From: Demequina globuliformis | GTDB lineage: Bacteria; Actinomycetota; Actinomycetes; Actinomycetales; Demequinaceae | NCBI RefSeq assembly: GCF_000975155.1 | Contig: NZ_BBRG01000005.1 | Coordinates: 1-64,000, forward strand | Reading direction: 5' to 3' | Length of the DNA: 64,000 nucleotides | Part shown: in pieces, positions 1-64,000 of the stretch | Position numbering within the stretch: position 1 is the stretch's first letter | Layout of the letters: every line of letters begins with the position of its first letter | Translations under genes and position numbers: made by a program | The notes under the pieces: generated by a model | What the model was told of the DNA's origin: nothing | Databases searched by the model: none | What the model saw: the letters and a program-made list of their open reading frames with translations, nothing else

Positions 1-32
1 CCAAGGGCGGGCAGTGTGACGTCATTGCTCAT
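1..32 (-). CDS. sucB: Dihydrolipoamide acyltransferase (E2), first 11 codons only
   Basis: Only the first 11 residues are in the window, starting at the ATG whose A is base 32 and running off the left edge: MSNDVTLPALG. This matches the start of the lipoyl domain of 2-oxo acid dehydrogenase E2 subunits, which typically continue ESVTEG. A GGAGAG ribosome site at 48-43 lies 10 bases ahead. The in-frame ATG at 41 is too close to that site to be the start. It lies 20 bases downstream of lpd on the same strand, the usual E3-E2 arrangement. Whether it is the 2-oxoglutarate or pyruvate E2 cannot be told from 11 residues; the 2-oxoglutarate type is a guess. Confidence 0.7.
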   Translation of the reverse strand, partial: MSNDVTLPAL

Positions 33-52
33 GATGGGCATTCTCTCCGAAA

Positions 53-1438
53 TCAGTCGTGAGCGTGCAGCGGCTTGCCAGCGAGCGCAAGGTGCGCCTC
101 ACCGAGAGCCTCGTTCTGGGTGGGGTGGGCGTGGATCAGTGGCGCAACATCCTCAGGGTGTGCATCCCAGCTCACGATGAGCTGTGCTTCACCAATCTGC
201 TCGCCTACGCGGGCGCCGAGCATGTGGACACCAACGACCGGTCCGTTCTTGACGCGGACCAACTTGATGAAGCCCTGCGTCGCGAGAATCTGGCTCTTGC
301 CATTGCCGCCGAGGTTGTAGTCGACAGTCTCGACAGCATCGTCGCCGTGCTTGTCGCGGGCCTGCTTCTCGGTCAGTCCGACTGAGCCCACCTCGGGCTC
401 GCAGTAGGTCACGCGAGGGATGTTCGACTCAACGATGGGCTGCGGCGACATGCCCGCGATGGTCTCGGCCACGAAGATTCCTTGGCCAAAGCCACGGTGG
501 GCGAGCTGCAAGCCGGGCACGATGTCACCGACGGCGTAGATGTTGCCCACCCCGGTGTGGAGGCGCTCATCGGTGAGGACGAACCCACGATCCATGCGGA
601 TTCCCTGCTCCTCGTAGCCGAGTCCAGTCGTGCGCGGGCCGCGGCCCACAGCGACCAGCAGGATCTCCGCCTCAAGAACAGTGCCGTCCTCAAGGGAGAC
701 CTTGACCCCCTCGTCGGACTGCTCGACGCCCTGGAACTTGACCCCAACCTTGAAGTTGATCTTGCGCTTGCGGAAGGCGCGCTCGAGGCCCTTCGACAGC
801 GCCTCATCCTCGTTGGGGACAAGGTGCGGCAGACCCTCGATGATGGTGACGTCCGAGCCGAACGAGTTCCACACTGACGCGAACTCGACGCCAATAACGC
901 CACCGCCGAGGACGATCGCGGACTTGGGCACCACGTCCAGCTCGAGCGCCTGGTCCGAGGTCATGACGCGACCACCGATTTCCAGGCCAGGCAGCGAGCG
1001 GGCGTACGAGCCGGTCGCGAGCACGATGGACTTGCCGGTGTATCGTTCGCCACGCACCTCGATGGCGTCGGGACCCACAAGCGTTCCGTGGCCGTCGATG
1101 ACGGTCACCTTGCGGGACTTGATGAGGCCCTGGAGGCCCTTGTAGAGGCGGTCGACCACGCCCTGCTTGTACTGGTTGACCACAGACATGTCGATCGACT
1201 CGAGCGTCGTGTTGACACCAAACTTGGAGCCTTCGCGAGCGTTGTCAGCGAGTTCTGCGGCGTGCAGGAGGGCCTTGGTGGGGATACAGCCGTTGTGAAG
1301 GCAGGTGCCCCCCACCTTGGATTCTTCGACCAAACCGACGGTGAGGCCGAGCTGAGCGGCGCGCAGGGCAGCGGCGTACCCGCCGGAGCCGCCGCCGAGG
1401 ATGAGAACGTCAAACGAGCGTGGGGTGGACTCGGTCAC
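53..1438 (-). CDS. lpd: Dihydrolipoyl dehydrogenase (E3)
   Basis: FAD-dependent E3 subunit that reoxidises dihydrolipoamide on the E2 of 2-oxo acid dehydrogenase complexes, passing electrons to NAD+. An N-terminal FAD loop (GGGSGGYAAALRAA) is followed by the redox disulfide GGTCLHNGCIPTK, an NAD-binding GGGVIGVEFAS and the C-terminal catalytic pair HAHPTQNEALGE. At 461 residues it has the family's usual length. I chose the GTG at 1438 because AAGGAG sits 9 bases upstream; the longer reading to 1507 adds a non-homologous tail. The E2 gene follows 20 bases downstream on the same strand, so the two are probably co-transcribed. Confidence 0.95.
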   Translation of the reverse strand: MTESTPRSFDVLILGGGSGGYAAALRAAQLGLTVGLVEESKVGGTCLHNGCIPTKALLHAAELADNAREGSKFGVNTTLESIDMSVVNQYKQGVVDRLYKGLQGLIKSRKVTVIDGHGTLVGPDAIEVRGERYTGKSIVLATGSYARSLPGLEIGGRVMTSDQALELDVVPKSAIVLGGGVIGVEFASVWNSFGSDVTIIEGLPHLVPNEDEALSKGLERAFRKRKINFKVGVKFQGVEQSDEGVKVSLEDGTVLEAEILLVAVGRGPRTTGLGYEEQGIRMDRGFVLTDERLHTGVGNIYAVGDIVPGLQLAHRGFGQGIFVAETIAGMSPQPIVESNIPRVTYCEPEVGSVGLTEKQARDKHGDDAVETVDYNLGGNGKSQILATQGFIKLVRVKNGPVVGVHMLGARVGEQIGEAQLIVSWDAHPEDVAPLIHAHPTQNEALGEAHLALAGKPLHAHD

Positions 1439-1518
1439 TATGCAGTACTCCTTGTGAGGATGTGGGTCACTGTCCATCTTGCCACTCGTGAGCGTAGGCG
1501 TTGTCACCGACGCGTGAC

Positions 1519-1524
1519 TACCCT
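1519..1524 (+). promoter_or_regulatory. -10 box TACCCT, leaderless start at 1531
   Basis: TACCCT ends 6 bases before the ATG at 1531 and no ribosome site is present, so transcription probably begins at the A of the start codon. No convincing -35 is visible. Confidence 0.45.
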
Positions 1525-1530
1525 GGGCTC

Positions 1531-1860
1531 ATGAGTTTCTTTTCGCGGAAGTTCGGCTCAAAGAAGAATTCCCCTGAGGCTGGCACAGGTTCGCGTCAGG
1601 CGCGCGCCGAAACCCTGAAGCACCTCAAGGAGTTCGCGGCCTCGCGGTCCGGCTGTGAGGCTTTCATTGAGCCGCCCACGCGGGTGACGCAAACGACGAT
1701 GGTCGTGGTGGCTGGCACGGGGGAGTGGACCCGCCGCAAGGTGCCCGACCAGGACAGCGCGCGCAAGGTTGCGCAGGAGCTCGGCATTCCGGCCTTCGAC
1801 GTCAACTTGTCGGGGTACCCGTCGCGCATGCGCGAGTGGAACCAGCGGCAACGCCGCTAG
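1531..1860 (+). CDS. Small conserved-looking protein of unknown function
   Basis: Encodes 109 residues, basic at both ends (MSFFSRKFGSKKN at the start, RMREWNQRQRR at the end), with a compact middle of predicted strands and helices: QTTMVVVAGTGEWTRRKVPDQDSARKVAQELGIPAFDVNLSGYP is the core (residues about 53-97). There is no signal peptide, membrane segment or cysteine motif. I recall similar short proteins between lpd and pepA in other Micrococcales but cannot name a family. The upstream in-frame TTG at 1501 is a weaker start because the ATG sits at leaderless distance from TACCCT. It converges on pepA across a large dyad. Confidence 0.75.
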   Translation: MSFFSRKFGSKKNSPEAGTGSRQARAETLKHLKEFAASRSGCEAFIEPPTRVTQTTMVVVAGTGEWTRRKVPDQDSARKVAQELGIPAFDVNLSGYPSRMREWNQRQRR

Positions 1861-1946
1861 AACGACAAACGCCGTGCGCGAACGCCGGTGATCACAAGGA
1901 TCGCCGACGCCCGCGCACGGCTTGGTTCGCGTGAGCGGCTGTCGTT
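1861..1946. terminator. Compound inverted repeat between convergent genes
   Basis: Nested dyads: outer AACGACA (1861-1867) with TGTCGTT (1940-1946), middle GCCGTGCGCG (1871-1880) with CGCGCACGGC (1912-1921), and a short inner GGTGATC/GATCGCC pairing. It lies exactly between two stop codons and probably ends transcription from both sides. No T-run follows. Confidence 0.5.
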
Positions 1947-3384
1947 ACAGTCCCGCGCGCTTTTCGAGGAAGCGGAACATTGCGCGCACTGACGCGCCGG
2001 TGGCTCCCGCAGGGTTGTGGCCCCATGCAGAGCCTTCGTTGAATGCCGGGCGGGCAATGTCGAGGTGCGCCCACGGCGTGTCGCCCACAAACTCCTGGAG
2101 GAACAGACCTGCCGACAACATGCCGCCGGACGGTTCACCGATGTTCTTCGTGTCAGCCACCTTGGACTCCATGCCTTCCTTGAGGTGCTCAGGAAGGGGC
2201 ATGGGCCAGAACGCCTCGTCGGCCTCCGTCGCGGCGTCGACAACCTCAGCGCGAATGTCCTCGGAGCCCATGACCGCGGACGTGCGCGTGCCGAGAGCAA
2301 CTCCCTGGGCGCCGGTCAGCGTCGCGATGTCGAGTACGGCATCGGGGCCGTCCTCGATGGCACGCGCCAGGCCGTCTGCCATGACCAAGCGGCCTTCGGC
2401 ATCCGTGTTCATGACCTCGACGGTGCGTCCGCCGTAGATGCGGATCACGTCTGAGGGGCGCTGAGCGGTGCCAGACGGCATGTTCTCCGCCATGCACAAC
2501 CACCCGGTGACCTTGACCGGCAGCTTTGCCTGCGCGGCGGCCAACACGATGTGCAGGACGGCCGATGCACCGGACATGTCCGACTTCATGGTCTCCATGC
2601 CCTTCGGCGGCTTGAGCGAGATGCCGCCGGTGTCGAACGTGATGCCCTTGCCGACGAGCGCCACGTGGGACTTGGCGTCCTCGGGCGCCCACTCCACCTT
2701 GATGAGGCGGGGCAGCCGTGACGAGCCCATGCCGACGGCAAGGATGCCTCCAAAGCCTTCATCAGCGAGGCGTTGCGGCTCGTACACGTCGACGTCAACG
2801 CCCATGCGCTCGCCGTAGGACTGTGCGATCTCCGCGACTGCGGCAGGGAACATGTCGAGCGGAGGGGTGTTCACGAGGTCGCGGGTGCCGGCGACGGCTG
2901 CGGCGATGATCCGGGCGCGCTCCACGGCTGCCTCGGAAGCGCCGGCAAGGTGCCATGCCGCGCCTTCATATGCGGCGAGCGCGTCATCCGACTTGTACTC
3001 GTTAAAGGTGTACGAGCCCAGGATCACGCCCTCACCCACCGCTGCAGCCGCAGAGTCGTCTGCTGCGGGCAGTGCGACAACGACGCTCGAGGGGCGGGTG
3101 CCGACGGCACGCGACGCTGCGCCGGCCGCCTGGCGGAGGTTGCCCTCCGAGCCATCTCCAATGCCGACGAGCACCACACGGGTAGCACTCACATCGGTAC
3201 CAGGCAGGACGGTGACCGCGCCGAGCTTGGCCTTGGGTTCCAGCGCCTGCGCGAGCGTCGCGATCGACGCACGGATGTCCTCCGGCAGCTGGGGGTGAGA
3301 GGTGACGTCGCCGTCGTACCCAAGGATGAGGGCATCGGCGTCAATGGACGAGACTGTATCGCTTGTGGCGTTCAATGAGGTCAT
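1945..3384 (-). CDS. pepA: Leucyl aminopeptidase, M17 family
   Basis: Cytosolic two-metal exopeptidase that removes N-terminal residues from peptides. The C-terminal catalytic domain is complete: GKGITFDTGGISLKPP (Lys246, Asp251, Lys258), MKSDMSGA (Asp269) and the M17 signature NTDAEGRL (Asp328, Glu330, Arg332). The N-terminal half is the variable M17 alpha/beta domain. At 479 residues it has normal length. ATG 3384 lies 6 bases after TAGGCT on the same strand and has no ribosome site, so the message is probably leaderless. It is divergent from pyrD with only 33 bases between the two starts. A DNA-binding (PepA/XerA-like) role known for some relatives cannot be judged here. Confidence 0.95.
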   Translation of the reverse strand: MTSLNATSDTVSSIDADALILGYDGDVTSHPQLPEDIRASIATLAQALEPKAKLGAVTVLPGTDVSATRVVLVGIGDGSEGNLRQAAGAASRAVGTRPSSVVVALPAADDSAAAAVGEGVILGSYTFNEYKSDDALAAYEGAAWHLAGASEAAVERARIIAAAVAGTRDLVNTPPLDMFPAAVAEIAQSYGERMGVDVDVYEPQRLADEGFGGILAVGMGSSRLPRLIKVEWAPEDAKSHVALVGKGITFDTGGISLKPPKGMETMKSDMSGASAVLHIVLAAAQAKLPVKVTGWLCMAENMPSGTAQRPSDVIRIYGGRTVEVMNTDAEGRLVMADGLARAIEDGPDAVLDIATLTGAQGVALGTRTSAVMGSEDIRAEVVDAATEADEAFWPMPLPEHLKEGMESKVADTKNIGEPSGGMLSAGLFLQEFVGDTPWAHLDIARPAFNEGSAWGHNPAGATGASVRAMFRFLEKRAGL

Positions 3385-3390
3385 GAAACG

Positions 3391-3410
3391 AGCCTAACCC
3401 GCGCTAGGTT
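3391..3410. promoter_or_regulatory. Back-to-back -10 boxes for pepA and pyrD
   Basis: TAGGCT on the minus strand (3396-3391) is 6 bases before pepA ATG 3384; TAGGTT on the plus strand (3405-3410) is 7 bases before pyrD GTG 3418. The two -10 elements are only 8 bases apart, so the two polymerases must compete for the same DNA. Confidence 0.5.
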
Positions 3411-3417
3411 GTACCGC

Positions 3418-4422
3418 GTGTACACGGCCTTCTACAACCACGTTCTGAGCCACGTTGACGCCGAACGAGCGCACCGTCTCGGAGTGCTCGGTTTCCGCTA
3501 CGGCGGGTGGGCGTTCCGTGCCGCCCGCGCCACGGGACTCCGCCCCGCCCCTGCCCGCACGGTGACGGCGCTTGGCATCGAGTTTCCCGGCGTGGTAGGA
3601 CTCGCGGCCGGGATGGACAAGAACGCGGAAGCGGTCGTCGGTTTAGCCGATGCCGGGTTCGCGTTTGTCGAGATCGGTACGGTGACTGCTCAGGGGCAAC
3701 CGGGTAACGACAAGCCTCGTTCGTGGCGCGAACGCGACGTTCGTGGCATCCGCAACCGCATGGGCTTTAACAATGAGGGGGCCGATGCCGTGGCGCGGCG
3801 CCTTCATACCCTGCGCAACAGCGCGCGTGGCCAGCGGGTGGTGCTGGGTGTCAACATCGGAAAAACGAAGGCGACACCGGCGGATCGCGCTGCAGCTGAC
3901 TACGCGTACTCGGCTACGGTGCTGGCACCCTACGCCGACTACTTGGTCGTGAACGTGTCATCGCCCAACACTCCTGGCCTGCGCGACTTGCAGTCGAGTG
4001 AGTCGCTACGCCCCATCCTCAGCGCGGTGCGCGCGGCCGCGGACACGGCGGTGCCCGACCGCCGGGTGCCGCTCCTGGTGAAGATCGCGCCCGACCTCGC
4101 TGATGAGGACGTCGATGCGGTCGCCGACCTCGCGATCGAGCTCGGCCTCGACGGGATCACCGCCACCAACACGACCATTGCTCACGACCGAGGAGAGGGC
4201 GGATTGTCGGGCCCACCCGTGAGGGAGCGAGCACGCGAGGTGGTCGCCCGCCTGCGGGCACGCCTCGGCCCGGAGATGGTGATTGTGGGTGTGGGTGGCA
4301 TCGACTCGCTCGAGGACGCACGCGCACTCCTCGATGCCGGAGCGACGCTCCTGCAGACGTACACCGGCTTTGTGTACAACGGCCCTGGCTGGGTCGCACG
4401 CCTCAATGCCCAACTGACCTAG
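3418..4422 (+). CDS. pyrD: Dihydroorotate dehydrogenase (quinone), class 2
   Basis: Membrane-associated FMN enzyme of pyrimidine synthesis, oxidising dihydroorotate to orotate with quinone. Class 2 features: an N-terminal amphipathic helix region ([21 protein letters not shown]), [11 protein letters not shown] near residue 62, [26 protein letters not shown] (the serine base of class 2), KIAPDL, TNTT and the C-terminal FMN phosphate loop [20 protein letters not shown]. Length 334 residues, normal for class 2. A TTG at 3409 is an alternative start adding three residues, but the GTG at 3418 fits leaderless spacing. The electron acceptor quinone connects it to the qcr/cta respiratory block further right. 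Confidence 0.95.
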
Positions 4423-4436
4423 GCATCGGCCCTCTC

Positions 4437-5537
4437 CTACACCGCGGCCCCGACGCGGCCCGCGCTGCTAGGCAGGCGGGCGCTCTTCCCGCGCGCGGCA
4501 CGGCGGGTCGCCAACGCGCGCGCCGTGCCGACTGCGCTCGCGCACCAGCCCAGGATGAGGAGCACGGCGAAGAAACCAGCCACCCATGCAAAGACGGCTG
4601 CGCCTGTGATCGCTGCGAGCCCCGCAGCGCCGGTCACGCACGTGCCGACCGGGAACGTGAACGCCCACCAGCCCATGCTGTAGGGAAGGCGCCGGCCGGC
4701 GACGCGGGCGGCGACCACGATGCTCAGTGCTAGCCATGCGAGAGCGAACCCGAGCACGGGAACCCCGTAGAGCACGGCAGCTACGTTCAGTATGGCGGGG
4801 TCGAGGCCAAACGCGGCTGGCGCGTAGAGGGCAAGCATGGTGAGCGCCGTTACCGACTGCCCGAGCGGACCCAGCACGATCCACAGGCTAGGCACGGTGG
4901 CGGCGTCCGCGTGCTGATGATGCGCGAGGCGCCACCACAGCGACGCCGTGACGAGCGCTGCGGCCAGGCCGGACGCGCCAAAGAGTGCGAGCGACGTGTA
5001 GGCAAGCGCTTGCGCGACAGCGGCGCTGTCCACGCGTCCGATCAGCACGGCGCCCGTCGCTGCCGACACCATGGGCCCCACCACGGGAAGGAGCCATGCG
5101 GGATTGGCGGCGGCGGTGTCGACCTGATGCGACGTGAACTGCACCGCTGGCACTACGACAGCCACGATGACGGCCAGGACCGAGCCGACGATCCACAAGG
5201 CGGCGTCTGCCGAGGTCGCGAGGTGGTCGCCGAGGAAGCGTGGACCAACGGCGGCCGTTGCTCCGCCCACGGCTAGCGGCGCCATCGCGACGGCGCCAAA
5301 GAACGGGGCGGTGGTGGGATCGTGAAGATCTGTGCGCAACGCGGAGCGGTCCGTGGTGTAGCGCCATGCCATGTGCGCCGTTGCGACGATGAGTAGCCCG
5401 CATGCGAGTATCCAAAAGGCGCTTCCGACCAGGTCCAGCAGCCATGAGTCGACGGGTAGGGCCGCAGTCGACGTCGCCACGATGGCCGTTCCCATGACGG
5501 TGGTGAACCATTGCGGTGTGGAGGCCAGTGGTGTCAT
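4437..5537 (-). CDS. TDT-family (TehA/Mae1/SLAC1-like) membrane exporter
   Basis: A 366-residue protein with about ten hydrophobic helices, starting MTPLASTPQWFTTVMGTAIVA; the FTTVMGTAI stretch in helix 1 is typical of the tellurite-resistance/dicarboxylate transporter (TDT) family. Members export or take up small anions such as C4-dicarboxylates, sulfite or chloride through a five-fold pseudo-symmetric pore, and the substrate here is unknown. The start at 5537 was chosen because a CACCAT -10-like box lies 6 bases upstream and the longer reading is not hydrophobic. A LysR-type gene is transcribed divergently and is the likely regulator. Confidence 0.75.
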   Translation of the reverse strand: MTPLASTPQWFTTVMGTAIVATSTAALPVDSWLLDLVGSAFWILACGLLIVATAHMAWRYTTDRSALRTDLHDPTTAPFFGAVAMAPLAVGGATAAVGPRFLGDHLATSADAALWIVGSVLAVIVAVVVPAVQFTSHQVDTAAANPAWLLPVVGPMVSAATGAVLIGRVDSAAVAQALAYTSLALFGASGLAAALVTASLWWRLAHHQHADAATVPSLWIVLGPLGQSVTALTMLALYAPAAFGLDPAILNVAAVLYGVPVLGFALAWLALSIVVAARVAGRRLPYSMGWWAFTFPVGTCVTGAAGLAAITGAAVFAWVAGFFAVLLILGWCASAVGTARALATRRAARGKSARLPSSAGRVGAAV

Positions 5538-5543
5538 AGGACG

Positions 5544-5610
5544 ATGGTGTCGCGCTGCCGGGGCGGGCGGTAGAGTGACTTTCGTGGCGATCCACAAGCA
5601 AAGGTTGTGG
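5544..5610. promoter_or_regulatory. Divergent control region with CCACAA-N7-TTGTGG operator candidate
   Basis: On the minus strand CACCAT (5549-5544) sits 6 bases before the exporter ATG. On the plus strand TAGAGT (5571-5576) is a -10 candidate for the LysR gene. A perfect dyad CCACAA (5592-5597) and TTGTGG (5605-5610) lies in the LysR leader and touches its GGAGG ribosome site (5610-5614), so it could serve as an autoregulatory operator or as an RNA hairpin that masks translation. Confidence 0.4.
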
Positions 5611-5618
5611 GAGGTGGG

Positions 5619-6539
5619 ATGACGGAGCCCTCAGTCGAGGAGTTGCGGATGCTCCTGGCCGTCCAGGCTCGCGGCTCACTCACCGCGGCGGCGGAGGAAC
5701 TCGGGGTGACGCAGCAGGCTGTGTCGCAACGCATGCGTGCGCTCGAGCGGCGACTGGGACTCGCACTGTTTGCGCGCGCAGCCCGAGGTACCACGTTGAC
5801 GGCACACGGTCGGCTTGTCGCTGACTGGGCTCAAGGGGTGGTGGACCAACTCGATGCGCTCAGCGCGGCCGCGGCGTCCTTGCGAGCCGACCGCCAGGCA
5901 CAACTGCGAGTCGCGGCATCCATGACCATTGCGGAGCACCTGATGCCGGTGTGGATGGTCTCGACAGGGGCCCATGCGATTGACGCTCGCGTCCAACTCA
6001 CGGCAGTGAACTCCGCAGGAGCAATCGATGCAGTGCGCATAGGTCAGGTCGAACTCGGCTTCATCGAGACTCCGGACGTGCCCCGTCGTCTCGCCAGCCG
6101 CACGATCGCTGTCGATGAAGTGGTCATCGTGGTGGCTCCAGGACACCCCTGGGCTAAGCGCCGTCGACTGCCCCTGGCCACCCTTGCCCGCACGCCCCTC
6201 GTGATGCGCGAGGCAGGCTCCGGTACCCGTGCGACGGTGGAAGCGGCCTTGGCGCGCGCTGACCTGTCACTGGCACCGCCCGCTGCAGATGTGTCGACCA
6301 CCGCTGCGATCAGGGCACTCGTGCTGTCCGGGGGAGGGGCCGCGGCGATCAGTGCGCTCGCCGCGCGCGATGACCTCGCGACGGGGCGGTTGCGGCGGGT
6401 GCACGTGGATGCGCCGCCTTTCGAGCGACCGCTCACTGCCATCTGGGACGGAGAGCGCGTACTCGCGGAGCCTGCCCGAGACTTTTTGGCGGTCGCGCAG
6501 CGGATGGGGCTTGGGTCGGGAACAGGGACCGCCCCGTAG
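5619..6539 (+). CDS. LysR-family transcriptional regulator
   Basis: A 306-residue regulator. The N-terminal winged helix-turn-helix is clear (EELRMLLAVQARGSLTAAAEELGVTQQAVSQRMRALERRLG, residues about 7-47). The C-terminal co-inducer domain begins around residue 90 (QLRVAASMTIAEHLMPVWM) and keeps the two-lobe pattern with GSGTRATVEAAL near residue 205, as in CysB/CbbR-like members that bind small anions. The ATG at 5619 follows GGAGG by 4 bases. Its divergent partner is the TDT exporter, so it probably senses that exporter's substrate or a precursor. It is followed by a strong hairpin. Confidence 0.9.
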   Translation: MTEPSVEELRMLLAVQARGSLTAAAEELGVTQQAVSQRMRALERRLGLALFARAARGTTLTAHGRLVADWAQGVVDQLDALSAAAASLRADRQAQLRVAASMTIAEHLMPVWMVSTGAHAIDARVQLTAVNSAGAIDAVRIGQVELGFIETPDVPRRLASRTIAVDEVVIVVAPGHPWAKRRRLPLATLARTPLVMREAGSGTRATVEAALARADLSLAPPAADVSTTAAIRALVLSGGGAAAISALAARDDLATGRLRRVHVDAPPFERPLTAIWDGERVLAEPARDFLAVAQRMGLGSGTGTAP

Positions 6540-6599
6540 ACGTTACCCCTGTGCACGGCACTCCTCGTGGTCCGTGCATTGTTTTCTCCTTTGATGCGC

Positions 6600-6635
6600 G
6601 AAGCCCCGGGAGTCCGTGAGGACTCCCGGGGCTTC
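6600..6635. terminator. 16-bp hairpin between convergent LysR and aldo/keto reductase
   Basis: GAAGCCCCGGGAGTCC (6600-6615), a GTGA loop and its perfect complement at 6620-6635. It can act for both converging genes. No T-run follows on either strand, which is common for GC-rich actinobacterial terminators. Confidence 0.7.
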
Positions 6636-6654
6636 GTGTGTTCCAGGGCCTGCG

Positions 6655-7677
6655 CTATGAGGCGCCGTGGATACGACCAGTCGGGTTGGTCTCGAGGGTC
6701 TTGCCGGCGTCGCGCTCCACGACGTTCCCCAAAGCGTCGTCAATGCGAGCCATGAGCTCCGCGGGGATGACCACGCCGGACGCCTTGGCATTCTCGTGGA
6801 TCTGCTCGGGGCGCGAGGCGCCAATGATCGCCGCGGAGACATTGTCGTTCTGGAGCACCCACGCGAGCGCAAGCTGAGCCATGGTGAGATCAAGTTCTGC
6901 TGCGATCGGCTCGAGCTGCTGGACGCGGGACAACACGTCGTCGTTCAGGAAGCGCTTGATCATGTTCGCGCCGCCCTTCTCATCCGTCGCACGGGAGCCC
7001 TCTGGCAGGGGAGCGCCAGGCTTGTACTTGCCGGTGAGCACGCCCTGGGCCACGGGTGACCAGACAATCTGACCCAGACCGGCCTCCTTGGAAGCAGGCA
7101 CCACCTCGTCCTCAATGACGCGCCAAAGCATCGAGTACTGGGGCTGGCTCGACACGAGCGGCACCCGCAGCTCCTTGGCCAACTCGGCGCCGGCGCGAAT
7201 CTGGTCAGCCGACCATTCGCTCACGCCGATGTACAAGGCCTTGCCCTGGCGCACCACGTCCGCGAATGCCTGCATGGTCTCTTCCAGCGGTGTCCCGTGG
7301 TCGAAGCGGTGCGCCTGGTACAGGTCCACATAGTCCGTCTGGAGACGGGACAACGAGCCGTTGATCGACTCCATGATGTGCTTGCGCGACAGGCCCTCGT
7401 CATTGGCTCCGCGCGGACCGGTGGGCCAATACACCTTCGTGAAGACCTCGAGCGACTCGCGCCGCTCGCCCTTCAGGATGTCTCCGAGCACGCTCTCAGC
7501 TGCAGTGTTGGCATACACATCAGCAGTGTCAAAGGAGGTGATGCCGACGTCGAGTGCCGCCTTGACGCAGGCCGCGGCCTGCTCGTTCGCGACCTGGGAG
7601 GCGTGGGTGAGCCAGTTCCCGTAGGTCAGTTCAGTGATCTTGAGTCCGGAGTTGCCGAGGTATCGATAGTTGACCAT
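6655..7677 (-). CDS. Aldo/keto reductase, K+-channel beta-subunit type
   Basis: NADPH-dependent (beta/alpha)8-barrel oxidoreductase of 340 residues. The AKR tetrad is present: Asp50 and Tyr55 in FDTADVYANTAAE, Lys81 in VFTKVYW and His123 in YQAHRFD. GASRPEQIHEN near the C terminus is the NADP-binding segment. The closest relatives by pattern are the YghZ/KCNAB-like AKR6-AKR14 proteins, which act on methylglyoxal and other aldehydes; the real substrate is unknown. Leaderless start: TAGTCT ends 6 bases before ATG 7677. It has no obvious functional link to its neighbours. Confidence 0.9.
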   Translation of the reverse strand: MVNYRYLGNSGLKITELTYGNWLTHASQVANEQAAACVKAALDVGITSFDTADVYANTAAESVLGDILKGERRESLEVFTKVYWPTGPRGANDEGLSRKHIMESINGSLSRLQTDYVDLYQAHRFDHGTPLEETMQAFADVVRQGKALYIGVSEWSADQIRAGAELAKELRVPLVSSQPQYSMLWRVIEDEVVPASKEAGLGQIVWSPVAQGVLTGKYKPGAPLPEGSRATDEKGGANMIKRFLNDDVLSRVQQLEPIAAELDLTMAQLALAWVLQNDNVSAAIIGASRPEQIHENAKASGVVIPAELMARIDDALGNVVERDAGKTLETNPTGRIHGAS

Positions 7678-7683
7678 ACGGTC

Positions 7684-7689
7684 AGACTA
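7684..7689 (-). promoter_or_regulatory. -10 box TAGTCT for the aldo/keto reductase
   Basis: Read on the minus strand, TAGTCT is followed after GACCGT by ATG 7677. It sits directly behind the hairpin that closes the upstream DUF3043 unit. Confidence 0.45.
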
Positions 7690-7692
7690 AAC

Positions 7693-7730
7693 CGCCCGGG
7701 GCGCTACGTCGAAACGTTGCGCCCCGGGCG
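7693..7730 (-). terminator. Hairpin after the DUF3043 gene
   Basis: CGCCCGGGGCGC (7693-7704) pairs with GCGCCCCGGGCG (7719-7730), and an inner ACGT/ACGT pair closes a CGAA loop. It separates the DUF3043 gene from the aldo/keto reductase promoter. On the minus strand the T-tract lies before rather than after the stem. Confidence 0.55.
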
Positions 7731-7752
7731 AAAAACAGGTGTCGGTCCGCGC

Positions 7753-8361
7753 CTAGACGGGGTGCTCGCCGCGCGCAACCTTGGGGCGGGGCAGTCGGAA
7801 GCGGCGCATGTTGAGGGCACGCGAGATCACGTAGAACGACCAGCCACGGGGCAGCTTCTCCACACCAAACTTATTGATGAAGCGCTTCTTGATGCGTCGC
7901 GTCGTCACAAACGTCTCAACGCCAGCGATGAGCACGATTCCGTAAAACACCAGGACGAGCAGTCCGCCTACGGCGCCCAGTTGCTGGACAAACAACGACG
8001 CGACCACGAACAGGATCGCGAGGGGCAGGAGGAACTCACCGATGCTGTACCTGGCGTCCACACAGTCACGCAAGAAGCGGCGCTCAGGTCCGCGGTGCTC
8101 GAGCGGCATGTTGCGCTCGTCACCTTCCCGCAGGGCCTGGTATTCCGAGTTGCGCTGTTCGCGCACCTTCTCTTTGCGTGCCTTCGTGTCCGCCTTGGGA
8201 TCGGACATGATGGTTTTGCGCCGCGCCGCCTCTTGCTCCTTGCGCTTGGGTGTAGGGCGGCCCTTCTTGTCGTTCGCGGCTGCCGTGGCGTCTGTGGAAC
8301 TGTCCGCCACAGTCGCGTCGAGGTCAGTGTCCGGCGTGTTCTCGGGGGTCTTGTCAGTCAT
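7753..8361 (-). CDS. DUF3043 membrane protein
   Basis: A 202-residue protein typical of Actinomycetia, function unknown. The first 90 residues are charged and disordered, with a Lys/Arg-rich stretch ([18 protein letters not shown]) that resembles the start of the DUF3043 domain. Two transmembrane helices follow (about 120-165: [17 protein letters not shown] and [18 protein letters not shown]), then a basic cytosolic tail ([29 protein letters not shown]). AAGGA 5 bases before ATG 8361 fixes the start; the longer reading has a junk-like tail. Membrane-anchored with basic ends, it could contact nucleic acid or acidic lipid, but that is a guess. Confidence 0.85.
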
Positions 8362-8398
8362 GAGTTCCTTGTCGGGGCCACGCGGGCCTATGTGAGAG

Positions 8399-9598
8399 CT
8401 ACTTGGCGCCAATGCCAGGAAGCGCGAGCATGCGGTCGAGGGCGACCTTCGCCTCTGCCTGCGTTTGGGCATCCACCACGATCTGGTTGGGGACCTCGCC
8501 TGCGACGAGCGTCTCGAGAGCCCACACCAGGTGCGGCAAGTCGATGCGGTTCATGGTGGAGCAGAAGCACACCGTGTCCTCGAGGAACAGCACCTCTTTG
8601 TCGGGGTGAGCGTTTGCGAGGCGGCGTACGAGGTTGAGTTCGGTGCCAATGACCCACGACGATCCGGGTTCGGCCTCGTCAAGGGCCTTGATGATGTACT
8701 CGGTGGAGCCGACATAGTCGGCGGCGTTGACGACCTCGTGGGAGCACTCGGGGTGGACGATCACGTTGATGCCCGGCACCTTCTCCCGCGCCGCGTCGAC
8801 ATTTTCCTTGCGGAAACGACCGTGAACGGAGCAGTGGCCCTTCCACAGGATGATCCGGGCGGCCCGGAGCTCCTCGATGGTGTTGCCGCCGAACGGCTTG
8901 CGAGGGTCGTAAACGACGCAGTCGTCCAGGGACATGCCTAGCTTCAGCACGGCGGTGTTGCGGCCCAGGTGCTGATCAGGGAAGAAGAGGACCTTGCCGT
9001 CACCGTTGATGCCTCCGACCTGGTCGTATGCCCACCGGAGAGCGACCTCAGCGTTCGATGACGTGCACACGACACCCTCGTGGCGTCCGCAAAAGGCCTT
9101 GATGGCCGCCGTGGAGTTCATGTACGTCACCGGCACGGTGGAGTCGGCCACGCCTGCCTCGGCAAGTTGCTCCCAGGCGTCCTCAACCTGGTTGATGTTC
9201 GCCATGTCCGCCATTGAGCAACCGGCGGCCATGTCTGGCAGGACTACCTGCTGGGCATCGGTCGTGAGGATGTCGGCGCTCTCCGCCATAAAGTGCACGC
9301 CGCAGAACACGATGAACTCGGCCTCGGGGCGGGCGGCGGCCTTCTGCGCGAGCTTGAAGGAGTCGCCTGTGACATCGGCGAACTGGATCACTTCATCGCG
9401 CTGATAGTGGTGGCCGAGAATGAACACCCGGTTGCCCAGCGCCTCCTTGGCCGCACGCGCCCGTTCGACGAGGTCGGGGTCAGAGGCGTCAGGAAGTCCG
9501 CCAGGACAATCCACACCGCGCTCCGAGAGCGGATCGCGGCGGTTTCCCAGCAGGAGGAGTGCTGGGGACTGGCTCGGTTCGGTGAACGTCGTCTCCAT
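8399..9598 (-). CDS. nadA: Quinolinate synthase
   Basis: [4Fe-4S] enzyme of de novo NAD synthesis, condensing iminoaspartate with dihydroxyacetone phosphate. At 399 residues it is the long form. The family motifs are [30 protein letters not shown] (Cys99), [22 protein letters not shown] (Cys256), HPECSHEVV and [12 protein letters not shown] (Cys344, Cys346). By family knowledge, Cys99, Cys256 and one of the last pair should hold the cluster. ATG 9598 follows GACAAT by 6 bases with no ribosome site. nadB and nadC, usually adjacent in actinobacteria, are not in the window, so iminoaspartate must come from elsewhere. Confidence 0.95.
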
Positions 9599-9604
9599 TC
9601 GGTT

Positions 9605-9631
9605 ATTGTCTCACGTCCGCGACGGCACACT
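9605..9631. promoter_or_regulatory. Divergent -10 boxes for nadA and the glycerate-kinase-like gene
   Basis: GACAAT on the minus strand (9610-9605) precedes nadA ATG by 6 bases; CACACT on the plus strand (9626-9631) precedes ATG 9639 by 7 bases. TTGTCT at 9605-9610 lies 15 bases before CACACT and may double as its -35. Confidence 0.4.
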
Positions 9632-9638
9632 AGAGGGC

Positions 9639-10616
9639 ATGCACGTCCTTCTGCTGACCGACTCCTGGCCTGACACTTCAGGCCCGATGCTGCCGCAACG
9701 CGTCGCCGACATCGCGGCCTCTGCCTGGGGTGACGCTCAACCTGCCGATGCCGTGACGAGTATCGCGGTTGGCGATGGGGGACCGCGCAGTGCGGATGCG
9801 CTGTCAGGACCGGTGACGGCGGTGGGCGATGTGGAGGCTGTTGCGGCCGGACAGTCACTGTTCCTGCGGCCGGGCGGCTCGGCCCCGCGGTGGAATCCTG
9901 GTCACTTGTCGGACGCATTGTTCGCGCTCGCCCGCGATGCCAGCAGGGGCGAGCGCACGGTGGTGGTCCCGGTCGGGGATGCTGACCTCGCCGGGGACGC
10001 GACGGCGGTGTGGGGAGAATCCTTCACTCACGCCCGCCAAGCGCTGCGCCAGCTACCGCTGGAAGTTCTGGTGACGTCCTCACGACCGCTGTTGGGCCTC
10101 AAAGGCATGAGTGCGGCCGTGCGCGACCGGCGTGAAAAGGACCACGCCCTCGCCTTGGCCGCCCAGGAACAGGAACGGCGGTGGAGCGAGATCGCCCGCG
10201 AGGTCGACGCGGCATTGCCTCGTCCCCTCGTCGGACCAGCTCGCTTGTCTGACGTCCCGGGAAGCGGCGCTGCGCACGGACTCGCGTATTGCTTAGGTGC
10301 GGTGGGCGCCCGAGTGCTGCCGGCATCGGCCCGCCTCGCTCGCGCCGCGGGCGCCAGCGATCTGAGCGCGGATCTCGTGATCGCGATCACGGGCAGCCTC
10401 ACACCTCACACGTTGGATGAGGGAGTGACGCACGCGGCGAGCGCCATCGCCGGCGCGCGCGGAGTCCCGTGCGCGGTGTTAGGTGTCGAGCTGGGAGTCG
10501 GCAAACGTGACCTGATGGCTGCGGGTGTGGCGTCGGCGCACGAAGGACAGGTGGGGGCCGATGCGCTCGCGGAGCATGTGCGGCGGGTCGCCCGAACGTG
10601 GTCGCCCGCGCGGTGA
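9639..10616 (+). CDS. Degenerate glycerate kinase-like protein
   Basis: A 325-residue relative of glycerate 2-kinase (GlxK/GarK). The start LLLTDSWPDTSGPMLPQRVAD aligns with the family's DSFKGSLSA...EAA phosphate-binding region, VGDGGPRSADAL with ADGGEGT, and VPGSGAAHGLAYCLGAVGA with the nucleotide-binding PGTGAAGGLGFGL. The catalytic GEGSLD motif appears as AITGSLTPHTL and the N-terminal lysine of DSFKGS is missing, so kinase activity is doubtful. As I recall it, M. tuberculosis has a glycerate-kinase-family gene (Rv2205c) next to erpA (Rv2204c), so the pairing with erpA looks old. The start at 9639 was chosen over the 73-codon extension, which overlaps nadA. Confidence 0.65.
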   Translation: MHVLLLTDSWPDTSGPMLPQRVADIAASAWGDAQPADAVTSIAVGDGGPRSADALSGPVTAVGDVEAVAAGQSLFLRPGGSAPRWNPGHLSDALFALARDASRGERTVVVPVGDADLAGDATAVWGESFTHARQALRQLPLEVLVTSSRPLLGLKGMSAAVRDRREKDHALALAAQEQERRWSEIAREVDAALPRPLVGPARLSDVPGSGAAHGLAYCLGAVGARVLPASARLARAAGASDLSADLVIAITGSLTPHTLDEGVTHAASAIAGARGVPCAVLGVELGVGKRDLMAAGVASAHEGQVGADALAEHVRRVARTWSPAR

Positions 10617-10673
10617 TGCGGCTCGCGTGTGCGCACGGGCGCGCAGGTGGTGGGAATTTCGCACGGGGCCGCG

Positions 10674-10705
10674 TACATTAGATAGGTAAGACGAGAGATA
10701 AGGAG
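10674..10705 (+). promoter_or_regulatory. Promoter -10 candidate and ribosome site for erpA
   Basis: TACATT (10674-10679) is a plausible -10 in an otherwise GC-rich gap. AAGGAG (10700-10705) lies 7 bases before ATG 10713, so this message would have a short leader. Confidence 0.35.
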
Positions 10706-10712
10706 CCGGCCT

Positions 10713-11066
10713 ATGACTGATACCGCGACCGAGGTCCCCACTCACGGCGTGGTCATCACCGATGCCGCCGCGAGCAAGGTGAAGAGCCTTCTTGAGCAGG
10801 AGGGTCGTGACGACCTTCGCCTGCGCCTTGCTGTGCAGCCCGGAGGCTGCTCGGGCCTGATCTACCAGCTCTACTTCGACGAGCGTTCGCTCGACGGCGA
10901 CGCCGTGCGTGACTTCGACGGCGTTGGCGTGGTGGTGGACAAGATGTCGGTTCCGTACCTCGACGGTGCGACCATCGACTTCGCTGACACCATCGAGAAG
11001 CAGGGCTTCACGATCGACAACCCGAACGCTTCGAGCTCGTGCGCATGTGGTGATTCCTTCGCCTAA
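10713..11066 (+). CDS. erpA: Iron-sulfur cluster insertion protein, A-type carrier
   Basis: HesB/IscA-family carrier of 117 residues that hands Fe-S clusters to apoenzymes. The three conserved cysteines are present: Cys46 in QPGGCSGLIYQLYF, and Cys110 and Cys112 in the C-terminal CAC. Likely clients in this window include QcrA, NadA and aconitase. It is followed by a 14-bp hairpin, so it ends its own unit. The convergent neighbour looks like a cysteine desulfurase but lacks the PLP lysine, so it is unlikely to be the sulfur donor. Confidence 0.95.
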   Translation: MTDTATEVPTHGVVITDAAASKVKSLLEQEGRDDLRLRLAVQPGGCSGLIYQLYFDERSLDGDAVRDFDGVGVVVDKMSVPYLDGATIDFADTIEKQGFTIDNPNASSSCACGDSFA

Positions 11067-11086
11067 GCGAGACTTCGACCGTTGAC

Positions 11087-11118
11087 ACGGGCGGCGGGAG
11101 CTGAGCTCCGCCGCCCGT
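11087..11118. terminator. Hairpin between erpA and the desulfurase-like gene
   Basis: ACGGGCGGCGGGAGC (11087-11101) pairs with GCTCCGCCGCCCGT (11105-11118), with a single bulged G and a TGA loop. The sequence after it on the plus strand is TGTCATG. It probably serves both converging genes. Confidence 0.65.
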
Positions 11119-11135
11119 TGTCATGTCCGGCGACG

Positions 11136-12260
11136 TCACGCCTGCATCTGCTGACGTACCGCCTCGATGATGCGTGGCATCGTCGCCAGAAGGCGCTCGA
11201 TGTCTTGGTCTGCCACGCCCGGGTGCAGGCCAAACCGTAGATTTCCGTGGGTGAGGGCGCCCATGGCCGCCAATACCGAACTGGGCTGAAACGCGGCTTT
11301 GCCGCACGCGGAGCCGGAGCCGACGGAGAAGCCCTCTCGATCCAGGCGCGTCACCAGAGGCTCGCCGTCGAGGTACATGAACGCCGCGGTGAGAAGGTGG
11401 GGGAGACGCTCGATGGGGTCCCCGACGACGGTCACGCCCTCGAGTCGCTCCATCCCGGTGCGCAACCTCGCCACGAGGTCGTGCTGACGCTGCGTCTCGC
11501 GATCGAGATTCTCCATCCGTTCCTGGAGGGCGACAGCCGCGGCCAATGCGATCGGCACGCTGACGCCGCCTGGCGCCCAGTCGTCGTCCCCATCCGGCCA
11601 GGCCTGAAGCCACCGCGTCTGTGGGCGCAGGGCAATCACCGCGAGTCCGTGGGGAGCGCCCCAATCCGAGGGGTCCGCGAGCAATGCGTCCCAGTGCTCA
11701 GGGGCATCGATGTGCCCCACGCTCGCGGTCGCGTCAACGAGCATTGGCACTCCGGCGCCCTGGGCGGTTCCGTATAGGGATTCCAGGCGCTGAACTGTGC
11801 CGATCTCGTGATTGGCATGCTGGATGACCGCGACCGCCACGTCCGGCTGGCGCAGCGCTGCCGCAAAAGCGACCGGCTCGACATGGCCCTCGCGGTCCAC
11901 CGGAATGACGTCCACGGCGCCGGGGGCAAGGTAGTGAGCAACATCACTCAGCGCGTCGCGTTCAATCGCAGAAATGACGATGCGCCCGCGTCCCCGCCGG
12001 GCTGCCACCATCCCGCGCAAGAGGCGCTCGGCGGCTAGCGGAACTGAATGAGCGAACCGCACGTTGTCTTGATGGACACGCAGAACCTCGGCGATCGCGT
12101 GGCGCGCACCATCGAGGAGAGCGCGGGCTTGACGCGACTCGCCGGTCAGGCGGGCAGGATCGGCCCACCCGTCGGTGAGGCCGGCCTGAAGGGCCTGGGA
12201 AGTGCGGGCTGTGACGGGGGCACGCCCGCCGGCGTCCAAATAGGTGCGGCGTGCTGGCAT
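11136..12260 (-). CDS. Cysteine desulfurase-like PLP fold protein lacking the PLP lysine
   Basis: A 374-residue class V aminotransferase-fold protein close to NifS/IscS: TYLDAGG at the start, IQHANHEIGTVQ (His148), MLVDATASVGHID (Asp176) and the cysteine loop FSVGSGSACGKAAF (Cys319). The motif that should read S-x-H-K-(W/F)-G-x-P-x-G is instead DPSDWGAPHGLAVI: Asp199 (codon GAT, 11666-11664) occupies the Schiff-base lysine position and Ser198 the histidine. The reading frame is intact, so this is not a recent pseudogene. It may bind PLP weakly or act as a non-catalytic partner. ATG 12260 lies 6 bases after TACCGT. It is divergent from ctaC. Confidence 0.75.
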   Translation of the reverse strand: MPARRTYLDAGGRAPVTARTSQALQAGLTDGWADPARLTGESRQARALLDGARHAIAEVLRVHQDNVRFAHSVPLAAERLLRGMVAARRGRGRIVISAIERDALSDVAHYLAPGAVDVIPVDREGHVEPVAFAAALRQPDVAVAVIQHANHEIGTVQRLESLYGTAQGAGVPMLVDATASVGHIDAPEHWDALLADPSDWGAPHGLAVIALRPQTRWLQAWPDGDDDWAPGGVSVPIALAAAVALQERMENLDRETQRQHDLVARLRTGMERLEGVTVVGDPIERLPHLLTAAFMYLDGEPLVTRLDREGFSVGSGSACGKAAFQPSSVLAAMGALTHGNLRFGLHPGVADQDIERLLATMPRIIEAVRQQMQA

Positions 12261-12266
12261 GCCCAC

Positions 12267-12286
12267 ACGGTATCGCGCGCTAGACT
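12267..12286. promoter_or_regulatory. Back-to-back -10 boxes for the desulfurase-like gene and ctaC
   Basis: Minus strand TACCGT (12272-12267) precedes ATG 12260 by 6 bases; plus strand TAGACT (12281-12286) precedes GTG 12293 by 6 bases. The whole divergent region between the start codons is 32 bases. Confidence 0.55.
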
Positions 12287-12292
12287 GACCGC

Positions 12293-13162
12293 GTGTCCTC
12301 AAAAGTACGTCCCCGCATGCCCCGAAACGCCGCCGTCGGTGCCGGTGTAGCGGCAGTCTCACTCGTCCTGGCAGGTTGCTCCCAGGGAATCGAAAACGGT
12401 GCGCTGCCCTCGACCCCGGAGATCACTGACCAGACCGGCACGATCATCACGCTGTGGAACGGTTCCTGGATCGCTGCATTGGCCGTAGGTGTGCTCACCT
12501 GGGGCCTCATGTTGTGGTGCGTTGCCGTGTACCGCAAGCGCAAGGGTGATGAGAAGCTTCCCGTCCAGACGCGCGTGCACCTCCCATTGGAGATCATGTA
12601 CACGCTGGTGCCCATCATGGCCATCGGCGTGCTGTTCAAGTACACCGCCGAGGACATCGCGGAGATCACCGCGATCCCCGAAGACCCAGACGTGGAGATC
12701 CAGGTCGTGGGCAAGCAGTGGAGCTGGGACTTCAACTACCTCAGCGACGACGTCTTTGACCCGGGCGTCCAGGCTCAACTCACCGGTGAGGACGGCGTCG
12801 AGGCAACCCTGCCCACGCTGTACTTGCCTGTCGACGAGACCGTCCTCTTCACGCTCAACTCTCGTGACGTGATCCACTCCTTCTGGATCCCCGCGTTCCT
12901 CTACAAGGAGGACACGGTCCCCGGACGTACCAACGAATGGGCCGTGACGCCCACGCAAACGGGCACCTACCAGGGCAAGTGTGCGGAACTGTGTGGTGAA
13001 TACCACGCCTCGATGCTTTTCAACGTGAAGGTCGTCGAGCGTCCGGAGTATGACGCCTACATGGAGGAACTGCGAGCCAAGGGCTACGAGGGCAAGTTGG
13101 GCCTCGAGTACAGCCGCGACCAGGTTGTCGATTTCGCGACCGAGCACGGAGAGACTGAGTAA
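12293..13162 (+). CDS. ctaC: Cytochrome c oxidase subunit II
   Basis: CuA-bearing subunit of the aa3 oxidase, 289 residues. A lipobox (VLAGC, Cys29) indicates a lipoprotein signal. Two transmembrane helices follow at about 53-78 and 98-118, then the extracytoplasmic cupredoxin domain with QWSWDF and the CuA site HSFWIP plus [12 protein letters not shown]. The GTG at 12293 fits leaderless spacing behind TAGACT. The stop codon overlaps the ctaD start by one base (TAATG), so the two are translationally coupled. In actinobacteria the CuA domain receives electrons from the diheme QcrC encoded further right. Confidence 0.95.
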
Positions 13163-14880
13163 TGGCGTCCCCCAATAACGAACACTCCCAGGAGATCGGC
13201 TCCGTCACTGGCGCCGCCGAGCACCGCTCCGGCTCGATGGTCGTGAAGTGGATCACTTCGACTGACCACAAGACGATCGGGTACATGTACCTGATCACGT
13301 CGTTCTTCTTCTTCATCATTGGCGGCGTGCTCGCACTGCTGATCCGTGCAGAGCTGTTTGCCCCCGGTATGCAGGTCGTTCAGTCGGCGGAACAGTACAA
13401 CCAGTTGTTCACGATGCATGGCACCATCATGCTGTTGCTGTTTGCGACGCCGTTGTTCGCGGGCTTCGCCAACGTCATTACGCCGTTGCAGATCGGCGCG
13501 CCCGACGTTGCCTTCCCGCGTCTGAACATGTTCGCGTACTGGCTGTACCTCTTTGGCGGACTCATCGCGGTCGCTGGGTTCTTTACGCCTCAGGGCGCTG
13601 CGTCGTTCGGGTGGTTCGCCTACGCGCCGCTGTCGAACGCTGTCTACTCACCCGGTGTGGGTGGCAACCTGTGGGTCTTCGGCCTCGCCCTCGGTGGCTT
13701 CGGCACCATTCTTGGAGCCGTGAACTTCATCACCACCATCGTCACGATGCGTGCGCCTGGCATGACGATGTTCCGCATGCCGATCTTCACGTGGAACATC
13801 CTCGTGACGTCGATGCTGGTGCTCGTCGCCTTCCCGCCGCTGGCATCCGCGCTGTTCGCGCTCGGCTCCGACCGAGTGCTCGGCTCGCAGGTGTTCAATC
13901 CAGACAACGGTGGTGCCATTCTCTGGCAGCACCTGTTCTGGTTCTTCGGTCACCCCGAGGTCTACATCATCGCGCTGCCGTTCTTCGGCATCGTGTCGGA
14001 GATCTTCCCGGTCTTCTCTCGTAAGCCCTTGTTCGGCTACCACGGCCTTGTGTACGCCACGATTGCGATTGCTGCGCTGTCCGTCACCGTGTGGGCTCAC
14101 CACATGTACGTGACGGGTGCGGTCCTGTTGCCGTTCTTCGCCTTCATGACGATGTTGATCGCCGTGCCTACAGGTGTGAAGTTCTTCAACTGGATCGGCA
14201 CCATGTGGCGTGGCAAGATCACATTCGAGACACCCATGCTGTGGTCGATCGGATTCCTCGTCACCTTCCTCTTCGGTGGTTTGACCGGTGTGATTCTGTC
14301 GGCTCCGCCTCTGGACTTCCCGATCTCGGACTCGTACTTCGTCGTCGCGCACTTCCACTACGTGGTGTTCGGCACCGTCGTGTTCGCCATGTTCGCGGGC
14401 TTCTACTTCTGGTGGCCTAAGTTCACGGGCAAGATGCTCAACGAGACGTGGGGCAAGATTCACTTCTGGCTGCTCTTCATTGGCTTCCACACCACGTTCC
14501 TCGTGCAGCACTGGTTGGGTGCAGAGGGCATGGCGCGCCGCTACGTTGACTACTTGGTCGAAGATGGGTTCACCTGGATGAACCAGCTGTCGACTATTGG
14601 CTCCGTGATCCTTGCGCTGTCGACTCTGCCGTTCTTCTGGAACGTCTACATCACGTCCAAGCGCGCGCCGCTGGTGACCGTGGACGACCCCTGGGGCTTC
14701 GGCAACTCGCTCGAATGGGCGACCAGCTGCCCGCCGCCGCGTCACAACTTCACGTCCATCCCGCGCATCCGTTCGGAGCGCCCCGCGTTCGACCTCCACC
14801 ACCCCGAGGCCGCCGCACGCGACCACGCCGCTGCACAGCACGCGCCCGTGGACGCCGCACCCGCGAGCAAGGAGGCCTAA
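13162..14880 (+). CDS. ctaD: Cytochrome c oxidase subunit I
   Basis: Catalytic heme-copper subunit, 572 residues and twelve transmembrane helices. The key sites are visible: [12 protein letters not shown] (low-spin heme ligand), FFGHPEVYI (CuB histidine and cross-linked tyrosine), WAHHMYVTG (CuB histidine pair) and the C-terminal heme ligands in [10 protein letters not shown]. The N-terminal 25 residues ([13 protein letters not shown]) are polar and disordered. The C-terminal tail (about residues 540-572) is His/Ala-rich and cytosolic. It is the second gene of ctaC-ctaD-ctaF. Confidence 0.97.
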
Positions 14881-14883
14881 ACC

Positions 14884-15285
14884 ATGCGTCTTGAAGCGAA
14901 TATCTTCGCGTTGCCCTCGATCTTCTTCTTGGGTGCTGCGCTCGTCTACGGCTTCCTCACCGAGTGGACGGAGTGGGTGGGTTTCACTGGCATTCTGTTG
15001 ACCTTCGGCATGTTCATCATGGTCGGCGTCTACTTCAAGATGCTCCAGAAGCGCCACGGTGCACGCCCCGAGGACCGTGAGGACGGCGACATCGCGGAAC
15101 TGTCGGGCGAACAGGGCTTCTACGCCCCGTGGAGCTGGTGGCCAATCGTGCTCGCCGCTGGCGCCGCACTCGCGTTCGTCGCTCTCGCTGTGGGCTGGTG
15201 GATCCTTGTACCCGCCACGGTGGTAGGCGTGATTGGCCTCGTTGGCTGGGTCATGGAGTTCTCCACGGGACGCCACGCACACTGA
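14884..15285 (+). CDS. ctaF: Cytochrome c oxidase subunit IV, actinobacterial type
   Basis: A small four-helix membrane subunit of 133 residues found in the actinobacterial bcc-aa3 supercomplex: MRLEANIFALPSIFFLGAA starts helix 1, helices 3 and 4 lie in WWPIVLAAGAALAFVALAVGWW and VVGVIGLVGWVMEF, with an acidic cytosolic loop (RPEDREDGDIAELSG) in the middle. It starts 3 bases after the ctaD stop and is followed directly by a terminator hairpin. Confidence 0.93.
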   Translation: MRLEANIFALPSIFFLGAALVYGFLTEWTEWVGFTGILLTFGMFIMVGVYFKMLQKRHGARPEDREDGDIAELSGEQGFYAPWSWWPIVLAAGAALAFVALAVGWWILVPATVVGVIGLVGWVMEFSTGRHAH

Positions 15286-15299
15286 CGATTGTTCGCACG

Positions 15300-15332
15300 G
15301 GCCCGGCTTCGCTATCGCGAGGCCGGGCCTTT
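15300..15332 (+). terminator. Terminator of ctaC-ctaD-ctaF
   Basis: GGCCCGGCTTCGC (15300-15312) pairs with GCGAGGCCGGGCC (15317-15329) with one G-U pair and a TATC loop, followed by TTT. Confidence 0.75.
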
Positions 15333-15357
15333 GCGCATGCATGCGGCCACTGGCGCC

Positions 15358-15384
15358 ACGGTGCGGCTCATCTGGCCGCACCGT
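15358..15384 (-). terminator. Hairpin downstream of the K+ channel gene
   Basis: ACGGTGCGGC (15358-15367) and GCCGCACCGT (15375-15384) form a perfect 10-bp stem with a 7-base loop, 64 bases past the channel stop codon on the minus strand. Confidence 0.5.
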
Positions 15385-15448
15385 GCGCTCATGGCAGCGC
15401 GGACGCTTGCCAAGGAACGTGCCGCGTCCCGCCGGCCGCCGGAGCGCC

Positions 15449-16165
15449 TCAGGAATCCCGTGCAGGCCGTCGCGCGATGCCGACCAGCCGGGCGATCACC
15501 ACGGCGACAAAGAGGGTGCCGAGTACAGCCTCGAGAGAAGACAACGAACGCGCCCACGGCGCGACAGGCACCACGTCGCCGTATCCTAACGTCGACAGCG
15601 TCACGTAGCTGTTGTAGAACAGACTGTGCCATTCGACGCCGGCCTGCGTGGCGTGGGGGTCGAGGTAACTTCCGGGTTGAAAGAACTCCAGGAGGCTCGC
15701 CACGGCGCCAAAAACGCCGCCCAGCAACAGGTAGGCGCTCACCGCGACAAGAATGAGGTCAATGCTGCCGGCCCTAGGCGGCGGCGAGATGAGGACGGCC
15801 GCCAACGCCATGAGCAGCGTGAGCTGTAACAGGCCAATGGTGCCGATGAAGGTCGCCTGTGCCGTTGAGTCGTCCTGCTGGACGGCGAACCAGATCCCTG
15901 CGGCCATGAGTAGCACCGAAGCGACTGTCACGGCCCAATAGCGGCCAGGGTCATCATTGGCGATGCGGACGCCAAAGAACAGCACGCCGCCGTACAGCAG
16001 AAGGTACGCGATGGTCCATAGGGGACCCTCGAGCGTGATGGGGTACCCGAACTGCAAAAGCACGAGCGATACCAGCAGGACGCCGAGCGCCCACCGCGTG
16101 CGCACGGGGGCGTCGCGGTGGCGGCGAGGTGTCGCGACGAGGAAGCGGGGACGGGACTGCGGCAT
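15449..16165 (-). CDS. Potassium channel protein, single pore domain
   Basis: A 238-residue membrane protein with five or six helices. The pore loop SYVTLSTLGYGDVVPV carries the K+ selectivity filter TLGYGD (residues 192-197) between the last two helices (about 135-160 and 210-230). Four hydrophobic helices precede it, but I see no regular Arg series of a voltage sensor and no RCK domain. AGGAG 5 bases ahead marks ATG 16165. It sits between ctaF and sodA, probably setting membrane potential or K+ efflux. The K+-responsive RCK proteins of the window lie far away at 59,141-60,489. Confidence 0.85.
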   Translation of the reverse strand: MPQSRPRFLVATPRRHRDAPVRTRWALGVLLVSLVLLQFGYPITLEGPLWTIAYLLLYGGVLFFGVRIANDDPGRYWAVTVASVLLMAAGIWFAVQQDDSTAQATFIGTIGLLQLTLLMALAAVLISPPPRAGSIDLILVAVSAYLLLGGVFGAVASLLEFFQPGSYLDPHATQAGVEWHSLFYNSYVTLSTLGYGDVVPVAPWARSLSSLEAVLGTLFVAVVIARLVGIARRPARDS

Positions 16166-16267
16166 CGACACTCCTGGATTCGTTTACTTGACCTCAATGT
16201 AGCGAATACCGGGGGAGAGGGTGCTGGCCCCAGCCGCCACAAGGGCTCGCGCCACGGGCACGAACGC

Positions 16268-16307
16268 CACGAGGGCGGCATCCCCGCATGGGAATGCCGC
16301 CCTCGTG
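16268..16307 (-). terminator. Strong hairpin after sodA
   Basis: CACGAGGGCGGCAT (16268-16281) pairs with ATGCCGCCCTCGTG (16294-16307), extended by CCC/GGG around a 5-base loop. It lies 16 bases past the sodA stop. The 11-mer CGAGGGCGGCA in its left arm (16270-16280) also occurs in the sodA promoter at 17020-17030. Confidence 0.7.
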
Positions 16308-16323
16308 AGTCAGCGAAGGGGTG

Positions 16324-16941
16324 CTAGGCGATGATGCCCTCGACCGACGTGGCCTTCGCGAAGCGAGCCTGGACGTTTGCCCAGTCCACAACGTTCCACC
16401 AAGCCTTGACGTAGTCGCCCTTCACGTTGCGGTACTGGAGGTAGAAGGCGTGCTCCCACATGTCCAGCATCAGCAGCGGAATGAGACCCACGGGGACATT
16501 GCCCTGCTGGTCGTACAACTGCACGATGACGAGCTTCTTGCCGAGCGTGTCCCAGGCAAGAATCGACCACCCCGAGCCCAGAATCGTCATGGCGTTCTGC
16601 GTGAAGTGGTTCTGGAACTTCTCGAACGAACCAAAGTTGTCGTCAATGGCGGCAGCCAACTCTCCGGTGGGCTTGTCGCCGCCGTCCGGGGACATGTTGG
16701 TCCAGAAGATCGAGTGGTTGGTGTGACCACCCAGGTGGAATGCGAGCGCCTTCTCGAGGCCGCCGACGGCGCCAAAGTTGTCGGAGTCGCGGGCCTCGGC
16801 CAGCTTCTCGAGGGTGGTGTTCGCGCCGGCCACGTAGGCGGCGTGGTGCTTGCTGTGGTGCAGCTCCATGATCTCGCCGGCAATGTGCGGGTCCAGTGCG
16901 CCGTAGTCGTAGGTGAGATCCGGCAGTGCGTAGTCAGCCAT
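16324..16941 (-). CDS. sodA: Superoxide dismutase, Mn/Fe type
   Basis: Cytosolic 205-residue dismutase. Metal ligands are in [11 protein letters not shown] (His ligand), [13 protein letters not shown] (His ligand) and [12 protein letters not shown] (Asp and His ligands); DMWEHAFY is the family signature. No signal peptide is present. AGGAGG 4 bases before ATG 16941 is a strong ribosome site, unusual among the many leaderless genes here, and suggests high expression. The gene is lodged between the two halves of the respiratory block, the main source of superoxide. Confidence 0.96.
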
Positions 16942-16957
16942 GCTTCCTCCTGCTTGG

Positions 16958-17027
16958 GCGCGGCCCTTCGGTTGCGGCCGCGCGTCGGTTTCCGGGGTAC
17001 GGGACGAGCCTAGCGCCCTCGAGGGCG
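16958..17027 (-). promoter_or_regulatory. sodA promoter with spacer palindrome and leader hairpin
   Basis: On the minus strand TAGGCT (17012-17007) is the -10 candidate. Directly upstream of it is the perfect 14-base palindrome CGCCCTCGAGGGCG (17014-17027), which would fall in the promoter spacer, a classic repressor position. In the roughly 60-base leader, GCGCGGCC (16958-16965) pairs with GGCCGCGC (16976-16983). Confidence 0.4.
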
Positions 17028-17142
17028 GCAGCGTCGCCTAGCCCCAGGCATGTCAACACCGTCAGGTGCTTGCCCATTCCTTGCCTCACCCGGGCATCGG
17101 GCCTTTCCAGTCGGCACGACCAGTGCGAGGGCTCCGGACACG

Positions 17143-17179
17143 CAGAAGGCCCCCACCCAAGAGGGGCGGGGGCCTTCTG
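17143..17179 (-). terminator. Terminator of ctaE-qcrC-qcrA-qcrB
   Basis: CAGAAGGCCCCC (17143-17154) pairs perfectly with GGGGGCCTTCTG (17168-17179), with an inner CCC/GGG extension, 14 bases past the qcrB stop. Confidence 0.7.
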
Positions 17180-17193
17180 ACGCGTCGGGATGG

Positions 17194-18921
17194 CTACTTG
17201 GTGGAGTCCTGAGACGACTCGACCTTGTCCCACTCCTCCTTGAGGCGGTCATCTGCCTGCTCGGCTTCCGCAGCTTCCTGCTTGCCCTGAGCCGAAGGTC
17301 CGTGCTCGTGGTGGTGAAGCGCCTCTTGGTACTCCTCCCACGTCACGGGCTCCACGCGCTCCTCGTAGTAGAAGTGCGACAGCTTCTGCTTGAAGCGGTC
17401 CCACTTGTAGCCCTTACGGCGCACGCCAAGGTCGTTGTACTCGGGTTCAATCTCAAGCGGCTTGTGGTTGGGGTAGTTGACCCGCAGCCACACTTCCTGC
17501 TCGTTGAGCGGAGTGTGAACCTCGATGTACTCGCCGTTTTCGTGGCGGACAATCGTGCCGGACTCGTGACCGTGCAGCACCAACTCGCGGTCCTTGCGCT
17601 GGAGACCCATGCAGATGCGTTTGGTGATCCAGAAGGACAGCGGCGGCAGAATGAAGATCGCCCACTGGAAGAAGATCGTCAGATCGTTGAGCGACAGGTG
17701 GAAGAGGTTCGCGACAATGTCGTTGGAGCCCTCGATCACCAGGATGACGTAGAAGACGATCATCGCAACGCCGATGCCCGTACGGACGGGGACGTTGCGC
17801 GGGCGGTCGAGCACGTGGCGCTCACCCTTGTCGCCGGTCGCCCACGCCTCGATCCACGGGTACAGCGCGATGATCGCGAAGAACAGACCGGGGATGATGA
17901 CGGCGGGGAGCAAGATGTTCATCGACAGCGTGTAGCCGAAGATCTCCCACTCCATCGGCAGACCAAAAACCCAGCCCGGCATCAGGCGCAGAGCACCGTC
18001 GACAAACAGGATGTACCAGTCGGGCTGCGTACCTGCGGACACGGGCGAGGGGTCGTAGGGGCCGTAGTTCCACACCGGGTTGATCGTGAACACCGAGGCG
18101 ACGAGCGCCACGATGCCGAAGACGACGAAGAAGAAGCCGCCGGCCTTGGCCGTGTACACGGGGAAGAGGGGTAGGCCCACGACGTTCTTGTGGGTCTTGC
18201 CGCCACCGGGGTACTGCGTGTGCTTGTGCAAGAACACCAAGAACAAGTGCAACCCAATGAGCGCCAGGATGAGCGCGGGCACCAGGAGCACGTGCGCGGT
18301 AAAGAGCCTAGGAATGATGTCGACGCCGGGGTACTCGCCACCGAAGAGCCAGTACGAGATGTACGTACCGATCAGGGGAACACCCTTGATCACACCGTCG
18401 ATGATGCGTAGACCGTTGCCCGACAACACATCGTCAGGCAGTGAATAGCCGGTGAAGCCAGCCGCGAGGCCCAGGATCATCAGCGTGAAGCCGATGAGCC
18501 AGTTGAGCTCGCGCGGCTTGCGGAACGCTCCCGTGAAGAAGACACGGCACATGTGGGTCATGATCGCCGCGAGGAACAGCAGCGCAGACCAGTGGTGGAT
18601 CTGACGGATGAGAAGTCCGCCGGGAACCTCGAAGGAGGTCTTCAGCGTCGAAGCGAAGGCCTCCGTCATGGCCACGCCGTGCATGGTCTCGTATGCGCCT
18701 TCGTAGTGCACTTCCGTCATGGACGGCACAAAGAATGCGGTGAGGAAGACACCGGAGATCAGCAAGATGATGAACGCGTACAGTGCGATCTCACCGAGCA
18801 TGAAGGACCAGTGGTCCGGGAAAAGCTTGCGCGCGAAGAACTTGACGAAGCCGCCGATCGACGTGCGCTCGTCGACGTAGTTCGCGGTACCCGCGGCGGC
18901 GGAGTTGACCTTGGCTCCCAT
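17194..18921 (-). CDS. qcrB: Cytochrome bc1 complex, cytochrome b subunit
   Basis: Menaquinol-oxidising b subunit, 575 residues. Heme-ligand helices are in LLIRQIHHWSALLFLAAIMTH and FTAHVLLVPALILALIGLHL; the Qo region follows with GYSLPDDVLSG and the PDWY segment QPDWYILF. The family's long actinobacterial C-terminal cytosolic extension is present from about residue 430 (KRICMGLQRKDRELVLHGHE...). Four genes run in one unit on the minus strand (ctaE first, qcrB last) with 1- to 4-base overlaps among the qcr genes. QcrB is the target of mycobacterial bc1 inhibitors. The polar tail DDRLKEEWDKVESSQDSTK is lineage-specific. Confidence 0.97.
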   Translation of the reverse strand: MGAKVNSAAAGTANYVDERTSIGGFVKFFARKLFPDHWSFMLGEIALYAFIILLISGVFLTAFFVPSMTEVHYEGAYETMHGVAMTEAFASTLKTSFEVPGGLLIRQIHHWSALLFLAAIMTHMCRVFFTGAFRKPRELNWLIGFTLMILGLAAGFTGYSLPDDVLSGNGLRIIDGVIKGVPLIGTYISYWLFGGEYPGVDIIPRLFTAHVLLVPALILALIGLHLFLVFLHKHTQYPGGGKTHKNVVGLPLFPVYTAKAGGFFFVVFGIVALVASVFTINPVWNYGPYDPSPVSAGTQPDWYILFVDGALRLMPGWVFGLPMEWEIFGYTLSMNILLPAVIIPGLFFAIIALYPWIEAWATGDKGERHVLDRPRNVPVRTGIGVAMIVFYVILVIEGSNDIVANLFHLSLNDLTIFFQWAIFILPPLSFWITKRICMGLQRKDRELVLHGHESGTIVRHENGEYIEVHTPLNEQEVWLRVNYPNHKPLEIEPEYNDLGVRRKGYKWDRFKQKLSHFYYEERVEPVTWEEYQEALHHHEHGPSAQGKQEAAEAEQADDRLKEEWDKVESSQDSTK

Positions 18922-19994
18922 TAGTGGCTGTCCTCCTGAACGTCAGCGTTCGAGCTATCGCCCTTGAGCCGGTCCCAATACGACGCGCCAATGGGCTCGT
19001 CGAAGTCGTTCTGGGCAACGATGTAGCCCTCGTCGTCAACTGCGATGGGCAGCTGGGGGAGTGGACGCTTGGCTGGGCCGAAGACCACCTTGGCGCCGTC
19101 GGCGACGTCGAAGGTGCTCTGGTGGCAGGGGCACAGCAGGTGGTGCGTCTGCTGTTCGTACAGCGCCACCGGGCATCCCACGTGCGTGCAGATCTTCGAG
19201 TAGGCGACGATGCCGTCAAAGGACCAGTCCTCGCGGCCGGCGGGGATCTTCATGTCCTCGGGGTTCATGCGAATGAGCAGCACCACGGCCTTGGCCTTCT
19301 CGACCATCTTGTGGTGGTGGTCGAGGTCGTTGAGACCATCGGGGATCACGTGGAAGACCGAACCCATGGTGACGTCGGATGCCTTGATGAGTTCTCCGTC
19401 GGGGTCGCGTGCCAGACGCGTACCGGGGGACCACATCGTGTGACGGAACTTGGAGACGTTCCAGTCGCCGCCCATGTTGCCGATCTGGGGCACCAACACG
19501 GCCAGAGGAGCGATCGCTACGGCAGTGATGAGCGAGCCCTTCAGCACGCTGCGGCGCTTGGTGCCAGTGGACCCCAAACCGGAGTCCTCGGCGCCGTCCT
19601 TCAGATTCTGGATAGCGCCGGCACGGCTCTCGTCGGAGCTACGCAGCTCGTGGCGCTCCTCGACCATTTCGTGGTCACGCATGAGCGTCTTCGCCCAGTG
19701 GATGGCACCGAACCCGATGGGGGCCATGGCGAGGAAGATGCCAAGACCAATCCACATGTTGACGCTCTGGATCGTGCTGACGTCGCTGCCATCACCGGTG
19801 TCCATCGTGAAGTACGCGACCAGGGCGATGACGGTACCGACGATCGAGAGGCCGAAGAGAGCGGCTACCTGGCGCTCAGCACGCTTGTTGGCCTTGGGCT
19901 CAACATCGCCACGGCGTGGTCGGTGTTCCGGAAGACCGGGGTCAACGAAACCCTCCTGGGGCTCGTTCTCGGGTGTGTTCTCGGGGGTGCTCAT
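18921..19994 (-). CDS. qcrA: Rieske iron-sulfur subunit of the bc1 complex
   Basis: Carries electrons from menaquinol to the cytochrome cc subunit. At 357 residues it is the long actinobacterial form with three N-terminal transmembrane helices (about 45-65, 80-100 and 150-175). The [2Fe-2S] site is complete: CTHVGCPVAL and LLCPCHQSTFD. The first 40 residues are acidic and disordered (ENTPENEPQEGFVDPG). Its start overlaps the qcrC stop by 4 bases and its stop overlaps the qcrB start by one base. Confidence 0.96.
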   Translation of the reverse strand: MSTPENTPENEPQEGFVDPGLPEHRPRRGDVEPKANKRAERQVAALFGLSIVGTVIALVAYFTMDTGDGSDVSTIQSVNMWIGLGIFLAMAPIGFGAIHWAKTLMRDHEMVEERHELRSSDESRAGAIQNLKDGAEDSGLGSTGTKRRSVLKGSLITAVAIAPLAVLVPQIGNMGGDWNVSKFRHTMWSPGTRLARDPDGELIKASDVTMGSVFHVIPDGLNDLDHHHKMVEKAKAVVLLIRMNPEDMKIPAGREDWSFDGIVAYSKICTHVGCPVALYEQQTHHLLCPCHQSTFDVADGAKVVFGPAKRPLPQLPIAVDDEGYIVAQNDFDEPIGASYWDRLKGDSSNADVQEDSH

Positions 19995-20773
19995 GAAGAA
20001 CGTGCTCCTACCCAGACAGTGCTAGCAATGATCAGGCCCAGGAGGACCAGCCAGGCCCACAGACCCTCGGACACGGGGCCGATGGCGCCCAACGAGAGGC
20101 CGCCGGGCGAACCTTCGTGCTGGGCAGTGATGTAGGCGATGACGTCGCGCTTGTGCTCGGGCGTGATGTTCGCGTCGTTGAACACTGGCATGGACTGCGG
20201 TCCGGTCAGCATGGCTTCGTAGATGTGCTCGGGGGTGGTTTCGAGCACCGACGGGGCGAACTTGCCCTGGGTCAGCGCGCCGCCTCCGCCGATGGAGCCG
20301 TGGCACATTGCGCAGTTGGTCCGGAAGACCTCCATGCCGTTGGCAGGGTCGCCGAGCGCGGCATCGACCTGCTCAGCTGTGGGGATCGCGGGGCCGGCGC
20401 CCAGCGATGCCACCCACGCAGCGAGCTGGTTGATCTCATCCTGCGAGAACTGAACAGGCTTGGCGGGCGCCTGCGGACCAGAGGCCTGCATGGGCATGCG
20501 GCCGGTCCCGACCTGGAAGTCGACGGCCGCCGCGCCCACGCCCACGAGGGACGGTGCGACGCCATCCTGGCCCTCGGCGTCGAGGCCGTGGCAGGAGGCG
20601 CAGTTGGCGGCGAACAGCTTCTCACCGGCGACGACGTCGTCAGCCGAGGCTTCTGACGTCGCGGTGGCGGAAGGTGCGGAGAACGCCCCAACGGCGGTGA
20701 TGAGGGCGAGGAGCGCGATCACAAGGAGCAGCGGCGCTGCCTTGTGATGGCGCTTCTTGGCGAGAGCGTGCAT
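19991..20773 (-). CDS. qcrC: Diheme cytochrome c subunit of the bc1 complex
   Basis: A 260-residue membrane-anchored cytochrome cc, replacing both cytochrome c1 and soluble cytochrome c and delivering electrons straight to CuA. An N-terminal helix (PLLLVIALLALITAVGAF) is followed by two c-type heme motifs, CASCHG (residues 58-63) and CAMCHG (around 155-160), and a C-terminal helix (LWAWLVLLGLIIASTVWV). Having both heme motifs supports a bcc-aa3 supercomplex. It starts 12 bases after the ctaE stop. Confidence 0.96.
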   Translation of the reverse strand: MHALAKKRHHKAAPLLLVIALLALITAVGAFSAPSATATSEASADDVVAGEKLFAANCASCHGLDAEGQDGVAPSLVGVGAAAVDFQVGTGRMPMQASGPQAPAKPVQFSQDEINQLAAWVASLGAGPAIPTAEQVDAALGDPANGMEVFRTNCAMCHGSIGGGGALTQGKFAPSVLETTPEHIYEAMLTGPQSMPVFNDANITPEHKRDVIAYITAQHEGSPGGLSLGAIGPVSEGLWAWLVLLGLIIASTVWVGARSS

Positions 20774-20785
20774 CAGGTTGCTTCC

Positions 20786-21415
20786 CTACTGAACGAGGTA
20801 GATCACGGCGAACAGGGCAATCCACACCACGTCAACAAAGTGCCAGTAGTACGACACGACGATGGTGGTGGTTGCCTCATGCGAGCCGAACTTCTTGGCG
20901 GCGAACGAGCGAGCGAGGACAAACAGCATGGCGATCAATCCACCAACGACGTGCAGGCCGTGGAAGCCTGTCGCGAGGTAGAAGACCGAGCCGTAAGGGC
21001 TCGAAGAGATGGTGAGTCCGTGCATGACGAGTTCGGCGTACTCAAACACCTGGCCGGCCACGAAGACCGAACCCATGATGAAGGTGAGGACGAACCACTC
21101 GTGCATTCCCCACTGGCGCACGTTCAACAGTGAGCCAGTGCGGCGGCGCTGGTAGCGCTCGGCCGCGAGCACACCGAACTGTGCGGTGAAAGAGGAAAGC
21201 ACCAGGACTGTGGTGTTCGCCAGGGCGAAAGGCACGTTCAAGAGAGGCGTCTCATCGGCCCACACTTCGGGGACCTGAGCCCGCAGGGTGAAGTACATCG
21301 CGAACAAGCCCGCGAAGAACATCAACTCGGAGGAGAGCCAGACGATCGTGCCTACAGCTACCTGGTTAGGACGCGTGGCATGGATGGGTGACGGCATAGT
21401 CGTCGCTTGGGACAT
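20786..21415 (-). CDS. ctaE: Cytochrome c oxidase subunit III
   Basis: A 209-residue, roughly five-helix subunit of the aa3 oxidase. Typical stretches are [38 protein letters not shown] and [19 protein letters not shown]. It heads the ctaE-qcrC-qcrA-qcrB unit, so one oxidase subunit is made together with the bc1 complex rather than with ctaC-ctaD-ctaF. ATG 21415 is preferred over ATG 21424 because AATAAT lies 7 bases upstream of it. Confidence 0.95.
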
Positions 21416-21422
21416 AGGTCCC

Positions 21423-21428
21423 ATTATT
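21423..21428 (-). promoter_or_regulatory. -10 box AATAAT for the ctaE-qcr unit
   Basis: On the minus strand AATAAT ends 7 bases before ATG 21415. No ribosome site is seen. This is the only clear promoter candidate for the four-gene unit. Confidence 0.4.
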
Positions 21429-21518
21429 GCGTACGCGAGCGGGTCCGGGCGCCACGACGCGGCGGGCTTTCACAGACCGTTCTTAATGGTGTCAACGAAC
21501 CACTGCGCGAGATCGTGC

Positions 21519-21524
21519 CAGAAT
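21519..21524 (+). promoter_or_regulatory. -10 box CAGAAT for the receiver-like gene
   Basis: CAGAAT then GGGCGCC then ATG 21532. It is divergent from ctaE at a distance of 90 bases. Confidence 0.35.
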
Positions 21525-21531
21525 GGGCGCC

Positions 21532-21960
21532 ATGAGTGACGTGGCCAAGCACGAGGACCATTCGCCCGCGACGGCGAAGGCTCGCATCCTTCTTTACAGC
21601 GACGACCGCAATGTGCGCGAAAAGGTGCGTTTTGCCGTCGGTTCTACTACCCACGGACGCCCCATTGAGTGGCTCGAGACCGCGACCCATGAGGCGGTCA
21701 TTACCGCAGCAGATACGCAGTCGTTTGACCTCCTCATCCTGGACGGCGAGGCGGCGAAGTCGGGTGGCATGGGAATTTGCCGTCAGCTCAAGCACGAGTT
21801 GTATGTGTGCCCGCCCATCCTTTTGCTGGTGGGCCGTCCGGGTGACGCGTGGCTAGCAACGTGGTCGGAGGCCGACGCGGCTGTTGCTCACCCGCTCGAT
21901 CCTTTCGTGGTGCGCGAAAGCGTCGACGCGTTCTTCGCGACTGCCACTCAGACTTCCTAG
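21532..21960 (+). CDS. Stand-alone receiver-like protein, degenerate
   Basis: A 142-residue protein with a CheY-like pattern: RILLYSDDRNVREKV (acidic pair), FDLLILDGEA (phospho-acceptor Asp position), PPILLLVGRPGDAWL (strand 4) and a final ADAAVAHPLDPFVVRESVDAFF. The conserved lysine of the K-P-(F/L) motif is replaced by His (AHPLDP), so normal phosphorylation switching is doubtful. No output domain and no sensor kinase is nearby. It lies 58 bases before trpD on the same strand and may be co-transcribed. Family assignment rests on pattern only. Confidence 0.6.
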   Translation: MSDVAKHEDHSPATAKARILLYSDDRNVREKVRFAVGSTTHGRPIEWLETATHEAVITAADTQSFDLLILDGEAAKSGGMGICRQLKHELYVCPPILLLVGRPGDAWLATWSEADAAVAHPLDPFVVRESVDAFFATATQTS

Positions 21961-22018
21961 CTCAGTTCCGCGCACCGGCGGACGGCAAGAGCGAGACACC
22001 ATCGAGAGAGGACCTACC

Positions 22019-23059
22019 GTGGCGACCCTTCAGGAACTGTTGTCGAAGCTCGTGGAGCACCAGGACCTGACGTTTGAGGAGACGGCCGCGGTCATGGATG
22101 ACGTCCTGACCGACTCTGCCTCTCCGGTCGCGATGGGAGCGTTCTTGGCGGCGCTGCGTGTGAAGCGTGAGACTCCGGCCGAGGTCGCCGGGCTGGCGCA
22201 AGCAATGCTGGACCACGCGGTGCGGTTTGACGTTCCGGGCCGCACTGTTGACATCGTTGGTACGGGCGGCGATGGCTTCTCGACGGTGAATATCTCGACG
22301 ATGGCGTCGATCGTGATTGCCGGAACCGGCACCACTGTTGTCAAGCATGGGAACCGGGCCGCGACGTCCAAGTCCGGCAGCGCGGATGTGCTCGGCGCCT
22401 TGGGCGTGCGGCTCGATCTACCGCCTGAGCGAGTCGCGGAGCTCGCGACCGAGGTTGGCATCACCTTCTGCTTTGCACAGGTCTTCCACCCTGCAATGCG
22501 ATTCGCCATGCCGATCCGCAAGGAACTGGGGGTGCCGACAACGTTCAACATCCTGGGCCCCCTCACGAACCCCGCTCAGCCACAGGCGAGCGCAATCGGA
22601 TCGTCGAGTATGCGTGTATCCCCAGTGCTCGCCGGAGTGATCGCGTCGCAGGGCCGTGAAGCGTTGATTTTTCACGGGGACGATGGCCTCGATGAGTTGG
22701 CAGGCACCGGCGCCGCGACCGTATGGGAAGTGCGCGGGGGAGAGGTGCAGGAACTCCGTCTGGACCCGATTGCTGACCTGGGGCTCGCGCCCATCACTAT
22801 TGAGCAGCTGCGAGGTGGCACTGCCGAGGAGAACGCCATGGTGGCGAGTCGCGTGCTTGACGGCGAAGCAGGCCCGGTCCGCGAGACTGTCGTGCTCAAT
22901 GCTGCGGCGGGATTGGTAGCCGACGCGACATTGCCTGGCACCGCGTCCGGAACCCTCGTGGAGCGGTTCTCTGCCGGGTTGGCCCATGCGGAGAACGCGA
23001 TCGACTCGGGCAATGCCTCCGCGGTCCTCGCGCGTTGGGTTAACGCCACGCACTCGTAG
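22019..23059 (+). CDS. trpD: Anthranilate phosphoribosyltransferase
   Basis: Tryptophan synthesis enzyme joining anthranilate to PRPP, 346 residues. The PRPP motif is GTGGDGFSTVNIST, the substrate loop KHGNRAATSKSGSADVLGALG, and FHPAMRFAMPIRKELGVPTTFNILGPLTNP is the central anthranilate-site helix region. GAGAGAGGA 6 bases before GTG 22019 fixes the start. No other trp gene is near; a free-standing trpD beside ctaE-qcr also occurs in M. tuberculosis (Rv2192c beside Rv2193), as I recall. Confidence 0.96.
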   Translation: MATLQELLSKLVEHQDLTFEETAAVMDDVLTDSASPVAMGAFLAALRVKRETPAEVAGLAQAMLDHAVRFDVPGRTVDIVGTGGDGFSTVNISTMASIVIAGTGTTVVKHGNRAATSKSGSADVLGALGVRLDLPPERVAELATEVGITFCFAQVFHPAMRFAMPIRKELGVPTTFNILGPLTNPAQPQASAIGSSSMRVSPVLAGVIASQGREALIFHGDDGLDELAGTGAATVWEVRGGEVQELRLDPIADLGLAPITIEQLRGGTAEENAMVASRVLDGEAGPVRETVVLNAAAGLVADATLPGTASGTLVERFSAGLAHAENAIDSGNASAVLARWVNATHS

Positions 23060-23085
23060 CGGCCACGTGCCTCCTGTCCGGATCC

Positions 23086-24774
23086 CTAGCGTCCGCGGCG
23101 CTGCCCCGTAGCTTCGCGGTCACCCCGACGCGCAGCGACCCACCCGCGATGACGCCCAGCGCCGGCGACGGGGGAACTCCAGGTGCCATCGACGTACAAC
23201 AGTCGTGTCCCTGGCTTCTCCAACCACGCGAGAATGAGCTCCTGTTCCTCAACCAGTGGTGAGTGGAGCTCGAGCGTGTGCTGAGCGCTGCGGAGGTCGT
23301 CCGCGGCGGCCCACACTCCGGACTTGACGCGGCGCGTGCCTGAGAGCGCGCCGCCGACGACCGACACCACGTCCCAGCCGTCGTCGACGCGTCTCACGGC
23401 CACAATGCTGCACGCGGCGAGCGATGCCAACCGCGCCGTGCGCATTGATCCGTCCACGACTGCGCTGATGCGGTCGCGGAGGTCCGCCGCCCTCTCGAAC
23501 TCCTCCGTGAGTGCGAACTCGGCGACATGGTCGGCGAGCGCATTCACTACAGGGGAAACATCGCCGTTCAGAACCTGTTGGACTTGCGCGTGAGTCTGCG
23601 CATAGCCACTGTCCACTCCTTTGATGCACGGGGCTGAACACGCGCCTAGGTCATGGAGAATGCACGCCGTTGCGTGGGGTTTGGGCTGGCGAGGCAGCCG
23701 CGTGCGGCATGAACGGACACCGAGCGATTGCTGGAGAGCTTCGATGGCGAGTTGAGCATCTGACATGGAGCGCATGGGCCCCCAGTGCGTGCCGTCCGAG
23801 GCGCTCGATCGCGACACCACAAGCCGCGGATACGCCTCATCAGTGAGTTTGATCCATGGGGTCCGCTCGGGGTGCGCGGAGCGTCGGTTGTACCGCGGCC
23901 GCCATTGATCGATGAGGCGCACCTCGAGGACCGACGCCTCGAGAGCCGTTGGGCAGACCATGGTGTCGACCGAGACCGCGAGTGACACCATGTCACGTAT
24001 GCGGCCGCGGGTCTCAGCCTTGGTGAAATACGACTTCACTCGCGAGCGAAGATTCTTCGAGGTACCGACGTAGAGGCGTTCGCCGTCTGGGCCGCGAAAC
24101 ACGTACACGCCAGGCTTCGAGGGGACACGGTCGGCCAGCGTGGACTTGGCGCGCACCTCAGGAGGCACCGGCGACTTGAGGGACGCGAGATCCTCACGGT
24201 GGGTGATGCCGAACGCAGCGAGGCGCTCAAGCATGCCGTGGAGAATCTCTCCCGTAGCGCGCGCGTCCTCAAGCGCGCGGTGATTGGGAGTGACCTGGGT
24301 ACCGAAAACGCGCGCGAGGGTGCCGAGCTTCCTATTGGGGGCCTCATCCTTGCTCACGACCCTACGCGCCAAGGTCAGGGTGTCCACTACCTCCACGGCT
24401 GGCCACGCATATCCGTGGGCCTTGCAGGCGGCGCGGAGGAAACCCACGTCAAAGCGTGCATTGTGCGCGACGAGGACGGCATCACCCAAGAACTCAAGGA
24501 AAGCCGGGAGAACCTCCCGGATCCGTGGCGCCGCCATGACCATGGCGTTGGTGATGCCGGTGAGGGCGATGATCATGGGAGGGATAGGCGCCCCTGGGTC
24601 GACAAGGGTCTGAAACTCGCCGATGACCTCACCTCCGCGCATTTTGACAGCGCCGATCTCAGTGATCTCGCACGACGCTGGTGACGCGCCGGTGGTCTCA
24701 AGGTCGACCACCACAAAGGTGGTCGAGGACAGCGGTTCGCCGATGTCCTCGAGAGTCACGCCCGTTGCAGCCAT
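23086..24774 (-). CDS. DEDDh exonuclease / GIY-YIG nuclease fusion (UvrC-like)
   Basis: A 562-residue two-nuclease protein. Residues about 15-180 form a DnaQ/DEDDh 3'-5' exonuclease (VVVDLETTG, VAHNARFDVGFL, NHRALEDARAT). Residues about 215-300 form a GIY-YIG domain (PGVYVFRGPDGERLYVG, RSRVKSYF, ALEASVLEVRLI with the catalytic Glu). A UvrC-like middle follows with CILHDLGACSAPCIKG and a UVR-like helix pair (FALTEEFERAADLRDRI). The RNase-H-like and helix-hairpin-helix parts of true UvrC are absent. Rv2191 of M. tuberculosis has this architecture. Its promoter matches the DNA-damage pattern described at 24,781-24,854, which supports a repair role. Its own upstream TAGCGT gives a leaderless ATG at 24774. 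Confidence 0.9.
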   Translation of the reverse strand: MAATGVTLEDIGEPLSSTTFVVVDLETTGASPASCEITEIGAVKMRGGEVIGEFQTLVDPGAPIPPMIIALTGITNAMVMAAPRIREVLPAFLEFLGDAVLVAHNARFDVGFLRAACKAHGYAWPAVEVVDTLTLARRVVSKDEAPNRKLGTLARVFGTQVTPNHRALEDARATGEILHGMLERLAAFGITHREDLASLKSPVPPEVRAKSTLADRVPSKPGVYVFRGPDGERLYVGTSKNLRSRVKSYFTKAETRGRIRDMVSLAVSVDTMVCPTALEASVLEVRLIDQWRPRYNRRSAHPERTPWIKLTDEAYPRLVVSRSSASDGTHWGPMRSMSDAQLAIEALQQSLGVRSCRTRLPRQPKPHATACILHDLGACSAPCIKGVDSGYAQTHAQVQQVLNGDVSPVVNALADHVAEFALTEEFERAADLRDRISAVVDGSMRTARLASLAACSIVAVRRVDDGWDVVSVVGGALSGTRRVKSGVWAAADDLRSAQHTLELHSPLVEEQELILAWLEKPGTRLLYVDGTWSSPVAGAGRHRGWVAARRGDREATGQRRGR

Positions 24775-24780
24775 GTCCCC

Positions 24781-24854
24781 ACGCTACGTCGGGGGTCTGA
24801 CATTCGGTGTGCGTGCGCCCGCCGTGGGTTCATGTCAGACCCCCTTCTTACGGT
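24781..24854. promoter_or_regulatory. Divergent PafBC-type (RecA-independent DNA-damage) promoter pair
   Basis: A 13-base perfect inverted repeat (GGGGGTCTGACAT 24791-24803 and ATGTCAGACCCCC 24832-24844) places one element before each divergent gene. Plus strand: TGTCAGAC, 8 bases, TACGGT (24849-24854), 7 bases, ATG 24862. Minus strand: TGTCAGAC, 8 bases, TAGCGT (24786-24781), 6 bases, ATG 24774. The known PafBC-dependent consensus is about TTGTCRGTG-N8-TANNNT. Spacing and core TGTCA agree on both sides; the trailing GTG is GAC here. Confidence 0.6.
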
Positions 24855-24861
24855 GGTAGGC

Positions 24862-25134
24862 ATGATCATTGATTGCGATACCTGCGAGGTCCGCGGCAAG
24901 GCCTGCGGTGACTGCGTCGTGTCTTTCTTGACCATCCCGGTGCGGCCTGGCGCCCGCCCCGCGCCAGCGCCACGCGAGTCGCCGACGCCTGACACCTGGA
25001 ACGGAGTGCCCATGGACGCGGATCAGCGCCGTGCGGTCGACCTGTTCGTCGCCGGGGGACTGGTCCCACCGTTGAGGCAAGCGCCCCGCGCGGACGAGCT
25101 CTCAGCACGTCGCCGCCGGCGGCGCGCAAGTTAG
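24862..25134 (+). CDS. Small CxxC-x6-CxxC protein
   Basis: A 90-residue protein beginning MIIDCDTCEVRGKACGDCVV: two CxxC pairs 6 residues apart form a probable zinc knuckle or redox site. The middle is a Pro/Ala-rich linker and the end a short helix (ADQRRAVDLFVAGGLVPPLRQ) with a basic tail (SARRRRRRAS) that could touch nucleic acid. ATG 24862 is favoured over 24832, since 24832 lies inside the inverted repeat. It shares a damage-type divergent promoter with the exonuclease/GIY-YIG gene, so a role in the same response is inferred. Confidence 0.75.
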   Translation: MIIDCDTCEVRGKACGDCVVSFLTIPVRPGARPAPAPRESPTPDTWNGVPMDADQRRAVDLFVAGGLVPPLRQAPRADELSARRRRRRAS

Positions 25135-25149
25135 GGCAGCCGTCCTGAA

Positions 25150-25164
25150 GTCGCGCGTCGCGAC
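25150..25164. terminator. Short hairpin between convergent genes
   Basis: GTCGCG (25150-25155), loop CGT, CGCGAC (25159-25164), 2 bases before the fadD-type stop codon. The stem is only 6 bp, so it is weak. Confidence 0.3.
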
Positions 25165-25166
25165 AG

Positions 25167-26963
25167 CTAGCGCGCGCGATGCTTTCCTGCGTAGATCTCG
25201 TCGATGACTGGCGCGAAGTCCGCAAGTACGCGGCTGCGCTTCACCTTCAACGACGGAGTGAGATAACCGTTGTCGACGGTGAGGTCCTCGTCGAGAATGC
25301 GATACGCACGCACGGACTCGGCACGCGAGACATGAGAGTTGGCACGATCGATTGCCTTCTGAATCCGCGCAACGATGCGCGGATCACGGGCCGCCTCCGC
25401 GACCGTCATCGGCTCCATACCTTTGCCCTTCAGCCACCCAGGCAGGGCATCAGCGTCGAGCGTGAGCAATGCCGCGATGAAAGGTTGGTTGTCGCCCACG
25501 GCCACGCACTGTGAAATGAGCGCATATCCGCGGATCCCATCCTCGAGTTCTGCCGGCGAGACGTTCTTGCCTCCGGCCGTCACGATGATTTCCTTTTTGC
25601 GGCCCGTGATCTTGAGGTAGCCGTCGGCATCCTCGCTACCGAGATCACCGGTGTGGAACCAGCCGCCTTCCATCGCTTGCGCCGTAGCGTCAGCATTGCG
25701 GTGATACCCCTGGAAAAGCTGCTCACCGCGCATGAGGATCTCGCCGTCATCCGCGATTTTCACCTCGAGTCCAGGGAGCACTGGCCCCACGGTGCCGATC
25801 TTCGACTTCGACGGCAGGTTGACATGCGAAGCTGCGTTCGTCTCCGTCAGGCCATAGCCCTCCAAGACCTTGATGCCCAGACCTCCATAGAAGTAGCCCA
25901 GGCGGTCGCCCAAAGGTGACCCGCCGGAGATTGCCCAGCGCACCCGCCCGCCCAGGAGCCCACGAATTTTCTTCAGCACCAGCGCATCGGCCGCAGCGTG
26001 GCGCAGCTTGAGGCCCATGCCAGGGCCGCGGTCGCTTTCGAGCGCGCGGGCGTAGTCCATCGACTGCTTGGCAGCCCACCGGAAGATCTTCACCTTGCCG
26101 TCCGCCGCAGCCTTCTGCTCAGCGCCGTTGTAGACCTTCTCGAACACGCGCGGGACAGCAAGCAGGAGCGTGGGGCGCATCGTGCCGATGAGGGGGACCA
26201 GCCTGGAGGAGTCCGGACAGTAGCCAATGACGAGCCCGCCGTGCAGCAGCGCGAATTGGACAAGGCGCGCGAGCGAATGAGCGAGCGTCAAGAACAGCAC
26301 AGTCGACGCGTCTTTCTCGTACACGACCTCACTCATGGTGTCGACCAGACCAAGGGTGTGCCGGACGTAGGAGAACTGCGTGAGTTCCACGCCCTTCGGC
26401 AGCCCGGTGGTGCCTGACGTGTACATGATCGTGGCCAGAGTGTCGTGTGTCACCGTCGCGAGACGGGCCTCGAGTTCAGCATCGCTGATGGAAGTGCCGG
26501 CCGTGGCGAAGGCCTCCATGGCGCCGTCGTCGATCGACACCACCCGCTCCAGCGGCGTCGTGCCTCCATCCAGCACCGCCGTGGCCCGTTCCACGTGCGC
26601 GGCCTGCTCGGCTATCACGAGGCTCACGCCAGCGTCGCGGCAGATCCACTCGATCTGACCCACGGAAGACGTGTCGTAAATGGGCACTGGGATGGCCCCG
26701 GCTGTCATGATCGCGAGGTCTGCGACAGTCCACTCCCATCGCGTACGCCCCAAAATGGCGACCTTGTCGCCTGCCCCCACACCTGAAGCCATGAGACCCT
26801 TGGCGACGGCATCGACCTGCGCCCGCGCCTGCGCACCCGTGACGTCGTCCCACGAGTCGTCGTCACGAGGGTTGCGTACCACCACCTTGTCAGCACGCTC
26901 GTGCCAGGTGCGACGCACCACGGCGACAATGTGCGGAGGGTAGACGGAGTCCGGAGAAGGCAT
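25167..26963 (-). CDS. Long-chain acyl-CoA synthetase (AMP-binding)
   Basis: A 598-residue adenylate-forming enzyme of the FadD15 type. The P-loop IMYTSGTTGLPKGVELTQ, the GYGLTETNAAS motif, HTGDLG and the hinge GRKKEIIVTAGGKNVSP are intact, with a C-terminal catalytic-lysine region (NGYLTPSLKVKRSRVLADF). It activates fatty acids to acyl-CoA for lipid synthesis or degradation. The start was moved to ATG 26963 (MPSPDSVYPPHIV) because the long reading overlaps the ROK gene on the other strand. The ribosome site is weak. It is divergent from the ROK kinase; M. tuberculosis also has fadD15 in this neighbourhood. Confidence 0.92.
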   Translation of the reverse strand: MPSPDSVYPPHIVAVVRRTWHERADKVVVRNPRDDDSWDDVTGAQARAQVDAVAKGLMASGVGAGDKVAILGRTRWEWTVADLAIMTAGAIPVPIYDTSSVGQIEWICRDAGVSLVIAEQAAHVERATAVLDGGTTPLERVVSIDDGAMEAFATAGTSISDAELEARLATVTHDTLATIMYTSGTTGLPKGVELTQFSYVRHTLGLVDTMSEVVYEKDASTVLFLTLAHSLARLVQFALLHGGLVIGYCPDSSRLVPLIGTMRPTLLLAVPRVFEKVYNGAEQKAAADGKVKIFRWAAKQSMDYARALESDRGPGMGLKLRHAAADALVLKKIRGLLGGRVRWAISGGSPLGDRLGYFYGGLGIKVLEGYGLTETNAASHVNLPSKSKIGTVGPVLPGLEVKIADDGEILMRGEQLFQGYHRNADATAQAMEGGWFHTGDLGSEDADGYLKITGRKKEIIVTAGGKNVSPAELEDGIRGYALISQCVAVGDNQPFIAALLTLDADALPGWLKGKGMEPMTVAEAARDPRIVARIQKAIDRANSHVSRAESVRAYRILDEDLTVDNGYLTPSLKVKRSRVLADFAPVIDEIYAGKHRAR

Positions 26964-27051
26964 GTGCTGACTTTCTGGGCAAACGGGTCGGTCGCGCTCA
27001 CGATACCCTTTTGTCAGTCCCACCACTTGACCTGCGAGGAGTGCAATCGGC

Positions 27052-28017
27052 ATGCATGCTGTCGGCGTCGACATTGGCGGAACCAAGATCGCCGTAGGGG
27101 TCGTGGGGGATGACGGCCAGATCCTGGCCAAGACCCGCCGCCCCACTCACCCAGAGGACCCTGCGAGCATCGATGCTGCTATCGCCGATGCCGTGGCGGA
27201 GCTGGCGGCGGAATACGAGTTTCGCTCGATTGGGCTTGCAGCGGCAGGTTTCGTGTCCGCCGACCGCGAGCGAGTGCTGTTCGCGCCGAACATCGCGTGG
27301 CGTGAGTACCCCCTTGCACACAAGGTGGCCGCGGCGATTGGGCGCGACGACGTGCACGTGGTTGTCGAAAACGACGCCAATGCCGCCGGATGGGCTGAGT
27401 TCATGTACGGCCCGGCCAAGGACGCGGGCAGCATGGTGATGCTCACGATCGGCACAGGACTGGGCGGTGCCATCATCTCGGATGGGGCGCTGGTGCGCGG
27501 CTCTGCAGGCTTCGCGGCTGAACTCGGGCACGTGCGCGTGGTTCCGGATGGACACCCGTGTGGCTGCGGTCACCGTGGGTGCTGGGAGCAGTACGCGTCC
27601 GGGTCCGCATTGGTGCGCGAAGCCAAGCGCGCGGCGAGCGAGCGCTCAGTCCGCGCAGCGGGTCTGATCCGCCTTGCTGGCGGTGACCCCGCCGCAATCA
27701 AGGGGCCCCACGTGACGGAAGCGGCCGCCGAGGGTGACGAACTGGGCGTTGAACTGCTCCACGAGCTTGGCGTGTGGATCGGTGCAGGCGCGGCGTCACT
27801 GTCGGCTGTGTTGGATCCGGAGATGTATGTGATCGGCGGGGGAGTAGTCGCCGCCGGGGACATGATCCTTGGCCCAGCGCGAGAGGCCTACAGTTCGCAT
27901 CTGCCCGCGAGCGGTCACCGTCCCCTCGCACCCATCGTCGCAGCGTCGATGGGTAATGACGCCGGCATCGTGGGCGCCGCAGCGCTCGCGCGCGAAGCGG
28001 ATCAGCCAGGCGAGTAG
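27052..28017 (+). CDS. ROK-family glucokinase
   Basis: A 321-residue sugar kinase. The ATP phosphate motif is VGVDIGGTKIAVG, the ROK catalytic loop ENDANAAGWAE with Asp as base, and TIGTGLGGAIISDG the second phosphate motif. The zinc motif HVRVVPDGHPCGCGHRGCWEQYASG marks the ROK family. Sequence alone does not say ATP or polyphosphate dependence; the polyphosphate enzyme (PpgK) is usually shorter and lacks the Cys-rich loop, so ATP is favoured. GAGGAG 10 bases before ATG 27052 marks the start. With the PPi-phosphofructokinase downstream it outlines the top of glycolysis. Confidence 0.9.
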   Translation: MHAVGVDIGGTKIAVGVVGDDGQILAKTRRPTHPEDPASIDAAIADAVAELAAEYEFRSIGLAAAGFVSADRERVLFAPNIAWREYPLAHKVAAAIGRDDVHVVVENDANAAGWAEFMYGPAKDAGSMVMLTIGTGLGGAIISDGALVRGSAGFAAELGHVRVVPDGHPCGCGHRGCWEQYASGSALVREAKRAASERSVRAAGLIRLAGGDPAAIKGPHVTEAAAEGDELGVELLHELGVWIGAGAASLSAVLDPEMYVIGGGVVAAGDMILGPAREAYSSHLPASGHRPLAPIVAASMGNDAGIVGAAALAREADQPGE

Positions 28018-28031
28018 TCTGAACCGGGAGG

Positions 28032-28037
28032 CACACT
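28032..28037 (+). promoter_or_regulatory. -10 box CACACT for the acyltransferase
   Basis: CACACT, CGCACT, then ATG 28044. It lies only 15 bases past the ROK stop, so read-through from the ROK gene is also likely. Confidence 0.25.
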
Positions 28038-28043
28038 CGCACT

Positions 28044-28775
28044 ATGTACTACCGCTTGTTCAAACATGCGCTCATCGGTCCGCCGGTGAAGGCGTATTAC
28101 CGTCCCTGGGTTGAGGGTGAGGACAACGTCCCCGACACCGGGGGCGCGATTCTGGCGAGCAACCACTTGTCGTTCTCTGACTCGGTCTTTCTCCCCCTGG
28201 TTCTCAAGCGCAAAGTTGTCTTTCTGGGCAAGGCGGAGTACTTCACAGGCAAGGGCCCCAAGGGATGGGCTACCCGCGCTTTCATGGAGGGAGTGGGCGT
28301 CATCCCCGTCCACCGTGGTGGCGGACGTGCCTCCGAGGCCGCCCTCCGGACAGGCCTCCAAGCGCTCCAGGCCGGTGAGTTGCTCGGCATCTATCCCGAA
28401 GGGACGCGGAGCCCAGACGGGCGCCTGTACCGCGGCAAAACGGGCGTGGCGCGCATGGCCATCGAGGCCGGTGTGCCGATTGTTCCCGTCGCGATGATCG
28501 ACACCGACATTGCGCAACCGATCGGCCAGCGGGTGCCTTCCCGCCACCCGATCGGCGTCAAGATCGGTGAACCCATCCGCATCGAGGCCTATGCCGGCCG
28601 CCAAGAAGACCGCGACGCCCTGCGCGAGTTGACGGACATCGTCATGCGAGCCATCGCGGACTTGTCCGGTCAGGAGTATGTGGAACGCGACGCCGCGCAG
28701 TACAAGCGCGAACTTGAACGTCAGGCCCGTGACGCCGGAATCGCGGGGCCCGAAGACGATCTCCCTGGGGCGTAG
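28044..28775 (+). CDS. 1-acyl-sn-glycerol-3-phosphate acyltransferase family protein
   Basis: A 243-residue PlsC-family acyltransferase that adds the second acyl chain to make phosphatidic acid. The H-x4-D motif is NHLSFSDS (residues 34-41) and the substrate motif is YPEGTRSPDGRLYRGKTGVA. VPIVPVAMIDT is the family's block IV. It probably has a single membrane-associated N-terminal region and no clear TM helix. M. tuberculosis Rv2182c lies in the matching neighbourhood. The acyl-CoA ligase two genes away can supply its donor. Confidence 0.9.
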   Translation: MYYRLFKHALIGPPVKAYYRPWVEGEDNVPDTGGAILASNHLSFSDSVFLPLVLKRKVVFLGKAEYFTGKGPKGWATRAFMEGVGVIPVHRGGGRASEAALRTGLQALQAGELLGIYPEGTRSPDGRLYRGKTGVARMAIEAGVPIVPVAMIDTDIAQPIGQRVPSRHPIGVKIGEPIRIEAYAGRQEDRDALRELTDIVMRAIADLSGQEYVERDAAQYKRELERQARDAGIAGPEDDLPGA

Positions 28776-28797
28776 GCGCACGTACGAGCGCTCCCCC

Positions 28798-28803
28798 TAG
28801 AAT
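28798..28803 (+). promoter_or_regulatory. -10 box TAGAAT for pfp
   Basis: TAGAAT is close to consensus and 38 bases before ATG 28842, so this message has a leader with an AAAGG ribosome site. The downstream DAHP synthase starts 3 bases after the pfp stop and shares it. Confidence 0.5.
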
Positions 28804-28841
28804 GCTTGCAAGACCACCATCCCTGCCACGAAAGGTAAGTC

Positions 28842-30041
28842 ATGTCGGTTCGCCGCGTCGCCCTGCTCACTGCGGGCGGTTTCGCCCCGTGCCTGTCCTC
28901 CGCCGTCGGAGGCCTCATCGAGCGCTACACCGAGATCGCGCCCGAGGTTGAGATCATCGCTTATCAGCACGGCTATTGGGGACTGCTGCAGGGCAAGTAC
29001 GTCGAGGTGACGGACACGGTCCGCGAGAAGGCCGGCCTGCTGCACGAGTTTGGTGGCTCACCCATTGGCAACTCCCGTGTGAAGTTGACCAACTATGAGG
29101 ACTGCTTCAAGCGCGGCCTCGTCGAGGAGGGGCAGAACCCGCTGGAGGCTGCCGCCGAGCAGTTGAAGGCCGACGGCGTTGACGTGCTGCACACCATTGG
29201 TGGCGACGACACCAACACGACCGCCGCAGACCTCGCGGCATACCTGCACGAGAACGACTACGAGCTCACCGTCGTGGGTCTGCCAAAGACCATCGACAAC
29301 GACGTGGTGCCCATCAAGCAGTCGCTGGGTGCCTGGACCGCTGCCGAGCAGGCGTCTGAGTTCGCACAGAACGTGATCGGCGAGCACCGTTCCGGACCAC
29401 GCATGCTGATCATCCACGAGGTGATGGGCCGCGCGTGCGGGTGGCTCACCGCCGCCGCCGGCATGAAGTACCGCCAGTGGCTTGACACCCAGGAGTGGTT
29501 GCCCGAGATCGGTCTGTCCAAGGAACGGTGGGACATCCACGCGCTGTACGTCCCCGAGCAGAAGCTCGACTTGGATGCCGAGGCCGAGCGCCTCAAGGCA
29601 GTGATGGACGAGGTCGGCAACGTCAACATCTTCCTGTCGGAAGGTGCAGGTGTGCCTGAGATCATCGCCGAGATTGAAGAGGCTGGCGGCGAGGTCGAGA
29701 AGGACCCGTTTGGCCACGTCAAGCTCGACACCATCAACCCCGGTCAGTGGTTCGCGAAGCAGTTCGCTGAGCGTCTGGGCGCCGAGAAGGTCATGGTGCA
29801 GAAGTCTGGCTACTACTCGCGTGCCGCCAAGGCCAACGCGGAGGACCTGCGCCTCATCAAGTCGATGACGGACCTCGCGGTCGAGTGTGCCCTGCGCGGC
29901 GAGGCCGGCGTGATTGGTCACGACGAGGAAGACGGCAACCGTCTCAAGGCGATCGAGTTCCCGCGCATCGCCGGCCACAAGCCTTTCGACACCGAGACCG
30001 ACTGGTACCGCCAGACCCTCGCTGACATTGGGCAGGCCTAA
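28842..30041 (+). CDS. pfp: Pyrophosphate-dependent 6-phosphofructokinase
   Basis: A 399-residue phosphofructokinase. Donor specificity is read from two places: TIGGDDTNTTA carries Asp (123) where ATP enzymes have Gly, and GLPKTIDND has Lys149 before TIDND. Both are PPi-enzyme hallmarks. MGRACGWLTAAAG and GHKPFDTETDWYRQ are typical of this actinobacterial group. The reaction is reversible, so it can serve both glycolysis and gluconeogenesis and saves ATP. It is followed directly by DAHP synthase, linking sugar phosphate flow to aromatic synthesis. Confidence 0.93.
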   Translation: MSVRRVALLTAGGFAPCLSSAVGGLIERYTEIAPEVEIIAYQHGYWGLLQGKYVEVTDTVREKAGLLHEFGGSPIGNSRVKLTNYEDCFKRGLVEEGQNPLEAAAEQLKADGVDVLHTIGGDDTNTTAADLAAYLHENDYELTVVGLPKTIDNDVVPIKQSLGAWTAAEQASEFAQNVIGEHRSGPRMLIIHEVMGRACGWLTAAAGMKYRQWLDTQEWLPEIGLSKERWDIHALYVPEQKLDLDAEAERLKAVMDEVGNVNIFLSEGAGVPEIIAEIEEAGGEVEKDPFGHVKLDTINPGQWFAKQFAERLGAEKVMVQKSGYYSRAAKANAEDLRLIKSMTDLAVECALRGEAGVIGHDEEDGNRLKAIEFPRIAGHKPFDTETDWYRQTLADIGQA

Positions 30042-30044
30042 TCG

Positions 30045-31391
30045 ATGAGTGAGGCAGCCCTGGAGGCCGCCGGAGTCGACTCGTACCTCTCGTGCGCCGC
30101 GAAGCAGCAGCCCACGTGGCCAGACGCTGACGCGCTTGCGCGTGTGAGCGAGCGGCTGCGTGCGGTGCCGCCGCTTGTGTTTGCGGGAGAGGCAGACGTT
30201 CTTCGAGAGCAGCTCGCTGCGGCAGGACGAGGCGAAGCCTTTGTTCTGCAAGGTGGCGACTGCGCGGAGATCTTCGCTGAGGCGACGGCCGATCGGATCC
30301 GCAACAAGATCAAGACCATCCTGCAGATGGCCGTCATCCTGACCTACGGTGCCTCGACGCCTGTCGTCAAGCTCGGTCGCATGGCTGGTCAGTATGCCAA
30401 GCCGCGCTCGGCAGACACCGAGACGCGTGACGGCGTCACGCTTCCCGCCTATCGCGGCGACATCGTGAACAGTTTCGCGTTCAATGAGGAGTCCCGGGTT
30501 CCGAACCCGGAGCGCCTGATGGACGCCTATCATGTCTCCGCGTCCACGCTTAATCTGATGCGCGCGTTCACGCAGGGTGGTTTTGCCGACCTGCGCAGCG
30601 TGCATGCGTGGAACCAGGGCTTTGCCTCGAACCCCGCCAACGCCAAGTATGAGGAGATGGCGCGGCAGATCGACCGTGCCGTGCGCTTCATGGCCGCGGC
30701 CGGGGGAGACTTCGACGCTCTCAAGACCGTGGAGTTGTTCTCGAGCCACGAGGCCTTGCTGCTCGACTACGAGCGCGCGCTCACCCGCATCGACTCGCGG
30801 TCAGGGGAGGCCTACGACACCTCGGCTCACTTCTTGTGGATCGGCGAACGCACCCGCGAGCTGGACGGTGCCCACGTGGAGTTCATGTCGAAGATTCGCA
30901 ACCCCATTGGGGTCAAGTTGGGGCCCACGGCCACTGGAGCGGATGCGCTCGCGCTGGCGGAGCGCCTCAATCCCGACAACGTTCCCGGACGCCTCACCTT
31001 CGTGGCGCGTATGGGTGCGGACAAGGTGCGGGACCAGTTGCCGCCGTTGGTGGAGGCCGTCCGCAACGCGGGAGTCACGGCGACGTGGCTCACTGATCCG
31101 ATGCATGGCAACACCTTCACCTCGGAGTCCGGCTACAAGACCCGTCGCTTCGACACAATCCTGGACGAGGTCCGCGGTTTCTTCGAGGTGCACCGCGACC
31201 TGGGGACTGTCCCAGGCGGCCTCCACGTCGAGCTCACTGGCGACGACGTGACCGAGGTCATGGGTGGGACTGAGGCGATTGACGATGACGGCCTGGCCGC
31301 ACGCTATGAGACCAAGGTCGACCCGCGCTTGAACCACTGGCAGTCCTTGGAGATGGCGTTCCAGGTCTCTGAGCTCCTGGGCGCACGCTGA
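30045..31391 (+). CDS. 3-deoxy-7-phosphoheptulonate synthase, class II
   Basis: First enzyme of the shikimate pathway, joining PEP and erythrose 4-phosphate. At 448 residues it is the plant-like class II form that actinobacteria use. Motifs include VLQGGDCAEIF (metal Cys), GRMAGQYAKPRS, YRGDIVNSF, GIRNPIGVKLGPT region and DPMHGNT, with GGLHVELTGDDVTEVMGGTEA near the end. It corresponds in position to M. tuberculosis AroG (Rv2178c). It starts 3 bases after the pfp stop, so the two are translated from one message. A strong hairpin follows. Confidence 0.95.
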   Translation: MSEAALEAAGVDSYLSCAAKQQPTWPDADALARVSERLRAVPPLVFAGEADVLREQLAAAGRGEAFVLQGGDCAEIFAEATADRIRNKIKTILQMAVILTYGASTPVVKLGRMAGQYAKPRSADTETRDGVTLPAYRGDIVNSFAFNEESRVPNPERLMDAYHVSASTLNLMRAFTQGGFADLRSVHAWNQGFASNPANAKYEEMARQIDRAVRFMAAAGGDFDALKTVELFSSHEALLLDYERALTRIDSRSGEAYDTSAHFLWIGERTRELDGAHVEFMSKIRNPIGVKLGPTATGADALALAERLNPDNVPGRLTFVARMGADKVRDQLPPLVEAVRNAGVTATWLTDPMHGNTFTSESGYKTRRFDTILDEVRGFFEVHRDLGTVPGGLHVELTGDDVTEVMGGTEAIDDDGLAARYETKVDPRLNHWQSLEMAFQVSELLGAR

Positions 31392-31418
31392 CACCTGGGT
31401 TCCGCGGAACCGCCTTGC

Positions 31419-31459
31419 TGGAGGGCCGATGCCAGGGTGACCCTGGCATCGGCCCTCCA
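31419..31459 (+). terminator. 19-bp hairpin after pfp-DAHP synthase
   Basis: TGGAGGGCCGATGCCAGGG (31419-31437) pairs perfectly with 31441-31459 around a 3-base TGA loop. It is the longest perfect stem in the window and lies 27 bases past the stop. Confidence 0.75.
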
Positions 31460-31463
31460 GAAA

Positions 31464-31507
31464 CGTTTGAGAGCCCCGCGCCGTAACCGGCACGGGGCTC
31501 TCAAACG
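31464..31507 (-). terminator. Hairpin after the PASTA kinase gene
   Basis: CGTTTGAGAGCCCCG (31464-31478) pairs perfectly with CGGGGCTCTCAAACG (31493-31507); GCCG/CGGC extends the stem to a TAAC loop. It lies 12 bases past the kinase stop. Confidence 0.7.
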
Positions 31508-31518
31508 TAGTGGGGTCG

Positions 31519-33468
31519 CTAGTACTCGAGGTAGATCTCGGAGCCGCGCTCGACCTCAGAATTCGGTGACGGCACCATGTTGTACACGCGAGTAGTGAAG
31601 TTCCACGGGTTGTCATCTCCGGATACCGTGAGGCCAAGGCCCTCCAGCTGCGTCACGGCGTCGCTGTACTCGTCGCCGCGCACGTCGGGCACCGTGATGA
31701 GGGGGTAGCCCTCGGAGACCGTCAGCGTCAGGTCCTGGGTGCGCACACCCTCTGAGCCGGCTTCCGCGCTTTGCTCGAAGACTTGGCCAGGATCCACAAC
31801 GTCCGTGCGCGCGTAATCGATGGTGGGCGAGATGGCGTACTCCGCCAGCGTGGCGACGGCCGCCTCCTCCGTCATGCCAGTGAGGTCTGGGATGGTGATG
31901 GGTTCGGGACCATCGGAAACCGTGAGCTCGACGGTGGTGTCGTGATCCACGACTTCACCGGCCGCTGGGCTGACCGACAGCACCTCTCCCGCTGGCACCG
32001 TGTCCGAATGCTGCAATACGGGGTCTGCCAGGGGGAAACCCGCATCCGCGAGCTGCGCTTCTGCCTCATCCGCCGACGATCCCACCACTGCGGGAACTTC
32101 AACCTGCTCCTTGCCCAGCGACACATTGACCGTGATCTGCGCATTGTCGAGCGCGCGTTCTTGCCCGCCGGGATCGGTCGACACCACGTAACCCGTGGCG
32201 ATCGCATCGTCGTAGACCTCATTGATGTCTACGGTGAAGCCCAAATTCTCAAGGGTGTCGGTGGCTGCTTGCTCCGCCTGTCCGGAGACATCAGGCACGG
32301 TGGTGTAGGCGCCAGGGCCTACGGCCTGGTACCACCACAGTGCGGCGACGCCCAAGACGACGACGGTCGCGGTGACTGCGGCGATCCACCAGGCGGTGCG
32401 GTGAGAAGAGCGCTCGGGTTCGGTCGCCTCTGGGTCATCGTCCCCGAAAACCTCGCCATACACCGCGACATCCGTAGCGGCGCCATCCAGACCGATGGGC
32501 AGTGCGATGGTCGAACCGGAGGGTGGCTCCTCCAGGACCGCGGTGGCGTCGGCGTCTTGCACGGCCTCTGTTGCCCCGGACGGTGGTTCTGCGCGGCGGG
32601 CGAGGGTGGGGTCATCCAGTCCCTGATGCATAGTCCGGACCGCGTGCAGCGCTGCTGCGGCGTCCGCTGGCCGAGCGTCAGCGACGCGTGCGGTGAAGGA
32701 GGCGATCAGTTCGTCAATGTCGCCTGGAAGCCAGGCAACTTGCGACGACGGCGCGGGAACATCTTCGTGGACGTTGCGCGACGCGAGCGCGAGTGCGGTG
32801 TTCGCCGTGAACGGTTGGCGCCCGGTGATGAGCTCGTACAACAGGATGCCGCAGGCGTAGACGTCTGTGCGGGTGTCTGCGGTCCCATGGGTCACCAGCT
32901 CGGGAGCCAGATACGCAACCGTGCCCAGCAGCATCCCGGTCGTGGAACTCGTGACCTCGGTGACCGCGCGAGCGAGACCGAAGTCGGTGAGCTTGGGTTC
33001 GCCATCGGAGTCAAGGAGGACATTCTCGGGCTTGAGGTCGCGGTGGACAAGTCCCTCTCGATGCGCCGCTGACAGTGCAGTGAGGACCTTCTCAACGACG
33101 TCGAGGGCGTCGCCAATCGCGAGTGGGCCCGTACGCGTCATGAACTGACGCAGGTTCTCACCCTCGACGTATTCCATCGTGAGGTAGGAGACGGTGCCAT
33201 CCACGCCCTGGTCGTAGACGCGCACCATTCCGGGGTGGGTGAGCCGTGCCGCGGCCTTGGCCTCACGGCGGAACCTCGAGGAAAAATCCGCCTCGGACGC
33301 GTCGGCAGCGAGGTGCGGATGCATGACCTTGAGGGCGACGGTGCGCTCGAGGTGCTTGTCAAAGGCGACATAGACAGTCGCCATGCCACCCGCTGCGATG
33401 CGTTCGCGCACCTCATAGCGGCCGTCGATGAGACGGCCGATCAGCGGATCAGTCATGGTGTCAGACAC
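31519..33468 (-). CDS. pknL: PASTA-domain Ser/Thr protein kinase
   Basis: A 649-residue membrane kinase. Cytosolic kinase domain residues 17-280: AAGGMATVYVA P-loop, Lys47, HRDLKPEN catalytic loop (142-149), DFGLA (162-166) and YLAPE. A disordered linker precedes one transmembrane helix (about 358-380, WWIAAVTATVVVLGVAALWW), then four extracytoplasmic PASTA repeats to the C terminus. PASTA domains sense muropeptides or lipid II. The order kinase / LysM hydrolase / Rv2175c-like protein / polyprenyl synthase matches the M. tuberculosis PknL region, hence the name. GTG 33468 sits 6 bases after TAGAAT with no ribosome site. Confidence 0.92.
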   Translation of the reverse strand: MSDTMTDPLIGRLIDGRYEVRERIAAGGMATVYVAFDKHLERTVALKVMHPHLAADASEADFSSRFRREAKAAARLTHPGMVRVYDQGVDGTVSYLTMEYVEGENLRQFMTRTGPLAIGDALDVVEKVLTALSAAHREGLVHRDLKPENVLLDSDGEPKLTDFGLARAVTEVTSSTTGMLLGTVAYLAPELVTHGTADTRTDVYACGILLYELITGRQPFTANTALALASRNVHEDVPAPSSQVAWLPGDIDELIASFTARVADARPADAAAALHAVRTMHQGLDDPTLARRAEPPSGATEAVQDADATAVLEEPPSGSTIALPIGLDGAATDVAVYGEVFGDDDPEATEPERSSHRTAWWIAAVTATVVVLGVAALWWYQAVGPGAYTTVPDVSGQAEQAATDTLENLGFTVDINEVYDDAIATGYVVSTDPGGQERALDNAQITVNVSLGKEQVEVPAVVGSSADEAEAQLADAGFPLADPVLQHSDTVPAGEVLSVSPAAGEVVDHDTTVELTVSDGPEPITIPDLTGMTEEAAVATLAEYAISPTIDYARTDVVDPGQVFEQSAEAGSEGVRTQDLTLTVSEGYPLITVPDVRGDEYSDAVTQLEGLGLTVSGDDNPWNFTTRVYNMVPSPNSEVERGSEIYLEY

Positions 33469-33474
33469 GGCTAC

Positions 33475-33480
33475 ATTCTA
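33475..33480 (-). promoter_or_regulatory. -10 box TAGAAT for pknL
   Basis: Minus strand TAGAAT, GTAGCC, GTG 33468: a near-consensus -10 at exact leaderless spacing. Confidence 0.6.
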
Positions 33481-33490
33481 GAGGCGGACG

Positions 33491-33516
33491 ACCGCGCAGC
33501 CGGGTGGCTACGCGGT
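33491..33516 (-). terminator. Hairpin after the LysM/transglycosylase gene
   Basis: ACCGCG plus AGCC (33491-33501) pairs with GGCT plus CGCGGT (33506-33516) across one C/A mismatch and a GGGT loop. It separates the LysM gene from the pknL promoter. Confidence 0.45.
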
Positions 33517-33543
33517 GCGCCGCGATAGTGAGGGACAGGGGTA

Positions 33544-34935
33544 TTAGAAGCGCTCCATGAGGGCAAGGACAGAGGCGACATAGCGCTTGGTGTCGGAGTA
33601 CATTCCGTACTTCCGCACGCCGGCCTCGCCCTGGTAGTAGCCAGCGATCGCGATCTCAAGGTCCCGACCGTTGCGAGTGAGGTGCTTCAGGATGGACACG
33701 CCGGCCTCGACATTGTCAGCAGGCACCAGCAGGTTCAGTTCGCGGCCGACCATGTCGGAGGCCCAGGCACCGGAGGTGGGAATGACCTGCATGGTGCCAA
33801 TGGCGTTAGCAGGGGAGACGGCGCGCATATTGAAGCCGGACTCTTGGTAGGCGATGGCTTGTGCCAGCGACGGGTCCACACCGTACTTCTTGGCGGCCGC
33901 GACCACCATGGCCTGCATCTGGTCGCGTGAAGGCACATCCATCGCGTTCAGCGTGGCCTTGTTCTGGTTGGCGGCGCCCACGGTCGGGGCGTCATACGTG
34001 CGCCCTGCGAAGCTGTCGCCTACGAGGCCTGACGGCGTCCCTCCGGAGATGGTGAGCTTTTGCCCGACCTTGATCAGCGAGGCGCTCTTGAGTCCGTTGT
34101 TCGAGACAATTGCGGCGACGGTGACGCGGTGCTTGCTAGCGATTGCACCCAAAGTGTCGCCCGCCTTGACCGTGTAGGTCACCTGCGCGCCGCCAAAGTT
34201 GTCGAGGTTGGCGTCGGTCGCGAGCGTGGGGGCGCCGCCGGAGACGTTGTTTGACACCGTGGTGGCCGTCGATGATCCGACGGCTGCGCCGCCGGGAATG
34301 GTGAGCTTTTGGCCTAGGCGGATCATCGCGGAGGAGCCGAGGTTGTTGGCTGACACGATCGATGAGACGGACGTGCCGTACTTGCGGGCCAGGGCCCACA
34401 CCGTGTCGCCGCTGGTGACCTTGTGGGTCAATGTGGAACCGGACGATGCCGCGGTGCTGGCTCCCTTTGATGTCGCCTTGGAGGCGGTGGTGGCACCGGT
34501 TGCTCCGGAGATGGTCAGCGTTTGACCCACACGGATCATCGCGGATGAGCCGAGGTTGTTGGCTGACACGATTGCGGACACCGTGGTGCCGTACTTGCGT
34601 GCGAGCGCCCATACGGTTTCTCCGGCCGCGACCTTGTGAGTGCCGGACGCACCGGTGGATGAGGTGGACACTTTGCTGCTTGTTGACCCCGAAGGGATGG
34701 TCAGCGTCTGGCCAATCACGATCAGGGCGCGGGAGTTGAGCCCGTTCGCGTCGACGATGCTTGCGACCGAAGTGCCGTACCGGGCGGCGAGGCCACTCAC
34801 CGTGTCGCCAGAGTTCACCCGGTGCTGGTCGTCGGCGGAGGCTGGCAGTGCGCTGAAGGTGCTGAAGGCGATGGCTGCGGTAGCGGCGGCTGCGGCGCTG
34901 CGAAGCGCGCGGCGTGAAGTTGCGATGCGACCCAC
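33544..34935 (-). CDS. Secreted four-LysM lytic transglycosylase
   Basis: A 463-residue cell wall enzyme. An N-terminal signal peptide ends near residue 34 (ALPASA), LysM peptidoglycan-binding modules lie at about 38-81, 100-143, 171-214 and 253-297, and a C-terminal goose-lysozyme/SLT domain at about 337-460 has catalytic Glu365 in IAYQESGFN, the family's AIGTMQVIP and AGYYQGEAGVRKYG. It should cut glycan strands in the wall. GAGGAG 6 bases ahead of GTG 34935 fixes the start. LysM 2 and 3 are near copies. The gene lies between the wall-sensing kinase and its probable substrate, and a 9-bp GTNAC array lies just upstream. Confidence 0.92.
   Translation of the reverse strand: MGRIATSRRALRSAAAAATAAIAFSTFSALPASADDQHRVNSGDTVSGLAARYGTSVASIVDANGLNSRALIVIGQTLTIPSGSTSSKVSTSSTGASGTHKVAAGETVWALARKYGTTVSAIVSANNLGSSAMIRVGQTLTISGATGATTASKATSKGASTAASSGSTLTHKVTSGDTVWALARKYGTSVSSIVSANNLGSSAMIRLGQKLTIPGGAAVGSSTATTVSNNVSGGAPTLATDANLDNFGGAQVTYTVKAGDTLGAIASKHRVTVAAIVSNNGLKSASLIKVGQKLTISGGTPSGLVGDSFAGRTYDAPTVGAANQNKATLNAMDVPSRDQMQAMVVAAAKKYGVDPSLAQAIAYQESGFNMRAVSPANAIGTMQVIPTSGAWASDMVGRELNLLVPADNVEAGVSILKHLTRNGRDLEIAIAGYYQGEAGVRKYGMYSDTKRYVASVLALMERF
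34319..34635 (-). repeat. Two near-identical LysM-coding copies
   Basis: Copies start near 34319 and 34532, offset 213 bases and about 105 bases long. They share runs such as CGAGGTTGTTGGCTGACACG and GTGCCGTACTTGCG and encode LysM 3 and LysM 2. This points to a recent internal duplication. Confidence 0.75.
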
Positions 34936-34959
34936 GGGATTCTCCTCGCTGAGGCTGAT

Positions 34960-35004
34960 GTGCCGGATGTGACAAATGTGACACAAGTGACTGTAGTTAC
35001 TCGG
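34960..35004. repeat. Five-unit 9-bp direct repeat, MtrA-box-like
   Basis: On the plus strand 9-mers begin at 34960, 34969, 34978, 34987 and 34996: GTGCCGGAT, GTGACAAAT, GTGACACAA, GTGACTGTA, GTTACTCGG. Read on the minus strand, the half-sites are GTAAC, GTCAC, GTCAC, GTCAC, GGCAC at an exact 9-bp period. The response regulator MtrA is known to bind tandem GTCAC-type 9-mers before wall-hydrolase genes. The array fills the gap between the LysM hydrolase and the divergent Rv2175c-like gene. Confidence 0.6.
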
Positions 35005-35035
35005 CGGCGCGTACGCAAGAGGGTTCATGGCTTTG

Positions 35036-35041
35036 TAATCT
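35036..35041 (+). promoter_or_regulatory. -10 box TAATCT for the Rv2175c-like gene
   Basis: TAATCT, GGTGAG, GTG 35048. The -10 lies 31 bases right of the 9-bp repeat array, which therefore covers the -35 and upstream zone of this promoter. Confidence 0.5.
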
Positions 35042-35047
35042 GGTGAG

Positions 35048-35398
35048 GTGAGCGACAACATCGAATGGCTGGCCGTCCCCGACTTCGCAGAGTCCCTCGG
35101 AGTCCTCGCGACTCACGTGAGGGACATGATGCGAGACAAGACCATCGTCGCTGTGCGACGTGGGGCCAATGACGCGTGGTACATCCCCGCGGACTTCATC
35201 GTCGTCGAAGACGGCGAGCGCCAGTTGCTCAAGACCGTGCCGGGCACCATCACCCTGCTGAAGGACATGGGCCTCACCGACACCGAGATTATCGATTGGC
35301 TGTTCGAAGACTCCGATGAACTCGGCACCACGCCCATGGCCGCGTTACGCGAGGGACGTCGCGCGCCAGTGCGTCGAGCAGCGCAAGCACTGGGGTAG
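35048..35398 (+). CDS. Rv2175c-like DNA-binding protein
   Basis: A 116-residue winged-helix protein (SDNIEWLAVPDFAESLGVLATHVRDMMRDK is the N-terminal helix-turn-helix region, followed by ADFIVVEDGERQLLKTVPGTITLLKDMGL). Rv2175c in M. tuberculosis is a DNA-binding substrate of PknL, and the two genes here are two positions apart on opposite strands, as expected for such a pair. No Thr-rich N-terminal phosphorylation tail is evident. It probably has its own leaderless promoter (TAATCT). The downstream gene converges from the right. Confidence 0.8.
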   Translation: MSDNIEWLAVPDFAESLGVLATHVRDMMRDKTIVAVRRGANDAWYIPADFIVVEDGERQLLKTVPGTITLLKDMGLTDTEIIDWLFEDSDELGTTPMAALREGRRAPVRRAAQALG

Positions 35399-35429
35399 CA
35401 GCGGGCTCACGGGCACCCGCGAACGCGCC

Positions 35430-36503
35430 TTAGGCGACGCGGCGGACCACGGCGTCGGTGAGCGACCTCAGCGTTTCCCACCCTGCTTGATCGAGATCGG
35501 CGTCTGCGAGCGCGACATTTGCGCGCGTGGCGAGGCGGTCGATCTCTTCCTCTGCTGCGTCGAGCGCGCCCGAGGCAGCGATCGCATCGACGGCCTCCGC
35601 GACTGCCGACGCGGAAGCGTCGCGGTGACCGAGCACGTCACGCAACAGTTCACGGGTGGCGTGCGAGCCGTGGCTCCAGGCGTGCCACACCAGGAGGGTG
35701 CGCTTACCTTCGCGAATGTCGTCTCCCGCTGGTTTGCCAGTCACTTCTGGCGCGCCCGTGAGGCCCAGGACGTCGTCGCGGAGTTGGAAGGCGACTCCGA
35801 GGTCAACGCCGGCTTCGCTGAGGCGCGCGACCCGAGCGTCGCTCGCGTCCGCGAGAGCCGCGCCCATCATGAGGGGGTACTGCGCAGAGTAGGACGCAGT
35901 CTTCGATCGCATGACCGTCACGATCTCGTCACGCTGCGATCCGAGGGACTCAAGGGGCTGGACGGCTGCGCGCATGTCGGCGTACTGCCCGGCCGTCACC
36001 AGTTCTGCCATCGTCGCGAACAGTGACGCCACGACGGGCCCCTTGGCGTGAGCGGACTCAGCGGCGCGCGCGCACGCACGGTGCGCTGCCATCAGACTCA
36101 AGTCGCCGGCCAGAATCGCACCGGCAGTGCCGTAGGCCTGCGAGGACCCTTCCCACTGCGCGCCTCGATGGGCGGCTTCGATCTGCCTGTGAGCCGCTGG
36201 TCGCCCGCGGCGCGTGTCCGAGCCATCGAGCACGTCGTCGTGGAGCAGCGCTGCGGTTTGAAAGAGCTCGACCGCCGCCGCCAGGTGAGCCACGGCATCG
36301 GCCCGCTGCCCGCGGTGAGCCTCGTGAGAGGCGAACACGAGGAGCGCACGCAGCCTCTTGCCGCCGGCGGCGAATTCTCGCAGCGGCGTCATGATGTCCG
36401 CCACCGGCGCTCCGGCAGGTTGGCAGGCCTGAACAGTCGCGTCTAGCGTGGCGGTGATTGTCGCGTCGGTGGCCGAGCGCCAGGTAGTGAGGTCCGCAGT
36501 CAC
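35430..36503 (-). CDS. Polyprenyl diphosphate synthase
   Basis: A trans-isoprenyl synthase of 357 residues that extends allylic diphosphates with IPP. The first aspartate motif is LLHDDVLDGSDTRRG (DDxxD) and the second QLRDDVLGLTG with GKPAGDDIREGKRT following. GKRLRALL is the IPP-binding basic site. Chain length cannot be fixed from sequence; residues ahead of the first DDxxD (ELFQTAAL) are bulky, which favours short products (C15-C20). M. tuberculosis IdsA2 (Rv2173) occupies this position. GTG 36503 sits 6 bases after TAGGCT. Confidence 0.9.
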   Translation of the reverse strand: MTADLTTWRSATDATITATLDATVQACQPAGAPVADIMTPLREFAAGGKRLRALLVFASHEAHRGQRADAVAHLAAAVELFQTAALLHDDVLDGSDTRRGRPAAHRQIEAAHRGAQWEGSSQAYGTAGAILAGDLSLMAAHRACARAAESAHAKGPVVASLFATMAELVTAGQYADMRAAVQPLESLGSQRDEIVTVMRSKTASYSAQYPLMMGAALADASDARVARLSEAGVDLGVAFQLRDDVLGLTGAPEVTGKPAGDDIREGKRTLLVWHAWSHGSHATRELLRDVLGHRDASASAVAEAVDAIAASGALDAAEEEIDRLATRANVALADADLDQAGWETLRSLTDAVVRRVA

Positions 36504-36509
36504 CCCGCA

Positions 36510-36515
36510 AGCCTA
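36510..36515 (-). promoter_or_regulatory. -10 box TAGGCT for the polyprenyl synthase
   Basis: Minus strand TAGGCT, TGCGGG, GTG 36503. Same hexamer as the pepA and sodA -10 boxes. Confidence 0.45.
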
Positions 36516-36611
36516 CGGGTGATCTCCCCAGGCCAGGGCCGCCTGGAGCGGTGTCCACAGATGTCGCATGGACGCTCGGCTGGAAGCAGACCTTCCGTGC
36601 ACGGTGAACAT

Positions 36612-37640
36612 ATGACGATTCCTCTATTGCACTGGCCGGGCCACTTGATCGCCGCCATTCCTCAATTGTTTGGGCACGAGCCACATGAGTGCGTGGTGGT
36701 TGTGGGCGTCGCGGAGTCGGGGGAGATGAAGGTCGCCATACGTGTGGAACGCGAGCGGCTGATGTTGCCTGATCTCGGTCCGACCACCGCCGCGGACATC
36801 GCGCGCACCATGCACAAGGACGATGTCACGCGTGCCTTCCTGGTGAGTTGGACGCGGGAGCGAGTGGACGTTGAGTGCCCCGCGGCGGCGGTGGCTCGGG
36901 AGTACCTCACAGACGTGTACGAGGTGTCGGATGCGTGGGCGACGAACGGGGACTACTACTGGTCTCCCGGGTGCGCAGATCACGAATGTTGCCCGGTAGG
37001 GGGCCGGCCCGTGCCCGTCGCACCCCGGATCGACGGAGCTGTACCGCGAGTGTCGATGGCGCACCGGCGCAGTTCCTTGCGTACGACGGAGGCGACGCAG
37101 GTCAGACGCAACGCCGCCCGCGCCGCGCAGCGGTGGCTTACCCGGAGGCACGGCGACCGTGATGCCTGGTGCGCGTCCTCATGGGAGCACGTCCAGGCGT
37201 CAATGGAGGCTACGGTCCCGCCGCCCACGTGGGGTAAGGCGATGGCGGGCCTGAGTGACGTGCGGGTCCGCGACGCGCTCATCGTGAGCTGGTTGGGTGC
37301 GGATGCCGATGTGATTGCGGATGTCCTTGCCGGCAGAGCGACTCAGCGCGTCAACGAGGTCATGGACGGGGCGTTACGACCGTCAGGCGCGCGCCTGCCT
37401 CGTGACGAGGAGACCGAACGTGCACTGGTGTGGTGCGACCGCCTGGCTGAATGTTCGCGCACCTCGGACCTGGCCGTAGTCCTGACGCTCAAGGCGGTAC
37501 TTTCCTGGTGGACCGGCCAGGTGGAGGCGTGCCGCGTGCATGTGTCGCAAGCTCTCGCCGTCGACGACAGCTACACCTTGGCAATGTTGCTGAGGAGCAT
37601 GTGCGACGCGGGCCTACAGCCCGGATGGATGAGACAATAG
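36612..37640 (+). CDS. DUF4192 protein
   Basis: A 342-residue protein of the actinobacterial DUF4192 family, function unknown. Start TIPLLHWPGHLIAAIPQLFGHEPHECVVVVGV fits the family (the usual PADLLAAVPYLLGFHPxxSLVVV pattern). The middle has an alpha/beta fold and the C-terminal third is helical with repeated short helices (LAVVLTLKAVLSWWTGQVEACRVHVSQALAVDDSYTLAML), resembling a TPR-like end. ATG 36612 has only a weak GGTGA ribosome site, and the ATG at 36567 is an alternative. It sits directly before sigA, as DUF4192 genes often do. Confidence 0.8.
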   Translation: MTIPLLHWPGHLIAAIPQLFGHEPHECVVVVGVAESGEMKVAIRVERERLMLPDLGPTTAADIARTMHKDDVTRAFLVSWTRERVDVECPAAAVAREYLTDVYEVSDAWATNGDYYWSPGCADHECCPVGGRPVPVAPRIDGAVPRVSMAHRRSSLRTTEATQVRRNAARAAQRWLTRRHGDRDAWCASSWEHVQASMEATVPPPTWGKAMAGLSDVRVRDALIVSWLGADADVIADVLAGRATQRVNEVMDGALRPSGARLPRDEETERALVWCDRLAECSRTSDLAVVLTLKAVLSWWTGQVEACRVHVSQALAVDDSYTLAMLLRSMCDAGLQPGWMRQ

Positions 37641-37687
37641 ATGTCGCGTGAGCGGCCCACATGGCCGCCAAGCGGGGAACGAATCCG

Positions 37688-37716
37688 TTGACAGCGCCGT
37701 TATACTTAAATGTAAT
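37688..37716 (+). promoter_or_regulatory. Full promoter of sigA: TTGACA-N17-TGTAAT
   Basis: TTGACA (37688-37693), 17-base spacer, TGTAAT (37711-37716). It is the only promoter in the window with a consensus -35. The AT-rich spacer (TTATACTTAAA) stands out. The leader to GTG 37897 would be about 175 bases. A 6-bp hairpin GCGGCC/GGCCGC at 37652-37668 may end the DUF4192 message upstream. Confidence 0.6.
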
Positions 37717-37896
37717 TGCGCGCGGCGCTCACCGGGGAAGGTTCTCACCTCCGCCTCGGGAGACCCGAGTTCCGTCGATGTTCCCCACAGCAGAGCCTTC
37801 GTGGCGCGGGAGCGTGATCGACAGTCGGGGAGAGAGTGTCCGGGCGTTTCGAGTCCGTCAGGGCTTGGGCGTCCACGTCGACAGACGTGAGTCCAG

Positions 37897-39171
37897 GTGC
37901 CTTGCAATGAGAAGGAGAAGGCCACGACTACCGCAGCCTCGTCCACCCGCAAGACCACTTCAGCGAAGGCCAAGGGCGCCGCCGCGAAGACGCCCGCCGA
38001 CGAGACCGTCGACGCCGCCGAGTCGGCCGCAGACACGAAGCCCGCCAAGAAGGCGCCAGCGCGTAAGTCAGCGGCCAAGAAGCCCGCCGCCAAGACCGCT
38101 CCAAAGAAGGAGACGATCAAGGCCTCGGACGTGCCAGAAGAACGCGAGCTTGAAGAGCCCGCAGAAGAGCCCAAGAAGCCTGCCGCGGAAGATGAGCGTG
38201 GCGGCTTTGTTCTTGGCAACGCGGATGACGACGCACCGGTCCAGCAGGTCACGACCGCTGGCGCGACGGCTGACCCCGTCAAGGACTACCTGAAGCAGAT
38301 CGGCAAGGTTGCCCTGCTGAATGCGGAGCAAGAAGTCGACCTCGCCAAGCGCATCGAGGCAGGCCTGTTTGCCGAAGAGAAGTTGTCCTCCGGCGAGAAG
38401 ATCGCGCCAAAGATGCGTCGCGAACTGGAGTGGATCGCGAACGACGGCCGGCACGCGAAGAACCACCTCCTTGAGGCGAACTTGCGCCTCGTGGTGTCGC
38501 TAGCCAAGCGCTACACAGGCCGCGGCATGCTCTTCCTGGACTTGATCCAGGAAGGCAACCTGGGCCTGATCCGCGCCGTCGAGAAGTTCGACTACACCAA
38601 GGGCTACAAGTTCTCGACCTACGCGACGTGGTGGATCCGCCAGGCCATCACGCGCGCCATGGCCGACCAGGCACGCACCATTCGTATCCCGGTCCACATG
38701 GTGGAGGTCATCAACAAGCTCGCCCGCGTTCAGCGACAGATGCTCCAGGACCTGGGCCGAGAGCCCACTCCTGAAGAGCTGGCAGAAGAGCTCGACATGA
38801 CCCCGGAGAAGGTCGTCGAGGTCCAGAAGTACGGCCGCGAGCCCATCTCGCTGCACACTCCTCTGGGCGAGGACGGCGACAGCGAGTTCGGTGACCTCAT
38901 CGAGGACTCCGAGGCCGTGGTGCCCGCAGACGCCGTCGGTTTCACCCTGCTGCAGGAAGAGCTCACCAAGGTCATGGACACGCTGTCCGAGCGCGAGGCG
39001 GGCGTGGTTGGCATGCGCTTTGGCCTCACGGACGGTCAGCCCAAGACTCTTGACGAGATTGGACGCGTGTTTGGCGTGACCCGTGAGCGCATCCGTCAGA
39101 TCGAGTCCAAGACGATGTCGAAGCTGCGGCACCCGTCGCGCTCGCAGGTCTTGCGCGACTACCTGGACTAA
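37897..39171 (+). CDS. sigA: Primary sigma factor
   Basis: Housekeeping sigma70 factor, 424 residues from GTG 37897. A Lys/Ala-rich disordered N-terminal arm (about 1-100) precedes region 1.2-2 ([66 protein letters not shown] contains the -10-binding helix) and regions 3-4 ending in [21 protein letters not shown], the -35 helix-turn-helix. The start is uncertain: the GTG lacks a good ribosome site, while a perfect AAGGAG at 37912-37917 points to codon ACG 37924. The dispute affects only the first nine residues. It lies between DUF4192 and an AGCS symporter. Confidence 0.95.
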
Positions 39172-39187
39172 CCGCCCCAGCATTCAC

Positions 39188-39229
39188 AGGCCGGAACCCG
39201 GCGCCACGAGCGTCGCGGTTCCGGCCTTT
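39188..39229 (+). terminator. Terminator of sigA
   Basis: AGGCCGGAACC (39188-39198) pairs with GGTTCCGGCCT (39217-39227), followed by TT. It lies 16 bases past the sigA stop and can also end the convergent AGCS gene. Confidence 0.65.
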
Positions 39230-39248
39230 GCTATTTCCGAGCGCCGCG

Positions 39249-40727
39249 CTAGCCGTCTGAGTGCGTGGGCGGCGGCACATCCTGTGGAGGCCGCCCTGTG
39301 ACGCTCTGCTCGTCCTCCCACACGCTGATCCCTTGGGTGCTTGGCAATGTCGCACGCGTGAACACTGGATCGCGGCCTGCAGCCAGTTGCGCTTTGTAGT
39401 CCTTCAGCATCGTGACGACCAGCGGCAGCAAGATCGCGAGGACCGGCAGATTGATGAGCGCGAGAATGCCCAGCGCGCCGTCTGACAGGGTCCACACGAC
39501 TCCTGCGGATGCGGTGCAGCCCACAAAGACGCAGACGACAACGCCGATGCGGTACGCGGTCATCACCCGCGGCCGCGACGTGATGTAGGCGACGTTGGAC
39601 TCGCCGTAGTAGTAGCTACCCAAGATGGTCGAGAACGCCAACAGGAAGACGATGAGCGACAGCACGTACCCCGCCCATTCGCCGAGCGTACTGACGACGG
39701 CCTGTTCTGTGAGGGTGATGCCCTCGGGCGCGTCAGAGAGGTCGGGCTCTGACACCAACACGATGAATGCGGTGATGGAGCAGACGACGAAGGTGTCGAA
39801 GTAGACCCCGAGGGTCTGGACCAGGCCTTGCTTGACCGGGTGCGTGGTCGCCGCTGACGCCGCAGCGTTGGGAGCCGTACCGAGCCCCGCTTCATTCGAG
39901 AACATCCCGCGTTGGACTCCCACAACGATCACCGACCCGACTGCGCCCCCTGCGACGGCCTGGCCCGTGAAGGCGTCGTCGACGATCAAGGCAATGACAG
40001 GGATGATCTGGTCGGCGTGACTTCCCACGACGAGGACACCGAGCACCAAATAGAGGATCGCCATGCTCGGCACTAGCGAGCTCGTGAACTTCGCGATGCG
40101 TCGCACGCCACCAAACACGACGAGCCCGGTAGCAATCGCCAGGAGTGCCCCCACGAGGGGCGGCACGAGGGAGTCCTGAGACGTTCCAGTGCTGGCGGTG
40201 ACCGTCTCAGCAATCGTGTAGGCCTGCAGGGAGTTGACGATGAAGGGGATGGCGACAATGAGCACGGACGCATAGACAATCCCTAGCCATCGCGCTCCTA
40301 CGCCTTTCTCGATGTAGAAAGCGGGGCCACCGCGAAAGCCGTCGCGCTCTCGCCTCTTAAAGAGTTGAGCGAGGGTCGCCTCGGCAAAACTCGTCGCGCC
40401 ATTGATGAGCGCCATTGCCCACATCCAGAACACCGCGCCGGGTCCGCCGACAGCAATCGCAGTCCCCACACCAGCGATGTTGCCGATTCCGACTCGGGAG
40501 GCCGCCGACAACGTAAAGGCTTGGAAAGCAGAGAGCGATTGTGGCTTGCCAGCACGGTCGAGCGGTGTGGCATCCGTGAGGGTGCGGAACATGCGCGGCA
40601 GGAGTGAGATCTGCACTACGCCGGTGCGCGCGGTGAAGTACAGCCCGAGGAGGAGGATCACCGGGGCAGTGATCCACGTCCACAGGCCGTCGACGGCGGC
40701 AGCGACCCACTGGTCCAAGGCACTCAT
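39249..40727 (-). CDS. Alanine/glycine:sodium symporter (AGCS family)
   Basis: A 492-residue, about eleven-helix transporter importing small neutral amino acids with Na+. Family stretches include IGNIAGVGTAIAVGGPGAVFWMWA, SFAEATLAQLFK, GGPAFYIEKGVG and VQRGMFSNEAGLGTAPNAAA (the AGCS signature region). The start ATG 40727 is 9 bases after TAGCCT on the minus strand. The C-terminal 40 residues are cytosolic and polar. It converges with sigA, with which it shares no evident function. Confidence 0.93.
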   Translation of the reverse strand: MSALDQWVAAAVDGLWTWITAPVILLLGLYFTARTGVVQISLLPRMFRTLTDATPLDRAGKPQSLSAFQAFTLSAASRVGIGNIAGVGTAIAVGGPGAVFWMWAMALINGATSFAEATLAQLFKRRERDGFRGGPAFYIEKGVGARWLGIVYASVLIVAIPFIVNSLQAYTIAETVTASTGTSQDSLVPPLVGALLAIATGLVVFGGVRRIAKFTSSLVPSMAILYLVLGVLVVGSHADQIIPVIALIVDDAFTGQAVAGGAVGSVIVVGVQRGMFSNEAGLGTAPNAAASAATTHPVKQGLVQTLGVYFDTFVVCSITAFIVLVSEPDLSDAPEGITLTEQAVVSTLGEWAGYVLSLIVFLLAFSTILGSYYYGESNVAYITSRPRVMTAYRIGVVVCVFVGCTASAGVVWTLSDGALGILALINLPVLAILLPLVVTMLKDYKAQLAAGRDPVFTRATLPSTQGISVWEDEQSVTGRPPQDVPPPTHSDG

Positions 40728-40834
40728 GGTGGTGCCAGGCTAGTGGCCCGCGCGCAGGCGTGCGCCGCGAACTGACTGTGCGCCGGGATACGCGGGCGCG
40801 GGTGTGGCACTGCCGAGGCGCGCACGACTCACGA

Positions 40835-40840
40835 TACGAT
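40835..40840 (+). promoter_or_regulatory. -10 box TACGAT for the membrane-protein/GNAT pair
   Basis: TACGAT would start transcription near 40847, giving a short leader with GGGAGG at about 40858 before ATG 40875. This argues against the in-frame ATG at 40842. Confidence 0.4.
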
Positions 40841-40874
40841 CATGTGCGTCACCATCAGGGAGGACCTGTTTTCC

Positions 40875-41246
40875 ATGGACTACGTGCGCTATGCGCTGCT
40901 GATTGCTCACTTCATTGGCCTCGCCGCGATTCTTGGGCCGTTCCTGGATCAATGGCGCGCCGATGTGAAGCGCGTGACCCAAACGATGGTGTGGGGTGCT
41001 CGCGCCCAGCTGCTGACGGGTCTCCTTCTGGTGGGCGTCGCAGAAATGAACGACTACGACGTCGATCACGGCAAGATCGCGGTCAAACTCCTCGTCGCGA
41101 TTGCGGTCGCGGGAGCTGCCGAGGTAGGTGCGAAGCGCACCAAGGCGCTGTCTGGCGAGGCACCCGCGGGCACGGTCACGACCCTGTGGTGGTTGGTGGG
41201 CGCGTTGACGGTGGTGAACGTCATCGTCGCCGTCGTGTGGCGCTGA
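40875..41246 (+). CDS. Small four-helix membrane protein, unknown
   Basis: A 123-residue protein with four predicted transmembrane helices: DYVRYALLIAHFIGLAAILGPF, ARAQLLTGLLLVGVAEM, IAVKLLVAIAVAGAAEVGA and TLWWLVGALTVVNVIVAVVWR. No cysteine or charged active site is seen. It resembles the many short integral membrane proteins annotated as hypothetical in Micrococcales, and some copper- or heme-related small membrane proteins have this layout, but nothing here shows metal binding. The GNAT gene starts one base after its stop. Confidence 0.75.
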   Translation: MDYVRYALLIAHFIGLAAILGPFLDQWRADVKRVTQTMVWGARAQLLTGLLLVGVAEMNDYDVDHGKIAVKLLVAIAVAGAAEVGAKRTKALSGEAPAGTVTTLWWLVGALTVVNVIVAVVWR

Positions 41247-41247
41247 C

Positions 41248-41742
41248 GTGGCTGCTGTCAGGCTCGCTACCTCCGCTGACGCTGCGGAGATCGTGCACCT
41301 TGGTGCGCTTATGTATAAGGCCGTCGGCTCCAAGCCCACTCCAACGTGGGCTGTCGATGCCACCCAACTCGTGCGCGACCGCCTAGGCCGGGACCTCATC
41401 GGGATGGTCATTGATGCTCCCGAAGGCGGGCTTGCCTGCTGCGCACTCGTCAATGTCGCCCCGCGCTTGCCCAAGCCCGGCGCGATGGCCCACCAGATGG
41501 GCTACATCCAGTGGGTCTCGACCGCACCTCAGCACCAGCGCAAGGGATACGCGCGCGCGGTCATGGCGGCGCTGCTGCAGGAAACGGATAAGCGGGGAAT
41601 CGAGGTCGTCGAGTTGCACGCGACGCCGATGGCGCGCCCCTTGTATCAGGACCTTGGCTTCTACGTGAAGCAGGACAACATTGCGATGCTGACTGTGCGC
41701 GGACGGCCCGACATGCCGATTCCCGACGGCGAGGGTCTTTAA
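41248..41742 (+). CDS. GNAT-family N-acetyltransferase
   Basis: A 164-residue acetyl-CoA-dependent transferase: beta-strand YIQWVSTAPQHQRKGYARAVMAALLQET contains the acetyl-CoA pyrophosphate loop (QHQRKGYA), and ELHATPMARPLYQDLGFYVKQ is motif B. Substrate unknown. It is translationally coupled to the membrane protein upstream (1 base between them) and its last 4 bases overlap the end of the convergent TspO-like gene. Confidence 0.88.
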   Translation: MAAVRLATSADAAEIVHLGALMYKAVGSKPTPTWAVDATQLVRDRLGRDLIGMVIDAPEGGLACCALVNVAPRLPKPGAMAHQMGYIQWVSTAPQHQRKGYARAVMAALLQETDKRGIEVVELHATPMARPLYQDLGFYVKQDNIAMLTVRGRPDMPIPDGEGL

Positions 41743-42578
41743 TCCACGCGCTCGGCCGGATCCGCCTCAGGTGCGGGAGAGGCGACGCGCCTCGCGGGGT
41801 CGAAGTCGATCGCGGCAAACGGCGCGGCGAAGCTCACGACTGCCGCTAGGCCTGCCGCCCACATCATCCCCAGGGACTCAGGGCTGTCGGTTGCGCGGCC
41901 CACGGCGATCCACGCCAGGCCCCACGCCATGGCCAGCCCCATACCAATCGCGAGCCCCGGGCGCTCCCGCAAGTAGCGAGCAGCGATGATGGCAATCACT
42001 CCAAGAGCGCCGGCTGCGATCGCCGTCCACGGCATTCCCGCATCGGCCGTGGCATCGGTGCTGCCAACGGCGAGCGCCGCGAGGTTGGCGGCCGTTGCCA
42101 CGGTGCTCCACCCGAGGTACAGACCCAGCGTCACGTCCGTGGCGGCCACATCAAGGCCGTTGTGCGCGGGCGTGGCCACCAACGTGATGGCTACCTTCGC
42201 GAGCACGAGCACGAGCGAGGCAAGAACGAGGGGCGACAGCCACAAGAGATCCGCCTGGACGACGCCAATCCACACCGCGTTGAGCAGCATTGATGCGAGC
42301 ACCCACCACGAGATTGCGCGGTATCTGGGCACGTCGGCACGGCTGGGCAGCGCCTGCACCACGGCGAAGAGCGCGAGACCGGCGGAGATCACGCTCCAAA
42401 TCGCGAACGCGGTGCTCGCGGGAGCCAACAACGTGGCATCAGCCGCGAGGGCGCCGTCGGCGGCCTCCTCGATCGGCGTGCCTCCAAACGCTCCGGAACC
42501 CCAGGCGGCGCCGGCAATCGCGACGGCGGCGCCGACGGCAACGACGATCTGTCGGGTGGTATCAGCTACAGCAGGCAT
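41739..42578 (-). CDS. TspO/MBR-related membrane protein, long form (tentative)
   Basis: A 279-residue membrane protein with about eight to nine helices. The segment LLAPASTAFAIWSVISAGLALFAVVQALPS resembles the PxxxFxIxWxxxY start of tryptophan-rich sensory (TspO) proteins, and GLYLGWSTVATAANLAAL resembles a second TspO-like repeat, but at this length it is nearly twice a normal TspO. It may instead be a distinct membrane family. GAGAGGAAC before ATG 42578 gives the start. A small acidic tail (SPAPEADPAERVD) ends the protein. Confidence 0.5.
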   Translation of the reverse strand: MPAVADTTRQIVVAVGAAVAIAGAAWGSGAFGGTPIEEAADGALAADATLLAPASTAFAIWSVISAGLALFAVVQALPSRADVPRYRAISWWVLASMLLNAVWIGVVQADLLWLSPLVLASLVLVLAKVAITLVATPAHNGLDVAATDVTLGLYLGWSTVATAANLAALAVGSTDATADAGMPWTAIAAGALGVIAIIAARYLRERPGLAIGMGLAMAWGLAWIAVGRATDSPESLGMMWAAGLAAVVSFAAPFAAIDFDPARRVASPAPEADPAERVD

Positions 42579-42713
42579 GTGCGTTCCTCTCGTCAGTCAC
42601 CAGGGGAAACGATCCCGGCCGCGGTTCATATTCCGGGCGGCGGGTCAGGACGGCCGATGCCCGCGTGCGAGTCGCTGTCGGTGTGCCTGGCGTGGCGTGT
42701 CACAGCGGGGACC

Positions 42714-42719
42714 TATCCT
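42714..42719 (+). promoter_or_regulatory. -10 box TATCCT for parE
   Basis: TATCCT, TGTCGCC, GTG 42727. Confidence 0.5.
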
Positions 42720-42726
42720 TGTCGCC

Positions 42727-44826
42727 GTGGCTGCCTCTGATTACTCTGCACGACACCTATCCGTCCTCGAGGGCCTCGAGGCGGTGCGCAAGCGTCCTGG
42801 CATGTACATCGGTACGACCGATTCTCGGGGCTTGATGCACTGCCTGTGGGAAGTCATCGACAACTCGGTCGATGAAGCGCTGGGCGGGCACGGCGACGCC
42901 ATCGACATCATCTTGCATCCCGATGACTCCGTCGAAGTGCGCGATAGCGGTCGTGGCATTCCTGTCGACATCGAGCCCAAGACCGGCCTGTCCGGCGTCG
43001 AAGTCGTCATGACCAAACTGCACGCTGGTGGAAAGTTCGGCGGCAGCTCGTATGCAGCATCGGGCGGTCTCCACGGAGTCGGTGCATCGGTGGTCAATGC
43101 ACTGAGCGAGCGCCTGGACGTGTGGGTCGATCGCGGAGGAAAGACCCATCACATGGCCTTCCGCCGCGGTGAACCAGGCAACTGGGACGACCCCGAGACC
43201 GGACCCAGCCCCCAGGCAGCGTTCAGCCCTTTCCACACAGGTTCCGAACTCGCGGTCGTGGGCAAGGTGGCCAAGGCTCGCACAGGTACCAGGATCCGCT
43301 ATTGGGCCGACCGTCAGATCTTTAACAAGAATGCTCGCTTCACCTTCGAGGATCTGATCACCCGCGCGCGCCAGACCGCGTTCCTTGTGCCGGGGCTCAC
43401 CCTCACGGTGCGTGATGAGCGCAACCCCCTTGAGCCCTCCGAGGAGTCCTTCAGGTACGACGGCGGTCCGCGCGACTTCGTGGAGTTCATCGCGAAGGAC
43501 GCCGGTGTGACGGACACCTGGGAGTTGAAGGGCACGGGGCAGTATTCAGAGACCGTTCCGGTGTTGAAGGCCGACGGGACACTGGTGTCCGAGGAAGTCG
43601 ACCGTGAATGCCAGGTCGATGTCGCGCTGCGATGGGGCGTGGGCTACGAGTCCGAGGTGCGCTCGTTCGTCAACATCATCTCGACCCCCAAGGGTGGTAC
43701 CCACCAGGCCGGATTTGAGGCCGGACTGACCAAGGTGATTCGCAAGGTCATCGAGACCAATGCGCGCCGCTTGAAACTCACCGGTAAGGATGGCGCCGAA
43801 CGCATCGAGAAGGACGACATCATGGCGGGCCTGACCGCCGTGGTGACCGTGCGCATCGCTGAGCCGCAGTTCGAGGGACAGACAAAGGAAGTCCTAGGCA
43901 CGACCCCGGTGCGAGGCATCGTGGCGAAGGTCGTCGAAAAGGAACTGCACGCCATCTTGACGTCGAGCAAGCGCGACGACAAGGCACAGGCGAACACCGT
44001 CCTAGAGAAAATCGTCGCTGAGATGCGCGCACGCGTCGCGGCGCGCAAGCAAAAGGAGATTTCGCGCCGCAAGAACGCGCTGGAGACGTCCTCGTTGCCT
44101 GCCAAACTTGCCGACTGCCGTTCCAATGACGTCGAGCGTTCGGAGCTCTTCATCGTCGAGGGTGACTCCGCCCTCGGTACAGCGAAATTGGCGCGCCAGA
44201 GCGACTTCCAGGCGTTGCTGCCTATCCGAGGCAAGATCCTTAACGTGCAGAAGGCCTCCGTCACGGACATGCTGCACAACGCCGAGTGCGCGTCCATCAT
44301 CCAGGTCATCGGTGCAGGGTCGGGGCGCACCTTCGACCTCGAGCAGGCGCGCTACGGGAAGATCATCCTGATGACGGACGCCGACGTTGATGGTGCGCAC
44401 ATTCGCACCCTCCTGCTGACGCTGTTCTTCCGCTACATGCGCCCCATGATTGACGCGGGCCGGGTCTATGCGGCCGTGCCCCCATTGCACCGTATTGAGG
44501 TCAAGGGCTCCGCGCGGCGCGAGAAGGAGTACATCTACACGTACTCCGAGAAGGAGCTCGTCGACAACCTGCGGGACCTGCGTCGAGCAGGTCGCAAGTA
44601 CAACGAGGACATCCAGCGCTACAAAGGCCTGGGTGAGATGGACGCGGACCAGTTGGCGGAGACGACGATGGATCCAGCACACCGCACCCTGCGACGCATC
44701 ACGGCCGACCACGCCGAGGCCGCCGAGCGCGTGTTTGAACTCCTGATGGGTAACGAGGTGGCGCCGCGTCGCGACTTCATTGTGGCGGGCGCGCAAAAGC
44801 TCGACATGGCTCAGATCGACGCCTAG
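42727..44826 (+). CDS. parE: Type IIA topoisomerase subunit B (ParE-like)
   Basis: ATPase subunit of 699 residues. The GHKL ATP site is in EVIDNSVDEALGG and GGLHGVGASVVNALS, the transducer follows, and the TOPRIM domain carries FIVEGDSALGTAKLARQ and MTDADVDGAHIRTLLLT. RYKGLGEMDADQL is the C-terminal GyrB/ParE motif. The subunit A partner (parC) lies 5 kb away at 49,840. As I recall, Streptomyces also keeps parE and parC near hrdB/sigA, so this pair is probably topoisomerase IV and the gyrAB genes lie elsewhere. Long upstream reading frames in the same frame run through the TspO-like gene and are ignored. Confidence 0.92.
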   Translation: MAASDYSARHLSVLEGLEAVRKRPGMYIGTTDSRGLMHCLWEVIDNSVDEALGGHGDAIDIILHPDDSVEVRDSGRGIPVDIEPKTGLSGVEVVMTKLHAGGKFGGSSYAASGGLHGVGASVVNALSERLDVWVDRGGKTHHMAFRRGEPGNWDDPETGPSPQAAFSPFHTGSELAVVGKVAKARTGTRIRYWADRQIFNKNARFTFEDLITRARQTAFLVPGLTLTVRDERNPLEPSEESFRYDGGPRDFVEFIAKDAGVTDTWELKGTGQYSETVPVLKADGTLVSEEVDRECQVDVALRWGVGYESEVRSFVNIISTPKGGTHQAGFEAGLTKVIRKVIETNARRLKLTGKDGAERIEKDDIMAGLTAVVTVRIAEPQFEGQTKEVLGTTPVRGIVAKVVEKELHAILTSSKRDDKAQANTVLEKIVAEMRARVAARKQKEISRRKNALETSSLPAKLADCRSNDVERSELFIVEGDSALGTAKLARQSDFQALLPIRGKILNVQKASVTDMLHNAECASIIQVIGAGSGRTFDLEQARYGKIILMTDADVDGAHIRTLLLTLFFRYMRPMIDAGRVYAAVPPLHRIEVKGSARREKEYIYTYSEKELVDNLRDLRRAGRKYNEDIQRYKGLGEMDADQLAETTMDPAHRTLRRITADHAEAAERVFELLMGNEVAPRRDFIVAGAQKLDMAQIDA

Positions 44827-44858
44827 CCAGGAGGCAGGGCGCGTGTCAGGCTAGGGCT

Positions 44859-45248
44859 ATGAACGGTCCTATGCACCTCGCACGCAACGCAGGCCTTCCC
44901 ACGATGGGCGTGTCGCCTTCGGGACCACGCCAAATGTCGGGAGCCGATGTTGACGCGATCTGCGCATGCGACGACCTGGAGGCCTTGGCCGAGCTCAAGG
45001 CGTATGCGCGCTCGTACTTCGCCGCGAGTGGACTGATCGTGATCAGCGTCGGAAGCGCCGCCGTGGCCGCCCTCGCCGGGAAGAGGCCGGTGGCCATGGG
45101 TGCGCTGGCAGTCGGAGTCGTAGCCGGGCTGGGCGTGATCGAGGCGCGCCGCCGGGCGCGCGAGTGGGAGGCCGTCGTGGATGCGCGTCTGCTCGCGCTG
45201 GCGCAGCCGGCAACCGACTCGCGCCCACCGCGGACCCGGGACTCTTGA
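44859..45248 (+). CDS. Hypothetical protein with two membrane helices
   Basis: A 129-residue protein with two hydrophobic helices, about 54-71 (FAASGLIVISVGSAAVAA) and 75-92 (RPVAMGALAVGVVAGLGVI), preceded by a 45-residue soluble head with CACDDLEALAELKAYARSY. A C-terminal arginine-rich helix (EARRRAREWEAVVDARLL) and a disordered tail end it. I do not recognise a family. CAGGCT 6 bases upstream is a weak -10. It lies between parE and thrE on the same strand. Confidence 0.6.
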   Translation: MNGPMHLARNAGLPTMGVSPSGPRQMSGADVDAICACDDLEALAELKAYARSYFAASGLIVISVGSAAVAALAGKRPVAMGALAVGVVAGLGVIEARRRAREWEAVVDARLLALAQPATDSRPPRTRDS

Positions 45249-45273
45249 CCGGGGCCTGAGCCAGCGACACTGC

Positions 45274-45279
45274 CACAAT
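45274..45279 (+). promoter_or_regulatory. -10 box CACAAT for thrE
   Basis: CACAAT, GGTGCCC, GTG 45287. The in-frame ATG at 45278 overlaps this box and is therefore unlikely to be the start. Confidence 0.4.
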
Positions 45280-45286
45280 GGTGCCC

Positions 45287-46591
45287 GTGAGTGACAGCCA
45301 GGAGCCCATCGACGAGACCCGCGTGAGGTCGGTTCACGAGAGCGAAGAGTCCCTCGAGCCGGTGTCGCTCATCGAACAATCCCGTGCGACGCTGCGGACG
45401 GGACAGTTGATGCTAGCCGCGGGTACCGCCAGTTACCGGGTGAAGCAGGCCATGCGTGCCGTCGCCGTATCGCTTGGAGTCGACGAACACACGAACCACG
45501 TGGCGATGACCGACATCGCCGCGACGTCGCACCGGGGACGGATCTTTCGCACAGAGGTCATCGAGAACCGGTCATTCGCCGTCAACACGGACCGACTGTG
45601 GCACCTGGACCGCCTGCGGCGCACCCTGCCCGAGCGGACCACCCCCGCGGAAGTCCACCGTGCGCTCGACGAGATCGAATCCCGCGGGGCGCTGCATCCC
45701 GGCTGGATGAACTCGGGAGTCGCCGGTCTTGCGTGCGCGGCCTTCGCGGTCCTCAACGGTGCGCTGGCGTGGGAGGTCGCGATCGTCTTTTTGGCGGCCT
45801 CCATGGGGCAGTGGGTGCGGCGCACCCTGGCTCACCGGCACTTCAACGCCTTCGGGACCACGGTCGTGGCGGCCGCGGTCAGCACGCTGTTGTACGTGGG
45901 CGGCATCAACCTCATCGCGCTTAGCGGCCCCGACCTCGGCACGCATGCAGCGGGGTACATCTCCTCCGTGCTGTTTTTGCTGCCTGGCTTTGCTCTCATC
46001 ACAGGCGCGCTCGACATGGCCAAGTTGGACCTTCAGTCAGGGATCCAGCGCATTGCGTACGGCACCATGATTGTGCTCGCAGCCGGTGTGTCCGTGTGGA
46101 TCGTGTCCCTGGCGAGCCCTGTCGACACCATTCCCCGGGCCGACGCCGCCACTGGAATCGCCGAACTCGCCCTGTGGGCCGCGCCCTCATTTCTGGGGGT
46201 GTTGGGCTTCTCGCTGATGTTTAACAGTCCCTGGAGGATGGCGCTCACCGCGGCGGTCATTGGGGGACTAGCCAATACTGGGCGCCTGGCCGCGATGGAT
46301 GCCGGGATGGAGACGCAGCTGGCCACCGCCATCGCATGCGTCGGAGTTGGCGTCCTCGCCGCAGCCGCGGCCAGGGGCGGACGGTTCCCGGTCATCACCC
46401 TCTCGGTGCCCGCGGTTCTGGTGATGATTCCTGGCGTCGCCGCGCATGAGGCGCTGGTGGCGCTCAACGGCGGTGACTACACCGGCGCCATGGCCGGGAT
46501 CCTAGAAGTGACCCTGATTGTCCTGTCGATCATGGTGGGCCTCGTCGTCGCAAAACTGGTGACAGATAAAGAGTGGTCCTTCGCTAGGTAA
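45287..46591 (+). CDS. thrE: Threonine/serine exporter
   Basis: A 434-residue ThrE-family exporter. The cytosolic N-terminal domain (about 30-150: MLAAGTASYRVKQAMRAVAVSLGVD, HTNHVAMTDIAATSHRG) belongs to the DUF1212/ThrE_1 region, followed by about ten membrane helices including the ThrE_2 half (LGFSLMFNSPWRMALTAAVIGGLAN, MIPGVAAHEALVALNGGDY). Members excrete threonine and serine by proton antiport. It precedes ppc, whose product supplies oxaloacetate for the aspartate/threonine family. Confidence 0.9.
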   Translation: MSDSQEPIDETRVRSVHESEESLEPVSLIEQSRATLRTGQLMLAAGTASYRVKQAMRAVAVSLGVDEHTNHVAMTDIAATSHRGRIFRTEVIENRSFAVNTDRLWHLDRLRRTLPERTTPAEVHRALDEIESRGALHPGWMNSGVAGLACAAFAVLNGALAWEVAIVFLAASMGQWVRRTLAHRHFNAFGTTVVAAAVSTLLYVGGINLIALSGPDLGTHAAGYISSVLFLLPGFALITGALDMAKLDLQSGIQRIAYGTMIVLAAGVSVWIVSLASPVDTIPRADAATGIAELALWAAPSFLGVLGFSLMFNSPWRMALTAAVIGGLANTGRLAAMDAGMETQLATAIACVGVGVLAAAAARGGRFPVITLSVPAVLVMIPGVAAHEALVALNGGDYTGAMAGILEVTLIVLSIMVGLVVAKLVTDKEWSFAR

Positions 46592-46638
46592 AGAAAAGGT
46601 TTTGCGCTTTCAATTTCCACGTATGGCATCACTGCCGC

Positions 46639-46644
46639 TACCCT
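46639..46644 (+). promoter_or_regulatory. -10 box TACCCT for ppc
   Basis: TACCCT, CGTGTCC, GTG 46652. It decides between the GTGs at 46646 (1 base away, impossible as a leaderless start) and 46652. Confidence 0.5.
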
Positions 46645-46651
46645 CGTGTCC

Positions 46652-49327
46652 GTGACTATCGACGAGAACCTCAGCTCCCCGGCCGAGCGCTCCCTCGCGC
46701 GCCACGACGTTCCTGACCCCTTGCGTGATGACGTCCGCCTCCTTGGCGGACTCCTCGGGCGAGTGATCGAGGAGTCAGGAGGCGCCGACCTCCTGCATGA
46801 CGTTGAGCGCCTGCGCGAACTCGCGATCCGGGCCCACGACGAGACTGGCACCGAGGCGAAGGAAGCGATGGCGGAGGCAGAAAGCCTCGTCGAGAGCTTC
46901 AGCCTTGACCGGGCCGAGCAGGTGGCGCGCGCGTTTACGTGCTACTTCCACCTCGCGAACCTAGCCGAGGAGTCGCACCGTGTGCGCGTCCTGCGGCAAC
47001 GCCAAGCCGCGACTCTTACCGATGACGACTCGCTGTCGGCGGCGTTCGCACAGCTGACAGAAGAGGTAGGACACGACGAGGCGTTGCGTCGCGTGCAGGC
47101 ACTGGAGTTCCGTCCGGTGCTCACCGCTCACCCCACGGAGGCCCGCCGGCGTGCAGTCTCGGGTGCGATCAAGCGCATCTCCACGTTGTTGGCGACCCGT
47201 GATCAGGCGCACGCGGGGGGAACCTCGCAGGCCGAGAACGACCGCGCTCTCCTCGCGGAGATCGACGCGTTGTGGCGCACGGCTCTGATCCGGGCTTCGA
47301 AGCCCACCGTGATCGACGAGGTGAAGTCGGCGTTGGCCGTCTTTGAGTCGACGATGTTCACCACCTTCCCGCAGGTTTACCGCCGGCTCGACGACTTCTT
47401 GCTTGGAGACGACGCGGGCCGCGCCGCACCCCTGGCTCGCCCGTTCGTGTCGCTCGGTTCGTGGATTGGTGGCGACCGGGATGGCAACCCGAACGTGACC
47501 GCGGAGGTCACGCGGGCCGCCGCCGCACTGGCTGCGGACACTGCGCTGCACGCGCTCGAGCAGGCCGCTTACACGGTGGCGCGCAGTCTCACTCTCGATG
47601 AGCGCTCCACTCCGCCGTCACAGGCATTGCTCGCCCTGCGCCAGAGCCAGGCCCAGCTGGACTCGGCCGCTTCGCATGCGGCGGACTCGGAGTCCCCGCG
47701 CGAGCCGCACCGTGCCGCATTGATGTTCATCGCCACCAGGATCGCGGCCACGCAGGCTCGCAATGCCGACCTCCAGTACGCGCAGCCCGGTGACCTTGAA
47801 GCTGACCTTCAGGTCATTCAGGAGTCTCTGACGGAGGCGGGCGCGCCGCGCACGGCGTTTGGTGAACTCCAGCAGTTCATCTGGCAGGTCCAGACCTTTG
47901 GTTTCCACCTTGCCGAGCTTGAGGTGCGACAGCACTCGCAGGTCCACGCAGCCGCGTTGGAGGACATCCGCGCCAACGGCATCCATGGCGACCTCGAAGA
48001 GCGGACCGTGGAGGTCCTCGACACGTTCCGTGCAGTGGGCGCGGTACAAAAGCGCTACGGCGTGCGAGCCGCGCGGCGCTACATCGTGTCGTTCACGCAG
48101 GCACCCGAGCACCTCTCCGCGGTTTACGAACTCGCCGAGTACGCGTTCGGCGAGCAGGATGCACCAGTAATCGATGCGATTCCGCTGTTCGAGACCTTCG
48201 ACGACTTGGAGAACTCGGTCCCGATTCTGGAGACCATGCTCGCGCTGCCCCAGGTGCAAAAGCGCCTGGGCGAGAACGGCCGTCGCGTTGAGGTCATGCT
48301 GGGCTATTCCGACTCATCCAAGGACGTCGGACCTGTCGCCGCGACTCTCGCGCTTCACGCAGCCCAAGAACGCATCGCGCAGTGGGCCGAGCGCCACGAC
48401 ATCGCCCTGACGCTCTTCCACGGTCGTGGCGGCGCGCTCGGACGCGGGGGCGGTCCTGCGAACCGGGCGGTCATGGCGCAGCCAGCCGGCTCTGTCGAGG
48501 GCCGGTTTAAGCTCACGGAGCAAGGTGAGGTCATTCTTGCTCGCTATGGCGATCCCGTGATCGCGCAGCGCCACATCGAGGAGGTGGCCGCCGCGACGCT
48601 GCTGCAGTCATCGCCGAGCGTAGAGAAGCGCAACACGACGGCCACTGAGGCCTTCTCTGGGCTTGCATCCCGCCTCGATGAGACGTCGCGTGCGCGTTTC
48701 CACTCGCTGGTGAAGGCCGAGGGCTTCCCACAGTGGTTTGCCCAGGTGACCCCGCTTGAAGAACTGGGCATGTTGCAGATCGGTTCACGTCCGGCTAAGC
48801 GCGGCCTGTCGGTGAACTCCCTCGACGACCTGCGGGCGATCCCGTGGGTCTTCGCGTGGAGCCAGGCTCGGATCAACCTGGCCGGCTGGTACGGCTTGGG
48901 AACTGCTCTGGCGGAGTACGGGGACCTGGAGGAACTGCGTCGCGCCTACCGCGAGTGGCCGTTGTTCGCGACCCTGCTGGACAACATCGAGATGTCGCTC
49001 GCGAAGACGGATGAGAACCTTGCCGCGCGCTACCTGGCGCTGGGCGACCGCGACGACCTCGCGGACATGGTTCTCGATGAAATGCGCCTGACCCGCGAGT
49101 GGGTGCTGAAGATCACCGAGAGTGAGTGGCCACTGTCGAAGCGGCGTGTGCTCGGGCGCGCGGTGCAGTTGCGTGCGCCATACGTGGACGCATTGTCGTT
49201 GATCCAGGTGAGGGCCTTAGCGGCTCTGCGCGACACGTCACAAGAGCAGGCAGACGTTGACGCGATCCGTCAGGTGCTGCTCTTGACAGTGTCCGGAGTG
49301 TCCGCAGGGCTGCAGAACACCGGTTGA
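46652..49327 (+). CDS. ppc: Phosphoenolpyruvate carboxylase
   Basis: Anaplerotic enzyme making oxaloacetate from PEP and bicarbonate, 891 residues. His160 in FRPVLTAHPTEARRR is the catalytic histidine, followed by GSWIGGDRDGNPNVT, VMLGYSDSSKDVG, the loop FHGRGGALGRGGGPANRAVMAQ, and the C-terminal QNTG. No PEP carboxykinase or pyruvate carboxylase is nearby. The unit ends in a long hairpin. The PPi-phosphofructokinase at 28,842 and this enzyme together place PEP at a key branch point. Confidence 0.97.
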   Translation: MTIDENLSSPAERSLARHDVPDPLRDDVRLLGGLLGRVIEESGGADLLHDVERLRELAIRAHDETGTEAKEAMAEAESLVESFSLDRAEQVARAFTCYFHLANLAEESHRVRVLRQRQAATLTDDDSLSAAFAQLTEEVGHDEALRRVQALEFRPVLTAHPTEARRRAVSGAIKRISTLLATRDQAHAGGTSQAENDRALLAEIDALWRTALIRASKPTVIDEVKSALAVFESTMFTTFPQVYRRLDDFLLGDDAGRAAPLARPFVSLGSWIGGDRDGNPNVTAEVTRAAAALAADTALHALEQAAYTVARSLTLDERSTPPSQALLALRQSQAQLDSAASHAADSESPREPHRAALMFIATRIAATQARNADLQYAQPGDLEADLQVIQESLTEAGAPRTAFGELQQFIWQVQTFGFHLAELEVRQHSQVHAAALEDIRANGIHGDLEERTVEVLDTFRAVGAVQKRYGVRAARRYIVSFTQAPEHLSAVYELAEYAFGEQDAPVIDAIPLFETFDDLENSVPILETMLALPQVQKRLGENGRRVEVMLGYSDSSKDVGPVAATLALHAAQERIAQWAERHDIALTLFHGRGGALGRGGGPANRAVMAQPAGSVEGRFKLTEQGEVILARYGDPVIAQRHIEEVAAATLLQSSPSVEKRNTTATEAFSGLASRLDETSRARFHSLVKAEGFPQWFAQVTPLEELGMLQIGSRPAKRGLSVNSLDDLRAIPWVFAWSQARINLAGWYGLGTALAEYGDLEELRRAYREWPLFATLLDNIEMSLAKTDENLAARYLALGDRDDLADMVLDEMRLTREWVLKITESEWPLSKRRVLGRAVQLRAPYVDALSLIQVRALAALRDTSQEQADVDAIRQVLLLTVSGVSAGLQNTG

Positions 49328-49337
49328 TCCTGTACGT

Positions 49338-49391
49338 CAACGACGAAGGCCTCGTACCGCGGACCCGCGCGGCACGAGGCCTTCGTCGTTG
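49338..49391. terminator. Hairpin between ppc and the convergent GNAT gene
   Basis: CAACGACGAAGGCCTCGT (49338-49355) pairs perfectly with 49374-49391, an 18-bp stem. An inner CCGCG/CGCGG extension leaves a 6-base loop. It can end both converging messages. Confidence 0.72.
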
Positions 49392-49413
49392 GCGGTGCCC
49401 GCGCGCGGGGATG

Positions 49414-49827
49414 CTAGCCCAGCGGCGTGCCGGGAGACAGTTCCCACCCGCGCTCGATCCGTTCGTAACCGAGCCTCGGGTAGTACTCCGAGGCCGCGGG
49501 AGAAGCGGCCAGCTTGATGCGGCACGCCGGACCGAGGTGGGCGCGCAACTCGCGTTGAAGGGCCAACCCAATGCCGCTGCGGTGCCTATGCTGGTCCACT
49601 GCTAGATCCGCCAGATAGCAGGTGAGATGAAAATCCGTGACGGCGCGCGCTGCGCCCACGAGCACCTCGCCGTCACGGGCTTCGACGACGAGGTTGGATC
49701 CCGCAAGGGCCGCCGCGATCAGGTCAGGCTGATCCACCGGCCGCCGCAGGGCCAGGGTCGAGCGCTGAAGCAGGCCGAGGTATTCCTCGGGGTCAATCTG
49801 CTCGACGCGGGCGACGCTGACTGCCAC
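49414..49827 (-). CDS. GNAT-family N-acetyltransferase, small
   Basis: A 137-residue acetyltransferase. LADLAVDQHRHRSGIGLALQREL contains the acetyl-CoA loop (QHRHRSGIG), and LAASPAASEYYPRLGYERIERGWELSPG is the C-terminal YYPxLGY motif region found in many small GNATs. Substrate unknown. GTG 49827 begins 12 bases after the parC stop on the same strand, so it is probably in the parC operon as the second gene. Confidence 0.85.
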   Translation of the reverse strand: MAVSVARVEQIDPEEYLGLLQRSTLALRRPVDQPDLIAAALAGSNLVVEARDGEVLVGAARAVTDFHLTCYLADLAVDQHRHRSGIGLALQRELRAHLGPACRIKLAASPAASEYYPRLGYERIERGWELSPGTPLG

Positions 49828-49839
49828 GGCGCCGTGCCC

Positions 49840-52281
49840 CTATCCGATGCCGGAGATGGGCGTCGACAGGGTAGTGCCGGAGCCGTCGCGACGCCCGTAG
49901 TCCTGCGGAAGGTCGACGTGCTGGCCGGCACCCGAGGACGCCCGCGCCGGTCCAGGACCAATCCATGCGTGAATGAGCACGTCTTCACCCTTGAGGAACC
50001 TGTGGGCACGGACGCCACCGGTGGCGCGGCCCTTCGACGGGTACTCCTCAAAGGGAGTGACCTTCGCGGCGCCAGGGATCGTGCCAGGTAGCGCGGTCGA
50101 GGAGCCAGCGATCGTCACTACGACCGCGTTCTGCGCATCGGCAACTACGCCAAAGAAGATGGCCTGGACGCCGTCTGGCAACTTGATGCCCGCCACGCCG
50201 CCGCCCGTGCGGCCTTGGGGGCGTGCCGAACTCTGGTTCGCCTCAAAGTGCAGCAGTGCCGCTTGATCGGAGACGAACGCCAGTTGCTGTCCGTCGCTGG
50301 CGAGCGCCGCGCCCACCACGCGGTCGCCATCCTTGAGGGAGATGACCTCCCAGGCGTCTTTGTTTGGCGCTGGCTCGGGCTTGACACGCTTGACGACACC
50401 CTGCGCCGTTCCGAGCGCCAGGGGAGTGTCGGCGTCCAGCGGCACCAGCGTGACGGGGACCTCGTCCCTCTCCAGCGTGACGAGCTCGCTGAGCGGGCTT
50501 CCACCGCTGAGCGACGGCGGTTCGCTGGTGGGAGCGAGTGATGGAACGTCGAGCAGCGAGAGCCGCACGATCCTTCCCGCGGATGTCACCACGCCGACGT
50601 CCGCGCGCGTGGAGGTGGCGACGCATGCGGCGAGCACGTCGTGCGCACTACGGCGCCCCTCGCGCGCAGGGATCTCGTTGTCGGCGGTCCGCGCCACGAG
50701 CCCCGTCGTCGACAGCATCGCGTAGCAGGGAGTGTCTTCGATCTCGAGGGACGGAGCGGCCTTGCGGCCGGCGCCAGAGGCTACGGTCGCTGCGGATGTG
50801 ACGGCACCTGCGTCTGCCAGCAGGATCGTGCGGCGCGGTGTGCCGTGCGCGGCCGCGACCTCGTCCATTTCTTGACCGACGACAGCGCGCAGCGCGCGAT
50901 CGGAACCGAGAATCTCTTCAAGCTCCGCGATCTCGGCCAACAGCTGGGACTTCTCGTTCTCGAGCTCCAGGCGCGAGAACTTGGTGAGACGGCGCAGACG
51001 TAGCTCGAGGATGTAGTCGGCCTGAATCTCCGACAGTTCGAAGGCCGTCATTAGGCGCTCACGTGCTTCCGAGGCGTCCTCGGAGGCACGGATGATCTGA
51101 ATGACGTCGTCGATGTCAAGGATCGCGATGAGGAGGCCCTCGACCAGGTGCAGGCGGTCGCGGCGGGCATCGAGGCGGAACTGGCTGCGGCGGCGCGTGA
51201 CGTCGAGACGGTGCTCCACCCACACACTGAGCATTTCCTTGAGCCCAAGGGTGCGCGGCTGCCCATTGACCAGGGCCACATTGTTGATCGAGAAGTTCTC
51301 CTCAAGCGGGGTGACCTTGAAGAGACGCTCGAGGACGGCGTCGGGGTTGAACCCGTTCTTGACCTCGATCACCAGCTTCAGGCCGTTGTGCCGGTCGGTG
51401 AGGTCCGTGACCGCAGTGATGCCCTCCAGCTTCTTTGCCGAGACCGCGTCCTTGATCTTTTCGATGACCTTCTCAGGCCCCACGAGGTACGGCAGTTCCG
51501 TCACGACAATCCCTTGGCGCCGCGGCGTGACCTTCTCGATGCGGGTCACGGCGCGGGTGACGAACTTGCCACGGCCTGTCTCATAGGCCTCGCGCACGCC
51601 GTCGAGGCCGACGATCTTGCCTCCGCCAGGCAGGTCGGGGCCGGGAACAAAGCGCATGAGGTCGTCGAGCTCGGCACGCGGGTTATCCAGGAGGTGCCGA
51701 GCCGCGGACACGACTTCAATGAGGTTATGCGGCGCCATGTTGGTGGCCATGCCGACCGCGATGCCGGATGCCCCGTTCACCAGGAGGTTGGGGAACGCCG
51801 CGGGGAGCACCTCGGGCTGCTGCAACTTGTTGTCGTAGTTGGCGACCGTGTCGACGACGTTCTCATTGAGGTCGGCAATCATGGCCATCGCGGCTGGTGC
51901 CAGGCGAGCCTCGGTGTAGCGCGATGCCGCAGGGCCGTCGTCGAGGGATCCAAAGTTGCCGTGCCCGTCGACAAGCGTGAGCCGCAGGGAGAATGGCTGC
52001 GCCATGCGGACCAACGCGTCGTAGATGGCGCTGTCGCCGTGCGGGTGGTACTTACCCATGACCTCGCCTACGACGCGAGACGACTTCACGTGCGCGCGCT
52101 CCGGGCGCAATCCCATGTCGCCCATGGAGTACACGATTCTGCGTTGCACTGGCTTGAGTCCGTCGCGGGCGTCGGGAAGCGCACGCGAGTAGATAACCGA
52201 GTAGGCGTACTCCAGGAAGGAGGTCTCCATCTCGGAGCTGACGTCGATGTCGATGATCTGTCCATCGGGCGCGTCGGCCAT
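49840..52281 (-). CDS. parC: Type IIA topoisomerase subunit A (ParC-like)
   Basis: DNA breakage/reunion subunit of 813 residues. The active tyrosine is Tyr122 in [12 protein letters not shown]; the fluoroquinolone-determining region reads [19 protein letters not shown], with Ser84 in the usual resistance position. A coiled region around 350-470 is followed by the C-terminal beta-pinwheel (residues about 490-800). I do not see the GyrA-box QRRGG(K/R)G; the nearest Gly/Arg-rich stretch, [12 protein letters not shown], is not an exact match, which fits ParC better than GyrA. GAGGAG 4 bases before ATG 52281 marks the start. The partner is parE at 42,727. Confidence 0.92.
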
Positions 52282-52398
52282 GGAACTCCTCGGTGGGGGA
52301 TCGTCGGATACGGATTGCACTGCGGGCTATTGTGCCTGGCGCCGCCGACACCATGGGGCTGCCACGCGGCGCGGGTGGCTACCCCACCCGCGAAGTGG

Positions 52399-52404
52399 AA
52401 CAAT
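52399..52404 (+). promoter_or_regulatory. -10 box AACAAT for DUF5998
   Basis: AACAAT, ACCCGC, ATG 52411. It is divergent from parC, which by contrast uses a GAGGAG ribosome site. Confidence 0.35.
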
Positions 52405-52410
52405 ACCCGC

Positions 52411-52971
52411 ATGCCTCAGACACTCGATCAAGCCGTGGCAGTTGCCGGCTATTACCCTGCGCTTTCGAACTCGGTTCTTCGCCAGGCGATCGGAGACGAG
52501 CGGGTCGACGCCCACTTTGTGCACGCGGAGACGACCTTTGACGACCGCGAAGTGCGCCGGCACCTGACTGTGCTCGTGTTGACGCCCACCCGCCTCCTGC
52601 GTATGCACATCGATGACGGCGCTGGCCACTCGACCGAAGGCACCCACGAGGCCTCCGCGACAATCGAGACCGCGCTGCTTCGCTCCGTGACGAACCTCGC
52701 GATGACCCACGTCATCCATCACCCGGAGCACTTCAAGGATGGCGACGCGCCTAGTGAGCTCGTCTTGGCCGTCGGCTGGGGCGTCCACTCGCGGGTCGAG
52801 CTAGAGCCCGCCAGCTGTGGCGATGCTAATTGCGAGGCTGATCACGGGTACACGGGCGGCATCACCGGCGACGACACGCTTGTCCGGGTCAGTGCGATCG
52901 CCGACGGTGACGACACCGTGCGTGCGCTCAGCGACTTCGCCCAGGCCGTGCAGCGGGCGATTCAGCGCTAG
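52411..52971 (+). CDS. DUF5998 protein
   Basis: A 186-residue protein of the actinobacterial DUF5998 family, function unknown: MPQTLDQAVAVAGYYPALSNSVLRQAIGDE, a conserved DDREVRRHLTVLVLTPTRLLRMHIDD strand region and EPASCGDANCEADHGYTGGITGDD near the end, the last holding two Cys and a His that could bind metal. It heads a cluster DUF5998 - phosphodiesterase - RBBP9-like hydrolase on the plus strand (17 bases, then a 4-base overlap). Confidence 0.82.
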   Translation: MPQTLDQAVAVAGYYPALSNSVLRQAIGDERVDAHFVHAETTFDDREVRRHLTVLVLTPTRLLRMHIDDGAGHSTEGTHEASATIETALLRSVTNLAMTHVIHHPEHFKDGDAPSELVLAVGWGVHSRVELEPASCGDANCEADHGYTGGITGDDTLVRVSAIADGDDTVRALSDFAQAVQRAIQR

Positions 52972-52988
52972 CCACGCGCATCCCGACC

Positions 52989-54155
52989 GTGACCTTCGCC
53001 GACCGCCTCGCGCATGCAGGATTGCGCCTGCCCGACTACGGAGGGCGTGAACTGGGCGCCGTGCTTCCGGCCGCCTTGGATGCGGTGGGCGCTGGCGCAG
53101 CGGTCACCGGGAGGGATGCCACGGCCGACCGGCAACGCTTAGGGATTCCGCAGGCACGCCACGTCGTCGTCGTACTGATCGACGGCCTTGGGCACCACCT
53201 TCTTGCCGCGCGGCGCGGACACGCGCCTTTTTTGCGCTCGATCGAATCTGGCGTGATCACCACCGGGTACCCCTCGACCACGGCATCGGCCCTCACCCAG
53301 TTCGGCACCGGGCAACCGTCCGGACGGACGGGCATGACGGGCTACAGCGTGCGCAACCCCCGGACCGGCGCTCTCGCCAACTTGGTGTCCTGGGAGGGAG
53401 CCTTCGAGCCGCATGAGTGGCAAACGCAGCCAGGGTTGTTGCGGCAGGCGGCCGATGCCGGGGTGACGGTGACGACGCTCGGCAAGCGTCGCTTCGCGGG
53501 TTCAGGGCTCACGAAGGCGGCGCTGAGCGGTGGCACGTTCGTGGGGGCGGAGTCCCTCGCTGAGCGCATCGACGTGGCGTTGCAGGCCGCGCGGGCACCT
53601 GGGGTGTCGTACTGCTACTGGGGGGAGATCGATGCCGCCGGCCACAAGCATGGCTGGCAATCAGATCAGTGGGTCGCCGCGCTCGAAGATGCCGACCGCG
53701 AGCTCAGTGGCCTCGCGCGGCGGCTGCCCAAAGGCGCCGCAATGGTCGTCACCGCAGACCACGGCATGGTCGACGTCACCGGCGGTCGCGTGTGGGACGT
53801 CGGCGCGCACGCGGGATTGCGTCAGGACGTCGATCTCGTCGCTGGCGAGCCGCGAGCGCTCCATCTGCACCTGGCTCAAGGAGCGGATGCGGTGCAGACG
53901 GCCACACGGTGGCAGGACATCTTGGGTACCCTCGCCGCGGTCGGCACCCGCGCGGAGGCGAAGGACGTGGGGCTCTTTGGGGCGTTGGACGATGCGGTGG
54001 CTGACCGTGTGGGCGACGTCGTGGTGGCGATGGGGGACAACGCCACCGTCGTGGATTCACGTACCCAGTCTGTGCAGTCTCGCAGCCTCATCGGGGTACA
54101 TGGCTCGCTGACCAAGCGCGAACGAGACATCCCGCTGTTGGTGGCCACCGCATGA
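52989..54155 (+). CDS. Alkaline phosphatase superfamily phosphodiesterase/nucleotide pyrophosphatase
   Basis: A 388-residue metal-dependent hydrolase of the nucleotide pyrophosphatase/phosphodiesterase group: VVVLIDGLGHHLL (metal Asp), GYPSTTASALTQFGTG (the nucleophile Thr is in STT), DAAGHKHGWQSDQW (second Asp and His) and VTADHGMVDV (third Asp-His). No signal peptide is seen, so it probably acts in the cytosol, which is unusual for a superfamily often secreted. The substrate is unknown. The stop overlaps the next start by 4 bases. Confidence 0.87.
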   Translation: MTFADRLAHAGLRLPDYGGRELGAVLPAALDAVGAGAAVTGRDATADRQRLGIPQARHVVVVLIDGLGHHLLAARRGHAPFLRSIESGVITTGYPSTTASALTQFGTGQPSGRTGMTGYSVRNPRTGALANLVSWEGAFEPHEWQTQPGLLRQAADAGVTVTTLGKRRFAGSGLTKAALSGGTFVGAESLAERIDVALQAARAPGVSYCYWGEIDAAGHKHGWQSDQWVAALEDADRELSGLARRLPKGAAMVVTADHGMVDVTGGRVWDVGAHAGLRQDVDLVAGEPRALHLHLAQGADAVQTATRWQDILGTLAAVGTRAEAKDVGLFGALDDAVADRVGDVVVAMGDNATVVDSRTQSVQSRSLIGVHGSLTKRERDIPLLVATA

Positions 54156-54730
54156 CCGGTCCGGACACCATGAGCGACGCGGTGCTGAGCGTGCCGCTCG
54201 TTGTGGTGCCAGGCTGGGGCGGTTCCGGACCACTCCACTGGCAAACGCTGTGGCAGGGTGCCCACCCGCGCGCTACCCGCTTTGAACCCGCGAGTGTCGA
54301 CGACCCCGATCCCCACGACTGGCTCGAGGCGCTCGGGCGCGCGGTTGACGCGCAAGAGGAACCACCACTCATCGTGGCGCACTCACTTGGGACACTCACC
54401 ACAGCGACGTGGATGAACGACCACCCCGGGCAAGCCAGAGGTGCCTTGCTCGTCGCGCCCCCAGACGTGAGCCGGGAGGGCGCACCTGCAGCGGTGCGCC
54501 AGTTCTCTGGGTTGACCGCACGCGCGCTGGCGCAGCCGGCCCGCGTCGTGGCGAGCACCAACGACCCGTACGGGAGTGTCGAGTTCGCCGGAGCATTCGC
54601 GCAGCGCCTGGGTGCGCCGCTCACGACCGTCGGTGAGGCCGGCCACATCAACGCCGACTCAGGGCTGGGCCGCTGGGCCTACGGGCTTAGGCTCCTCGAC
54701 GACCTCGCATGCGCCGCAGGTGCGCGCTAG
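54152..54730 (+). CDS. RBBP9/YdeN-family alpha/beta hydrolase
   Basis: A 192-residue serine hydrolase: VVVPGWGGSGPLHWQ at the start, nucleophile elbow VAHSLGTL (Ser in GHSLG-like AHSLG), acid Asp in NDPYGS and His in EAGHINADSGLG. The family is small single-domain hydrolases of unknown substrate. Its last 4 bases overlap the convergent sepH gene. It is coupled to the phosphodiesterase by an ATGA overlap. Confidence 0.85.
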   Translation: MTGPDTMSDAVLSVPLVVVPGWGGSGPLHWQTLWQGAHPRATRFEPASVDDPDPHDWLEALGRAVDAQEEPPLIVAHSLGTLTTATWMNDHPGQARGALLVAPPDVSREGAPAAVRQFSGLTARALAQPARVVASTNDPYGSVEFAGAFAQRLGAPLTTVGEAGHINADSGLGRWAYGLRLLDDLACAAGAR

Positions 54731-55749
54731 TCGTTCTTTGCTCCGAAGACGATCTCGTCCCAACTTGGGACGGATGACCGGCCGCGACGGGGCTTCTTAG
54801 GCTCCGACGCCGCGTCAGCTTCTGCTGTCGAGGGCGCCGAGGGAGGCTCAGGGGCACTCGCAGAGGAGGACGGGTGCGCCGCTGAGGGGGCATTGAAACC
54901 GACCTCCGCTTCGCGCTGTCGCTTCACCGCCGGCCCAAAGCCCTCGAAGGCGCCCTCGTCATCGTCGTCCTCGTCGATGTCCTCGAGATCAACGGTGTCG
55001 CGGGTACCGCGGCGCGTTTCGAGATCGTTAAGCAGCAGTTCGGTCTGGTTCGGCTCCGCAGTAGCCGGGGCCGCGTCCGGTGCCGGCGTTGGCTGAGCAG
55101 GTCGCACGGCCTCGAGCGGGCGCGCAGGGTCTGCCTCCCGCACGGCACTGAGGTGCCGCTTGGGGATCGGAACGTCGAGCAATTCTGTCTCGGTCAGCCA
55201 GCGCGCCTCGTCGTCGAGCGCGGTGATGACGCGCGCCGTGTGATCGAACGACCACTGGGCGCGGACGTTGCGGCCGTTCACGCGGTAGTCGACCGCGACC
55301 AACCACGGTTCTTCAGGCTCGCGCCAGGCATCCCAGACAACGGATTCGGCGTCAGCGCCACGACCAGCCAGTCGGTCGGTCACGAGTTCGCCCAACTGGG
55401 GTGAATCCGCGTCCCGGCCAATCCGGGTGCTCTGGGCGAGGGCGGAAACGTACGATCGCTCCGCAAGCACCGGTGCCTCGTAGCGCTGCAATGCTTCCAC
55501 CGGTTGACCCGTGAGTTCCGACAGTTCCGCGGCATTGAGGCCTCCGCGAATGCGCTGTTGAATCTCCCGAGGGCTCATGGTGGGGGCGGAATCGCCCGGC
55601 GCATCGTCGGCATGGACGCGCGGGCGGACGGTCGCAGCCGCACGGCGCAACGCATCGTTCAGTTCGAGCTCGTACTCGGTGCCGTCGTCGTCGGCGACGA
55701 TCAGGTGCTCGCCATCGTCGGCCGGTCGCACAAGTGTCAGTCGCATCAT
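54727..55749 (-). CDS. sepH: Cell division protein SepH (DUF3071)
   Basis: A 340-residue actinobacterial regulator of FtsZ assembly. The N-terminal DUF3071 domain (about 1-170) opens MMRLTLVRPADDGEHLIV, contains a helix-turn-helix-like ISxRE stretch (MSPREIQQRIRGGLNAAELSELTGQPVEALQRYEAPVLAERSYVS) and RWLTETEL. The rest is disordered and acidic/Pro-rich. In Streptomyces SepH binds FtsZ through its N terminus. No other division gene is in the window. CAATCT 6 bases upstream of ATG 55749 is a weak -10. Confidence 0.9.
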   Translation of the reverse strand: MMRLTLVRPADDGEHLIVADDDGTEYELELNDALRRAAATVRPRVHADDAPGDSAPTMSPREIQQRIRGGLNAAELSELTGQPVEALQRYEAPVLAERSYVSALAQSTRIGRDADSPQLGELVTDRLAGRGADAESVVWDAWREPEEPWLVAVDYRVNGRNVRAQWSFDHTARVITALDDEARWLTETELLDVPIPKRHLSAVREADPARPLEAVRPAQPTPAPDAAPATAEPNQTELLLNDLETRRGTRDTVDLEDIDEDDDDEGAFEGFGPAVKRQREAEVGFNAPSAAHPSSSASAPEPPSAPSTAEADAASEPKKPRRGRSSVPSWDEIVFGAKND

Positions 55750-55755
55750 GACCTC

Positions 55756-55831
55756 AGATTGCCACGCTCACACGCCAATACGCGGCACGCCACGCGGCGC
55801 GTGTGGACAGGCTTCCGCGTGCGGGCACGAT
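55756..55831. promoter_or_regulatory. Divergent -10 boxes for sepH and the inositol-phosphatase gene
   Basis: Minus strand CAATCT (55761-55756) is 6 bases before sepH ATG 55749; plus strand CACGAT (55826-55831) is 6 bases before ATG 55838. Confidence 0.35.
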
Positions 55832-55837
55832 GGAGGC

Positions 55838-56662
55838 ATGATCGCGCCATCCACGCTCCTGGACACCGCCCGTGCGCTCGCCACGGAAGCGGGTCAGCTC
55901 ATACGCGACGGTCGCCACGGTGCCCATATCGAGGGAACTAAATCGTCCAGCGTCGACATCGTGACGCAGATGGATACGGCCTCCGAGCGTCTACTGCGGG
56001 AGCGACTCGCCCAGTGGCGCCCTGGCGATGCCGTGCACGGGGAGGAGGGCGAGGACAGCAGCGGGAACTCTGGCGTGACGTGGGTCGTGGACCCCATCGA
56101 CGGCACCGTGAACTACTTGTACGGAATCCCGCACTTTGGGGTGTCCGTTGCCGCAGTGACCGGGGTGCCAACGCCGGGATCATGGCGGCTTGAAGCCGGC
56201 GCGGTGTTCGACGCCCAAGGCCGCCTGTGGTCTGCGGCGCGAGGCGAGGGCGCGTGGTGCGATGGCGTGCCGCTGGGCGCGCAAGAAGGACCCGACCTGG
56301 CGCACACGCTGCTGGCCACTGGTTTCCAGTACCAACCACACCGTCGGCGCGTGCAAGGGGAGATCGTCGCTCGCATGCTGCCCCAGGTTCGCGACATCAG
56401 GCGGCTCGGTTCTGCGGCGATCGACCTGTGCCACGCCGCTGCTGGTCTGGTGGACGCCTACTACGAGCATGGCCTCCACGCCTGGGACTTCGCGGCAGGG
56501 GAACTCATCGCCACTGAGGCCGGCCTACGCGTGGCAGGGATCGACGGCGGACCGGCTGACGAGCGCCTCCTGATTGCGGCATCTCCAGGTCGTTGGAATG
56601 ATGTGCGCGACGCGCTCGTTAAGGCTGGTGCAGACACGACTTGGGCACGCGCCGACGCTTAG
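55838..56662 (+). CDS. Inositol monophosphatase family protein
   Basis: A 274-residue Mg2+/Li+-type phosphatase: GEEGED (metal Glu, residues 68-73), WVVDPIDGTVNYLYG (Asp85 and Asp88), and HAWDFAAGELIATEAG (third metal Asp near 216). The family includes SuhB, CysQ and histidinol phosphatase. In M. tuberculosis suhB (Rv2701c) is the member two genes from sigA and dut, so this is probably the same lineage. Substrate (inositol-1-phosphate or other) is unknown. Confidence 0.9.
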   Translation: MIAPSTLLDTARALATEAGQLIRDGRHGAHIEGTKSSSVDIVTQMDTASERLLRERLAQWRPGDAVHGEEGEDSSGNSGVTWVVDPIDGTVNYLYGIPHFGVSVAAVTGVPTPGSWRLEAGAVFDAQGRLWSAARGEGAWCDGVPLGAQEGPDLAHTLLATGFQYQPHRRRVQGEIVARMLPQVRDIRRLGSAAIDLCHAAAGLVDAYYEHGLHAWDFAAGELIATEAGLRVAGIDGGPADERLLIAASPGRWNDVRDALVKAGADTTWARADA

Positions 56663-56776
56663 AGTCGCGCCCTCGCGTTTTTTGGGGCACAATGCCTGCG
56701 CTCGTGGGAACACTTTTTGGCTCACACGAACATTGATGTAGTCGCACGGTGTACACGTGAAGGGAACAACCGCCTG

Positions 56777-57076
56777 ATGGCAACTGACTACGACGCACCT
56801 CGCAAGACCGATGACGAGATCTCGGCTGACTCGATCGAGGAGCTCAAGGCCCGACGCAACGACAAAGCGTCTGGAGTGGTGGACGAGGATGAGACCGAGG
56901 CCGCGGAAGGCTTCGAGCTGCCCGGCGCCGACCTCTCAGGTGAAGAACTGTCCGTGCGGGTGCTGCCCGCACAGCAGGACGAGTTCACCTGCATGTCGTG
57001 CTTCCTGGTTCACCACCGCAGCCAGCTCGCGCAGCTGCGGGGCGACCAGCCCATTTGCTCCGAGTGCGCGGCCTAA
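56777..57076 (+). CDS. DUF4193 protein
   Basis: A 99-residue acidic protein (Glu/Asp-rich first 70 residues) with a C-terminal double CxxC zinc motif: EFTCMSCFLVHHRSQLA then QPICSECAA. As I recall, family members are short, highly expressed actinobacterial proteins of unknown role, present beside dut in M. tuberculosis (Rv2699c). The zinc site suggests binding RNA polymerase, ribosome or nucleic acid, but this is a guess. AAGGGAAC lies upstream of ATG 56777. Confidence 0.85.
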   Translation: MATDYDAPRKTDDEISADSIEELKARRNDKASGVVDEDETEAAEGFELPGADLSGEELSVRVLPAQQDEFTCMSCFLVHHRSQLAQLRGDQPICSECAA

Positions 57077-57096
57077 ACCAAGGCTGACTGTCACTC

Positions 57097-57543
57097 ATGA
57101 CCGACGTCGAGATCCTCGTCTCTACGACCGACCCCGACGTCCCGCTTCCGCGCTACTCGCATCCGGGTGACGCGGGAGCGGACCTCACGACCCGGCGCGA
57201 CGTCACACTCGCGCCGGGCCAACGGGAAACTGTCCCCACCGGCCTGCGCATTGCACTCCCCGCAGGCTATGCCGCGTTCGTTCACCCGCGCTCCGGCTTG
57301 GCCGCCCGTCACGGCGTGACAGTCGTGAATGCGCCCGGCACCGTCGACGCCGGGTACCGTGGCGAGGTGCAGGTCACGCTCTTGAACACCGATGCTCACA
57401 ACAGCGTCGAACTCAAGGCCGGCGACCGGATCGCGCAGCTGGTGATTCAGCGCGTGGAACGTGCCGCATTCGTGGCAGTGGCCGATCTCCCGGGATCCCA
57501 CCGCGGCGAAGGCGGATTTGGATCGACAGGAGTGCAAGGATGA
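57097..57543 (+). CDS. dut: dUTP diphosphatase
   Basis: Trimeric dUTPase, 148 residues, hydrolysing dUTP to dUMP. Motifs I-V are visible: GDAGADLT, HPRSGLAARHG, GTVDAGYRGEV, RIAQLVIQ and the C-terminal glycine-rich lid GSHRGEGGFGSTG. It supplies dUMP for thymidylate synthesis and keeps uracil out of DNA. The DUF3710 start overlaps its stop by 4 bases. Confidence 0.97.
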   Translation: MTDVEILVSTTDPDVPLPRYSHPGDAGADLTTRRDVTLAPGQRETVPTGLRIALPAGYAAFVHPRSGLAARHGVTVVNAPGTVDAGYRGEVQVTLLNTDAHNSVELKAGDRIAQLVIQRVERAAFVAVADLPGSHRGEGGFGSTGVQG

Positions 57544-58166
57544 CTGAGGACCAAGGCTACGACGACGGGCTCGACGAGCTCACGGGAGCCGACGGCCCGT
57601 GGGACTGGGACCAGATTCCTGCTGACCAGGACTTCGTTTACTACGGTCCCTTGCGCCTGCCAGCCATCGCGCACATGAAGGTCCGCGCGGAGATCGATCC
57701 GTCGAATGACAAGTGTGGAGCGGTGAGCGTGAAGATCGCTGACTGCCAGGTACAACTCCAAGTCCTCGCGGCACCCCGCGGAACCGGTCAGTGGACGCAG
57801 ACGCGACGCACCATTACGGAACGGTTGCGTCCCGCGGGCGAGATTCACGTGACGGAGGGCCGCTTCGGTCCCGAGATCGAGGCTCGGCTCACCCGCAAGA
57901 ACAAGCAGGGCGAGGACGTCATGATCCCCATGCGATTCTTCGGGCCCGAGGGGGACAGGTGGCTGCTCAAGGCGGCCGCGATGGGTCCATCCGTGCACGA
58001 GGACTCGACGCGCGAACGCATCGCGGACTTCCTGTCTCGCTGCGCGGTCGAACGCGGACCCCAACCCATGATCGCCGGCACCGTTCTCGTCCTGGACTTC
58101 CCGCGCTTCCGCAAGGACGGCGATGAGCCCCAGACTGAGCAGGCGGGCGCGGATTCAGCATCGTGA
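57540..58166 (+). CDS. DUF3710 protein
   Basis: A 208-residue actinobacterial protein of unknown function, with an acidic start (MTEDQGYDDGLDELTG) and a beta-rich core (DFVYYGPLRLPAIAHMKVRAEID, VSVKIADCQVQLQVLAAPRGTGQW, EGRFGPEIEARL, MIPMRFFGPEGDRWLLKA). The core resembles an immunoglobulin- or barrel-like domain. It always seems to sit with dut, OB-fold and DUF3159 genes. It is coupled on both sides by 4-base overlaps. Confidence 0.85.
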   Translation: MTEDQGYDDGLDELTGADGPWDWDQIPADQDFVYYGPLRLPAIAHMKVRAEIDPSNDKCGAVSVKIADCQVQLQVLAAPRGTGQWTQTRRTITERLRPAGEIHVTEGRFGPEIEARLTRKNKQGEDVMIPMRFFGPEGDRWLLKAAAMGPSVHEDSTRERIADFLSRCAVERGPQPMIAGTVLVLDFPRFRKDGDEPQTEQAGADSAS

Positions 58167-58438
58167 CTTCCCACGCCGACGTCGTGCCCATCAGCGCTGC
58201 CCGCGCCAGGACTGAGGCGTCCGTCCGCGGTCGCATCGTCTCGATCAGGGTGGAGCCTCGCGACGCGGCACCGCAGCTGACGGCTCGGATCGACGACGGC
58301 TCCGGACGCCTCGACGTGGTCTTCATGGGACGTCGTGAGGTGCCGGGGATCGAGCCCGGGGCCATTGTCTCGGTACACGGCCGCGTGAGTGCCGCTGAGG
58401 CCCTTCCGCGCATCTTTAACCCCGAGTACACACTGTGA
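58163..58438 (+). CDS. OB-fold nucleic-acid-binding protein
   Basis: A 91-residue single OB-fold domain: ASVRGRIVSIRVEPRDAAPQLTARIDDGSGRLDVVFMGRREVPGIEPGAIVSVHGRVSAAEALPRIFNP fits the five-strand tRNA-anticodon-type OB pattern. It may bind RNA or single-stranded DNA. GTG 58163 overlaps the DUF3710 stop by 4 bases and its own stop overlaps the DUF3159 start by 4, so the three are one translational unit. Confidence 0.85.
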   Translation: MTSHADVVPISAARARTEASVRGRIVSIRVEPRDAAPQLTARIDDGSGRLDVVFMGRREVPGIEPGAIVSVHGRVSAAEALPRIFNPEYTL

Positions 58439-59223
58439 CGCAGGAGCCAGGGCAGCACGCAGACGGGACCGATCCCAGCAACACGGGTGGGGTTGACGAA
58501 CCGCCACACGGCGGCGGCGCCGCAGACTCCACGGAGAGCGGCGCGCCAGACGCCGCGCAGCAGGCAGTCGCGGGCGGCCGGGTGGGCAAACTCATGTCAG
58601 CTGACGAGTTTTCCTTCGCTGACGCGGTCGGCGGCTGGCGAGGCTTTGTGGAATCGGTGGCCCCGGGATTCGTGTTTGTGCTCGCATTCCTCACGGTTGG
58701 TGGGATGCGTGTGCCGGTGATCGCGGCGGTAGCCACGATGGTCGTGCTCGTCGTCATCCGACTCATCCAACGCTCGAGCATTCAACAGGCACTCGCCGGC
58801 GTGGTCGGCGTGGCGATTGGCGCAATCTGGGCATGGCGCACGGGTGAACCCGAGGACTACTTTGTGCCAGGGCTGTGGATCAACGCCGTGTACGGCATTG
58901 CGACGCTGGGCACCATGGTGGTGCGGTGGCCGCTCGTGGGCATTGTGTGGGGTCTGTTTCAGGGGGACTGGAAGGGATGGCGCGACCAGCCGGGCCAGAT
59001 GCGTGTGATGCAGCGCGCCACAGCCGTGCTCGTGGTCATGTACGCCTTCCGTCTCGCCGTTCAGCTCCCCCTGTACTTGAGCGATCAGGTTGCGGCGTTG
59101 GGCACAGCACGCCTCGCCATGGGCGTGCCGCTGTTCGCGCTTACTCTGTGGGTGGTGTGGCTGATGGTGCGCTCCGCAGCACCGCGTCCAACGCCTCCGG
59201 ATCAGCCTCAGCCGACACAATAA
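58435..59223 (+). CDS. DUF3159 membrane protein
   Basis: A 262-residue membrane protein. The first 60 residues are disordered, then DEFSFADAVGGWRGFVESVAPGFVFV opens the DUF3159 domain with about six helices (FVFVLAFLTVGGMRVPVIAAVATM, LAGVVGVAIGAIWAW, VPGLWINAVYGIATLGTMVV, PLVGIVWGLF). Function unknown; members co-occur with K+-uptake genes in actinobacteria. Its last 83 bases are antisense to the 3' end of ceoC. Confidence 0.87.
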   Translation: MTQEPGQHADGTDPSNTGGVDEPPHGGGAADSTESGAPDAAQQAVAGGRVGKLMSADEFSFADAVGGWRGFVESVAPGFVFVLAFLTVGGMRVPVIAAVATMVVLVVIRLIQRSSIQQALAGVVGVAIGAIWAWRTGEPEDYFVPGLWINAVYGIATLGTMVVRWPLVGIVWGLFQGDWKGWRDQPGQMRVMQRATAVLVVMYAFRLAVQLPLYLSDQVAALGTARLAMGVPLFALTLWVVWLMVRSAAPRPTPPDQPQPTQ

Positions 59224-59827
59224 ACAGCAGCTCGTCGCGTGCCTCAAGGGTGTCAGCGGGGCTGGGTGCGATGGTGCGGTCTGAGCGCACGATGCATGAC
59301 AACACCGTCTCCGGCGGCCAGGGGATCTGGCGCACGGTCGCGCCGACCACGGGGGAGTCTGCGGGCAGCGTCACCTCGATGATCGACGCACCCGACTGGT
59401 GGAAGGTGAAGACCTTCACGAGGTCTCCCACAGCGACGGCCTCTTCCACCATCGCCGTCATGATCCTCGGTGTGGAGACAGCGACATCCACACCCCATTG
59501 GGCGTCGTACATCCACTCGTTGCGGGGGTTGTTGACGCGCGCCACGGTGCGGGGCACACCAAACTCCGTCTTCGCAAGGAAGGACACGACGAGGTTGGAC
59601 TTGTCGTCACCGGTCGCGGCGACAACCACATCCATGGATTCGGTACCGGCCTCGCGCAATGCGCTCATTTCGCAGGCGTCGGCGAGCATCCAGTCGGCTT
59701 CGGCGACCTGCGCGACGCGCATGGCGGCGGGAGTGTTGTCCATCAGGAGGACCTCGTGGCCATGGCTCAAGAGGTCGCGTGCGATCGATCGCCCGACTGA
59801 GCCCGCACCCGCAATCAAGACCTTCAT
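59141..59827 (-). CDS. ceoC: TrkA-type RCK/K+ uptake regulator (CeoC-like)
   Basis: A 228-residue RCK protein, with N-terminal NAD/nucleotide Rossmann domain (MKVLIAGAGSVGRSIARDLLSHGHEVLLMD) and a C-terminal RCK_C ligand domain (about 140-215: GDLVKVFTFHQSGASIIEVTLPADS, VLSCIVRSDRTIAP). Such proteins gate K+ transporters in response to nucleotides or c-di-AMP. It overlaps the downstream end of DUF3159 and is translated after ceoB (ATGA overlap). The start is ATG 59827; the 65-codon extension is ceoB read in another frame. Confidence 0.9.
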   Translation of the reverse strand: MKVLIAGAGSVGRSIARDLLSHGHEVLLMDNTPAAMRVAQVAEADWMLADACEMSALREAGTESMDVVVAATGDDKSNLVVSFLAKTEFGVPRTVARVNNPRNEWMYDAQWGVDVAVSTPRIMTAMVEEAVAVGDLVKVFTFHQSGASIIEVTLPADSPVVGATVRQIPWPPETVLSCIVRSDRTIAPSPADTLEARDELLFIVSAEADPEALDAVLRSAPSATPPTE

Positions 59828-60489
59828 GAGGCTGCTCCCGGTGCTCGCGAGATGATCCGCTCCGCCGCGGGTGCGGCGTCGGTCGGAATAACAAAGTGCG
59901 CCTCGTCGTCGGACTGCAGCACGGTGGAGTCCTCCGGCAACAGCGCCTTGCCGAACCGCACGAGGTAGGCAATGCGGGTGCCAGTCGCGTGCTCGATTTC
60001 CGTGAGCTTGCGCCCCACCCACGCGTGGTTCACCGCAAGGCGACGGATCGACACCCCGGCGTGGGCGTCCGTGAAGGACTCTTCCTTACCGCCGGGGAGC
60101 AGGCGCGACACAATCTGGGCGCTCGTCCACGGCACCGGAGCCACGGTGGGAATCCCCAGGCGTCGGTAGACCTCAGCGCGGCCGGAGTCGGCGATGCGTG
60201 CGATGACGTTTTCGACTCCGTACGTCTCCCGCACCACCCGCGCGGCCAAGATGTTGGAGTTGTCTCCTGAGGACACGGCGGCAAACGCGTACGCCTGTTC
60301 GACTCCAGCAGACACCAGGGTCTCCCGGTCAAAGCCGATGCCCGTGATCTTTTGACCTTGGAAGTCGCTGGGCAGGCGCCGGAACGCGTCTCCTACCCGG
60401 TCAATGACCGCGACCGAGTGGCCGCGCGACTCGAATTCGGACGCCAGCGCGGAGCCTGTTCGCCCGCAGCCCATGATGACAATGTGCAC
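59824..60489 (-). CDS. ceoB: TrkA-type RCK/K+ uptake regulator (CeoB-like)
   Basis: A 221-residue RCK protein: MHIVIMGCGRTGSALASEFESRGHSVAVID is the NAD-binding Rossmann start, and the C-terminal half (LAVNHAWVGRKLTEIEHATGTRIAYLVRFGKALLPEDSTVLQSDD) is the RCK_C domain. It begins at GTG 60489, divergent from the APC permease. M. tuberculosis ceoB/ceoC (Rv2691/Rv2692) flank an APC permease in the same way, as I recall. Together the two genes probably regulate that permease. Confidence 0.9.
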   Translation of the reverse strand: MHIVIMGCGRTGSALASEFESRGHSVAVIDRVGDAFRRLPSDFQGQKITGIGFDRETLVSAGVEQAYAFAAVSSGDNSNILAARVVRETYGVENVIARIADSGRAEVYRRLGIPTVAPVPWTSAQIVSRLLPGGKEESFTDAHAGVSIRRLAVNHAWVGRKLTEIEHATGTRIAYLVRFGKALLPEDSTVLQSDDEAHFVIPTDAAPAAERIISRAPGAAS

Positions 60490-60497
60490 GGTCCCCC

Positions 60498-60522
60498 ACG
60501 CTATACCCCCTGCGCCTAGGAT
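60498..60522. promoter_or_regulatory. Divergent -10 boxes for ceoB and the APC permease
   Basis: Minus strand TAGCGT (60503-60498) is 8 bases before GTG 60489; plus strand TAGGAT (60517-60522) is 8 bases before GTG 60531. The symmetry suggests balanced expression of regulator and transporter. Confidence 0.45.
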
Positions 60523-60530
60523 GGTGCGAC

Positions 60531-62429
60531 GTGCGACGTGTACTGCAGAAGTTAAGGCGCCTGGTGTTCGGGCAGCCGATCGCCACCGATGCGGTCGTGC
60601 CCGTCACGTTGCGCACGCGCCTGGCCTTGCCGGTATTCGGCGCGGGTGTCCTCTCAGCAGTCACGTACGCCCCCGATGCTGTGGTCGATGCGCTGCGCCA
60701 CGGCAGTCAGCAGGGCGCAATTCCCTATATGGCACTGGGCGTCGTGCTCATCATGCTGTTGCTGGGCTTCGCGTATCGCTCCAACGTCCACGCGCGCCCG
60801 GACTCGCTGGGAGACTACGGCCTGGTGCGCGACGTCCTGGGGCGCCGGTCCGGGGTCGTCACCGGAGCATCGGTCCTAGTCGACTACCTCTTCACGGTGG
60901 CGGTGTCGGTGGCCGCCATCACCCAGCTCGTCGCTTACTTGGTGCCGCAACTCCAAGCGTGGGACGTGCCGCTGTCCGTCGCGATCGTGGGAGTGGTCAC
61001 GCTCGTGGCGCTGCGCGTCATGCGCGACCGGGCCCGCGTGATGGTGGGCGTGTGGTTTGGCTTCCTCATCGCCGTAGCCGTCATGGTGGTGCTGGGCCTC
61101 GCGCGCTTTAACGCGGAGAGCATCAGCCCCATCGGTGCGAACGCGCCGGAGACCTGGTCCGTGTGGTTCTCCTACGCCGGCGCCATCGCATCCGGCGCCG
61201 TCATGGTGACGGGCATTGAACACCTGGCCGCCTCAGCGCCCCATCACGCGAAGCCCAGGGGCAAGCGCGCGGGCCGCACGCTGTTGATCGCCGTCGCCGC
61301 GTCTGCGATCGCGTTCTTCTCGGTCGCGTACCTTGCCTGGACATATCGCGTGACGGGGTGGGCCAAGGGCCCGGTCATTGCGCAGGTCGCCGACAACGTC
61401 TTCAACTACGCCTTCGCTGTGTGGATCGTCGCCGCGATTGCCATGGCCCTCCTGTACGCCGCCGTCGCGGCCGTGTTCCGTCGTTTCTCCGACCTCACGT
61501 CGTATCTCGCCAAGGACGCGTACTTGCCGCGCCAGCTCGCGATGCGCAACGACCGTGCGGTCCTGCGCGGCGGGGTGCTGATGATCGCGACCGCCTCGGC
61601 TGTCGTCGTGGCATTGGCGGGCGCCGAGGTCGAGACGCTCATCCACCTCTACGTCATTGGCGTCTTCACCTCGATCGTTTTGAGCCAGATCGCGATGGTG
61701 CGTTGGACCGATCGCAAACTCAAGCTCGCGACCGACCGCCTGGCCCGCCGCAAGCTGCACGGGCGCAAGGCGCTGCACCTCGTTGCGGCGATTGTGGCTG
61801 CCGGCGTGTGGCTCGTCGTCGCGGTCTTCAACTTTGTGAACGGCGCATGGATCGCCATTGCGTTGATCTGCGGGCTCGTCATCGTGATGCACGCCATCAA
61901 CCGTCACTACGCCGCGGTGCGGGCGGACGTGCGCCTGGACAAGACGGATCTTGAGGTTGCTCTGCCCAGTTCGACGCGTGGGGTGGTGCTGATCGCGCAA
62001 CTGCACCGCCCGGCGCTGAGGGCGCTCGCCTACGCGAAGGCAGCGCGACACTCCACGCTGGAAGCGGTCGGAGTGCAGATCGAGCGCGAGCCCGCCGCGA
62101 AGCTCCAACGGGACTGGGGCAAGATCGACTCCGGCGTCCCATTGGTCATTCTCGATTCGCCTTACCGCGACCTCGTTGGTCCCGTGATGGAATATGTCAC
62201 CTCCATCCACCGCACGAGCCCCCGAGAGGTGGTCGTGGTCTACGTCCCCGAGTACATCGTGGGACGGTGGTGGGAGCGTGCGCTTCACAACCGCTCGACG
62301 ACCAAACTGCGACAGCAATTGTTGGGCCTCAAGGGTGTGGTCGTGGCGGCCGTGCCATGGCACTTGGAGTCTGCGCGTGAAGAGGGCATCCACGAGGAGG
62401 CCCCGGAACCAGATGAGGACTTGCCATGA
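60531..62429 (+). CDS. APC/KUP-like permease, probable K+ importer (KimA-like)
   Basis: A 632-residue transporter. Eleven to twelve helices cover residues about 30-470 (LALPVFGAGVLSAVTYAPDAVV opens the LeuT-fold pattern). The C-terminal 160 residues are cytosolic (DLEVALPSSTRGVVLIAQLHRPALRALAYAKAARHSTLEAVGVQ), resembling a universal-stress-like domain, and end in an acidic tail. The length, the cytosolic tail and linkage to TrkA-type regulators match the KimA/KUP-type K+ importers rather than amino-acid carriers, but substrate is inferred. It is coupled to the methyltransferase by an ATGA overlap. Confidence 0.7.
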   Translation: MRRVLQKLRRLVFGQPIATDAVVPVTLRTRLALPVFGAGVLSAVTYAPDAVVDALRHGSQQGAIPYMALGVVLIMLLLGFAYRSNVHARPDSLGDYGLVRDVLGRRSGVVTGASVLVDYLFTVAVSVAAITQLVAYLVPQLQAWDVPLSVAIVGVVTLVALRVMRDRARVMVGVWFGFLIAVAVMVVLGLARFNAESISPIGANAPETWSVWFSYAGAIASGAVMVTGIEHLAASAPHHAKPRGKRAGRTLLIAVAASAIAFFSVAYLAWTYRVTGWAKGPVIAQVADNVFNYAFAVWIVAAIAMALLYAAVAAVFRRFSDLTSYLAKDAYLPRQLAMRNDRAVLRGGVLMIATASAVVVALAGAEVETLIHLYVIGVFTSIVLSQIAMVRWTDRKLKLATDRLARRKLHGRKALHLVAAIVAAGVWLVVAVFNFVNGAWIAIALICGLVIVMHAINRHYAAVRADVRLDKTDLEVALPSSTRGVVLIAQLHRPALRALAYAKAARHSTLEAVGVQIEREPAAKLQRDWGKIDSGVPLVILDSPYRDLVGPVMEYVTSIHRTSPREVVVVYVPEYIVGRWWERALHNRSTTKLRQQLLGLKGVVVAAVPWHLESAREEGIHEEAPEPDEDLP

Positions 62430-63628
62430 CGGACCAGGTACTGGAACTAGAGATTGGTGCGCCCGCCCATGGCGGGCACTGCGTGGCCAGGGCCGATGGC
62501 CGGGTCGTGTTCGTGCGCCACGCTCTCCCGGGTGAACGGGTCAAGGCGCGGCTCACCGAAGCTGGCGATGACGCGCGTCTGTGGCGGGCCGATGCCGTCG
62601 AAATCCTCGAGGGGGCCTCCGACCGCGTGGATCCGGTGTGGCCAGAGGCCGGCGCGGGTGGTGTGGGCGGGGGAGAGCTGTCCCACGTGTCGCTCGACGG
62701 CCAACTGCGTTGGAAGCAGGCGGTCATCGACGAGTCGTTTTCCCGCTTTGCTAGGCGCGACTTCCCAGGGCGCATTCACCAGGCCGCCGGCGACGAGTCG
62801 CGCGGAGGGTTGCGGTACCGGACTCGCGTGAGCGCGACCACGGACGCTGAGGGCCGGCCAGCCATGCGCGGGCACCGCTCGCGTGAACTCATCGCGCTCA
62901 CGTCCATGCCGCTCGCTACCGAGGCAATCGAGCGCGCGCTGCTCGACATGCGCGTGGCGGCGGGTTCGCGGATCGCCATCGCGGAGGGCTCGGACGGCGT
63001 CCTGCGTACGACGGTCAACGGCGAGCCGTACAACCAAGGCCGCCGCGACAAGCGCTCCAACGCGCCGCGGACCGTGCGGCAGTCCTTTGAGGTCAACGGA
63101 ACGACCCACGACTTCAAGGTCACCGCAGACGGGTTCTGGCAGGTCCACCGCGAAGCACCTCGCACGCTCGCCCAGGAAGTACTGAACCGAGTCGGAGACG
63201 CCGAACGCGTGGCCGACCTTTACGCCGGCGCCGGGCTCTTTACCGTCCCGCTCGCGGCCAGCGGCCGCACCGTCGTCTCGATTGAAGCTGACGCCGACGC
63301 CTCGCGCGCCGCCAAGCGCAATAGCCACGCCACACCACACGCGACCATCGTCCACGGTGACGTGCGACGCACGCTGGCGTCAGGCATCGGCCCGGTTGAC
63401 GCGATCGTGCTGGACCCACCGCGGTCTGGAGCGGGGGCAGCGACTGCGGCCCTCATGGCCGCCACCGGCGCCGCACGCATGGTGTACGTCGCGTGCGACC
63501 CCGTCGCGCTCGCGCGCGACACCGCGACCCTCGCAGAACACGGCTACGAGCTGACCGATGCGACCGCCTACGACCTTTTCCCGATGACCCACCACGTGGA
63601 GGCCATCGCGACGTTTGAGCGCCGCTGA
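62426..63628 (+). CDS. TrmA/RlmD-type 23S rRNA or tRNA uracil-5-methyltransferase
   Basis: A 400-residue TRAM-domain SAM methyltransferase. N-terminal TRAM (about 5-65, [32 protein letters not shown]) precedes a Rossmann methyltransferase with [19 protein letters not shown] (motif I), [13 protein letters not shown] (motif IV), the catalytic Cys in [13 protein letters not shown] and the C-terminal [13 protein letters not shown] Glu. I do not see the Fe-S CxxC cluster of RlmD; the central region has no cysteine pairs. The precise uracil target is unknown. It is the Rv2689c counterpart. Confidence 0.87.
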
Positions 63629-63659
63629 GACGTCCGCATTCGCCCCACGCTATCGCCGG

Positions 63660-63690
63660 TAGACTGGACGCCGGTCAACACCAATGGAGG
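63660..63690 (+). promoter_or_regulatory. Promoter and ribosome site of the aconitase gene
   Basis: TAGACT (63660-63665) is the -10 candidate and GGAGG (63686-63690) lies 6 bases before ATG 63697, so the message should have a leader of about 25 bases. Confidence 0.5.
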
Positions 63691-63696
63691 ATGTGC

Positions 63697-64000
63697 ATGA
63701 GCGAGAACACCCTGGGAGCCAAGGCCACGCTAGACGTGGATGGCAAGGCATACGAGATCTACCGACTAGGTGCGGTACCCGGCCTGGAGAAGTTGCCCTT
63801 CTCGTTGAAGGTTCTCGCCGAGGCGCTACTGCGGACCGAAGACGGCGCGAACATCACTGCCGACCACGTTCAGGCACTTGCCGCGTGGGACCCCAAGGCT
63901 GATCCCGACACGGAGATCCAGTTCACCCCCGCACGTGTGGTCATGCAGGACTTCACCGGCGTTCCCTGCGTCGTCGACCTCGCGACCATGCGCGAGGCGG
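63697..64000 (+). CDS. acnA: Aconitate hydratase, N-terminal fragment
   Basis: Only the first 101 codons are present; the gene runs off the right edge. [24 protein letters not shown] at the start and [26 protein letters not shown] near the end are typical of AcnA/IRP-type aconitase, whose first half continues after VDLATMREA with further conserved elements. It isomerises citrate to isocitrate with a [4Fe-4S] cluster. The cluster could come from the ErpA encoded at 10,713. Confidence 0.93.

Follow-up and report, generated by a model that had tools for sequence, protein, structure and literature searches.

An IscS-type protein encoded between erpA and ctaC in Demequina and related actinobacteria has lost the PLP lysine and, almost certainly, desulfurase activity

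The window analyzed here, a stretch of 64,000 nucleotides from a Demequina globuliformis contig, carries a gene whose product resembles the cysteine desulfurases NifS and IscS but has aspartate at the position of the PLP-binding lysine. The frame begins with ATG and, as the first-pass annotation had stated, runs without interruption (Table 1). Its product matched Pfam Aminotran_5 (4.8e-24), and the NifS and IscS models of NCBIfam were top-scoring, yet far under their equivalog cut-offs. The nearest named relative was D. flava (81% identity), the closest solved relative by PDB sequence search was A. fulgidus IscS (4eb5), and a search of the plasmid collection returned only distant NifS proteins plus one nearer actinobacterial relative. 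The AlphaFold model, built from 116 aligned sequences, reached a pLDDT of 94.7 and a pTM of 0.92, the only stretch with a pLDDT <50 being residues 320-323, immediately after Cys319. In both Foldseek (TM of about 0.9 to IscS/NFS1) and VIA, the nearest structures were those of M. tuberculosis IscS, NFS1, E. coli IscS, and A. fulgidus IscS, which VIA ranked equal (Z of about 46-47, about 2 A, about 366 residues); the fold by itself is uninformative about activity.

Table 1. Positions in the window of the IscS-type gene, its key codons, and its neighbors
Feature	Position	Strand	Evidence
erpA-type Fe-S carrier (PF01521), convergent neighbor	10713..11066	+	Pfam 7.8e-20
Lys-less IscS-type protein (class V aminotransferase fold), 374 aa	11136..12260	-	Open frame, Pfam Aminotran_5, AlphaFold model
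Codon 342, conserved Arg (= E. coli IscS R354), family-invariant	11235..11237	-	Alignments
Codon 319, persulfide Cys of mobile loop, invariant	11304..11306	-	195/195 covering sequences
Codon 199, GAT = Asp at PLP-lysine position	11664..11666	-	Alignments
Codon 101, Arg at PLP-stacking His position	11958..11960	-	Alignments
ctaC (COX2), divergent neighbor	12293..13162	+	Pfam 2.2e-21

Residues 198 and 199 are Ser-Asp within PSDWGAPHGL, where true desulfurases have His-Lys in the same columns. This placement, proposed in the first-pass annotation, held in every alignment, with no gap shifting the Lys to another column and no Lys nearby, and the only Lys of the whole protein, K321, is not conserved. 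Comparison with close homologs revealed that the Lys-to-Asp change is fixed across the clade, Asp being present in 43 of 43 Demequina genomes read (window genome included), so a strain-unique change was ruled out. A sequencing error at codon 199 could likewise be excluded without raw reads, because the 42 other, independent Demequina assemblies share the Asp.

The loss of the Lys extends well beyond the genus. Bacterial families are designated here by codes (f1, f9, f12, etc.). Among 113 copies read in 112 genomes, which span seven families of the order, none had Lys at position 199, the set comprising all sampled genomes of the order that were positive for the protein family together with extra congeners; Asp was found in f1, f9, and f12 (one f9 copy has Glu), and Ser, Ala, Thr, or Gly in f5, f15, f17, and f18. 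At E<=1e-40, the protein family was matched in 103 of 396 sampled genomes of the order and 209 of 395 of the class, while no match was obtained in at least 13 further families sampled from the order, so the gene is dispensable in related bacteria. Outside the order, 20 of the families read include at least one member with Lys and the majority of other families retain SAHKWGGP, whereas Lys-less members were detected in f41, f44, f48, f50, f51, f57, and part of f54. The tree separated the protein family from IscS-type outgroups and from the genome's own IscS-like enzyme by a branch with 100% SH-aLRT, and required at least six Lys/non-Lys changes inside it, including a separate origin of Asp in f51; the exact number is unsure, several of these branches being long and some of the support weak. 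One genome of another genus in the same family as Demequina (G539, 1.9 Mb) harbored two Lys-less copies (L140 and L141), one with Asp and one with Ser, the latter with a GCGCTC Cys loop. In addition, three copies (L169, L188, and L218, from genomes G307, G352, and G200) had one in-frame stop each within the matched region and are possibly pseudogenes or assembly errors. The papers searched contained no account of this actinobacterial erpA-ctaC-linked family, nor of a desulfurase pseudoenzyme from bacteria.

The convergent orientation to erpA and the divergent orientation to ctaC, both correctly described before, are conserved far beyond the genus, and the order erpA> CD< ctaC> recurs across the class in many orthologs; erpA went undetected in some ortholog stretches, in part since several of them were short. 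Between nadA and erpA, positions 9420-10616 (+ strand) encode a divergent protein with a glycerate kinase family match (PF02595, 8.3e-10, residues 177-364 of the scanned stretch). Lys-bearing orthologs (e.g., Actinoplanes L047, f37) lie at the same genomic position, share 40-45% identity with the window protein, and fall into one clade with it, but their SAHKWGGP motif and PLP-stacking His are intact, and they are presumably active. The Lys forms of f37 have a C-terminal extension, which in the single protein tested proved to be a TusA domain.

To characterize the remodeled active site, 108 positions conserved in at least 90% of the Lys forms were used as a reference, seven of which were assigned to the PLP side through their homology to positions of E. 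coli IscS. The Asp clade had lost 22 of the 108, and the losses were concentrated on the PLP side, where six of seven were gone (73, 74, 101, 196, 198, and 199, leaving Asp176), compared with 16 of the 101 remaining conserved positions (Fisher p 2e-4). Similarly, in Lys-less lineages outside the order, six of the 11 conserved positions lost were PLP-side. The contact substitutions are His101->Arg, Thr74->Pro, Gln179->Ala, Ser196->Asp, and His198->Ser. The first-pass annotation had listed Asp176, Cys319, and His148 as retained family residues; the alignments bear out the first two, but His148, which sits in QHAN, is not the PLP-stacking His of the family (E. coli IscS H104), whose position is 101. 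On the other side of the active site, Cys was present at 319 in all 195 sequences covering the position, and Arg342 and Asn150 were invariant among Lys-less forms. Moreover, ten positions, including Arg101, His148, His183, and Asp199, were each occupied by one residue in at least 95% of the Asp clade, and this residue differs from the consensus of the Lys forms. No conserved alternative Lys column was detected among 141 Lys-less orthologs, and in 77 of them the homologous domain contains no Lys at all, making an internal aldimine impossible there. E. coli IscS is inactivated by each of the substitutions H104Q, Q183E, and K206A (PMC9978102), and the window protein has a changed residue at every one of the three equivalent positions. 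Class I desulfurases (E. coli IscS, M. tuberculosis IscS 4isy, and NFS1) share the fold, Cys loop, Arg, Asp176, and Asn150 with the window protein but differ in having the PLP lysine and most PLP contacts. Given that the Lys and the cofactor site are lost and few or no Lys residues are left, the protein is almost surely no desulfurase, and the earlier reading of it as a pseudo-enzyme is well supported, the Lys, the PLP-stacking His, and the Gln, Ser, Thr, and His contacts all being gone in the clade.

The search for a second true desulfurase in the genome revealed two intact enzymes: SufS (SAHKMLGP) in a sufC-sufS-sufU cluster and an IscS-like enzyme (SAHKVGGP). SufU, located beside sufS rather than at the erpA-ctaC locus, is the sole NifU_N protein of the genome, and no TusA was detected in the genome. 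The IscS-like enzyme was present in 79 of 80 genomes tested, whether or not the erpA-ctaC-linked protein has Lys, and its presence therefore offers no contrast that would explain the Lys loss; G539 was the sole genome without a match (E<=1e-60).

Pairwise Nei-Gojobori analysis gave median dN/dS values of 0.295 in Demequina, 0.34 in f9, and 0.325 in f17, compared with 0.19-0.23 in Lys-bearing families and 0.08 for Demequina erpA; the values for ctaC are unreliable, as several matches are possibly partial. The gene is thus under purifying selection, weaker than in the Lys forms. Such relaxation would be expected if the Lys had been lost early in the order, given other desulfurases, and the copies had since been drifting toward loss with no specific function. 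The absence of detectable matches in many families of the order, the near-universal IscS-like enzyme, and the very divergent or just partly matched state of some f9 copies (L138, L139, and L162) are consistent with slow decay of this kind. However, no Lys was kept or regained in the order, yet frames are intact in seven families with a median dN/dS of about 0.3, and a decaying gene would not be expected to preserve precisely the Cys half of the active site, with Cys319, Arg342, and Asn150 invariant and ten positions newly fixed. Slow decay is therefore considered unlikely.

The closest precedent is A. fulgidus IscS, in which Asp occupies this position on a separate branch. The archaeal protein is reported to be devoid of desulfurase activity owing to the Lys-to-Asp change and to contribute Cys321 as a ligand of an IscU-bound [2Fe-2S] cluster (PMC7585200; PMC9769115; structures 4eb5, 4eb7, and 4hvk, and D199K mutant 4r5f). 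M. acetivorans IscS1 is likewise without the Lys (PMC7585200). In an IscS relative from Candidatus Aenigmatarchaeota (L048), which clusters with A. fulgidus IscS, the place of the PLP lysine is taken by Leu, making it a further Lys-less archaeal member. A. fulgidus IscS and the window protein have in common the IscS fold, the Asp in place of the PLP lysine, an Ala at the Gln position, and the Cys loop. In contrast, A. fulgidus IscS retains Thr, His, and Ser on the PLP side and has Leu at the Arg342 column, the reverse of the Demequina clade, and it works with IscU, whereas Demequina has only SufU. Although 4eb5 was the best PDB sequence match, common descent was unsupported by either tree: A. 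fulgidus IscS falls outside the actinobacterial family with full support, and many lineages of that family keep Lys, indicating an independent loss.

Considering the conserved Cys loop, a role in sulfur or Fe-S transfer that depends on Cys319 is on balance the favored function, and we lean, to a similar degree, toward viewing the protein as an erpA-ctaC-linked member of the IscS type that lacks PLP chemistry while keeping the cysteine half of the active site. As the first-pass annotation had suggested, it may bind partners or a sulfur carrier. Cysteine cleavage would have been abandoned, and the mobile Cys319 loop could accept a persulfide from SufS or the IscS-like enzyme and hand it on; alternatively, Cys319 might provide a thiolate ligand while [2Fe-2S] clusters are assembled or transferred together with a carrier, SufU or ErpA for instance, as proposed by analogy with what A. 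fulgidus IscS does with IscU. The new Arg101-Asp199 pair may hold the emptied cofactor pocket. Against a role of Cys319 stand the lack of TusA, the location of SufU, the only NifU_N protein, next to SufS instead of the gene studied here, the looser constraint (0.3 vs 0.19-0.23 in Lys-bearing families), and the dispensability of the gene in related bacteria; the conserved Cys319 may also be kept for folding.

It is quite improbable that the protein acts solely as a regulatory or structural partner of a true desulfurase or an Fe-S protein through its retained IscS surface, with the Cys chemically unused: the full-length IscS fold, the IscS-IscU and NFS1-ISCU complexes among the top structural matches, and the linkage to erpA would fit such a partner, but a purely structural role needs no invariant Cys319 and Arg342 in the former active site. 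A protein that still binds PLP without a covalent anchor and performs some reaction on cysteine or another amino acid is very unlikely, for although PLP is present in the crystal of A. fulgidus IscS with Asp199 (PMC9769115), E. coli IscS K206A retains some PLP (PMC9978102), and Asp176, Asn150, and Arg342 are kept here, K206A is inactive (PMC9978102) and the window protein has also lost the Thr, His, Gln, Ser, and His contacts, of which A. fulgidus IscS keeps Thr, His, and Ser.

Beyond the Cys319-dependent role in the window protein, it may tentatively be proposed, at somewhat short of even chances, that a sulfur-trafficking type has been made repeatedly from a cysteine desulfurase over many actinobacterial families through loss of the PLP half of the active site and retention of the Cys/Arg half, with Lys-to-Asp arising independently there and in archaea. 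The actinobacterial case differs from the A. fulgidus IscS precedent in its ancestry, in the half of the active site that is kept, and in the absence of IscU. Annotation by homology would tend to label the gene a cysteine desulfurase, while the sequences argue otherwise in whole families. Moreover, the natural series from Lys-bearing to Lys-less forms at one genomic location offers a setting in which the role of the IscS Cys loop can be told apart from the chemistry, and the ligand role proposed for A. fulgidus IscS also becomes testable in culturable bacteria.

Follow-up and report, generated by a model that had tools for sequence, protein, structure and literature searches.

The 87 nt between two divergent genes of Demequina globuliformis very probably contain two independent, divergently oriented promoters of the predicted PafBC-dependent SigA type, one preceding the gene for a DEDDh/GIY-YIG nuclease and the other the gene for a small four-cysteine protein; this level of confidence applies to the promoters and not to the role of the protein. 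The window, by which we mean the whole stretch of 64 000 nt analysed here, is part of a 2.62 Mb genome in 8 contigs (G000), and the intergenic region lies between the minus-strand start at 24774 and the plus-strand start at 24862. The features are as follows:

23086–24774, minus strand: DEDDh exonuclease and GIY-YIG (Cho/UvrC N-terminal-like) fusion, 562 aa, Rv2191-type; predicted leaderless, with the transcription start site (TSS) at the A of ATG 24774
24781–24786, minus strand: -10 element TAGCGT of the nuclease promoter (pattern match)
24791–24803, no strand assigned: left arm of the dyad, GGGGGTCTGACAT; by-product of two divergent motif copies
24797–24802, minus strand: -26 element TGTCAG of the nuclease promoter (pattern match)
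24832–24844, no strand assigned: right arm of the dyad, ATGTCAGACCCCC; likewise a by-product of two divergent motif copies
24833–24838, plus strand: -26 element TGTCAG of the small-protein promoter (PafB contact site by analogy; motif as in PMC8151990)
24849–24854, plus strand: -10 element TACGGT of the small-protein promoter (pattern match)
24862–25134, plus strand: gene for the four-cysteine protein, 90 aa (CX2CX6CX2C ... GLVPPLR); predicted leaderless, with the TSS at the A of ATG 24862

On the plus strand, positions 24833–24854 read TGTCAGAC-CCCCTTCT-TACGGT, followed by GGTAGGC and ATG 24862, and on the minus strand, positions 24802–24781 read TGTCAGAC-CCCCGACG-TAGCGT, followed by GGGGAC and ATG 24774. 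Both sites consist of TGTCAG, a ten-base spacer and TANNNT, in agreement with the PafBC motif in the -26 element and in the spacing, and because the motif published for Mycobacterium tuberculosis (TGTCGG, TGTCAG or TGTCAC-N10-TA-N3-T; PMC8151990) includes TGTCAG-N10-TA-N3-T, the match is a full one. An earlier, sequence-only reading of this DNA had proposed two divergent promoters of the PafBC pattern, and the exact match of both sites bears this out. Though it was also claimed there that the match was partial, with GAC in place of the GTG that usually follows TGTCR, GAC is a regular form in relatives, as among 132 distinct small-gene sites TGTCR is followed by GTGG in 42 and by GACC in 40. 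The motif takes GAC, GAG or GTG after TGTCR, and this provides a wider rule for regulon searches outside the mycobacteria. The equal spacing to the two start codons that had been described was off by one base, the gap from the -10 element to the ATG being 7 nt for 24862 and 6 nt for 24774. No LexA SOS box (TCGAAC-N4-GTTCGA) was found nearby, the best 16-mer in 24601–25000 having four mismatches, and regulation as a LexA-controlled SOS gene was set aside.

The two sites share with the PafBC-dependent (RecA-independent, RecA-NDp) promoters of M. smegmatis and M. tuberculosis the TGTCRG element, the N10 spacer, TANNNT at -10, a start 6–8 nt past the -10 element (predicted, for the window), a cognate pafB-pafC pair and repair genes downstream. 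They differ in that two of them stand divergently in one 87-bp gap, both predicted to be leaderless, and in the GAC downstream of TGTCR. In mycobacteria, PafBC activated by single-stranded DNA bridges SigA and the -26 element (PMC11804915). By analogy, single-stranded DNA arising from damage would activate the PafB-PafC heterodimer, which would insert between domain 4 of SigA and the DNA, with PafB reading TGTCRG at about -26 and SigA reading TANNNT at -10. Each promoter would then give a leaderless mRNA with the A of the start codon as its first base, and the DEDDh/GIY-YIG repair nuclease and the small protein would be co-induced.

Genes for the cognate regulator are present in the same genome. 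Exactly two WYL-domain genes are present, adjacent to one another and followed by tatC, and in a sequence search of the PDB their products match PafC (7p5x, 9fnd; E 4e-33) and PafB (9fnd, 7p5x; E 7e-32), and both also match the PafBC structure from Arthrobacter (6sj9). When the chance level was judged by reading the pattern backwards, TGTCRG-N10-TANNNT was found at 21 places in the 2.62 Mb, compared to 2 for the reversed pattern. The exact motif lies 6–7 nt before the start codons of polA, uvrB, dnaE and dnaX and 7 nt before that of metK, and other genes directly downstream of a copy encode an OGG-like glycosylase, a cytosine DNA methylase and several proteins of unknown family. A variant, TGTCAC-N10-TAGCGT, lies approximately 50 nt before the ATG of recA, TGTCAC being one of the published forms (PMC8151990). 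Hence, a search for pafB and pafC and a genome-wide scan of the motif, both suggested with the sequence-only reading, yielded one adjacent pair beside tatC and an excess of sites with repair and replication genes downstream, and the PafBC interpretation is supported as far as comparison of sequences can take it.

Most of 38 relatives show an excess of the motif over the reversed control, as in the Demequina genome. One genome in which the search found no PafC (G003) shows no enrichment (11 sites vs 11 reversed), though, as another (G015) is enriched even though no PafC was found there by the search, this contrast is suggestive only. In a relative of the same genus, the match to pafC is split over two frames (G384:C1:2336424-2337357) and there is little enrichment (16 vs 9).

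Each of the two promoters is conserved in relatives, as found when the divergent region was compared across genomes. In small-gene upstream regions, scanned up to 200 bp, the exact motif in the sense orientation is present in 141 of 169 distinct regions (the species share ancestry, and the counts are not independent). The reversed pattern is absent from all of them, and the mean over dinucleotide shuffles is 0.08. Approximately one-sixth of the regions are without an exact motif, and some of these have a single mismatch or a misplaced start. Of 30 genomes sampled from the class, 23 have the sense motif no more than 300 bp upstream of the nuclease gene. The small gene retains its motif in several genomes where the nuclease gene was not found adjacent (e.g. 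L054, L061, L070 and L046) and in others where it lies approximately 1.5 kb away (L055, L076 and L092).

In 57 of the 141 motif-bearing small-gene loci, the -10 element is separated from the start codon by 6 or 7 nt. When sequences are anchored at the start codon, the only strongly conserved positions are TGTCRG with the bases that directly follow it, TANNNT, and a C at position -1 (1.5 bits at a gap of 7 and 1.2 bits at a gap of 6), and a C precedes both ATGs in the window. Loci with a leader show a smaller C-then-G peak at an equal distance past the -10 element. Given the conserved C before the start codon, the simplest reading is that transcription would begin at the A of the ATG, with a C at -1 and a purine at +1, and that the mRNA would be leaderless.

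The longer of the two genes encodes an exonuclease/GIY-YIG fusion, as had been recognized before, with a DEDDh exonuclease domain at residues 21–178, a GIY-YIG domain at 221–296 and a weak UvrB/UvrC motif. The highest scoring NCBIfam model is NF005907 (730 bits), and UvrC models cover residues 215–441. The gene adjoins trpD and a cytochrome oxidase gene cluster, and the equivalent Mycobacterium gene has the same neighbours, which we take to be the Rv2191 arrangement. The domain order and the neighbours (trpD, ctaE) are shared with the Rv2191/MSMEG_4259-type fusions (NCBIfam PRK07883 family), from which the window nuclease does not differ in any notable way, and it is an ordinary ortholog.

The product of the second gene is the CxxC mini-protein that the sequence-only reading had described, but the family is far wider and more conserved than could be seen from the one sequence. 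A single-sequence search detected it in 58 of the 149 genomes of the order, and a profile search in 167 of the 247 sampled from the class; named carriers include Demequina, Cellulomonas, Actinotalea, Georgenia, Pseudonocardia, Amycolatopsis, Blastococcus, Nocardioides and Microlunatus, the closest named relatives being from Demequina and Cellulomonas. Of 165 distinct members, 161 show the CX2CX6CX2C spacing and 151 contain exactly four cysteines, and a GLVPPLR motif lies in the C-terminal half. Presence of the small protein goes with that of the nuclease (83 of 100 genomes with the nuclease vs 3 of 18 without; Fisher p 8e-8, without correction for ancestry). Most members (132 of 165) end in G, A or S, mostly as -AG or -AS (25126–25131 in the window), and this end could be a degradation tag.

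No significant match for the small protein was obtained in Pfam, NCBIfam, PHROGs, PADLOC or the PDB. The collections of phage, plasmid and viral contigs also held no match, and an origin from any of these was discarded. Weak matches to PF10576, the Fe-S loop of endonuclease III, and to DnaX were considered too marginal to define its family, since for PF10576 only four of 36 members were involved, with E ~0.002 at best. The four closely spaced invariant cysteines are shared with C4 metal-binding mini-proteins, such as zinc knuckles and the endonuclease III loop. However, the spacing in endonuclease III is CX6CX2CX5C and not CX2CX6CX2C, and relative to the C4 mini-proteins there is no match of family or fold and the metal is only predicted. 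Two AlphaFold runs were of low confidence (mean pLDDT 75 and 69), and Foldseek with the first model (pLDDT 75) returned no usable fold match. Our guess is that the protein probably binds metal, as zinc or Fe-S, and assists DNA repair in actinobacteria as an accessory factor.

Actinobacterial genes often have leaderless starts, and some matches to the motif precede housekeeping genes such as metK, so that the two sites could be seen as ordinary SigA promoters of leaderless genes, with TGTCRG as a general upstream element that does not mark PafBC control. We regard this as improbable. A -35 element needs a spacing of 16–18 bp, and the N10 spacer therefore rules out TGTCRG in that capacity. The motif also has only some 20 copies per genome, many of them preceding genes of repair and replication, and the lack of enrichment in G003 points the same way. 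An alternative in which ClgR or another regulator is the main reader of the motif, as was once proposed for the mycobacterial P1 promoter, is very improbable; recognition of the P1 motif by ClgR was reported (discussed in PMC5656591), but binding sites and structures studied later assign it to PafBC (reviewed in PMC8223512; PMC11804915), and pafB-pafC is present in the Demequina genome.

The 13 bases shared by the two motif copies produce a perfect inverted repeat, and no such dyad arose when the bases of the 87-nt intergenic region were shuffled 1000 times. It might be supposed that a dimeric repressor or activator of both genes uses this repeat as its operator and that the resemblance to PafBC sites is incidental, but there is very little chance that this is so. 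Across 56 divergent promoter pairs from the window and relatives, the copies mostly share only 4–9 bases in register and their 5'-ends lie 2 to 170 bp apart, whereas the two motifs persist in their orientations, each with its -10 element, and a single copy is retained where the small gene and the nuclease gene stand apart. Hence, of the dyad as originally described, the perfect 13-bp repeat stands but its standing as a conserved or functional unit does not, and it is a by-product of two similar divergent promoters. Finally, the small ORF might be a spurious or passenger reading frame beside a true PafBC target, the nuclease promoter, given its small size and the lack of a name for it in Pfam and NCBIfam. 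The presence of the family in 167 of the 247 class genomes sampled, the near-constant cysteine spacing and the retention of the small-gene motif where the nuclease is elsewhere make this hardly credible.

The arrangement extends to Mycobacterium (family f22, genus g67; assigned on the basis of up to 41 PPE genes), where the small gene and the nuclease gene again diverge, each behind a motif of its own, and an Rv2190c-like gene lies downstream of the small gene. At two Mycobacterium loci (L234:4074-4340 and L235 near 4179), it lies between an Rv2191-like nuclease gene and an Rv2190c-like gene of the NlpC type. The mycobacterial form, with 62 residues, is easily missed in annotation and may be unannotated in the reference strains. 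We take MSMEG_4259 of M. smegmatis to be the neighbour of ctaE and, thus, the probable ortholog of the window nuclease. This gene, annotated as a DNA polymerase III epsilon subunit, is upregulated (log2 1.78) together with recA, recF and ruvC when overexpression of the regulator MSMEG_6762 damages DNA (PMC9416677). In M. tuberculosis, a cloning primer located approximately 500 bp upstream of Rv2190c contains TGTCGG-N10-TA (PMC3432046), at the place where the promoter of the small gene would lie. The main texts of two papers on small mycobacterial proteins do not include the small protein, and it, like MSMEG_4259, may have been listed earlier as a PafBC target.

Both promoters are of the known PafBC type, and the small-protein family is nameless in the libraries searched. 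The conservation of both promoters across the class makes the small protein a strong new candidate for a part in the actinobacterial damage response, and the locus points to a family that accompanies a repair nuclease and whose PafBC-type promoter has been retained in a large part of the class. Most damage-induced genes in mycobacteria are under PafBC control, and many PafBC targets there have, to our knowledge, no known role. We tentatively suggest, as a possibility that we rate below even, that the small protein is an unrecognized core component of the PafBC response, encoded in mycobacteria between the genes for the Rv2191-like nuclease and the Rv2190c-like protein, and that it serves the DEDDh/GIY-YIG nuclease or repair replication as a dedicated partner or regulator that binds metal. 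Because the family reaches the mycobacteria, a direct test is feasible with the existing M. smegmatis tools.

Several further sites in the Demequina genome were recorded. Those of metK, dnaX, dnaE and polA are at G000:C7:212878 (L011), C8:917601 (L017), C8:81381 (L012) and C7:87337 (L007), respectively, and with the exact motif 6–7 nt before their start codons, core replication genes and S-adenosylmethionine synthesis (metK) may here be damage-induced and leaderless. A second divergent pair of motifs, 8 bp apart (G000:C8:265972-266023; L013/L014), is flanked by a gene for a 154-aa protein of unknown family (6 nt gap) and one for an OGG-like 8-oxoguanine glycosylase (PF21790). A further copy (G000:C7:155267-155288; L010) lies 6 nt before an ORF of 69 aa without known family, possibly another leaderless damage-response mini-protein.
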